From: a virus
Direction: 5' to 3' (one strand)
Length of the DNA: 24,811 bases
Virus record (IMG/VR): IMGVR_UViG_3300040801_006092
Location: 1-24,811 of that record
Part shown: positions 1 to 24,811 of the stretch, piece after piece
Position numbering within the stretch: position 1 is the first letter of the stretch
Layout of the letters: each line of letters starts with the position of its first letter
Position numbers and translations under genes: made by a program
Notes under the pieces: generated by a model
Database searches by the model: none
What the model was told of the DNA's origin: nothing
What the model saw: the letters and a program-made list of their open reading frames with translations, nothing else

Positions 1-372
1 GGTCACGCCGATCGCGCCGCGGAAGTCGGGAGCGGCGGGGATGTCGCCGGAGGCGTAGCTCCCGACGGTCTGGAGCGACTGGGTGATGTGCTGCGTGCCG
101 CCGCGGGTTTCGAAGGTGAAGCTGGACTCGCCCGGATCGGCGGTAGCCCCGCCGGTCGGCTTGGTGTAGCGCACTGCGCCTAGCCAGATGCTTGGGGCGA
201 TCTCTTCGACTTCCGCGTCGTCTCTTTTCAATCCCTCGTGCGTCAGTGGGGATGCGCTGAGCACTTGCGAACGGGCCGTGGCGTCGGAGTCGGTGCCGCG
301 GACAATATAAGTCAGCTCCGCCGACTCGTCGGCGAGCACGCGACCGAATTTTTCCTCGATTACAACGGGCAT
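1..372 (-). CDS. Phage tail-associated protein, C-terminus beyond the window
   Basis: An open minus-strand frame begins with ATG at 372 and runs without a stop through base 1, so 124 residues are visible and the C-terminus is missing. The start is MPVVIEEKFGRV. A CCCCCGGAAG stretch about ten bases upstream can serve as ribosome binding site. The visible part is acidic, soluble, and free of membrane segments. Later landmarks are FTFETRGGTQHITQSLQT and PDFRGAIGV. I remember similar wording in hypothetical proteins directly after the tape measure gene in planctomycete prophages, which suggests a tail-tip or baseplate-like component, but I cannot name a family. It follows the tape measure gene by 23 bases and is probably co-transcribed with it. 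The reading frame is well supported; the role is inferred from position only. Confidence 0.75.
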   Translation of the reverse strand, partial: MPVVIEEKFGRVLADESAELTYIVRGTDSDATARSQVLSASPLTHEGLKRDDAEVEEIAPSIWLGAVRYTKPTGGATADPGESSFTFETRGGTQHITQSLQTVGSYASGDIPAAPDFRGAIGVT

Positions 373-395
373 CCCAATACTTCCGGGGGTGGGGA

Positions 396-2393
396 TCAGG
401 TGAAGGTGAGGCCGCCGGTGCGGACCTCGCGTTCGATGCGCTTCGTATTGCGGGCGGTGGCTTCCGCCGCGTCGGCGGTGCGCTCGGCGGCGTCGCCCTG
501 GAACGCCATGCCGACCAGCGCCGCGGGGTTGAACGACCCCACCGACGCGATGCGGTCCATAGCCCGGTCCAGTTCATCACCCAGCGCGGACAAATCTGGC
601 AACTCGATGCCGTCGAGGCCGAGCGGCGTCCCGCCTTCCGCTTCGACCGCCTCGCGCTTCTGCCTCGCCTCGGCAATCGCCTGCTCCCACTCGCGGCGAG
701 CGTCGATCAACGCCCGCTCGGCGTCGCGCTGGGCGTCGACTTGCTCCCTTGCCTGCCGGTCCTGTTCATCCTCGTACCGCTGGCCGATGACGCCGAGCGT
801 CTGCTCGTTGAGCCTGGCCGCCCGGCGACGCCTGCTCTCACGACGACGATCCGTCTCGATGACCTGCTCGCCGGTGCCGGCGTCGATCTCCGACAGCCGC
901 TCTCGGAGTGCCTGATCGATCTCGGCGTTCGCCCTGCTGGGGTCGAGCGAGTCGTCGAACAGGCTCTTGATGACGTTCCACGTCTTCGCCGCCAGCGCCC
1001 GCATCCGCTCCCACGACCGGGTGAAGATGTTGACGAACCCCAGCCACGCGGTCTGCAGGAACGCCGTCGTCTCGATCCATCCGGCTTCGAGGCCGTGCCA
1101 GACGAGTTGCAGCGCCGACAGCGCGCCGGTGAACGCGCCGACCAACACGTCCATGATGAAGTGCTTGAAGCCGAGCCACAGCCTGCGGATGAAGTTCGTG
1201 CCCCGCACCCACTCGGCCTTGAGCGCCAGCCACAGGATGCGGGCGGCCAGAGACACATCGCCCGCGGCGAGCGCATCGGCGATCCCCCGGAAGGTTTGGG
1301 TCGCTCGGTCGCGGAGCTGGGTGAAGCGGTCCGCCAGCCAGCCGAGCGCCTGCCCCGCGACCCCGCTGGCGTGCAGCAGGTACGCCGACAGTGCGGTCAC
1401 GGCGAAGATCAATGCCCCGATCGGCGAGACAATCAATGCCAGCGCCGCGGTCAGACCGCCGAGCACCGACACTACCCCGCCGACCGCCGACGCCAACGCG
1501 CCCATCACCACGGCCGAGCCGAGCAGCAGCCCGCCCAGCAGGATCAGCGCGATGCCGGCCCCGGTGATCACCGAGGCGATCTTCGCGGCCTGCACCACGA
1601 GCTGGCGATTGGCCTTGATCCACTCGCTGGCGGTCACCGCCAGCCGCAGCAGCGTGTCGGCGAGCCTTGTGAGCATCGGTGCCAGCGCCGCCCCCACGTT
1701 GAACACCCCCTGACGCACGACTTTCCACAGCCGGTCCAAGGCGTCGGTGAATACCTCGGCCGCCGCGGCGCCCTCACCCGACATCGACAGGCCCAGACGT
1801 CGCGCCTCTTCCTGCAACGCCGAGATGCCCTCGGCCCCTTGGGCGAACATCGGCAAGAGGTTCGTGCCCGTTCGGCCAAATAGCGTCATGGCGATCGCCG
1901 CCCGACGGGTCGGGTCCTCGACCTGACCAATTCGATCGGCCAACAACTTGAATTGATCCACCGGTGCCAAGCCGTCCAAGTCACCCACGGCCAGGCCGAT
2001 GTCGGCCAGCGCGTCGCTCTGCGTGGCCATGCCCCGGCCCGCGTCGTAGATCGACCGCTGCATGCGCCGCAGGCCCATTTCGAGCGACTCGAACTCGGTG
2101 CCGGTCTGTGACGCGACGAACTTGAGCTCCGACAGGGCTTCCACCGAGAAGCCCGTCCGCTTGGCCATCTTGGCGACCTGGTCGCCGTACGAGCTGAAGT
2201 ACCTGGCCGAGGCGATCAGCGGGGTCAGCAGCGCCGTGCCGATGCCGGCCACACGCAGGCCCATCCCGCGGATCGACCCGCCAAACGCCCGCAGCTTGCG
2301 CTGGGCGGCGCGGAGGGCGCGGACGAGCTTGGTGTCATCGGCGAACAGCTCGACGAACGCACGACCGGCCCGGATACCGCGTGAGCTGGCCAT
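396..2393 (-). CDS. Phage tail tape measure protein
   Basis: This 665-residue protein sets tail length and helps DNA pass through the host envelope during infection. Residues 1-60 are basic and contain the FADDTKLVRALRAAQRKLRAF pattern typical of tape measure N-termini. The next part, to about 250, is predominantly helical, with FSSYGDQVAKMAKRTGFSVE early and LFGRTGTNLLPMF near 170. Residues about 265-345 are strongly hydrophobic and can form several membrane-spanning helices. The C-terminal third is charged and rich in Arg and Glu coiled-coil sequence. It is the longest gene of the tail block and lies directly after the two chaperone frames, as in lambda-like tails. The ATG at 2393 follows the previous stop by three bases, with GGAGGGG upstream as binding site. 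Its length predicts a comparatively short tail. Confidence 0.9.
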   Translation of the reverse strand: MASSRGIRAGRAFVELFADDTKLVRALRAAQRKLRAFGGSIRGMGLRVAGIGTALLTPLIASARYFSSYGDQVAKMAKRTGFSVEALSELKFVASQTGTEFESLEMGLRRMQRSIYDAGRGMATQSDALADIGLAVGDLDGLAPVDQFKLLADRIGQVEDPTRRAAIAMTLFGRTGTNLLPMFAQGAEGISALQEEARRLGLSMSGEGAAAAEVFTDALDRLWKVVRQGVFNVGAALAPMLTRLADTLLRLAVTASEWIKANRQLVVQAAKIASVITGAGIALILLGGLLLGSAVVMGALASAVGGVVSVLGGLTAALALIVSPIGALIFAVTALSAYLLHASGVAGQALGWLADRFTQLRDRATQTFRGIADALAAGDVSLAARILWLALKAEWVRGTNFIRRLWLGFKHFIMDVLVGAFTGALSALQLVWHGLEAGWIETTAFLQTAWLGFVNIFTRSWERMRALAAKTWNVIKSLFDDSLDPSRANAEIDQALRERLSEIDAGTGEQVIETDRRRESRRRRAARLNEQTLGVIGQRYEDEQDRQAREQVDAQRDAERALIDARREWEQAIAEARQKREAVEAEGGTPLGLDGIELPDLSALGDELDRAMDRIASVGSFNPAALVGMAFQGDAAERTADAAEATARNTKRIEREVRTGGLTFT

Positions 2394-2396
2394 GGG

Positions 2397-2633
2397 TTAC
2401 TTGCCCCTCCCCGCTTCGAGCGCGGCCCGCACCATGGCCAGGCCCTGGCGGTCGGGTTCGTCGGGTTGTGTTGGTCTGGGTCGCATGGTCTTGGGCAGGA
2501 AGTCGGTGATCTGGAACACGCGCTGCTTCTTCGATCTGTTCGAGTTGGCGATCACGGCGCACAGGGCGGCGGTGCGGTGCCAGCGGTCGCGGGCGTGGCC
2601 GTCGGCCATCCACAGGAGTTCTCTCAAGGTCAA
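2397..2633 (-). CDS. Tail assembly chaperone, downstream frame (lambda gpT analogue)
   Basis: The ATG-initiated product has 78 residues beginning MTLRELLWMADGHARDRWHR. It is basic, with a Pro/Arg-rich C-terminus, and lies between the first chaperone and the tape measure gene. The ATG overlaps the upstream stop as ATGA. The same frame stays open well upstream of this ATG and encodes GWATVWQIAGAISLAPGGDG, which looks like genuine protein and joins smoothly to the annotated start. The main product is therefore probably made by -1 frameshifting from the upstream gene, adding about 101 residues to give a protein of roughly 257, as with lambda gpG-T. Such chaperones coat the tape measure during tail assembly. 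The frame is well supported; the chaperone role rests on position and the two-frame arrangement. Confidence 0.75.
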   Translation of the reverse strand: MTLRELLWMADGHARDRWHRTAALCAVIANSNRSKKQRVFQITDFLPKTMRPRPTQPDEPDRQGLAMVRAALEAGRGK

Positions 2634-3169
2634 TCCGCGGAGGCCGTCACCTCCGGGGGCGAGGGAGATCGCTCCGGCGATCTGCCAGACGGTGGCCCAC
2701 CCCCGGAAGTCTTGTCTTGCGTCTCGATCGCGTCCTCGGCCAACTTCCGGGGGTCGATCCGATCGAGTCTGGTCTCGATCGCCTTCACCGCGGCGTCGAT
2801 CATGCCCATCTGCTTGGCGACGGCTTTCGCGCGGTCGGTCCGCCCCCGACCTCGGAAAAAAACCACGAGCTCCTCGTAGAACGCCCGCTGCGCCGCCAAC
2901 AGTGTCTCGCCGTCGAAGACCCCCCGGACCTCTTCGGCGGTGACGCCGTGGCTGGCGAACTGGCCTTCAAGCATGAGGCAGAGGACTTCGCCCAGCAGCA
3001 TCTCGTCGGTGCCGAGCAGGGTCAGCGCGGGCGGTCCGTCGGGGTCGTCGCGGCGGGGGGATTCGGGTTGCAAGAGGTCGATGCCGAGTCTGTCGCGGAC
3101 GGCCATGGCGGTGCCGAGGTTGAGGGTTAGCGTCCATGTGCGGCCCGAGGCGTCTTGGAAGGTTTGCAT
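2630..3169 (-). CDS. Tail assembly chaperone, upstream frame (lambda gpG analogue)
   Basis: The product has 179 residues. I place the start at the ATG at 3169 (MQTFQDASGRTWTLTLNLGT), because an earlier ATG adds only a poor leader that overlaps the promoter region of the opposite-strand toxin-antitoxin pair. The N-terminal part looks like a small beta domain with TLNLGTAMAVRDRLGIDLL. The middle is helical (FYEELVVFFRGRGRTDRAKA). The last 25 residues, after QDKTS, are low-complexity Gly/Pro/Ser and look like a by-product of terminating in the zero frame. Proteins in this position hold the tape measure protein during tail polymerisation and are absent from the virion. It sits between the major tail gene and the tape measure gene, separated from the former by the inserted toxin-antitoxin pair. 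Confidence 0.75.
   Translation of the reverse strand: MQTFQDASGRTWTLTLNLGTAMAVRDRLGIDLLQPESPRRDDPDGPPALTLLGTDEMLLGEVLCLMLEGQFASHGVTAEEVRGVFDGETLLAAQRAFYEELVVFFRGRGRTDRAKAVAKQMGMIDAAVKAIETRLDRIDPRKLAEDAIETQDKTSGGGPPSGRSPERSPSPPEVTASAD
2696..2710 (-). other. Probable -1 programmed frameshift site joining the chaperone frames
   Basis: Read on the minus strand, the zero-frame codons are ACT TCC GGG GGT GGG. Moving back one base on the run of five G gives GGG TGG GCC ACC GTC TGG, which opens the downstream frame. Beyond this point the zero frame encodes low-complexity sequence to its stop at 2630, while the -1 frame encodes a well-formed helical segment leading into the next gene. A -1 shift between two overlapping frames just ahead of the tape measure gene is conserved across tailed phages. 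The heptamer is not a textbook X XXY YYZ site, so the exact slip codon is uncertain. Confidence 0.55.
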
Positions 3170-3204
3170 GGGTGGATTCCCGGTGGTCAAAGGTCGATAG
3201 AAGA

Positions 3205-3223
3205 TGTACACTTTTGATGTACA
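3205..3223 (+). promoter_or_regulatory. Paired TGTACA palindromes, likely operator of the antitoxin-toxin operon
   Basis: Two TGTACA palindromes (3205-3210 and 3218-3223) sit 13 bp centre to centre, within a direct repeat of GATGTACAC, 18 bases before the antitoxin ATG. TGTACA is the established core hexamer bound by the YefM antitoxin of the Phd/YefM family, where two palindromes lie about one helical turn apart. This gene encodes a Phd/YefM-type antitoxin, so autoregulation through these sites is a direct inference. Confidence 0.65.
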
Positions 3224-3240
3224 CCCCGGAGAGTTCGGTC

Positions 3241-3477
3241 ATGCGTACGCTCAGCGTCAAAGAAGTCCGCCAACACCTCAGCGACGTCATCCGCGAGGCG
3301 GAGGCTGGCGCGTCGGTCACGATCACCCGCTACGGCACCCCCATCGCGCAGATCACCCCGGTGGCCAAGGCGCGTCCGAAGTTCCCCGACCTCTCGGACT
3401 TCCGCGCCTCCATCCGCCCGCGCGGCAAGAACCTGTCGCAGACGCTTCGCGAGATGCGTGACGAGGAACGGGCGTGA
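3241..3477 (+). CDS. Phd/YefM-family antitoxin
   Basis: This 78-residue protein should bind and neutralise the toxin encoded directly downstream and repress their shared promoter. The N-terminal 50 residues show the Phd/YefM fold pattern: LSVKEVRQHLSDVIREAEAG, then VTITRYGTPIAQITPV, which is the usual beta-strand with a conserved Gly-Pro-Ala-like turn. The C-terminal 25 residues (FRASIRPRGKNLSQTLREM) should be the flexible toxin-binding tail. The ATG at 3241 has GGAG nine bases upstream; an in-frame ATG at 3217 would lie inside the operator, so I reject it. The stop overlaps the toxin start as GTGA. It lies on the strand opposite to the surrounding tail genes, so it has its own promoter and was probably inserted as a cassette. 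Family assignment is confident. Confidence 0.88.
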   Translation: MRTLSVKEVRQHLSDVIREAEAGASVTITRYGTPIAQITPVAKARPKFPDLSDFRASIRPRGKNLSQTLREMRDEERA

Positions 3478-3893
3478 GGGCGTACGTCGACACCAGCGTG
3501 TTGGCCGCTGCCTATTGCGATGAGCCCGGCACGCGTCGGGCCGACCGTGCGTTGCGTGAGTGTGAGCCGGCGATCTCCAGCCTGACCCGCGTTGAGTTCA
3601 GTTCCGCCGTTGCGCGCAAAGCCCGCGAGGGATCGTTGACCAGGACCGAGGCGACCCGCATCGTTGCGGAGTTCCAGACCCACGTCCGCGCCGATGTCTT
3701 CGAGCCCCTGTCGATCGACGAGACGCACTACGCGCTCGCGAACGACTGGATCGACTCGGGCGTCACCGCATTGCGGACGCTCGACGCGTTGCACCTGGCG
3801 GTTGCTCACGCCCACGGCATCGAGTTGATCACGGCCGACAAGACGCTGGCCAAGGCCGGCCGTCAACTCGGCTGTGCGATCAAGGCGATCTGA
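3474..3893 (+). CDS. vapC: PIN-domain ribonuclease toxin, VapC-like
   Basis: This 139-residue protein starts with GTG overlapping the antitoxin stop. PIN toxins are Mg-dependent RNases that cut tRNA or rRNA and stop growth when the antitoxin is degraded. The expected acidic residues are in place: Asp6 in YVDTSVLAAAY, Glu41 in TRVEFSSAV, Asp104 in LRTLDALHLAVA and Asp122 in LITADKTLAKA. Length matches the family. The pair is a common hybrid of a Phd-type antitoxin with a PIN toxin. It ends 14 bases from the convergent end of the major tail protein gene. In a temperate phage such a pair can stabilise the prophage or exclude competing phages. The active site appears complete, so the toxin should be functional. 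Confidence 0.9.
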   Translation: MRAYVDTSVLAAAYCDEPGTRRADRALRECEPAISSLTRVEFSSAVARKAREGSLTRTEATRIVAEFQTHVRADVFEPLSIDETHYALANDWIDSGVTALRTLDALHLAVAHAHGIELITADKTLAKAGRQLGCAIKAI

Positions 3894-3907
3894 GCGACGG
3901 GTCATCA

Positions 3908-4345
3908 TCACGCCACCTCCACCCACTGATCGAACACCGCCAGCTTGGCGGTGACCGACACCGTCACTCCTTCTTCGAGCGGTTCGCTGCGGCTGAAGTT
4001 GGTGATGGAGAAGTCGCCGAGCGGGCCTTCGGTGCCCGAGGCGTCGCTGGCCCCGGTGAGGACGGCCAGGCGCAGGGTGCCGGCGGTGAGGAAGGCGGTC
4101 TTCACGGCGTCGAAGCCGGTGTCGCCGGGCTTCCAGAGCATCTCGAACTCGGCGGTGCACTCTCGGAGCGTGGGGGCGGTGGCCCGCCAGCCCTGGTTGG
4201 CGCGGGTCGTCACGTCGGCCTCGCCGGCCTCGAGGTTGAGGGTGACGTCCTTGACGTTGGACATTTCAGTCAACGTCGCGAGATCACTTCCAGCGGGGCC
4301 TTGATAAATCTTGGCGTTCATGCCGAGGAGGAAGGCGTCGGGCAT
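3908..4345 (-). CDS. Major tail tube protein
   Basis: The product has 145 residues starting MPDAFLLGMNAKIYQGP at the ATG at 4345, with a CCCCGGAG ribosome binding site eight bases away. A start 14 codons further upstream has no binding site. The sequence has the alternating pattern of a tail tube beta-sandwich: VKDVTLNLEAGEADVTTRAN, then WRATAPTLRECTAEFEMLWK, and a final VTVSVTAKLAVFDQWVEV. The pair of phrases describing a tag or marker (EADVTTRANQGW) and the added test of element size (TAEFEMLWKPGDTGF) is typical of tail tube proteins of this type. It forms the rigid tube wall. Its position, after connectors and before the chaperones, is canonical. I am fairly sure of the role from position and fold pattern. 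Confidence 0.72.
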   Translation of the reverse strand: MPDAFLLGMNAKIYQGPAGSDLATLTEMSNVKDVTLNLEAGEADVTTRANQGWRATAPTLRECTAEFEMLWKPGDTGFDAVKTAFLTAGTLRLAVLTGASDASGTEGPLGDFSITNFSRSEPLEEGVTVSVTAKLAVFDQWVEVA

Positions 4346-4365
4346 GGGGGTACTCCGGGGTTGCG

Positions 4366-4794
4366 TTATTGCACTGAGTCCCGCCACATGGCGGGGAGCT
4401 TCGGTTGTTCTTTTTCGAAGGCGGGGCCCATGTACGGCCTCGACTGGATGCGGACGCGGTGTCGCGTGCCGCGACGGAGGAGCGTGGTCGTGCCGCCGTG
4501 CTCAAGCAGCGACGGCGCATCGCCGCGGCCCGAGCCGTTGAGGCGGGCGGGGCCAATGACCACGGATCGATTGGTGGGGTCGAAGCCGAAGAAGATGAAG
4601 CGCTTGAGCAGGCCGGTGCGTGACGTCGGGGGCTGGCCGGGTGCGGAGGTTCGCTTGCGTCGTCGGATCGACGATCTGGCCGATCGTCGGACGAATGCGC
4701 CGAAGAGGCTGAAGGCGCGTCGGGTCGCGCGATCGGTGGCCCGCACGACGGCGGGCCGGTCGAAGAACAGGTGCTGGACGCGTGCGTCGATCAT
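4366..4794 (-). CDS. Phage head-tail joining or minor tail protein, gp10-like position
   Basis: The product has 142 residues starting MIDARVQHLFFDRPAVVRAT. The ATG at 4794 overlaps the upstream stop as ATGA, so translation is probably coupled; an earlier in-frame start would run far into the upstream gene. The first 60 residues are very basic (RSSIRRRKRTSAPGQPP) and helical. The rest looks like beta strands: LLKRFIFFGFDPTNRSVVIG and PSLLEHGGTTTL. Proteins with a basic helical N-terminus and a LLEHGGT-like segment near the C-terminus occur among HK97 gp10-like and minor tail proteins, which connect the neck to the tail. Position between a tail terminator-like gene and the major tail gene fits. 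The exact family is uncertain. Confidence 0.6.
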   Translation of the reverse strand: MIDARVQHLFFDRPAVVRATDRATRRAFSLFGAFVRRSARSSIRRRKRTSAPGQPPTSRTGLLKRFIFFGFDPTNRSVVIGPARLNGSGRGDAPSLLEHGGTTTLLRRGTRHRVRIQSRPYMGPAFEKEQPKLPAMWRDSVQ

Positions 4795-5225
4795 CGCATC
4801 CCTCGGTAGGTGACGGTGAGCACGCTGGTGAACACGCGACGCTCGTTCAGGTGCTCGGGGGCGTAGACGGGGTCGTTGGTGGTGCTCACCCAACTCACCC
4901 CCGGAAGTTGGACCAACTCGCGGCGACGCAGGTGGTCGGCGATGGCATCGACGAGGCCGCCGAGCAGGAGCACGAAGGTGTCGATGTCGGCGTCCGGGGG
5001 GACGCGCTGCTGGACGCCGATGTCGATGGTGAGGTCGTGCTGGCTGGCGGCGCGGGTGGCACCGGTGATCTCGACGGCCTTGGGCACGACGGTGACACGC
5101 AGGCCGCTCAGCTCGGACAGCTCATAGACCGGCAGCACACGCCGTTCGGCGGTGAAGGTGGGCGTGAACGCGGCGGCGTTGAGTTCGGCCGCGACCGCAT
5201 CGGCAAGCTGGACGATGACGCTCAT
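4791..5225 (-). CDS. Tail terminator / tail completion-like protein
   Basis: The product has 144 residues with ATG at 5225. It begins MSVIVQLADAVAAELNAAAF, an amphipathic helix typical of tail completion proteins, then strands around YELSELSGLRVTVVPKAV and HDLTIDIGVQQRV, a helix FVLLLGGLVDAIADHLRRR, and a final strand VFTSVLTVTYRGM. This helix-strand-helix-strand order matches lambda gpU-like terminators, which cap the growing tail tube and join it to the head. The ribosome binding site is weak, so translation may depend on readthrough from the upstream gene three bases away. Family similarity is inferred from pattern and position. Confidence 0.62.
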   Translation of the reverse strand: MSVIVQLADAVAAELNAAAFTPTFTAERRVLPVYELSELSGLRVTVVPKAVEITGATRAASQHDLTIDIGVQQRVPPDADIDTFVLLLGGLVDAIADHLRRRELVQLPGVSWVSTTNDPVYAPEHLNERRVFTSVLTVTYRGMR

Positions 5226-5228
5226 GGC

Positions 5229-5468
5229 TTAAACCACCCCTTCTGCCGTGAGCCAGGCCACGGCGGCCGACGCCGCCGCGGCGGTCACCGCCCCAACGAC
5301 GACCCAGATCAGCCGCCGCTGCCGGCGGGCGTCCTGTTCGAGACGGTCCAGCCGCAGTTGGAGGCCCGGCTTGCCGTTGCCGCGTATCGCTTCGTCTAGC
5401 CGGTCGAGCTTGAGGTGGATCGACTCGAACTGGTTCTCGCAATGCTCGGCTTGGGTGCAGGTGCTCAC
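5229..5468 (-). CDS. Small coiled-coil protein with one C-terminal membrane segment
   Basis: The product has 79 residues. GTG at 5468 overlaps the upstream stop as GTGA. Residues 10-50 form a heptad-like helix (FESIHLKLDRLDEAIRG, then LQLRLDRLEQDARRQRR), followed directly by one hydrophobic helix (LIWVVVGAVTAAAASAAVAW). This layout, a coiled coil then a membrane anchor in under 90 residues, is that of XhlA/hemolysin-type phage proteins that assist holins. It is unusual inside a head-tail connector block, where no lysis gene is expected. It could instead be a small membrane protein acting in superinfection exclusion. No endolysin is visible nearby. The topology is clear; the function is not. 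Confidence 0.65.
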   Translation of the reverse strand: MSTCTQAEHCENQFESIHLKLDRLDEAIRGNGKPGLQLRLDRLEQDARRQRRLIWVVVGAVTAAAASAAVAWLTAEGVV

Positions 5469-5845
5469 GCTTCGTCTTCCTCGGCGGGGCCGGTCTCGCG
5501 GGTGTGGATGCGGTAAGTGGTGCGGTACGGGTCGGACCAGCGCCAGGGCCCATCGCCGTGGACGTCCATGACCTCGTAGACACGGCCGTCGTGGATCAGC
5601 TGATGACCGATCCGCGGTTCGAGGAGCAGGACGTCCGAGGCAACAAGGAAGTCGACTGAGCGAGAGCGGATCGTCGCGCCGTAATCGTCGTTGCCCTCGT
5701 GCTCGGTGGTGCCGAGCGTGGTGGCGATGGGGAGGTCGGCCTTACCGGGTCGTCGGTAGACCACCGGTTCGGCGAGGTGGGCCTCGCGTTGCCGATCGAG
5801 GAACGCGCGGGCGCGGCGGAGCAGGTTGGTCGAGGCGTTGGACAT
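5465..5845 (-). CDS. Head-tail connector / head completion-like protein
   Basis: The product has 126 residues with ATG at 5845 and a CCCCGGAGCACG ribosome binding region upstream. The N-terminal helix LLRRARAFLDRQREAHLAE is followed by beta-rich sequence: PVVYRRPGKADLPI, TIRSRSVDFLVASDVLLLEP and DGRVYEVMDVHGDGPWRWSD. The phrase IHDGRVYEVMDV resembles head-tail connectors and stoppers that have a small barrel and bind beneath the portal. It follows the decoration protein gene by 14 bases and overlaps the next gene, so the block is tightly coupled. The assignment rests on the position and the strand pattern. It may equally be a neck protein of a family I do not recognise. Confidence 0.62.
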   Translation of the reverse strand: MSNASTNLLRRARAFLDRQREAHLAEPVVYRRPGKADLPIATTLGTTEHEGNDDYGATIRSRSVDFLVASDVLLLEPRIGHQLIHDGRVYEVMDVHGDGPWRWSDPYRTTYRIHTRETGPAEEDEA

Positions 5846-5859
5846 GCGTGCTCCGGGGA

Positions 5860-6225
5860 TCAGCGGCCGCCGTCGATCAGTGCGACCGACTCGAGTCGGA
5901 CGCGAATGGTGGCGTCGTCGTCGCCTGACGCGGCCACGGTCTTGCCAAGCAGCTTGTTGACGCCCGACGCATCGGCGGCCGTGACGACCTGGTTGGTCGC
6001 GTCCCAGTAGGCGAGCACGCCCATGTCCAAGGCGCTGCCCGCGCCGGTGGCTTTGGGTAAGTCAAAGACGCCGACCACGGCGAGCGAACCGGGCTGATTG
6101 GCCGGCAGGTCGCGGGTGGTGATCCCGAGCAGGTCATTGACGACGACGACTGAGCCAGCGGGCACGAGGACGCTCGGGGTGTAGTTGACGGTGTCGCCGT
6201 GATGGACGTAGGTGGCGGTGGGCAT
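5860..6225 (-). CDS. DUF2190-like capsid decoration protein
   Basis: The product has 121 residues starting MPTATYVHHGDTVNYTPSVL. DUF2190 proteins in phages often have this beginning, and the family includes capsid decoration or cement proteins that bind the outside of the shell. The protein is beta-rich with SVVVVNDLLGITTRDL, GSLAVVGVFDLPKATG and GVLAYWDATNQVVT, the last being the family's usual conserved element. It has no signal peptide or membrane segment. Position directly after the major capsid gene, with a 32-base gap containing AGGAGT before the ATG, fits the usual capsid-decoration pair. The family call is confident; its effect on capsid stability is not testable here. Confidence 0.78.
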   Translation of the reverse strand: MPTATYVHHGDTVNYTPSVLVPAGSVVVVNDLLGITTRDLPANQPGSLAVVGVFDLPKATGAGSALDMGVLAYWDATNQVVTAADASGVNKLLGKTVAASGDDDATIRVRLESVALIDGGR

Positions 6226-6257
6226 GGTGTGTTACTCCTTGGATTGGCGGAAGCGAA

Positions 6258-8297
6258 TTACGATTCACCCTTCAACTTGGTGCCGCCGCGGGGGTCCTGG
6301 AGGGCGACGCCGAAGTCGTGGTAGCCGCGCATCTGCACGCCCAGCCGATTGAACGATTGCTCGGCGGTCTCGATGGTGGGGGCTTCGCGGCCGTTGAGGA
6401 ACGCGACCTCGACGACGGGCAGGTCGGAGGGGTCCGCGAGGAGGTACCACGCCTTGGACGAGTGGCCGGTGAAGACGGCGTTGCCGAGGTAGCGGCTGAC
6501 CTCGACGCGGAACTTGCCCTGGTGGGGGTTGGTCACGGGGTACTTGTTGCTGGCGGTGGTGTCGCGCAGCTCGGTCGACTTGTGCAGCTGGCTGCCCATG
6601 GCGGACAAAGCCGTGGGCACGAGCAGGACCTGGGGCAGCACGCCGATGGGCTTGCCGTCGGCGTCGACCTGGTCCATGAACATGACCTCGGCCTTGGTCA
6701 GCCCGTCGATCGAGAGCGCGGTGTCGGTGCCGGCGGCGTAGTTCTTGTTGGCGACCGAGAAGAAGGACGCGTTGTCGAGGAAGGTCGCCCAGAACTGCTC
6801 GTTGATGGTCTTGCCCGAGCCCGCGCCCAGCTTCCGCGGGACGGTGGTGATGGCCCCGAGGTCGTCGTTGATGATGTCGGTGCGGTCGATCGACAGCATC
6901 AGGGCGTAGGTGTCGGCCTTGTTGGCGTACTGCTCTTCGCCGAGGCTGCCGTGCTTGATCTCGCCGCCGGGCGCGACCCGCTGGTAGGTGTCGCCGCCGG
7001 TGAGGCGGAAGCTGGTGACGGTCTTGAAGTCGGTGACCGACCGGACCGAGCAGATGTTCCGCCAGGTGCGCTCGACGGAGAAGAAGCCTTCGAGCAGGAA
7101 CTTGTTGGCGACGTTGGAGAGGATGCCGCCGATGTCGATAGTCGATGCGGCGGCTTCAATACCACGACCGAATGCGGCGTCCATCACGCCACGTGAATCC
7201 CGGAAGGTCCGGCCGGTGTAGCCGTTGGCCCACGCGGCGTGCAGCAGCAGCTCCTGCAGGCCCAGCGACCCGCCGAACTCGCGCGTCGCGGCCTCGAGGT
7301 CCTGCTCGGCGCAGTGCGTCTCGGGCTGGGTCAGCCGGCCGGACAGCACGCAGGCCGCTTCGAGCACGCGCTGGTTGACCGGCTGGGCGGTCATCGGCAC
7401 GTGGACATGCGGGGCCTGGGGTCGGCTGGCACGGAGGACTTCGAGCTCGGTTCGCGTGGCGTCCCAGCCCTCGCGGATGGCCTTGGCTTCCAGATCGGAA
7501 TGGTTACCGGCGCAGAGCCGACGCACCTGAGCGATGCGGTCGGTCTCGGCGGCGAGTTCGGCCCGCAGCTGCTGGACGGCTTCGCCGGCGTTAGGCGCGG
7601 TCGGAGTCGAGGCGGTGACGTTGTCGGTTGAGGATTCGATGGGAGCGTCAGGCATGGTCTTGTCCCCCTGTGATTGGGCGGGGTGAGGTTGGGATGCGGC
7701 AATGGTGGCGGTGGTCTGTCCGTCGGCCCCGAGGTCGACGAAGCTGATCTCGCCGAGGGTGGAGAGGCGGACAACGTTGAGCGGGCCGGTCATCTCGCGG
7801 CCGTTGACGGTGGCGGTCTGGCCGTCGCGCAGGAACTCGAACGCTTCGACCGACGCGCCCACCGACGCCTGCCAGGGGAAGCCGTTCTTGGCCGAAGCGA
7901 CGACCTCACGCGCGGCGGCCGTGTCGCGGGAGATGACGCCGGTGGCGACCAGGCCCCCGTCCTCGACGGCGACGTTGTCGGTGTGGCCCACGCCCGACGC
8001 GGCGTCGTGGCCGAAGCGGATCGGACGCGACGGCGACGGGATCGCCAGGCCGGCCAGGTCAATGACCACCGGGTGCCGCCACCCGGCGACCTTCATCGGG
8101 CTGCCGGTGTAGGCCGTCATGCGGAAGCGGGGTAATGCCTTCTCGCCGGACTCAATTTCCGGGGCTGCCGCCTCGATCTCGAACTCGGCCTGCGCCGTGA
8201 GCGACACGCTCCGCGTGGGAGCGGGGTCACTTCCGGGGGCGGGGGCGGCGTCAATTCCGGGGGGTGGCGGTAGCGGTTGATCGATCCGTGGCGTCAT
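6258..8297 (-). CDS. Fused prohead protease, scaffold and major capsid protein
   Basis: The protein has 679 residues. Residues 1-30 are Pro/Ala-rich. Residues 55-200 form a prohead protease domain with candidate catalytic His97 in RFGHDAASGVGH and Ser145 in WQASVGASVEAF. Residues 200-290 are a helical, scaffold-like segment (AVQQLRAELAAETDRIAQVR). The remainder is a capsid domain with ASTIDIGGILSNVANKFLLE and WRNICSVRSVTDFKTVTSF, resembling the Mu-like gpT major head group. The protease would cut itself and the scaffold away after assembly, leaving a mature shell. ATG at 8297 overlaps the portal gene by 47 bases. Two copies of the dispersed TTCCGGGGG word lie within the first 25 codons. An internal start at codon 215 may give free capsid precursor. 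Confidence 0.85.
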   Translation of the reverse strand: MTPRIDQPLPPPPGIDAAPAPGSDPAPTRSVSLTAQAEFEIEAAAPEIESGEKALPRFRMTAYTGSPMKVAGWRHPVVIDLAGLAIPSPSRPIRFGHDAASGVGHTDNVAVEDGGLVATGVISRDTAAAREVVASAKNGFPWQASVGASVEAFEFLRDGQTATVNGREMTGPLNVVRLSTLGEISFVDLGADGQTTATIAASQPHPAQSQGDKTMPDAPIESSTDNVTASTPTAPNAGEAVQQLRAELAAETDRIAQVRRLCAGNHSDLEAKAIREGWDATRTELEVLRASRPQAPHVHVPMTAQPVNQRVLEAACVLSGRLTQPETHCAEQDLEAATREFGGSLGLQELLLHAAWANGYTGRTFRDSRGVMDAAFGRGIEAAASTIDIGGILSNVANKFLLEGFFSVERTWRNICSVRSVTDFKTVTSFRLTGGDTYQRVAPGGEIKHGSLGEEQYANKADTYALMLSIDRTDIINDDLGAITTVPRKLGAGSGKTINEQFWATFLDNASFFSVANKNYAAGTDTALSIDGLTKAEVMFMDQVDADGKPIGVLPQVLLVPTALSAMGSQLHKSTELRDTTASNKYPVTNPHQGKFRVEVSRYLGNAVFTGHSSKAWYLLADPSDLPVVEVAFLNGREAPTIETAEQSFNRLGVQMRGYHDFGVALQDPRGGTKLKGES
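7653..7669 (-). promoter_or_regulatory. Internal ribosome binding site and ATG inside the protease-capsid gene
   Basis: On the minus strand AGGGGGA (7663-7669) lies seven bases before an in-frame ATG (7655-7653) at codon 215, near the end of the protease domain. The nested product would have 465 residues: scaffold helix plus capsid domain without protease. Nested scaffold starts occur in lambda gene C with Nu3. Spacing and sequence are better than those of several annotated starts in the window. Confidence 0.5.
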
Positions 8298-9798
8298 CGT
8301 GGTCCTCGGGGTTGGTGTCGTCGTCGGGTTCGTCGTCGTCGGGCGTTGCCGTCGCGGATTGCGACAGCCCCAACTCGTTCATCAGCGCGACCTCCTTGGC
8401 CCGCTGTCGGAGTTCGGTTTCCCAGTCACGCCCTTGGCGGGCGTACTCGTGGGCAAGGGTGGTGGTGTGGCTCGACAGCCGCGTGGCCTGCGCGTTGGCT
8501 TCTTTCGCGGGATCGACGTGCTCGGTGCCGTCCCAGAACCACTGCCCCCGGAATTCCACATCACCCAGAGCGCCGCGTAGGCGCATCCACTGCGGCAACA
8601 GGCCCTCGACGAGGACAGCCTCGTTCAGCCAGCCGCGGAAGATGCGGTCGAGGACGGTGTCGGCGATGTGGGACTGGTCGACGCGGATCGCCTTGTAGTA
8701 GGTCTGGTGATCCAGCCGACCCGAGGCGTAGTTGTAGCCCGAGCTGTTGCCCGCGGCGACGTTGAACGGCATGTTCAGGCACCGCGCGATCTCGGCGAGG
8801 ATCGACTTGACGAACTCGACGTGGTTGGTACTCGGGTGCTCGGCCTTGACCTGCCCGAGCTTCCAGCCTTGGGGCAGCGTCGTCGCCATGCGGGCTTCCA
8901 ACTCGAAGGTGTCCATCGCTTCCACGCCATCGACCTCGCCCGAGGGCGGGGCGTCGGTGTAGAGCGTCAGCGCAAAGTCCGCGGCGGTCTCGGCCGCGGC
9001 CAGCACCGCCAGGCGGTAGCGTCGCAGCTGGGCGAACAGCGGCAACGCCGGGGTCAACTCGGGCACGCCTCGGCTCTGACCCGGCCGGTCGGCGCGGAAC
9101 AGGTGCACGACTGAAGCGGCTGGCACGCGATCGATCTCGTCGAAGGCGGCGAGGCCGCCGACGTCGCCGGGGTGATGGCGAAGCACGTGATAGCGCGTCG
9201 GGTTGCCGTAGCGGTCGAATTCGATGCCATCCACACCCCCCATCAGGTCGCGACGCGACAGCGGCGTGGTCACCCGATCGGCCTCGATCAGCCGAACGTC
9301 CAACTGCACCGGCCCGTCCACGCTGGGGTTGTGCGTCAGCACGGCAAACGCCTCGCCCGACTCGGCCCGGGCCATGCGCATGGTGCGCAGCTTCTCGGCC
9401 AGGCCGACGGACTTCGCCCACCGCATGAACGCCTGCTCGACCGCCGTGTTGGCCGCCGGGTCGTTCGTGAGCATCTGCAGACGCGGGCCGGTGCCGATGG
9501 TGTCGTTGGCCAGCGTGAGCACGATGCCGCGGGCGTAGCTGTTGTTCGCGACCTCGTAGCGGGACCGGCTGCGCAGGATCGCCCGCACCTCGGGCGACGC
9601 GGCGGCGTCGGGGCTCAGCCGGTCGGCGTTGGCCCAGTGGCGGTAGTTGTCGGGCGTGGTCTGCGCGGCGTCGTACTTGCCACGCAACGCGGGCACGACG
9701 CGGAACAGGCCGCGACGGCGGTCGGCCGCCACGGCCCGGGGGGAGGGGGATGGGGTCGGGGCAGAACGCAGGCGGGAGAGCAGCGGCAAACGCATCAC
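8251..9798 (-). CDS. Phage portal protein, lambda family
   Basis: This 515-residue protein should form the dodecameric ring at the capsid vertex through which DNA is packaged and leaves. Lambda-type portal landmarks include NYRHWANADRLSPDAAASPE near residue 55, SRYEVANNSYARGIVLTLAN near 85, GPRLQMLTNDPAANTAVEQA near 110, AESGEAFAVLTHNP, and the late block NMPFNVAAGNSSGYNYASGR near 345. The C-terminus is acidic and low-complexity (PDDDEPDDDTNPEDHDD). Length fits the family. GTG at 9798 or ATG at 9795 can start it; the overlap with the upstream stop favours coupling. The gene follows a small head protein gene and runs 47 bases into the protease-capsid gene. Confidence 0.9.
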   Translation of the reverse strand: MMRLPLLSRLRSAPTPSPSPRAVAADRRRGLFRVVPALRGKYDAAQTTPDNYRHWANADRLSPDAAASPEVRAILRSRSRYEVANNSYARGIVLTLANDTIGTGPRLQMLTNDPAANTAVEQAFMRWAKSVGLAEKLRTMRMARAESGEAFAVLTHNPSVDGPVQLDVRLIEADRVTTPLSRRDLMGGVDGIEFDRYGNPTRYHVLRHHPGDVGGLAAFDEIDRVPAASVVHLFRADRPGQSRGVPELTPALPLFAQLRRYRLAVLAAAETAADFALTLYTDAPPSGEVDGVEAMDTFELEARMATTLPQGWKLGQVKAEHPSTNHVEFVKSILAEIARCLNMPFNVAAGNSSGYNYASGRLDHQTYYKAIRVDQSHIADTVLDRIFRGWLNEAVLVEGLLPQWMRLRGALGDVEFRGQWFWDGTEHVDPAKEANAQATRLSSHTTTLAHEYARQGRDWETELRQRAKEVALMNELGLSQSATATPDDDEPDDDTNPEDHDDATDRSTATATPRN

Positions 9799-10004
9799 GC
9801 GGCCCCCGGTGGCACGAGCTTGGTGGTCTTGACGCCCAGGCCGCGTTTGGCCACGGCACGCTTGGACGCGAGGTAGCGGTCGGCGGCGATCTGCTCGGTC
9901 AAGCCGTGCTGCTCGACCGACTGACCATCGACGCTCGCCTTGGCAGGCGACACGGCGTTGTCACGGATCGCATCTTCGAGGCTGTTGGGGTCGGTGTCGG
10001 TCAA
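9795..10004 (-). CDS. Small head-tail joining protein in gpW position
   Basis: The product is 69 residues starting with TTG at 10004; an in-frame TAG lies a short distance upstream and no ATG is available. The sequence runs MTDTDPNSLEDAIRDNAVSP, then a basic helical part IAADRYLASKRAVAKRGLG and ends TTKLVPPGAA. The length and position, between packaging genes and the portal, are those of lambda gpW, although the sequence does not resemble gpW strongly. Its C-terminus suggests it may be a portal-associated adaptor or a capsid packaging helper. It is the first gene after the repeated 39-bp element and palindrome at 10018-10068, so it probably opens the structural operon. Reality is likely from the stop overlap with portal; function is guessed. 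Confidence 0.6.
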   Translation of the reverse strand: MTDTDPNSLEDAIRDNAVSPAKASVDGQSVEQHGLTEQIAADRYLASKRAVAKRGLGVKTTKLVPPGAA

Positions 10005-10017
10005 GGCAAGGTTCCCA

Positions 10018-10033
10018 AGGGAGAGCTCTCCCT
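10018..10033. repeat. Perfect 16-bp palindrome before the structural operon
   Basis: AGGGAGAGCTCTCCCT is a perfect palindrome lying 14 bases ahead of the TTG start of the first structural gene. It abuts and slightly overlaps the 39-bp conserved element. It may be an operator or, as RNA, an 8-bp hairpin without a loop, which would be more credible as protein-binding DNA. The second copy of the 39-bp element is also next to an inverted repeat, but of different sequence. Confidence 0.6.
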
Positions 10034-10068
10034 ATGGGTTACCTATGCCGTTGGTGGGCGTGATGATC
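10030..10068 (-). promoter_or_regulatory. Conserved 39-bp element, copy 1, ahead of the portal-capsid-tail operon
   Basis: Read on the minus strand this contains ACGGCATAGGTAA, two variable bases, then CATAGGG, with TCATC and CGCC further upstream. It matches the copy at 22312-22350 at 31 of 39 positions without gaps. The CATAGG hexamer occurs twice, 11 bases apart. The Panacea cassette separates terminase from portal genes, so the structural operon needs its own promoter; this is the best candidate. It could also be a repressor or activator site. Confidence 0.55.
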
Positions 10069-10116
10069 AGGCAGTGGGCAAGATTTTCTGGACCCCGATG
10101 ATCGTGGCCGCGGTGA

Positions 10117-10371
10117 TCATTCGAACGTCGGGAAGAGCTCGATCTCGCGGCCCCTCGATAACCGGGCGGTGACGGCCATCTGTCCGCCAAGTCCCTCCAC
10201 GACGTCTCGCAATTCACGGATGCTCAAGTCGTCGATGCTCCCACCGCTCGGAACGCGAGACTTCACCGCGTCTCGGAGAACTTGCACCGACATGTCATCG
10301 GCCATCGCCTCGGACCGCTGCCGCCGCTCCGGCGACATCCGACCACGCAACTCGCTGAAGTTCCTTGCCAT
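10117..10371 (-). CDS. XRE/HigA-like antitoxin relative with a degenerate helix-turn-helix
   Basis: The product has 84 residues from the ATG at 10371; a TTG at 10392 overlapping the upstream stop is the alternative. The start MARNFSELRGRMSPERRQRS is the signature N-terminus of HigA-like XRE antitoxins, and RELRDVVEGLGGQMAVTARL is their usual C-terminal strand. The helix-turn-helix expected between the two, normally a Gln/Ser-rich recognition unit, is replaced by a shorter segment around VKSRVPSGGSIDDLS. This reads like deletion or replacement of the DNA-binding core. Being last in a cassette with a Panacea protein, it may be an accessory antitoxin that no longer binds DNA, or a decaying remnant. 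Confidence 0.6.
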   Translation of the reverse strand: MARNFSELRGRMSPERRQRSEAMADDMSVQVLRDAVKSRVPSGGSIDDLSIRELRDVVEGLGGQMAVTARLSRGREIELFPTFE

Positions 10372-10388
10372 GATCCCACGGTACCCGG

Positions 10389-10862
10389 TCAAGTCCCTTG
10401 TAGCTCCTCAGCCAGCTTGCGCAGCTTTTTGAGAAGCGGGGCGGAGAACTGGCCTTGACCTGGGGTCGTCTGGGCGAACGACAGGATCGCGTTGACGAGT
10501 TGCAGAAAGGGCTCGGGCTTCATGGTCCCGATGCGCTTGCCCGCGGTGATCGACGCCAGTGGCACCCGATCGATCTGCAACACCGACCACTCCGCCATCA
10601 CGCCCGTGCGGTTGACGTGCCATTCGATCGCCTGGGCGTTGTCGAGGAGCACGGACAGCGCCGACCGATCCACACCCCGGCTCACGTAAAACTCAATCGC
10701 ACGGGAGATCGTCTCACGCCCGGCGGTGAACGCAGGCACGACAAGCGCTTCCTTGCTGCCGGCCACCTCGAGTACCACGACGCAGGGGTGGTCGCTGTAG
10801 GGCGCGGATATCCGCGGATCCTTCGAGTCGCAGTCGTAGACCCTCGCCCTGAGATCAGCCAT
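10389..10862 (-). CDS. Unknown 157-residue protein, possible partner of the Panacea protein
   Basis: ATG at 10862 overlaps the Panacea gene end by eight bases, with GAGG upstream. The protein begins MADLRARVYDCDSKDPRISA and has a beta-rich N-terminal half (PCVVVLEVAGSKEALVVPAF), a helix (TISRAIEFYVSRGVDRSALS), a middle part near IEWHVNRTGVMAEW, and a basic C-terminal helix LLKKLRKLAEELQ. No membrane segment, PIN, Fic, RelE or synthetase motif is visible, so it is not one of the toxin types I know to pair with Panacea. It might be the cognate toxin of a new pair or a third component. In the three-gene set it lies in the middle. Its function is unknown. Confidence 0.7.
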   Translation of the reverse strand: MADLRARVYDCDSKDPRISAPYSDHPCVVVLEVAGSKEALVVPAFTAGRETISRAIEFYVSRGVDRSALSVLLDNAQAIEWHVNRTGVMAEWSVLQIDRVPLASITAGKRIGTMKPEPFLQLVNAILSFAQTTPGQGQFSAPLLKKLRKLAEELQGT

Positions 10863-11466
10863 CGCCTCGCCACGCTTCGATCATCAGCCGCGCGGCGGTG
10901 TGGTCCTCGCCGGTCTGGGCGTCGTAAGCGTCGATGACCTCCGTCCAGTCGATGGCCTTGGCACCGTCTCGCTGGCGAGCCGCGTTCCAGGCCCGGCCCA
11001 TGTAGCCGTCGCCGTGGAAGAAGTTTTCACGCTGGCCGAAGGTCATCGGGATGATCTCGTGCCAGGCCCGACGCAGCGACTCAAGCTCGGCGGCGCTGAA
11101 GTCCTCGTCATCCACGGTGCCGTAGGGTTCGTAGATGAATCGGTTGCCCGACTTGGCGATGACCCGGATCTTGCCTTGATGGGTGTCGCCAGCCTCGTCG
11201 AACCTGTGGCCGAGCGACTTGATCCGGTTGTACCCCTCGGTGACGACCGGGCCATGCTTCCACGGACTCAGCCTGCCGCCGATCATCTGCTTGCCGGTCT
11301 CAAGCACATGGAAGAAGTCGGCCATCACGTGGAGCTTCGTGATGTCGTGCTGGTCCAGCGAGCGGCCATACACCCGCATGAGGTGGTTCATGCAGGCATC
11401 GAACCGCTCCGGGCTGAAGGGCTTGAGCTGGTTGATCAGCATTTGGGGGGGGCAAATCGCGTTCAT
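10855..11466 (-). CDS. Panacea (DUF4065, SocA-like) antitoxin-type protein
   Basis: The product has 203 residues from ATG at 11466, with AGGCGAGG upstream. The Panacea domain pattern is clear: DITKLHVMADFFHVLETGK near 41-59, IGGRLSPWKHGPVVTEGYN near 62-80, a strand around IRVIAKSGNRFIYEPYG and a C-terminal helix set ending AAELESLRRAWHEI. Panacea proteins are versatile antitoxins known to neutralise several unrelated toxins, mostly in phages and prophages; SocA is a distinct adaptor role in the same fold. This copy has a usual-length domain plus about 60 extra C-terminal residues (WNAARQRDGAKAIDWTEVID). Codons 5-7 lie in a run of eight C, so length slippage could shift the frame. The gene leads its cassette. 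Confidence 0.83.
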   Translation of the reverse strand: MNAICPPQMLINQLKPFSPERFDACMNHLMRVYGRSLDQHDITKLHVMADFFHVLETGKQMIGGRLSPWKHGPVVTEGYNRIKSLGHRFDEAGDTHQGKIRVIAKSGNRFIYEPYGTVDDEDFSAAELESLRRAWHEIIPMTFGQRENFFHGDGYMGRAWNAARQRDGAKAIDWTEVIDAYDAQTGEDHTAARLMIEAWRGDG

Positions 11467-11492
11467 CGACCTCGCCTATGAGCGTGCTATCG

Positions 11493-11544
11493 GTCGAGGT
11501 GTCCCTCGACGAACAATCGTACCTCTCAGAACGCATCGGCTCAA
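11493..11544 (-). promoter_or_regulatory. Promoter and palindromic operator of the Panacea cassette
   Basis: On the minus strand TTGAGC (11544-11539) and TACGAT (11521-11516) are separated by 17 bases, a good sigma-70 spacing. Directly downstream is GTCGAGGTGTCCCTCGAC as read on plus (11493-11510), an inverted repeat with seven-base arms and a four-base centre, placed across the expected start of transcription. The Panacea ATG follows 27 bases later. Placement of an operator over the start site fits repression by its own product. Confidence 0.55.
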
Positions 11545-11678
11545 TCCCCGGACTCTGTTACGAGGATTGACGGTGCTGAGCTACATTACTTGGACCTGAT
11601 TCGGGGCTGCTGGCCTCCCAGCGGTGGGACGTAGCGGAGACACTGCGGGGCGGTTCGAGGCTCGGGATGGCGACGTTG

Positions 11679-13952
11679 TCACCGCTTCGCCGCCTGCAAC
11701 GCCGACAGCTTCACCCGCGGCTTGCGCGGCTCGGCCTGCGTCTCGACGCCCAGCCGCACCCCGCCCATCGACGCCGCCACGGCGCAGCCCACCAGGCAGT
11801 CGAACCAGTGGTTATCCGGCTTAGAGGGTCGGACGGTCCACTCATCCACCATGCGACCATGCCCCTGCGTCCGCGTCCACGACTCCGACCCCGCGACGTG
11901 GTCGGCGAACTGCCGGTGCATCGCCGCGGGTGCGTTGCCGTCGCCCTTGCCCCACAGGGTCAACGCCCCCCGGTCGCCCGGGGCGACCGCCAGCCGGGCG
12001 TGGGTGAACGTCTTCCAGTAGTTCACGTCGATCTGCACGTGCCGGAACTCAGCGGTCCGCGAGACGTTGGGCACGTACCAGTGATGGCCGTGCCGCTCGC
12101 CCGGCTTGCGTCGGTACGTTGCCATCGGTCGGTTGCCCGCCCGGATGCCCACGCCCTTGGAGGGCACCTCGCCTCCGCCTGGGAGTTTGTGGCAGACGTT
12201 GGAGACCACCCCGGGGAGGTAGCCCGAGTCGATGAGCAAACGCTCGATGCGGATGTTGCCCTCGCCCTGGGGGTAGTCGGTCGTCAGCAGCTCCGTCGCC
12301 AACTGCTCCAGCCCCGCCTGCACCGCGCCCTCCACGCCGGCCCCGGGAAGCAGGTCGCCGAGCGTCTTCTTCGCGTCGCGCAGCGAGAAGAGCGACCGCT
12401 TCTGGTCGGGGTAGGTGCCGTAGTCGATGACGTAGCCCGTGAAGTCCTCCGTCCAAGCGCACACGACGTAGTACAGCAGCTTGTCGTGCACGTCGATGAA
12501 CGCCGTCACGCGGCTGCACTCCTGAGGCACCACCTTCCGAGGGCGGCCATTGACGCGGCGGGCGACGTCGTCGGGCGTGAGCGACTCGTCGTCGGCCTGG
12601 TCGGCGACGGGCTCGTTTTGATATTCAGCGAAGAAGGCTGGCTCGTCGCGCAACTTCAAATTCATCGCGTGCTGCAGCGCACTGACCTCGTCGTGGTTGA
12701 ACCGCTGCGGCCACGCCACCGCCGACCCCGCATCCATGACGTCTCGGTGTTCCTCGTAGTACGCCGTGGCCTCGGAGCCGTCTCGACCTTCCCGCAGCGA
12801 CTCGGCTCGCAGCTGGGTGTATCGGTCCCAGTGCTTCTCGGCGTCCGCCGATTCGGGGAAGCGGTACACCAGCTTCGTGCACTCACCCTGCCACTCGGGG
12901 TTCCGCGACCGGTCCAGGACCTGGTCCGCGAGGTCGTCGTGGTAGATCTTCGTGCAGGTCATGAACCCCGCCATCTTCACGCCCGGCCCGCCCAGGCCCA
13001 GCACGTCGCCGTTGAGGATGGACAGCCGGTGCCGCGTCTGCGACGGGGAGTTGGCCGACTGGCGGGTCTGCGGGTCGTCGAGGATCACCAGCGACGGCCG
13101 GATGATCGTCCCGTCCATCCGCGTGTGCTGCTGCCCCCGGATGTTGGAATCAAGCCCGGCGACCGTGATGATCCCGCCCGACGACGGACTGCCGTCCATC
13201 GTCGGCATGACGAGCCGATCCGACGACCACGTGATGTACGTCGGCTTGCCTTGGCAGAGCTGGCCGATCTGCCGTCGGGCGTTGTTCTCCAGCTTGCGGA
13301 TCGGGTAGATCGCTTCGGGGAAGTCGGCCAGCAGCAGCGGGTTCGCGAGCATCTCCCGCTTGATCGCGTCGAGCATCGACTTCGCCTGATCCTCGGCCGA
13401 GCCGATCAGGCACACATACGGTCGGTAGCCGTAGAGGATCGCCCACAGGCCGGCGACGCGGGCCAACGTAGTCTTCCCCGACCCGCGAGGCATGGCAAAC
13501 GCGAACAGCCCGCCGTCGATCGTCGCCCGCTCGATCTTCTCGATCACCCGCAGGTGGTCGTCGCTCCAATCAAGGTGGAACGCGGCCGGAAAATACGTCT
13601 CGCAGAACCCCCGGAAGTTGTCGCCGCAGGCGGCGCGACGACCTAGGTCTTCGATGGCAGGGGGCGGACCAATGTCTCGCCCCGCGCGCGATAGCGCGCG
13701 GCTGCGTTCAGCCTCGCGGGCCTTGCGCTCCTCGTAGCTGATCGCCTCGGGTGCGGGCTTGTCGCGTTCGCGCGCCAGCCACGCCACGTACTTCACGAGG
13801 TTCACCTTCCGGGGGTCGCCCGAGGCGGTGATGCGCAGGCCCGCCTCGTTCATCTGGCGGTGGACCTTGGCGGCGCTGACCACGACCCCGGCCGGCGTGC
13901 TGTTCAGCAGCCGGACCAGCTCGGTCGGGGATAGCGCACGCACGTCCATCAT
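11679..13952 (-). CDS. Terminase large subunit with fused N-terminal DNA-binding module
   Basis: The 757-residue ATPase-nuclease cuts and pumps phage DNA into the prohead. Walker A is PRGSGKTT near residue 155, Walker B PSLVILDDPQTRQ near 287, and the nuclease part begins about 420 with VTAFIDVHDKLLYYVVC, followed by DYGTYPDQ and RLLIDSGYLPGVV. The overall pattern fits GpA-like terminases. The first 70 residues are an extra unit with VNLVKYVAWLARE, which resembles the small terminase-like gene upstream. ATG at 13952 overlaps the previous stop as TAATG; a second ATG follows immediately. A Panacea cassette separates it from the portal gene, which is unusual. No convincing terminator follows; TCCCACCGCTGGGA at about 11617 is only a short hairpin. 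Confidence 0.92.
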   Translation of the reverse strand: MMDVRALSPTELVRLLNSTPAGVVVSAAKVHRQMNEAGLRITASGDPRKVNLVKYVAWLARERDKPAPEAISYEERKAREAERSRALSRAGRDIGPPPAIEDLGRRAACGDNFRGFCETYFPAAFHLDWSDDHLRVIEKIERATIDGGLFAFAMPRGSGKTTLARVAGLWAILYGYRPYVCLIGSAEDQAKSMLDAIKREMLANPLLLADFPEAIYPIRKLENNARRQIGQLCQGKPTYITWSSDRLVMPTMDGSPSSGGIITVAGLDSNIRGQQHTRMDGTIIRPSLVILDDPQTRQSANSPSQTRHRLSILNGDVLGLGGPGVKMAGFMTCTKIYHDDLADQVLDRSRNPEWQGECTKLVYRFPESADAEKHWDRYTQLRAESLREGRDGSEATAYYEEHRDVMDAGSAVAWPQRFNHDEVSALQHAMNLKLRDEPAFFAEYQNEPVADQADDESLTPDDVARRVNGRPRKVVPQECSRVTAFIDVHDKLLYYVVCAWTEDFTGYVIDYGTYPDQKRSLFSLRDAKKTLGDLLPGAGVEGAVQAGLEQLATELLTTDYPQGEGNIRIERLLIDSGYLPGVVSNVCHKLPGGGEVPSKGVGIRAGNRPMATYRRKPGERHGHHWYVPNVSRTAEFRHVQIDVNYWKTFTHARLAVAPGDRGALTLWGKGDGNAPAAMHRQFADHVAGSESWTRTQGHGRMVDEWTVRPSKPDNHWFDCLVGCAVAASMGGVRLGVETQAEPRKPRVKLSALQAAKR

Positions 13953-14191
13953 TACTCGCCCCCGTCCTGTCGCCCGTCGTTCCCGCGTCGCGGCGAGTTG
14001 AGCCAGGCCGCGTAGTGGACCAGGTGGATCGTGCCGTTGGCGTTGGTGGGCGCGCCGTCGGCCACGTGACGGCGTAGGTCAGAGATAGGCAGACCCAACA
14101 ACCGGGCCAGCTGCTCGACCGGCACGGCCGAGGGGTTCAGCGGCCCGTCCGCGCCGCCGCCCGGCATGTCGGGGCCGACTTCCGGGGTCAT
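13952..14191 (-). CDS. Small terminase-like DNA-binding protein
   Basis: The product has 79 residues. The first 25 are Gly/Pro-rich; residues 25-65 hold a helix-turn-helix-like unit, PVEQLARLLGLPISDLRRHV followed by NGTIHLVHYAAWLN, like the Nu1-type winged helix of small terminases that recognises the packaging site. The protein is much shorter than typical small terminases (about 150 or more), so oligomerisation sequence appears to be absent. Coupled to the large subunit by TAATG overlap. The start at 14191 has a poor binding site (AGGG immediately adjacent), and the ATG at 14167 is an alternative. Part of the function may be shared with the similar module fused to the large subunit. Confidence 0.68.
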   Translation of the reverse strand: MTPEVGPDMPGGGADGPLNPSAVPVEQLARLLGLPISDLRRHVADGAPTNANGTIHLVHYAAWLNSPRRGNDGRQDGGE

Positions 14192-14298
14192 CCCTGATCT
14201 CTGTAAATAACTGTCGATGCTGGCATTACTGCCTTGATGACACCGCCGAATCGAGGCTCAATGTGTTCATACACCACGCCCCCGGAAGGAGCACGCAG

Positions 14299-14517
14299 AT
14301 GACAAACGACCCCACCCACCAAGAAGCGACTGCGGAGACGGGCATTCCGGGGGACGTCTATCGCGCCACCGTCACCGACCTGATCGCCCGCCGCGAGGCC
14401 GGCACCTTCGCCTTCTTCGCCGACTCGATCGAAGACGCCCGCGAGAAGGCTTGGCGCATCGCCGGCCAGCGCTACACGAGCGACATCCACGTCCGCGTCG
14501 AACGCGGCAACGCCTGA
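14299..14517 (+). CDS. Small hypothetical protein, first gene of the plus-strand operon
   Basis: The product has 72 residues; ATG at 14299 has an excellent GGAAGGAG binding site. It begins MTNDPTHQEATAETG and continues with DVYRATVTDLIARREAGTFA and FFADSIEDAREKAWRIAGQR, then YTSDIHVRVERGN. The layout is a small alpha/beta domain with a helix and strand, and the REKAWRIA helix reads like a short accessory domain seen in phage early genes. No catalytic residues are visible. It opens an operon transcribed away from the terminase genes. The 107-base divergent gap (14192-14298) must hold both promoters, but I could not pick a convincing -35/-10 pair in either direction. Function is unknown. Confidence 0.75.
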   Translation: MTNDPTHQEATAETGIPGDVYRATVTDLIARREAGTFAFFADSIEDAREKAWRIAGQRYTSDIHVRVERGNA

Positions 14518-14565
14518 CCACCCCACCACCCCCCCGGAATTAGCACCCCCCGCAGGAGCCCTTCG

Positions 14566-14808
14566 ATGACAACTCACGCACCCGACGCCGCCGCCACCTA
14601 CGCCCAGCGCCGCGAAGACGTCGCCCGGCTCGTCGACTGGATCGAGCTCGAACTCGAACGCCACCGCGTCCGCGCCAAGGCCAACCCCACCGACTGGGGA
14701 TACCCCGGCGACCTCGGCCGCGTCCGCGACACGCTCATCGACGCGCTCGCCTTCCTCGCGGGCAGCGACCCCGACCAGATCCGAGAGGGGCTCAGCGACT
14801 GTCGCTGA
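14566..14808 (+). CDS. Small acidic/basic helical hypothetical protein
   Basis: The product has 80 residues with ATG at 14566 and GCAGGAG upstream. It is almost entirely helical: TYAQRREDVARLVDWIELEL, RHRVRAKANPTDWGYPGDLG, then RVRDTLIDALAFLAGSDPD. There is no membrane segment and no recognised motif. It follows the previous gene by 48 bases and is followed by a 36-base gap to the HARE-HTH gene; each gene has its own strong ribosome binding site, which suggests a deliberately well-translated early operon. The coding signal is solid from G/C-rich third positions and site quality. Function is unknown. Confidence 0.75.
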   Translation: MTTHAPDAAATYAQRREDVARLVDWIELELERHRVRAKANPTDWGYPGDLGRVRDTLIDALAFLAGSDPDQIREGLSDCR

Positions 14809-14844
14809 CCCCGCAATCCCACCCCTCCCAACAGGAGAATCATC

Positions 14845-15474
14845 GTGAAAAAAGAAGACATCAAAATCGGCAACACCTACTCCGCCAAGATCACCGACAA
14901 GGTCGTACCCATCCGCATCGACGCCGAGCACGACAGCGGCGGATGGATCGCGACCAACCTCAAGACCAACCGCCAGGTCCGCATCAAGTCGGCCCAGAAG
15001 CTCCGCGGCGAGGTCAAGACCAACCCCGCCGCCGCGAAGAGCAGGCAGCCGATGAAGAAGCTGACCGCCGCCGAGCGCAAGGCCCGCAACGCCCAGCTCA
15101 AGGCCCAGGCCGCGGCCGACCAGGAAAACGCCCGGGTCCGCGACGAACGCGACGCCAGCAAAGACGGCATGACCGCCAGCGAGCGGGCCATGACGGAGAC
15201 CGCGAAGAAGTCCAAGGCTAAGCGGCCCAAGGCCGACAAGGCGATGAGCCTGCTCGACGCCGCGGCCAAGGTCCTCGCCGACGCCAAGACGCCAATGAAC
15301 ACACGCGAGATGGTCGACGCGGTCACCGAGAAGGGCCTGTGGAAGCCCGGTGCCGGCAAGACGCCCCACGCCACGCTCTACTCGGCCATCCTCCGCGAAA
15401 CCAAGGTCAAAGGTGACGAGGCCCGGTTCGCCAAGGTCGAACGCGGCCGGTTCACCCTGACGAAGGGGGCGTGA
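14845..15474 (+). CDS. HARE-HTH domain protein
   Basis: This 209-residue protein starts with GTG at 14845, seven bases after AGGAG. Residues 1-60 form a small beta domain (IKIGNTYSAKITDKVVPIRI and NRQVRIKSAQKLRGEVK). Residues 70-130 are a highly charged Lys/Ala linker. Residues 132-205 are the HARE-HTH winged helix: MSLLDAAAKVLADAKTPMNT, then REMVDAVTEKGLWKPGAGKT, PHATLYSAILRETK and the final FAKVERGRFTLTKG. In bacteria and eukaryotes this domain is linked by comparative genomics to recognition or control of DNA base modification, and it is related to the RNA polymerase delta subunit domain. Here it sits in an operon ending in an Nmad-like gene next to a methyltransferase, which agrees with that association. 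Confidence 0.85.
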   Translation: MKKEDIKIGNTYSAKITDKVVPIRIDAEHDSGGWIATNLKTNRQVRIKSAQKLRGEVKTNPAAAKSRQPMKKLTAAERKARNAQLKAQAAADQENARVRDERDASKDGMTASERAMTETAKKSKAKRPKADKAMSLLDAAAKVLADAKTPMNTREMVDAVTEKGLWKPGAGKTPHATLYSAILRETKVKGDEARFAKVERGRFTLTKGA

Positions 15475-15477
15475 ACC

Positions 15478-15834
15478 GTGCCGACCCGACGACGACCCAA
15501 TAGCCGTGCGGTGCTCTTCGACGTCGTTGATGACCACCTGGAGATGAAGGTGAGCTTCCTCGACGCCCCAGACCGCGGCTACGTCCACCGCTGCACCCGG
15601 GACATCTTCCGCGAGGTCGCCTTCACGATCGAAGAACACGCCGCGGGCGGCATGACGCTCGAAGACCTCGTGGCCGAGATGGACGCCCCGTACACGCAGG
15701 TCAACGTCGCGCTCGCCTTCATGAAAGAACGCGGCTGCGTCGAGGTCCGCCGAAGGCGCAGCTACCCCGCGTCGGCAGCCCTCTACGAGGACGCCATGAC
15801 CGAGTTCATGTACCTGGCCGAAGCGCCGTACTGA
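15478..15834 (+). CDS. Probable winged-helix protein of unknown role
   Basis: The product has 118 residues with GTG at 15478, four bases after the HARE-HTH stop, so translation is probably coupled. The centre shows helix-turn-helix order: DIFREVAFTIEEHAAGG, MTLEDLVAEMDAPYTQVNVA, LAFMKERGCVEVRRRRSY, the last with the usual wing-like basic hairpin. It looks like a small MarR- or replication-type winged helix which would bind nucleic acid. No catalytic residues are visible. It may act with the HARE-HTH protein as a second DNA-binding subunit. A weak intrinsic terminator follows at 15859-15884. Confidence 0.7.
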   Translation: MPTRRRPNSRAVLFDVVDDHLEMKVSFLDAPDRGYVHRCTRDIFREVAFTIEEHAAGGMTLEDLVAEMDAPYTQVNVALAFMKERGCVEVRRRRSYPASAALYEDAMTEFMYLAEAPY

Positions 15835-15858
15835 GCGCATCACGCCTTCTCCGCTCCC

Positions 15859-15884
15859 ACCCCGGCCGTCGCGACTGGGGTTTT
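15859..15884 (+). terminator. Weak intrinsic terminator after the plus-strand operon
   Basis: ACCCC (15859-15863) and GGGGT (15877-15881) pair around a centre containing the palindrome GTCGCGAC, followed by TTTT at 15881-15884 and then CTCG. The short stem and U-run suggest partial termination ahead of the Nmad-like gene, which has its own binding site. Confidence 0.45.
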
Positions 15885-15951
15885 CTCGTGGTAGATCAGG
15901 GCGGGTATCTTGACGCCTCGTAACGGATCTAGTTCTGCGGGAGCAAGTGTC

Positions 15952-17310
15952 GTGCAGGTCATCCTCGTACGAGTCGGCGTCGATCACTCCTTCGGTCAAT
16001 GGAATGCGCCGGTCGACGCCGCCACCGGGAAGTTCGTCTACGTCCCGATCCCCGAGAAAGCCGGCACCGCATTTCACGTCGGGTGCGAGCGCCCATACAC
16101 CGCGATCGTGCCGGCAATCGAGGCGTTCGCTCAGGAGACTGGCGTGCCGATCGCATTGCCAGACCACCTGGCTAAGCGGGCGATGCACCTGGATCCTGAC
16201 TTCGAGTATTTGACCTACGGCGATGTAGGTAGCCGCCGCGGGTCGCACATCCGGGAACTCAAGGAAGACGATGCATTGGTGTTCTACGCCGGGCTCAAGC
16301 CCTGCCAGTCCTGCGAACACAAGCTGATCTATGCATTCATCGGTTTGATGGTTGTCGACGAAGTCGTCGACGCCGCCTCGGTCGCCAGGCAACGTCGCGA
16401 TGAGAACGCTCATACACGCAAAATCAAGATGGGAGCCACCGACATAGTCGTGCGAGGCAAGCCTGGGGTGTCTGGGCGTTTGCAGCGATGCCTCCCGATC
16501 GGCGAGTACCGCGACCGGGCCTATCGGATCCGTCACGACCTGCTCGAAGCCTGGGGTGGCCTTACGGTCAAGGATGGCTACATCCAACGCAGTGCTCGAC
16601 CGCCAAGGTTCAGTGACCCTGCCCGCTTCATGGCGTGGTGGGCAACACAGCAACCGTCGTTGATCGAGCTGAATAACCCCAACGCCGAGCCGGAGCGTGT
16701 GGTCATCGTCCACCTGCGGCAGCCGCGCCGCAATGACCCCAACGAGATGCGATCCGACCCGTTCTACGAGTTCGGCAGCTTTGGCTGCACCGGCTGTCAC
16801 CGCAAGAACCTGATGAACCCTAAGAAGCTTCATGAACTTGACAGGGCCAGGCTGGCGTTCGTCCAAGGCGGAAGAGGTGAGTTTCGACTGATCATGCTCA
16901 CGCCACCGGCCCGCACGCTGAAGCGCGACGGAGTCTGCGAAGTGAAATGGGAGCCGACCACTCAGCCATTTCGATTCAATCAGGCACCGTTGATCATCGA
17001 TCGGGACGGCAACACTGACTTCCCCGCCCTCAAGCATATGATCCAGGTGACGGATCGCACAACGTGGCTGGGCCGTTTCTCCAGCAAATTTCGATCCAGT
17101 CGCAAGGCGCTGCGTAGCCACGTCGCCGCTGAAATGTGTCAGGTCTATCGGAGGATTCACGCGAAGACGACGCCGGCAGGATTTGCGACAAGCTACGTGC
17201 AGACGTTGCCATTCCCGCCGAACATTATCGACACGGACCGGTCGGGCACATATCGGCGGCTGCTCAGAATGAAGAAGGCGAACGGTCATCGGCATAAGTC
17301 GCGGTGTTGA
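15952..17310 (+). CDS. Nmad3-like nucleotide-modification-associated protein with a zinc-type C-terminal region
   Basis: The product has 452 residues. I choose GTG at 15952, nine bases after GGGAG, over an upstream TTG that adds a poor leader. Residues 1-130 resemble Nmad3, a domain predicted by comparative genomics to assist complex DNA base modification in phages: VILVRVGVDHSFGQWNAPVD, FVYVPIPEKAG, HLDPDFEYLTYGDVG, DDALVFYAGLKPC and YAFIGLMVVDEVV. The remainder, about 320 residues, is unfamiliar; it contains CTGCH near 280, possibly half of a metal site, plus CQSCEH near 120. The base composition is less GC-rich than in the preceding genes, suggesting separate acquisition. It ends 44 bases from the convergent methyltransferase gene. 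The family call is moderate and should be tested by profile search. Confidence 0.68.
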   Translation: MQVILVRVGVDHSFGQWNAPVDAATGKFVYVPIPEKAGTAFHVGCERPYTAIVPAIEAFAQETGVPIALPDHLAKRAMHLDPDFEYLTYGDVGSRRGSHIRELKEDDALVFYAGLKPCQSCEHKLIYAFIGLMVVDEVVDAASVARQRRDENAHTRKIKMGATDIVVRGKPGVSGRLQRCLPIGEYRDRAYRIRHDLLEAWGGLTVKDGYIQRSARPPRFSDPARFMAWWATQQPSLIELNNPNAEPERVVIVHLRQPRRNDPNEMRSDPFYEFGSFGCTGCHRKNLMNPKKLHELDRARLAFVQGGRGEFRLIMLTPPARTLKRDGVCEVKWEPTTQPFRFNQAPLIIDRDGNTDFPALKHMIQVTDRTTWLGRFSSKFRSSRKALRSHVAAEMCQVYRRIHAKTTPAGFATSYVQTLPFPPNIIDTDRSGTYRRLLRMKKANGHRHKSRC

Positions 17311-17322
17311 GGTGGATGGCGA

Positions 17323-17344
17323 CAGACACAGCTGGTGATGTCTG
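17323..17344. terminator. Short inverted repeat between convergent genes
   Basis: CAGACA (17323-17328) pairs with TGTCTG (17339-17344) in the 43-base gap between the Nmad-like gene and the convergent methyltransferase gene. A flanking GCG/CGC may lengthen the stem imperfectly. No U-run follows on either strand, so the terminator role is only suggested by placement. Confidence 0.3.
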
Positions 17345-17353
17345 CGCTGGTAG

Positions 17354-18739
17354 TCAATTGCACGCGAGAACTTCTTTGCCTTCCGCCGGTGATGCATGTG
17401 TCACCTGAAGACGCTCGGCCTTCTTGCCGGTGAACTGCTCCCAGCGCTTCACGATCACGTCGCAGTAGGCCGGGTCGATCTCCATCAGGAACGCCCGACG
17501 GCCGGTCGTCTCGCAGCCGATCAGCGTCGAGCCCGACCCGCCGAAGAGGTCGAGGACGTTCTCGCCGGCCTGCGATGAGTACTCAATGGCCAGCCGGGCA
17601 AGCTCCACCGGCTTTTCGGTCAGGTGGACCATTGATTGCGGGTTGACCTTCTTGACGTGCCAGAGGTCGGTGGCGTTGTTGGGCCCGAAGTACCGATGGG
17701 CCGCACCCTCTTTCCATCCATAAAACGCAATCTCGAACGCCCCCATGAAATCTTTTCGCGTCAGGACGGGGTGCTGTTTGTCCCAGACGATGCACTGGCT
17801 GAAATACAACCCGGCCCGCTTGAGCGGCGCGGGGTAGTTCCCCAGGTTGGCGTACCCGCCCCAGACGAAGAACGATGCTCCGGGCTTCATCACGCGGGCC
17901 GCGTTCCCGAACCAGGCGTCGAGCAGCGCGTCGAACTCCTCGTCCGTGACGAAGTCGTTCTCCAGCGGGCGGTCCTTGGCACGCATCTGCTTATGCGTCG
18001 GCTTTGACTTCTCCGGGTGCCGGGCCAGGTCGAGCTTCTGATGGTGTCCCCCGGACCCCTTGGCTTTTCCGGGGGCCTTGGCGAACGACGAGTTGCCGGC
18101 GGCGATCGCGTTGTTCGACCGGGGCTCGACCTTGACGTTGTACGGCGGGTCAGTGTTGAGCAGGTGGATCACCGCGCCGTCGAGCAGGACGTCGAGGTCG
18201 GCCGGCTTCGATGAGTCGCCGCACATCAGGCGGTGCCCATTCCGGGGGTTGCCGAGGACCCACACGTCGCCGGGTTGGGTGGTGGGGTCGTCGGGCGGTT
18301 CGGGGACGTCGTCCTCGTCGGTCATCCCCTCGCTGGTGCCGTTGCCGCTGGCCAGCAGCCGGTCCAGTTCGTCCTCCGCGAAGCCGAGCAGCCCCAGTTC
18401 GTAGTTGGCCGCCTGCAGCTCGGACAGCTCGATCGGCAGCAGGTCCATGTCCCACTCGGCGATCGTCGCCGTCTGGTTGTCGGCGATGCGGTACGCCTTG
18501 ATCTGATCGTCCGACAGGTCCTCGGCCACGTGCACCGGCACCTTGGCCAGGCCGAGCTGCTTGGCCGCCTTCCACCGCGTATGCCCGACGATGATCACGC
18601 CGTCGGCGTCCACGACGATGGGCTGGCGGAAGCCGAACTCCTTCAGTGAATGGGCGACCGCCTCCACGGCGGGGTCGTTGATGCGGGGGTTCTTCTCGTA
18701 CGGGCGGACGTCATCGATGGCGGTGAGCTTGATCTTCAT
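17354..18739 (-). CDS. ParB-domain DNA methyltransferase (beta-class, N6-adenine or N4-cytosine)
   Basis: The 461-residue protein transfers methyl from S-adenosylmethionine to an exocyclic amine of DNA. Residues 1-110 are a ParB/Srx-like domain (IDDVRPYEKNPRIN, GHTRWKAAKQLGL near 52-64, AYRIADNQTATIAEW). Catalytic motif IV is TDPPYNVKV near 196-204, and the cofactor motif I is LDLFGGSGSTLIGCE near 395-409; this order (IV before I) defines the beta class. GGENVLDL-type sequence precedes motif I. The family is common in phages and can protect DNA against restriction. A 35-residue insert (KAKGSGGHHQKLDLARHP) separates the catalytic motif from the target recognition part. ATG at 18739 follows AAAGGAA. 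It has no partner restriction enzyme here. Two copies of the dispersed word lie within the gene. Confidence 0.93.
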   Translation of the reverse strand: MKIKLTAIDDVRPYEKNPRINDPAVEAVAHSLKEFGFRQPIVVDADGVIIVGHTRWKAAKQLGLAKVPVHVAEDLSDDQIKAYRIADNQTATIAEWDMDLLPIELSELQAANYELGLLGFAEDELDRLLASGNGTSEGMTDEDDVPEPPDDPTTQPGDVWVLGNPRNGHRLMCGDSSKPADLDVLLDGAVIHLLNTDPPYNVKVEPRSNNAIAAGNSSFAKAPGKAKGSGGHHQKLDLARHPEKSKPTHKQMRAKDRPLENDFVTDEEFDALLDAWFGNAARVMKPGASFFVWGGYANLGNYPAPLKRAGLYFSQCIVWDKQHPVLTRKDFMGAFEIAFYGWKEGAAHRYFGPNNATDLWHVKKVNPQSMVHLTEKPVELARLAIEYSSQAGENVLDLFGGSGSTLIGCETTGRRAFLMEIDPAYCDVIVKRWEQFTGKKAERLQVTHASPAEGKEVLACN

Positions 18740-18838
18740 GGCGATGGTTCCTTTCGCGGGAAATTCCGGGGGGGGTGGTTTCTTTCACCGACAACCAATT
18801 CAATGGTTTGACGCGACCGCTCCCGCCTCCGTAAGCGT

Positions 18839-18869
18839 TTATAAGTCACGCGGAAGTACCTATTTGCAA
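18839..18869 (-). promoter_or_regulatory. Possible promoter of the methyltransferase gene
   Basis: On the minus strand TTGCAA (18869-18864) and TTATAA (18844-18839) are separated by 19 bases, a little long for a sigma-70 promoter. They lie about 100 bases before the ATG, in one of the few AT-rich stretches here. The leader also carries an inverted repeat, CAACCA ... TGGTTTG, near 18791-18809. Confidence 0.35.
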
Positions 18870-18878
18870 TCGGCAAGA

Positions 18879-18894
18879 TGTAGCACACGCTACA
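18879..18894. promoter_or_regulatory. Inverted repeat TGTAGC-ACAC-GCTACA, candidate operator
   Basis: Perfect six-base arms with a four-base centre sit just upstream of the possible methyltransferase promoter and at the left rim of the iteron region. No second copy was seen. A regulator-binding site is plausible. Confidence 0.45.
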
Positions 18895-18946
18895 AGTAAG
18901 GTGCCCGGCGACGTGATTCGACCGGCGGCGTGCGAACTCCCGATCC

Positions 18947-19099
18947 CCGTTAGTCCCTGGCAGTCCCTAGCAGTCCCTAGGGATTTGGCATTGCACACAC
19001 GCGCGCGCCTGCGTGCGCGCACGCACGCGCACGCGCGACACGCCTCAGCGCACAATGCGCAGTCCCTAGGGATTGCTAGGGACTGGTAGGGACTCGGGG
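18947..19099. repeat. Facing arrays of AGTCCCT iterons around an alternating purine-pyrimidine core
   Basis: AGTCCCT occurs at 18952, 18962 and 18972 at exact 10-bp steps, and again at 19061; the complement AGGGACT occurs at 19078 and 19088, again 10 bp apart. The palindrome TCCCTAGGGA is embedded in both arms. Left (18947-18996) and right (19050-19099) blocks are inverted repeats of about 48 bases and match at roughly 40 positions, including an inner GCATTG. Between them is a 50-base run of mostly alternating purine and pyrimidine (CACACGCGCGC type), prone to Z-form. Helically phased iterons beside a replication gene are characteristic of plasmid and phage origins. Confidence 0.75.
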
Positions 19100-19108
19100 C
19101 GGCGGGGC

Positions 19109-19331
19109 GTGAGTCTGTGAGTCGCGTGAGTCTGTTTCCGGCCCCCTTACATGCGCGGGCGCGCACACACGTGCGCACGCATGTTTTTCTTTTCAACGTG
19201 TGAAGACGTGTTTGCGCTTCTCCCTCATGCGTAAGGGTTGGAATCTGACTCACAAACTCACGGGCGGAGCGTAAGCGCGGAGATTCGCTGGACTTGAGGG
19301 CGTGAGTGTGCCCGTGAGTCAGCGTGACTGT
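19109..19331. repeat. GTGAGTC repeat field, second part of the origin-like region
   Basis: GTGAGTC occurs at 19109, 19117, 19126 and 19314, with the complement at 19247 and close variants at 19255 (complement), 19302, 19324 and 19332 (GTGACTG type). Steps within the first cluster are 8 and 9 bp. These repeats differ from the AGTCCCT iterons, so two proteins may bind. The segment is non-coding on both strands as judged by repetitive composition, and it borders the primase gene end at 19351. Confidence 0.6.
19150..19194. other. Nested hairpin followed by a T-rich patch; unwinding element or terminator
   Basis: CATGCG (19150-19155) pairs with CGCATG (19178-19183), and inside it GCGCAC-ACAC-GTGCGC (19161-19176) is perfect. 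TTTTTCTTTTC follows directly. On the plus strand this has intrinsic terminator form, but no plus-strand gene precedes it. Beside an iteron array a T-rich run is also what a DNA unwinding element looks like. Confidence 0.45.
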
Positions 19332-19350
19332 GTGACTGTGACCGGTCTGC

Positions 19351-21783
19351 TCAGGCATGATGTAGCCTCCAGACGGCTCCGTTGCGTCGCGGCTCGTTGG
19401 GGTCGGTGTCGATGTAGAAGCCGCCGACGTTGCGACGCCGGTAGTGGCGGAGCTTCGATCCGACCTGGCGTGGCCCGGGCGTTCGCCCCGGCGGGCAGCC
19501 CACGAGGTTCTCCAGCGCGGCCCGCATCGCGTTCGCGGCTTCGTCGCGGGGCGGGAAGTCCTTCGAATACAGGCGCGCCACCGTTTCCGATACCACGATG
19601 CCCTGATGCAGGTCGTCGTACATGCGCCAAGCGTCGATCAACTGAACCAGCGCGTCGGCGCTGGTGTCGGCCTGCTCGGCGAGACGGTCGCGCGTGGCGC
19701 AGGGGTCGGGCTGGCCGGCCCACACGATCGCCTCGCGGACCAGGCTCGACCACCCCTCGAAGCTCCCGAAGGCCGGGATGTCCTGGCGGGGCCGCCCCGC
19801 GTTGACGTACCCGCGCAGGATCGTGAGCGCCGCCGCGACGAGGCGTGGCCGCTCCCGACCGATCCAGCTGAGCAATTGGGGGTGTCGGAACCCGGTTCGC
19901 TCCTCGGGCCGTTCCTCGAGGACGTCCAGGCGAACGTGGATGATCCGACGAGCGGTGTCCGCAGCAACCTGGACGTTGTTGCCCGTCCCGTACCAGACCG
20001 GGATCAAGGGCAGATCCACCTCTTGGCTCTTGCCCAAGATGCGGTCTTTCCACCGCGTGGTGGTCAGCGCCCGGTCGAGCGCGTCGTTGCCGAAAGCGCC
20101 CTCGAGGTTGTCGAGGTGGATGACGCGGTCGCCGGCGATGGCGATCGACGTGATCTTCTTACGCATCTCTTCGGTGTCGTGGGCGTAGGACGACACGGGC
20201 ATCTCGCGGCCCAGGACGAGATGACCAATGGTCTGAGCGAGCAGCCCCTTGCCAGCGCCGCGGATGTTGGCGTCGATGAGGAAGAGGGGCGTGGGCCCGT
20301 CGAACGCGAAGCGGGCCAGGGGAGTCAGCAACCCCGCGAGCCACGCCGCGCGGTGGTCGGGGGACTCGAACGCGAAATCGCAGACCACTTCGTGCAGCTT
20401 TTCGATCGCCGCGTCTGCGTCGTCGAGCCCGACCTGGTCGTGGATCTCGGGGAACTCGGCAGACGGGGCGTAGAGCACGCCGGTCTGCGTGTCGTAGCCG
20501 GGGGTCTGCCAGAGCGACCCGTCGGGGCGGAGCACGGGCACGTCCGAGACCCCCTTGAGCGGGCGGAGGCCGGGCCACTCGCCGCGGGCGTCGATGGCTG
20601 CGACGAGCCAGGGCGTGGGGTGCGTGAGCACCTCGACGGCCAGGTCGCCGCGCTGGACGAAGTGGGTGAACTCGATGTGCTTGGTCAGCCGCTCACGCAG
20701 CGCGGGCGGGGGCAGGAACGAGATCGCCGGCACACCGTCACCCCGCCGCACCGAGCCGTCGTCGTCGTGATCTCGCAGGATCCGCACCAGCACGCCCCCG
20801 CGGTGGTAGAGCCCCTCGTCGGCCGCCAGCGCCGCGATCGACTCGGTGACGACGCGGTGCTCATCGGTGTCGATGACGACCTTGGTCTTGCCCGATGACG
20901 ACGCGTCCCGGGCGATGACGCTCCGGGTCGCCTTCGACTCGGCGTCTCGTACCCGCTTGAGGATCTCCTCGTCCGTCCATTCCTGCGGGAATGGTTTCGA
21001 AGCCGCGTACGCGCGGATGGCCTGCAAGGCCTGGTCGTCGTTGAGGTCGTGTTCGACGGTGCGACACGCCGCGGCGAAGAGCCGGCCCGACCCGTCGCGC
21101 TGATCGGTGACCCGCATCCGATCCATCTCCGCCACGCACCCCAGGATCTTGCTCTCAATGCGTCGAGCGGAGCGGTCGGGAGCGGGATTCGATGAGGTCT
21201 GCGTGGAGCGGGCTGCAGAACGCTCACCCAGCTCGACCTTGACCGCGTTGGCGAGCGACTCGACCGCGGCGAGCAATACGTCCGGATCGACCGCAGCAGG
21301 CTCGGAGGCCTCGGCACCCGGCTCCCAGGCGATCAACTCGCCGCACTCGTGCGTGCTGGGCGGAAACACGGTCTGCAGGCCGGTCGATCGCAGCTCGACA
21401 AGCATGCCGCTGGACTTGCTCTTGTGCTTCTTCGTCGGGACCGGGCCCGTAACGCGGTACAGGTAGTGCGACCGGGGCTTGCCCGGGCGGCCGAAGATCG
21501 CCGGGGTGGGAGGAAGATGCTCGGGTGCGAGTTCGACGCATCGCGGGTGGTCGAGGTCAATGTCGATCAGCCAGCCGGACGGCTCGCCCAGCAGCACCCC
21601 GACGTTCATCGGCGTCCCGCCGAACCGCGTGACGACGTGTTCCTCGCTGAGCCGCGTTCTCTCCCAGCCCCGGTAGCCGGGGTTCTTGCTGCGGTGCGGG
21701 ATGGGGACGACAGACCACCCACGCGCTTGGTATCGCTGCGCGGCATCGAGTGCCGGTAGGGCGTGGGGCTCTTCAATAGCCAA
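19351..21783 (-). CDS. Primase-polymerase with C-terminal helicase-type ATPase domain
   Basis: The 810-residue protein would make primers and unwind DNA during phage replication. Residues 8-160 are a bifunctional primase-polymerase domain: ALDAAQRYQARGWSVVPIPH, catalytic Asp74 and Asp76 in WLIDIDLDHP, His106 in SHYLYRV, and later ELRSTGLQTVFPPSTH. A linker region (RIESKILGCVAEMDRM, 210-290) matches primase C-terminal helical units. A P-loop ATPase domain starts near 450, with Walker A IRGAGKGLL near 505 and Walker B AGDRVIHLDNLEG near 555, then TTRWKDRILGKS and PVWYGTGNN, resembling D5/VirE-type superfamily 3 helicases. The C-terminal winged-helix-like part begins near 700. TTG at 21783 is the apparent start, with GGGGGTG upstream inside a hairpin. 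It lies next to the proposed origin, as replication initiators commonly do. Confidence 0.9.
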   Translation of the reverse strand: MAIEEPHALPALDAAQRYQARGWSVVPIPHRSKNPGYRGWERTRLSEEHVVTRFGGTPMNVGVLLGEPSGWLIDIDLDHPRCVELAPEHLPPTPAIFGRPGKPRSHYLYRVTGPVPTKKHKSKSSGMLVELRSTGLQTVFPPSTHECGELIAWEPGAEASEPAAVDPDVLLAAVESLANAVKVELGERSAARSTQTSSNPAPDRSARRIESKILGCVAEMDRMRVTDQRDGSGRLFAAACRTVEHDLNDDQALQAIRAYAASKPFPQEWTDEEILKRVRDAESKATRSVIARDASSSGKTKVVIDTDEHRVVTESIAALAADEGLYHRGGVLVRILRDHDDDGSVRRGDGVPAISFLPPPALRERLTKHIEFTHFVQRGDLAVEVLTHPTPWLVAAIDARGEWPGLRPLKGVSDVPVLRPDGSLWQTPGYDTQTGVLYAPSAEFPEIHDQVGLDDADAAIEKLHEVVCDFAFESPDHRAAWLAGLLTPLARFAFDGPTPLFLIDANIRGAGKGLLAQTIGHLVLGREMPVSSYAHDTEEMRKKITSIAIAGDRVIHLDNLEGAFGNDALDRALTTTRWKDRILGKSQEVDLPLIPVWYGTGNNVQVAADTARRIIHVRLDVLEERPEERTGFRHPQLLSWIGRERPRLVAAALTILRGYVNAGRPRQDIPAFGSFEGWSSLVREAIVWAGQPDPCATRDRLAEQADTSADALVQLIDAWRMYDDLHQGIVVSETVARLYSKDFPPRDEAANAMRAALENLVGCPPGRTPGPRQVGSKLRHYRRRNVGGFYIDTDPNEPRRNGAVWRLHHA

Positions 21784-21790
21784 AGTGGCA

Positions 21791-21825
21791 CCCCCGCCGC
21801 GGGCACGGGGTTCCGCGGGCGGGGG
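21791..21825 (-). promoter_or_regulatory. Hairpin covering the ribosome binding site of the primase gene
   Basis: CCCCCGCCGCGG (21791-21802) and CCGCGGGCGGGGG (21813-21825) form a very GC-rich stem with one bulge and a ten-base loop. In the minus-strand transcript the 3' arm ends GCGGGGGTG, the only Shine-Dalgarno candidate for the TTG start eight bases downstream, so this stem would hide it. Translation of a costly replication protein would be held low or need an opener. Confidence 0.5.
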
Positions 21826-21833
21826 CGACCACG

Positions 21834-21883
21834 ACAGGGGTCGAGCGTTGTTCTGTTGGATATCGATGGCGAGTTACCCCTGT
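21834..21883. promoter_or_regulatory. Separated inverted repeat ACAGGGGT / ACCCCTGT in the primase leader
   Basis: ACAGGGGT (21834-21841) and ACCCCTGT (21876-21883) are perfect eight-base arms 42 bp apart centre to centre, close to four helical turns. They flank the only AT-richer stretch upstream of the primase gene. Paired binding and looping is plausible; no clear -35/-10 pair was found here. Confidence 0.4.
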
Positions 21884-21928
21884 GCTGCCGGTCCTCGGTC
21901 CGCCACGTTGAGGCCGGCGTTTCGTGGT

Positions 21929-21951
21929 TCGCCGCTCTCCGCGAGCGGCGA
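21929..21951. terminator. GC-rich hairpin after the small orphan gene
   Basis: TCGCCGCTC (21929-21937) and GAGCGGCGA (21943-21951) are perfect nine-base arms with a five-base loop, six bases past the end of the gene at 21957. No U-run follows on the minus strand, so it may be an RNA stabiliser or a weak terminator between this gene and the primase gene. Confidence 0.45.
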
Positions 21952-21956
21952 CTTCC

Positions 21957-22259
21957 TTATGTCGTGACCGCGAGCGGCGGCTCGGCCACGCCGGTGCCCC
22001 GCGACACCGTGAATGCCACAGCGCCGAATTCCTTGATCAGGAACTGAGCGCAGATCTCCGTGACCCGCTTGGCGATGTCAGCATCGCCCGCAACCTCGAT
22101 CGCTCGATCGACGTCGTCGCGGTCGTAGCGAACCCCCAGCCGAACGGCCGGTTCGCCGTACATGCCTTCGGCAGCGAGCAAGGCGACATGAAGCGTCGCC
22201 TCGGCCTCGTCGAGATCGACCTTGTCGTTGAACTTGAACACGCAGGTGAAGGGGGTCAT
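21957..22259 (-). CDS. Small hypothetical phage protein
   Basis: The product has 100 residues with ATG at 22259 and AGGAG nine bases upstream, one of the best sites in the window. It begins MTPFTCVFKFNDKVDLDEAE and continues TLHVALLAAEGMYGEPAVRL, GVRYDRDDVDRAIEVAGDAD, then AKRVTEICAQFLIKEFGAVA and a final short strand FTVSRGTGV. The alternation suggests a compact alpha/beta fold without a membrane segment. No known motif is visible. It lies between the sigma-like gene and the primase gene on the same strand and follows a strong hairpin and the 39-bp element. It could be a replication accessory protein or single-strand binder, but this is guesswork. Confidence 0.75.
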   Translation of the reverse strand: MTPFTCVFKFNDKVDLDEAEATLHVALLAAEGMYGEPAVRLGVRYDRDDVDRAIEVAGDADIAKRVTEICAQFLIKEFGAVAFTVSRGTGVAEPPLAVTT

Positions 22260-22276
22260 TGGTGTCTCCTGAGAAA

Positions 22277-22314
22277 GGGGGCTGGAGGCCAGAACTGCTC
22301 GGCCTCCAGCCCCC
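22277..22314 (-). terminator. Strong 14-bp hairpin in the leader of the small orphan gene (attenuator or terminator)
   Basis: GGGGGCTGGAGGCC (22277-22290) and GGCCTCCAGCCCCC (22301-22314) form a perfect 14-bp stem with a ten-base loop. On the minus strand it is followed by TTTCTC, a short U-rich tail, then the AGGAG site of the next gene. It terminates transcripts from the sigma-like gene or attenuates those starting at the adjacent 39-bp element. Confidence 0.65.
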
Positions 22315-22350
22315 TATGAATTACCTATGCCGTCGAGCGGCGCGATGACC
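22312..22350 (-). promoter_or_regulatory. Conserved 39-bp element, copy 2, ahead of the replication genes
   Basis: This aligns without gaps to 10030-10068 with 31 identities. The longest identical run is TTACCTATGCCGT on the plus strand, with CCCTATG before it and GGCG and GATGA after it. Both copies lie in intergenic space, on the same strand relation to the next minus-strand gene, and both abut an inverted repeat on the side of that gene. A shared promoter or regulator site is the simplest reading. Confidence 0.55.
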
Positions 22351-22356
22351 GCGCGA

Positions 22357-22935
22357 TTACTTGGGATTCAGCGCTTCTTTCAAGTCCCGCCTGAACTTGG
22401 CGATCCAACCTCTCAGCGTCGGTACCTTCAGGCCGTGATCTTCCGCTGATTCGGTCGCTCCCTGTGTGACCCCGTCCACAACCGGTTGGCGCTGGGGAGG
22501 CTTGAGCTTTCGAAGCGCGTGCGCGAGGCAGTCCCTGAGTTCGACCATCTCGGTGCTGTTCAAGCGGCTCCCGCCGTATCGAATTCGCCCAAGTTCCAAG
22601 AGGCTTAGCAGTGATGTGTCTTTTCCACTGCGGCAGGAGATTTGCGCGTCAAGAGACTGGACTTCGAAACCCTGCCTTCGCTTCTTGCGATCTCGGTGGC
22701 GGATCTGCTGCCGTACCCAGTTAGCCGATTTCACGTTTGCTAGCGCTGCTCGGGAACCCCGTTTAGGATCCCAATCGTCAGCACCTTCGAGGAGATGGCA
22801 ACGCAAGTCGCTCTCCAGGTGTTCGGCTACTTCAGATCGAAACAACGGGTGTTTCTTTAACTGCTTGACGCTGGACTTGATGATTACCTGAACTTCGGGG
22901 TCGCTGATGAATTGCTCTCTGTTGTTGATGGCCAC
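22357..22935 (-). CDS. Sigma-70-like regulatory protein
   Basis: The product has 192 residues with GTG at 22935 and GGGAG upstream. The region VAEHLESDLRCHLLEGADDW followed by DPKRGSRAALANVKSANWVR and the basic HRDRKKRRQG block reads like a sigma region 2: helix, the D-x-x-RG motif and an Arg-rich recognition helix. The last 60 residues (LRDCLAHALRKLKPPQRQPV, then ATESAEDHGLKVPTLRGWIA and KFRRDLKEAL) match a sigma region 4 helix-turn-helix that contacts the -35 element. Length matches ECF-type sigma factors. The acidic linker between the two regions is long. It may direct transcription from the paired 39-bp elements. Similar genes are remembered from planctomycete prophages. I am fairly confident of the family pattern and less so of the target. 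Confidence 0.68.
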   Translation of the reverse strand: MAINNREQFISDPEVQVIIKSSVKQLKKHPLFRSEVAEHLESDLRCHLLEGADDWDPKRGSRAALANVKSANWVRQQIRHRDRKKRRQGFEVQSLDAQISCRSGKDTSLLSLLELGRIRYGGSRLNSTEMVELRDCLAHALRKLKPPQRQPVVDGVTQGATESAEDHGLKVPTLRGWIAKFRRDLKEALNPK

Positions 22936-23009
22936 TTGGTGGCTCCCGTCTTGGGACCGGAGCCGGAGCCGTGGGCATCGCCGAAGGGCGCGGACCTACC
23001 GCGCAAACG

Positions 23010-23067
23010 CAACGCGGAGGCGTTGAGCGTTCGTCGAAAACTTCGACGACACCCAACGACCTCCGCG
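23010..23067. promoter_or_regulatory. Nested long inverted repeat with an alternative competing hairpin
   Basis: CGCGGAGG (23013-23020) pairs with CCTCCGCG (23060-23067), GTTG with CAAC further in, and TCGTCGAA-AAC-TTCGACGA (23031-23049) is a perfect inner stem. The outer arm can instead fold locally as CAACGC-GGAG-GCGTTG (23010-23025), which would break the long stem. The region lies in the 190-base gap between the small gene ending at 23126 and the sigma-like gene start at 22935. Mutually exclusive stems are the layout of attenuators and sensing leaders; it could also be protein-binding DNA. Confidence 0.5.
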
Positions 23068-23125
23068 CTACGCGGTCAGTTGCTGGCGAATCTGACAGTC
23101 AAAAATCGAGATGTCGGACGGTGTG

Positions 23126-23515
23126 TTACTTGCGGCGCCTCCCTTCACGGCCCCACTCCCAGGTCATCGGCAGACCGTCGGCCACCTCGATCCTGGCGAG
23201 GAGACCACGGAAGACGGACCGACACTCCGCAAGAAGCCGGCGATGCCTCGCGTGAGGCTTTCGGCCAACGAGCCGCTTTTTGCGTTGTGGTGGCTGATGC
23301 GTGCTCGTGAGCGGTATGCTCCGGAGCATGCGACAGCGGCCCGACATGATCGGGACGCCATCACGGACAGGAACGTTTTCAATGCGACCGAATTCAAGCT
23401 GCTGCATAAGTTCGACCGCCCGGTGCGCTTCGGGGCCGAACTCGTCGTCGTTGCCGAGCGTAATTGCCGGCAACGGGGTATCTGGTATTGATGTTCTGTT
23501 CACGGCGTCGTCCAT
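23126..23515 (-). CDS. Small hypothetical protein resembling planctomycete proteins
   Basis: The product has 129 residues with ATG at 23515 and no clear binding site. It begins MDDAVNRTSIPDTPLPAITL, then GNDDEFGPEAHRAVELMQQL, FGRIENVPVRDGVPIMSG and a basic C-terminal half (PPQRKKRLVGRKPHARHRR, then VFRGLLARIEVADGLPMTWE). The IPDTPLPAITLGND opening and a GLP-M-like ending recall short proteins common in planctomycete genomes whose function is unknown to me. The base composition is lower in GC than the structural block. It may be regulatory or host-derived. A competing plus-strand frame over the same bases has no better signal. Confidence 0.6.
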   Translation of the reverse strand: MDDAVNRTSIPDTPLPAITLGNDDEFGPEAHRAVELMQQLEFGRIENVPVRDGVPIMSGRCRMLRSIPLTSTHQPPQRKKRLVGRKPHARHRRLLAECRSVFRGLLARIEVADGLPMTWEWGREGRRRK

Positions 23516-23631
23516 GACGAATGGAGCTGAATATGCCCGACACCTCCCGAGGCGGGCAGACCGATAGATGTGCGACTCGGACAGCGCCGAGTCGCTGGAA
23601 CAACACGCTGCAGGTGGGAGGATTGCGGGGG

Positions 23632-23865
23632 CCGATACGGGCGCGCGACAGCTATTTCAGCTTTCTAGCCGACGCCGTATCGGTTACGTCATGGGGCACC
23701 TCGACCGCCGGGGCAAGACCCTTGATGCCGGCGATCCCGCGATCTAGACTTGCGTTGCACAGGCAAGTCGGGGATCTGCCCCGGCCCTCCCTTGGGCGGT
23801 CTCGCCACCGCCTCGGAGGAAACAGCCATCGCCCGGACGCAGTGCCACCTGCGTTCGGGCGTTTT
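23632..23865 (+). ncRNA. Candidate structured RNA ending in an intrinsic terminator
   Basis: This 350-base stretch (23516-23866) has no convincing gene. On the plus strand it shows consecutive perfect hairpins: CCGATACGG / CCGTATCGG (23632-23640, 23675-23683) closing an inner GCTA/TAGC pair; GACTTGC / GCAAGTC around 23750; GGGG-ATCTG-CCCC directly after; GGCGGT / ACCGCC near 23797-23814; then the terminator at 23830. It could be a small RNA, a leader element, or the remnant of a chromosomal RNA gene used as an attachment site. No tRNA, tmRNA, RNase P or SRP signature was found. The 5' boundary is unknown. Confidence 0.45.
23830..23865 (+). terminator. Canonical intrinsic terminator on the plus strand
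   Basis: CGCCCGGACGCAG (23830-23842) and CTGCGTTCGGGCG (23849-23861) form a 13-bp stem with one G-U pair and a six-base loop, followed by TTTT. It sits two bases beyond the stop of the convergent gene at 23867. On the minus strand the U-run is missing, so it serves plus-strand transcripts. Confidence 0.8.
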
Positions 23866-23866
23866 G

Positions 23867-24811
23867 CTAGATGTCATTACCCGCCTCCTTCAACTGCTTG
23901 AGGATCTCGGGCAGGTCGGTTAATGCATCCACATTGGAGATTGTGACCCTGGTCGGGCGGTTGATCTCTAGGACGCACTCCCCGTTCTCGAGCTTGAGCG
24001 CGACCTTGCCCGCTCCCGTCTCGGCGACTTTGCCTCGGGCGACAAAGCTTCCGAGCCCCAATCGCTGCATGACCTCTTGCGCGGCCTCTACTTCCATGGT
24101 CTTGAAAGTGGCCTCGCCAGTTGCGGACACCTCCTGCTGCCGGATGGCCTCGTTTGCCGCGAACGATACGGGCTTGAGCTTGATGTGGCTCGCTGTAACG
24201 TCAGCTTCGCCTTCTAGCAGTCCAGCGAATTTGGCCGACTCAAGAAAGAGGCGTAGGTATCGCTCGATCTCGTTCTTGATACCGAGATTGGCATGCACGA
24301 ACTCGCGGACGATGGTAAGTGGGTGATCCTGGTCCTTCGGGCACTCCGTGAACGTCTGACGGAAGTCGTCGTAGTTGAGAAACGCACGCCCGCGTGCCTT
24401 AGTTCTCGCCGCTTCACTGCCGCCATAAAGCATCTCGACCGCGAGCGGCGTGAGAACAATGTCGTCACTGCCTTTGTGCGGGTCGATCAGCTTGTACTCC
24501 TGGAGAGCGTCCGCCTTGTGCGTAAAGCGACCGATCGCCTTCTTGTGTCCCAGCGAGACGGCGAAACCTGTTTTCGACATCCGCTTGGCATGGGGGTCGA
24601 TCTTTCGCAGCGCGTCCTCCGCGTCGCGGAGGTGCATGTAGATGAAGCCTTTGCCGTAGTTGCGGTCTTTGCCCTTGCCGCCCCGTCCAGCCGCGGTGGG
24701 GGCCTCCTGCTCAGTGGGCCCATCAGACGAGGCTGCGTCGGCTGAATCCAGCACATCAGATTCAATTTCGCGGTCGGTGTCTTGAGCGTTTTCTGTGTAT
24801 TCTTCGACCAT
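23867..24811 (-). CDS. DUF5343-like protein of unknown function, possibly host
   Basis: The 314-residue protein starts with an ATG exactly at the right edge; a longer start beyond the window cannot be excluded. Residues 1-55 are acidic and low-complexity. Residues 55-205 have a repeated winged-helix pattern: GFIYMHLRDAEDALRKIDPH, GFAVSLGHKKAIGRFTHKAD, DDIVLTPLAVEMLYGG, and the second unit LTIVREFVHANLGIKNEIER followed by YLRLFLESAKFAGLLEG. This resembles DUF5343-type proteins that carry an N-terminal winged helix in defence and regulatory contexts, but similarity is moderate. The C-terminal 80 residues are beta-rich (VALKLENGECVLEINRPTR). Base composition is more moderate than in the structural genes. 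Its role is unknown. Confidence 0.6.
   Translation of the reverse strand: MVEEYTENAQDTDREIESDVLDSADAASSDGPTEQEAPTAAGRGGKGKDRNYGKGFIYMHLRDAEDALRKIDPHAKRMSKTGFAVSLGHKKAIGRFTHKADALQEYKLIDPHKGSDDIVLTPLAVEMLYGGSEAARTKARGRAFLNYDDFRQTFTECPKDQDHPLTIVREFVHANLGIKNEIERYLRLFLESAKFAGLLEGEADVTASHIKLKPVSFAANEAIRQQEVSATGEATFKTMEVEAAQEVMQRLGLGSFVARGKVAETGAGKVALKLENGECVLEINRPTRVTISNVDALTDLPEILKQLKEAGNDI

What the first reader, a model, noticed from the sequence alone, without database searches (positions are those of the whole stretch)
14299..18739. Possible DNA base modification module: HARE-HTH, winged helix, Nmad3-like protein and ParB-methyltransferase
Comparative genomics of phage base hypermodification has linked Nmad domains and HARE-HTH domains to modified DNA. 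Here they lie together in one plus-strand operon that converges on a ParB-fused methylase. Two small proteins of unknown function open the operon. The Nmad-like protein has a 320-residue C-terminal region with CxxC motifs that I do not recognise. Together they could synthesise, place and sense an unusual base.
Basis: partly seen in the sequence, partly recalled or inferred. Interest (0 to 1): 0.78.

Follow-up and report, generated by a model that had tools for sequence, protein, structure and literature searches.

The report
Two-domain modified-base reader, phage cargo
In a spot where its relatives swap toxins and other accessory genes, this phage carries one protein made of two domains predicted to be shaped like proteins that recognise chemically modified DNA or RNA bases; the second domain is a family with no name in the databases searched, and its partnership with the first recurs across many bacterial phyla.

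Summary
The genes are there as described: HARE-HTH, a small winged-helix-like protein, an Nmad3 protein and a convergent ParB-methylase. Reading them as one base-synthesis module is not supported. In 44 related phage contigs with enough sequence, HARE-HTH and the ParB-methylase are core (40 have both), while Nmad3 is in none of 50 records. Between the two core genes lies a variable slot (about 30 to 2,300 bp); in relatives it holds Fic, Doc/MazE, RES-like or nucleotide-pool genes. The window's Nmad3 gene follows a conserved intrinsic terminator, so it is probably not in the HARE operon. Its unknown C-terminus is a ~200-residue domain with no family match; its "CxxC" is not conserved. Predicted structures place both halves among PUA-superfamily modified-base readers (EVE, YTH, ASCH). 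In 53 homologues the C-domain is fused to or beside Nmad3 in 43, with repeated fusion; in Planctomycetes Nmad3 often pairs instead with Nmad2, never with both. Best reading: an accessory tandem reader of modified nucleobases used in phage-host conflict. The fold is a prediction of moderate strength; ligand, catalysis and role are untested.

The parts
14299..14517 (+). small ORF A, unknown
   Evidence: no family in Pfam or NCBIfam and only weak PHROG matches; no relative in 80 related contigs
14566..14808 (+). small ORF B, unknown, conserved upstream of the HARE gene
   Evidence: tblastn relatives in 21 of 80 related contigs
14845..15474 (+). HARE-HTH protein (HARE-HTH at residues 134-205), core gene of the phage family
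   Evidence: PF05066 E 2.1e-13; present in 40 of 44 relatives with >4.5 kb upstream of TerL
15478..15834 (+). small winged-helix-like protein
   Evidence: sub-threshold TrmB/MarR matches; relatives at the same place in 9 contigs
15859..15881 (+). intrinsic terminator hairpin followed by a T run, 24 nt after the wH stop codon
   Evidence: same offset in L002, L003, L005, L006 and L010, with a C-G to T-A change kept paired in the stem
15952..17310 (+). accessory gene: Nmad3 fused to an unnamed YTH/EVE-like partner domain (ORF open from TTG 15910)
   Evidence: PF18754 E 2.7e-22; AlphaFold2 mean pLDDT 90.8; homologous fusions and gene pairs
15958..16668 (+). Nmad3 domain, PUA-superfamily-like fold
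   Evidence: PF18754 residues 17-204 of the ORF; VIA Z 8.4 to MJECL36, 7.9 to VcaM4I, 7.5 to ZmASCH
16669..17247 (+). C-terminal partner domain, YTH/EVE-like fold, no family in the libraries searched
   Evidence: 53-sequence alignment; model pLDDT 93.1; VIA Z 8.0 EVE, 7.9 YTH; no significant Pfam match in 53 members
17354..18739 (-). ParB_N-N6_N4 methylase with DPPY and FGGSG motifs, core gene of the phage family
   Evidence: PF02195 and PF01555, phrog_498 E 2.2e-127; in 42 of 44 relatives

Best explanation
The Nmad3 gene is an accessory (cargo) gene in a variable slot between two core genes of this phage family. It encodes a tandem reader: an Nmad3 domain and a second, previously unnamed domain, each with a predicted PUA-superfamily fold of the EVE/YTH/ASCH type. 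Shown: family matches, cargo position, conserved terminator, recurrent pairing and fusion. Predicted: the fold. Inferred: the two domains cooperate to bind one or more modified nucleobases in DNA or RNA in a flipped-base pocket. As the protein has no recognisable nuclease or ATPase, it would act by occupying or flagging modified sites, in conflict with the host or rival phages. The neighbouring HARE-HTH and ParB-methylase are a separate, conserved core pair that may mark and sense methylated phage DNA.
For: Cargo: HARE and methylase both in 40 of 44 relatives; Nmad3 in 0 of 50 records, with 6 of 6 positive controls ringing. Slot size 30-2,276 bp; alternative cargo Fic, Doc/MazE, RES (sub-threshold), dATP/dGTP diphosphohydrolase + DUF1937. 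L010 has about 30 bp where the window has the gene, with flanking genes 79% and 84% identical. Conserved terminator upstream. Pairing: of 53 C-domains, 8 fused, 28 N-then-C, 5 C-then-N, 2 divergent, 10 solo; the fused state needs 6 changes on the tree, at least 3 forced by supported branches. The search that found them used only the C-domain. Unbiased sample: 7 of 8 C-domains in 298 genomes lie beside or in frame with a PF18754 match, and the eighth beside one found on reading the locus. Fold: all listed rows for the C-domain are YTH/EVE (best Z 8.0, 123 residues, 3.3 A); the N-domain matches EVE, ASCH and YTH; Foldseek top hits are McrB-N and THYN1 with m5C DNA. EVE and YTH domains bind modified bases (PMC7641849, PMC7897488). 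Defence-type neighbours in some genomes: HsdR, FRG, GIY-YIG, HerA, WYL.
Against: Z about 8 and Foldseek E above 0.001 are moderate; the tool warns that Z 7-8 can reflect a common arrangement. A shared fold does not show ligand binding; ASCH proteins can be enzymes. The C-domain has an unusually dense set of invariant polar residues (R, D, E, S, T, C, H, Q), which could mean catalysis. Nmad3 is solo in housekeeping contexts in 5 of 7 gammaproteobacterial genomes, and the C-domain is solo in 10 genomes, so neither is only a conflict gene. Most loci show no conserved neighbour beyond the pair, and no background rate of defence genes was measured.
Confidence: 0.55

Rival explanations
1. The protein is an enzyme on a PUA-like scaffold (as some ASCH proteins are) that acts on a modified nucleotide or RNA, the C-domain's R/D/E/T/C/H/Q set being its active site.
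For: Many invariant polar residues in the C-domain, including TxCH; N-domain resembles ZmASCH (Z 7.5), for which ribonuclease activity is reported (PMC5615036, title). Solo copies in housekeeping contexts.
Against: Closest matches of both halves are mostly readers; no match to a catalytic family in any library.
Confidence: 0.22
2. One reading: the genes form one functional module that makes, places and senses an unusual base.
For: Adjacency; all families are modification-related; HARE-HTH is a suggested modified-DNA reader (PMC11037411); one of two other phage-contig pairs (L087) has a ParB-methylase 1.5 kb away.
Against: Nmad3 absent from all relatives that keep HARE and methylase; terminator between them; no base-synthesis gene among the window proteins scanned, though the contig is a fragment; the pair usually has no methylase neighbour.
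Confidence: 0.08
3. Counter-defence: the reader covers methylated sites laid by the phage's own ParB-methylase and so hides them from host modification-dependent restriction.
For: YTH-like C-domain and a predicted N6-adenine-type methylase (DPPY motif) in the same phage; cargo position.
Confidence: 0.15

Closest known systems
Nmad3 (Pfam PF18754)
   Same: N-terminal half matches above the curated cut-off
   Different: Fused to a second domain not in Pfam; the L086/L087 phage-contig pairs use a divergent Nmad3 (about 20% identity) with the same second domain
Nmad2-Nmad3 pairs (PF18753 + PF18754)
   Same: Same logic: Nmad3 adjacent to or fused with a second ~200-aa domain (L151-L153, L156, L157, L159; fusion L158)
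   Different: Here the partner is the unnamed C-domain; no profile similarity to Nmad2 detected; the two partners were never seen together in the Phycisphaerae sample
PUA superfamily readers: EVE (THYN1, VcaM4I), YTH (YTHDF, Mmi1, McrB-N), ASCH
   Same: Predicted fold of both halves
   Different: No sequence match; no fused nuclease as in VcaM4I or AAA+ partner as in McrBC; tandem of two such domains
HARE-HTH proteins and phage ParB-methylases
   Same: Domain matches over cut-off
   Different: Ordinary members; core genes of this phage family

Membership tests
Nmad3 (PF18754) | profile match above the curated cut-off | tested here: met
   80.1 bits against 27
HARE-HTH (PF05066) | profile match above the curated cut-off | tested here: met
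   50.9 bits against 25.9
ParB_N-methylase (phrog_498) | ParB_N followed by N6_N4_Mtase with DPPY and FGGSG motifs | tested here: met
   PF02195 and PF01555 over cut-off; phrog_498 E 2.2e-127 over residues 1-448; motifs read in the sequence
PUA superfamily (EVE/YTH/ASCH), C-domain | PUA-type five-stranded core fold | tested here: met
   Model pLDDT 93.1; VIA Z 8.0 to EVE 2p5d, 7.9 to YTHDF3, all 50 listed entries of this superfamily. Moderate strength: Foldseek E not below 0.001
PUA superfamily (EVE/YTH/ASCH), Nmad3 half | PUA-type five-stranded core fold | tested here: inconclusive
   Z 8.4 MJECL36, 7.9 VcaM4I, 7.5 ASCH from the two-domain model only; not modelled alone
PUA superfamily readers | binding of a modified base | not testable with these tools
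   needs binding assays
   no nuclease match for the window protein in Pfam, PHROGs, NCBIfam or PADLOC; its immediate neighbours are wH and methylase genes; a distant partner is not excluded
Phage base-hypermodification pathway | base-synthesis or base-transfer enzyme in the genome | tested here: inconclusive
   none among the window proteins scanned, but the 24.8 kb contig is a fragment
Single operon HARE to Nmad3 | uninterrupted transcription | tested here: inconclusive
   conserved intrinsic terminator between wH and Nmad3 genes argues against; no RNA data

The most novel reading that the evidence does not exclude
Nmad3 plus an interchangeable partner domain (Nmad2 or the unnamed YTH-like domain) is a widespread, undescribed two-part sensor of modified nucleic acids that bacteria, archaea and phages use in genetic conflict, with the partner setting which modification is read.
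Probability: 0.3. Interest if true: 0.78.

Novelty: new variant of a known kind. Interest (0 to 1): 0.52.

Why it matters
Nmad domains were, to my knowledge, named from genome context. If Nmad3 and its partner are PUA-type readers, they should be tested for binding of modified bases, not only for making them. The work also defines a domain family with no entry in the libraries searched, gives its invariant residues, and shows that it and Nmad2 are alternative partners of Nmad3, which makes the ligand question directly testable with two or three purified proteins.

Tried and rejected
Full-length Nmad3 protein against viral contigs and phage records found nothing; plasmids gave weak Nmad3-only hits. 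The C-domain as a zinc knuckle was rejected because the first Cys varies. PDB sequence searches found no relative. PADLOC has no model for the pair. Internal duplication (N and C domains homologous to each other) is not shown: hhalign E 0.05, in register at the DPxFE..[YF]G motif but not significant. C-domain against Nmad2 profiles gave nothing. The first full-length alignment A5 aligned the start of C-only rows to the Nmad3 region, so the C-domain was modelled again alone. Foldseek against viral models gave only weak, ASCH-like hits. A general promoter/terminator scan did not list the terminator and folding of that stretch alone was no better than shuffles, so the terminator rests on position and conservation. 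Nmad3 as an obligate partner was rejected: 5 of 7 gammaproteobacterial copies are solo.

Full report
Observation. The methylase carries DPPY and, after it, FGGSG; by general knowledge this order is that of beta-class enzymes and DPPY points to N6-adenine methylation. The protein at 15478-15834 only resembles winged helices below threshold. The window is a 24.8 kb virus record with capsid, portal, tail-tube and terminase genes.

Core and cargo. A scan with the terminase gave 80 related contigs. Of the 44 with more than 4.5 kb upstream of the terminase, 40 have HARE-HTH, 42 the ParB-methylase and 40 both. Neither half of the Nmad3 protein occurs in any of the 80 loci by tblastn, and the Pfam model finds none in 50 whole records; the same search rings in 6 of 6 genomes or records known to hold Nmad3. 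The distance from HARE to the methylase varies from 30 to 2,276 bp. In L010, whose wH and methylase are 79% and 84% identical to the window's, about 30 bp separate the two genes where the window has 1.5 kb. Other relatives hold Fic proteins, a Doc/MazE pair, a sub-threshold RES protein, a dATP/dGTP diphosphohydrolase with DUF1937, or a weak radical-SAM match in the same slot. The Nmad3 gene is thus a cargo gene in a variable slot.

Transcription. An intrinsic terminator hairpin with a T run lies 24 nt after the wH stop codon (15859-15881). The same hairpin sits at the same offset in L002, L003, L005, L006 and L010, with a C-G to T-A change that keeps the stem paired. Folding and pattern scans of the single sequence did not single it out, so the case rests on conservation. 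The Nmad3 gene lies downstream and probably starts at GTG 15952 behind GGAG.

The unknown C-terminus. Viral contig L086 encodes Nmad3 (E 4e-69) and, as a separate overlapping gene, a homologue 52% identical to the window's C-terminal region; L087 has the same arrangement. A scan of genome contigs with the C-domain alone found 63 loci. In a tree of 53 C-domains, 8 are fused to Nmad3, 28 follow it, 5 precede it, 2 are divergent and 10 are solo; fusion needs 6 changes, at least 3 forced by supported branches. Apart from the pair itself, no neighbour is conserved broadly. No library names the domain. Invariant residues include LRxP, RxDP, EFGSFGxTxCH, FxQxG and one Trp; the first Cys of the 'CxxC' is replaced by L, I or Q in many sequences.

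Unbiased check. In 298 genomes of the class of G061 (the genome of L088, titled Phycisphaerales), 17 have Nmad3 and 8 have the C-domain. Seven of the eight C-domains lie next to or in the same frame as a listed Nmad3, and the eighth also has one beside it. Seven of the other Nmad3 genes lie beside, or are fused to, Nmad2 or a divergent Nmad2; three have neither partner; none has both. In 369 genomes of the class of G064 (the genome of L099, titled Gammaproteobacteria), 7 have Nmad3: one with the C-domain (the centre itself), one with Nmad2, five solo. So partnering is common in some lineages and not obligatory.

Structure. The full protein was predicted at mean pLDDT 90.8 and the C-domain alone at 93.1. 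Foldseek's best matches for the whole are the McrB N-terminal domain and THYN1 bound to m5C DNA, at E 0.009 and above. VIA-align places residues 12-259 on EVE (Z 8.4), VcaM4I (7.9), ASCH (7.5) and YTH folds, and residues 254-427 on YTH folds (Z 8.6). For the C-domain alone the best matches are an EVE protein (Z 8.0, 123 residues, 3.3 A) and YTH domains (7.9); all 50 listed entries are of the PUA superfamily. This is consistent but moderate evidence, since Z of 7-8 can reflect a common arrangement. EVE, YTH and SRA domains bind modified bases, and in VcaM4I the EVE domain flips 5mC (PMC7641849, PMC7897488). The EVE/DCD survey does not mention Nmad. It is a reasonable inference, not a demonstration, that both halves bind nucleobases.

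Role. The protein has no recognised effector domain. In some genomes the pair sits beside HsdR, FRG, GIY-YIG, HerA or WYL genes, and a nucleotide-modification-associated domain is among the predicted defence systems of the DefensePredictor paper (PMC13092281); the text does not say which Nmad. In the phage it sits where relatives keep toxin and other accessory genes. The best reading is a modified-nucleobase reader used in conflict. An enzyme on a PUA-like scaffold and a mask for the phage's own methylation are the main rivals. The HARE-HTH and methylase pair may still mark and sense phage DNA; HARE-HTH has been proposed as a reader of modified DNA (PMC11037411).

Verdict. Observation confirmed; interpretation partly supported; a new variant of a known kind.

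Noticed in passing
window 3136-3893 +: Phd/YefM antitoxin and PIN-domain toxin genes inserted on the plus strand between minus-strand tail genes.
   Followed up: partly
window 10389-11466 -: SocA/Panacea antitoxin-like gene (PF13274 E 2e-10) with an unknown neighbour between terminase and portal genes; neither has a relative in the 80 related contigs, so this may be a second cargo site.
   Followed up: partly
L051:5990-6819: In the same HARE-methylase slot a relative carries a dATP/dGTP diphosphohydrolase and a DUF1937 nucleoside-deoxyribosyltransferase-like gene, that is, nucleotide-pool genes.
   Followed up: no
L158:2-1300 -; L151, L152, L153, L156, L157, L159: Nmad3 fused to Nmad2 in L158 and adjacent to Nmad2 or a divergent Nmad2 in the others.
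   Followed up: partly
L085:5001-8272: Halorientalis plasmid Nmad3 protein with a CxxC-bearing C-terminal region, next to a 7-cyano-7-deazaguanine synthase annotation and a PfkB/nucleoside deoxyribosyltransferase fusion.
   Followed up: no
L105, L108, L109, L113: Solo C-domain genes in Melainabacteria follow a conserved ~520-aa gene with a methyltransferase-like stretch; these genomes have no Nmad3 match.
   Followed up: no
L126:8651-9253: A gene with a relative near L139's pair overlaps the end of the Nmad3 + C-domain operon by 4 bp; no Pfam or PADLOC match, looks like a possible PD-(D/E)XK nuclease by eye.
   Followed up: partly
L056:8132-8806 -: Slot cargo of 224 aa that by eye resembles another PUA-like protein; no Pfam match.
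   Followed up: no

Follow-up and report, generated by a model that had tools for sequence, protein, structure and literature searches.

The region between the methyltransferase and primase-helicase genes of an uncultivated virus contains short phased repeats, and the question is whether it is a replication origin, how many origins it holds and which protein would read them. The window analysed here is the whole 24,811-nt IMG/VR record IMGVR_UViG_3300040801_006092, a linear, incomplete contig. An origin beside its primase-helicase, as the original prediction had it, is well supported by comparative evidence. On the other hand, the single elaborate origin with two repeat families that it described resolves into two separable modules, each typical of a different helicase family, whose unlike phylogenetic distributions had been missed. 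We refer to them as module A (AGTCCCT; 18952-19094) and module B (GTGAGTC; 19105-19345), to the helicase family of the window as H1 (D5-like, phrog_29234-like) and to that of locus L030 as H2 (phrog_1829/TIGR01613). We consider it probable that the modules are two adjacent origins of the P4/PICI kind, B being cognate to the window's own H1 helicase and A being an H2-type origin retained from an L030-like ancestor.

The window carries tailed-phage markers (portal, capsid, terminase and ParB_N/methyltransferase fusion genes), and its portal, capsid and terminase genes set it apart from satellites of the SaPI/PICI type, which have no structural genes of their own. The relatives of its helicase are found mainly in MAGs of Phycisphaerales and other Planctomycetota and in IMG/VR contigs, so the host is likely to be a planctomycete. 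The cumulative GC skew of the window has no clear switch at 19.1 kb and is uninformative. A shift in both GC and AT skew is seen at a plus-strand block amid minus-strand genes (14845-17310), which holds a HARE-HTH gene and an Nmad3 nucleotide-modification-associated gene. A Phd/YefM-type antitoxin and PIN-domain toxin pair lies on the plus strand (3136-3893) inside the minus-strand structural block, and a SocA/Panacea-domain antitoxin-like gene (10855-11466) is located near the terminase gene.

Two repeat modules beside the primase-helicase gene

The repeat region lies between two minus-strand genes, and the primase-helicase gene abuts it, as had been stated (Table 1). Module A combines AGTCCCT units in exact 10-bp steps with TCCCTAGGGA palindromes and an alternating purine-pyrimidine core. 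Its arms are inverted as described, with a length of 42 nt each rather than about 48; they are 86% complementary and 59 nt apart, and the arm-pair detector gives them a score of 27, compared with a maximum of 12 in 300 dinucleotide shuffles. The palindrome reported for each arm is present (AGTCCCTAGGGA, at 18972 and 19061), and AATCCCT units stand beside the AGTCCCT units. Counted on both strands, the window holds 9 copies of AGTCCCT where 2.3 are expected, and at least 9 copies were reached in 0 of 100 shuffles. The alternating stretch between the arms was also found, and a single break divides it into runs of 17 nt (18992-19008) and 28 nt (19010-19037); the longest such run in 200 shuffles of the whole window was 23 nt.

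In module B, the "nine or so" copies of GTGAGTC are reached only when the variants GTGAGT and GTGACT are included, which gives about 9; exact copies number 5, all within 19109-19320. This whole-window count, again on both strands, is not unusual (4.4 expected), and it is the clustering and the facing arms that are. The arms at 19108-19123 and 19247-19262 score 13.5, a value reached in 0 of 300 shuffles, so that both modules exceed 300 of 300 shuffles for facing iterons. The T-rich patch of the original prediction could be located within the core. Module B starts a few nucleotides from the primase-helicase stop codon, as it does in the relatives, and module A lies approximately 257 nt from that codon. 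The distal arm of module B recurs in locus L003, and a similar repeat cluster follows the helicase stop in L012. We propose that the adjoining primase-helicase is the initiator of module B.

Table 1. Coordinates of the two modules and of neighbouring features in the window
Feature	Position	Strand	Description
ParB_N / N6-N4 DNA methyltransferase fusion	17354-18739	-	conserved neighbour beyond the origin region
Conserved 42-bp element	18819-18860	-	GGTACTTCC...GGCGGGAGC, between origin and methyltransferase
Module A, left arm	18952-18993	+	AGTCCCT at 18952, 18962 and 18972; inverted AATCCCT at 18979-18985; end ...GGCATTG
Module A, core	18994-19052	none	GC-rich, alternating purine-pyrimidine, Z-DNA-prone
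Module A, right arm	19053-19094	-	CAATG; AGTCCCT at 19061 (+); AATCCCT at 19068 (-); AGTCCCT at 19078 and 19088 (-)
Module B, distal arm	19105-19134	+	GTGAGTC at 19109, 19117 and 19126, then TGTTTCCGGCCC
Module B, core	19135-19246	none	purine-pyrimidine run of 26 nt (19159-19184); T-rich patch (19183-19196); GCGTAAGGG at 19229
Module B, proximal arm	19247-19262	-	two GTGAGT units, facing the distal arm
Extra repeats	19299-19345	+	GTGAGT/GTGACT with 8-bp period, flush with the primase-helicase stop codon
Primase-helicase	19351-21783	-	810 aa; Prim-Pol N-terminus (PF09250) and D5-like SF3 helicase core

Candidate origin classes of the two helicase families

Facing arms with a gap of 35-130 were sought from -60 to +400 of the helicase stop in non-redundant loci, with 100 dinucleotide shuffles per locus, a number that limits p to approximately 0.01 per locus, and other stretches of the same locus as controls. 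All 100 shuffles were beaten by 14 of 16 H1 loci at 60% identity or more and by 10 of 13 at 45-60%; the corresponding counts for H2 are 6 of 8 and 8 of 15, with 23 of 44 at 35-45%. Several further loci gave p values of 0.02-0.03, and stretches of the same length elsewhere in the loci rarely match the arm scores near the helicase stop. Among hold-out H2 loci, fetched afterwards at 45% identity or more, 12 of 13 have facing arms and 11 of 12 the 10-bp period; the hold-out H1 loci, nearly all below 50% identity, have facing arms in 5 of 20, and below about 50% identity a detectable module is often absent from H1 relatives.

The iteron period separates the classes, being 8-9 bp in 23 of 23 H1 loci and 10 bp in 15 of 18 near H2 relatives; that of module A is 10, as in the H2 class. 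The H1-type layout has facing 8-9-bp iterons directly 3' of the helicase gene, usually around an AT-rich core, and the layout of most H2 relatives has facing 9-10-bp iterons 3' of the helicase gene, usually around an alternating purine-pyrimidine core. Within each class the layout is constant and the units differ between relatives: GTGAGTCTG, GTGTATCTG, GCGACTCT, GTGACTCTG, ATGTATTTG and GCGGGACTN in H1, and AGTCCCTRGC, ACCGTCGCGC, ACTGTCGCGC, TGTACCGCGG and TGGCACGCGG in H2. The loci share ancestry, and these iteron changes make the layouts more independent of one another. Six named P4-family phages (9NA, Proteus 2207-N35, Alteromonas R9Y1, Aeromonas KLEA5, Vibrio 13VV501A and Tbat2_2) have no facing arms 3' of the helicase, which shows that not all P4-family phages have the layout; most of the named ones scanned have packed genes. 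Facing tandem-repeat arms were also seen upstream of the methyltransferase gene in L162, L167, L190 and L195, where neither an H1 nor an H2 helicase is detectable, and these perhaps belong to a third initiator family. In L275 and L284, from planctomycete genomes, the helicase reading frames contain one in-frame TGA.

Another finding concerns the part of the protein that would read the iterons. In L003 an H1 helicase follows a primase N-terminus of the L030 type, and the module is of H1 type; in L033 and L042 a Prim-Pol N-terminus like that of the window precedes an H2 helicase, and the modules are of H2 type. These natural domain swaps show, at the level of sequence comparison, that the candidate origin module follows the helicase part and not the primase domain. 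Within H2, iteron similarity is associated with the last 75 residues of the helicase when the rest of the protein is controlled for (partial Mantel, r=0.52, p=0.0005, n=18, with the arms chosen by the detector as input); the same test in H1 gives a weak association (r=0.22, p=0.02, n=22). It is through this association that binding of the iterons by the helicase, and origin activity, are indirectly suggested. Modelled with AlphaFold2 (pLDDT 87.6), the window helicase is similar to the vaccinia D5/MPXV E5, SaPI5 and NrS-1 hexameric helicases with Z of 11-14, and its C-terminus forms an H-H-H-E-E element of putative winged-helix type. Thus the initiator of the window is predicted to be a D5-type SF3 helicase with a C-terminal DNA-binding domain. 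The L030 helicase matches TIGR01613 and, as family A3 in a profile comparison, the SaPI5 primase-helicase 7ola (E=1.6e-10).

The inverted arms might alternatively form an RNA or DNA hairpin (terminator, attenuator) or serve as operators for a methyltransferase repressor. The arms do lie between two genes and can fold, and a stem-loop was proposed by the pRN1 authors; however, each arm consists of units repeated in tandem every 8-10 bp, for which a hairpin has no need, the modules track the helicase family while the methyltransferase neighbour stays constant, and the iterons associate with the helicase C-terminus. We regard this explanation as the least probable of those considered here.

Architecture, statistics, family association, mosaic homology, iteron/C-terminus association and the predicted helicase fold were computed; that the modules are origins, together with the protein binding, the double-ring step and the order of events, we infer. 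The proposed plan is a pair of facing arrays of helically phased tandem binding sites around a core, directly 3' of the primase-helicase gene. The 8-10-bp steps would place the units on nearly one face of the helix, where the C-terminal DNA-binding domain of the self-loading D5-type SF3 helicase may bind them, one ring per array. The two rings would then meet head to head, one on each of the facing arms, distort the core and open it, and the fused AEP primase could prime both forks. The binding and loading steps are modelled on SaPI Rep, Cch2, P4 alpha and SV40 (PMC7581432, PMC4234260). For many uncultivated phages, of Planctomycetota and others, this amounts to a testable rule: the origin may be readable from the sequence 3' of the primase-helicase gene, the family of the helicase can be told from the class of the iterons, and changes in the iterons are associated with the DNA-binding region at the C-terminus.

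The junction between the two modules

The AGTCCCT module is of the type that is not typical of the window's own helicase. It resembles the H2 class in its 9-10-bp period, inner palindrome, CATTG/CAATG flanks (as in the nearer relatives) and alternating core, but the gene that adjoins it encodes an H1 helicase, and no H2 helicase or second helicase is present in the 24.8-kb contig. An exact scan of IMG/VR for AGTCCCTNNNARTCCCTAGGGA, from the AGTCCCT arm, returned a single matching contig, L030. There, module A stands alone, without module B. Its neighbours are a counterpart of the window's methyltransferase (83%) and a primase-helicase of another kind (TIGR01613, P4 family), and it lies directly 3' of this P4/SaPI5-type H2 gene. 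Conversely, L012 (helicase 76% identical) and L003 (61%) have a GTGAGTC-type module 3' of the gene and nothing AGTCCCT-like. DNA searches of plasmids and phage records with the module gave nothing useful.

DNA comparison places the change of affinity between 19094 and 19105. To its left the window matches L030 (methyltransferase 79%, module A 81%), and to its right it matches L012 (82.5% over 19105-19180, the start of module B; primase 71%). The two genes upstream of the primase (21957-22259 and 22357-22935) again have their nearest match in L030. Because L030 matches flank the L012-like module B and primase, an initiator cassette, consisting of module B and the H1 helicase, appears from these comparisons to sit in an L030-like backbone that has kept its own module A. 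The initiator gene of an L030-like ancestor would thus have been replaced by an H1 helicase gene with its attached origin, while module A stayed. This would be a case of an initiator-plus-origin cassette moving as a unit and leaving the older origin behind.

A second locus with both module types was sought among the loci analysed and not found, so that the mosaic reading rests on one contig and a chimeric assembly is possible, in which an L030-like phage (methyltransferase and module A) was joined to an L012-like phage (module B and primase). The exact position of the junction between the modules fits such an artefact. On the other hand, no long shared sequence is present at the junction, two joins would be needed because the genes upstream of the primase also best match L030, and the order methyltransferase, origin, H1 helicase is natural in L003. 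Chimeric assembly is therefore unlikely.

It is also conceivable that the window's own helicase uses A and B together as a composite origin, with A as an accessory site; P4 alpha likewise uses both ori1 and crr. P4 has ori1 and two 120-bp crr repeats, all with type-1 iterons; in the window, AGTC is common to both modules and module A is fully intact. However, the P4 sites share one iteron, whereas here the unit sequence, the period (10 versus 8-9) and the core differ; the closely similar module A of L030 accompanies a different helicase without module B, and H1 relatives carry one module type only. We hold the composite origin to be rather unlikely. Alternatively, module A might be served by another initiator, of P4 type, whose gene lies in the part of the phage genome that the contig lacks, or by a co-resident element; the phage would then have two replicons. 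The contig is indeed linear and incomplete, and module A is intact even though no alignment to L030 is obtained for the spacer close to it. Yet the helicase adjoins its module in L030 and its relatives, and no locus with two helicases was seen, the window included, which leaves this possibility very unlikely. Retention of module A from an L030-like ancestor, as a leftover or a spare, thus stays the preferred reading.

Relation to known origins and the alternating core

The symmetrical layout, for which the original prediction knew of no described phage origin, is known from P4 crr and from PICI/SaPI origins, with which the window modules share the position directly 3' of the initiator helicase gene and the two facing iteron sets. 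The P4 GenBank record places crr immediately 3' of alpha, as two tandem 120-bp copies whose type-1 iterons face each other, and the detector scores the first copy at 12.5 (maximum 11.5 in 100 shuffles). P4 and the window thus share a pair of tandem modules with short facing iterons immediately 3' of a primase-helicase gene; unlike the window, P4 has modules that share one iteron (GGTGAACA), an AT-rich core without a purine-pyrimidine run, a TOPRIM-type primase and a separate ori1. P4 alpha is cited in PMC4234260 for iteron recognition of the wH type. In PICI/SaPI origins, two iteron sets flank an AT-rich region directly 3' of rep (PMC6092414). The position is the same, and the H2 helicases are homologous to the SaPI5 primase-helicase, but the present genomes are tailed phages or prophages with terminase, portal and capsid genes rather than satellites, and the window has two module types in one genome. 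The core of module A, moreover, is alternating, 78% GC and not AT-rich, and for this reason the window origins are filed as a variant of the P4/PICI type and not as a plain member.

Two further systems are similar in position. The pRN1 plasmid encodes a PF09250-type prim-pol/SF3/wH protein with an inverted-repeat element of about 100 bp just 3' of its gene, comparable to the arrangement of the window; unlike the window, pRN1, as well as BIP-1, is described as having a stem-loop 3' of the gene (PMC4234260), for pRN1 one without iterons by that description. BPP-1 gave a weak arm pair only (detector score 10.5). In vitro, SCCmec Cch2, a SaPI5 Rep-like helicase of the P4 family, binds direct repeats that immediately follow the 3' end of its gene, which is the placement seen here; it differs in having three 5-nt iterons and inverted repeats that are dispensable for binding (PMC7581432). 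Two aspects are new: origins of two types stand side by side, and a Z-prone core recurs among the H2 origins. Searches of an open-access library found no phage origin described with a purine-pyrimidine core and no origin described for planctomycete phages.

Among H2 loci at 45% identity or more, the core purine-pyrimidine stretch exceeds 99% of the same-length windows of its locus in 17 of 18, compared with 2 of 24 H1 loci, one of these being the window's own module A. A core more than 0.1 below the locus in GC is found in 1 of 18 such H2 loci and in 16 of 24 H1 loci. The H2 stretch has a mean length of 38 nt with 55% CG/GC and 34% CA/TG-type steps, and the latter dominate in distant H2 loci. 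One hypothesis for GC-rich cores is that a B-to-Z transition takes up supercoiling or serves as a block that can be distorted. A further-reaching proposal, in which the alternation is conserved where neither its sequence (CG-rich or CA-rich) nor the iterons are, is that left-handed DNA takes the place of an AT-rich element as the part of H2 origins that two helicase rings distort between them, and that the window phage has two functional origins, each with its own initiator, or switches between them; this we think improbable. The recurrent core nevertheless raises the question of how SF3 helicases could open origins that are GC-rich and lack an AT-rich element. The alternating core is frequent, not universal, in H2 origins (23 of 30 in the pooled set at 45% identity or more). 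A requirement for it in all H2 origins was dropped, as it is found in 6 of 12 hold-out loci and other core types exist: the H2 origin of L277 has a (CT)n run between ACCGTCGCGA iterons, and other loci have purine-rich or AT-rich cores.

The conserved 42-bp element next to the origin region has counterparts in 26 of 76 relatives and in 7 of 1746 control windows, and is perhaps a promoter for a sigma-like factor of the phage or another cis site. Written as GGTWCTTCC...GCGGGAAC, it also occurs upstream of methyltransferases in L147-L226. The GGGAAC within it is similar to an ECF -35 box.
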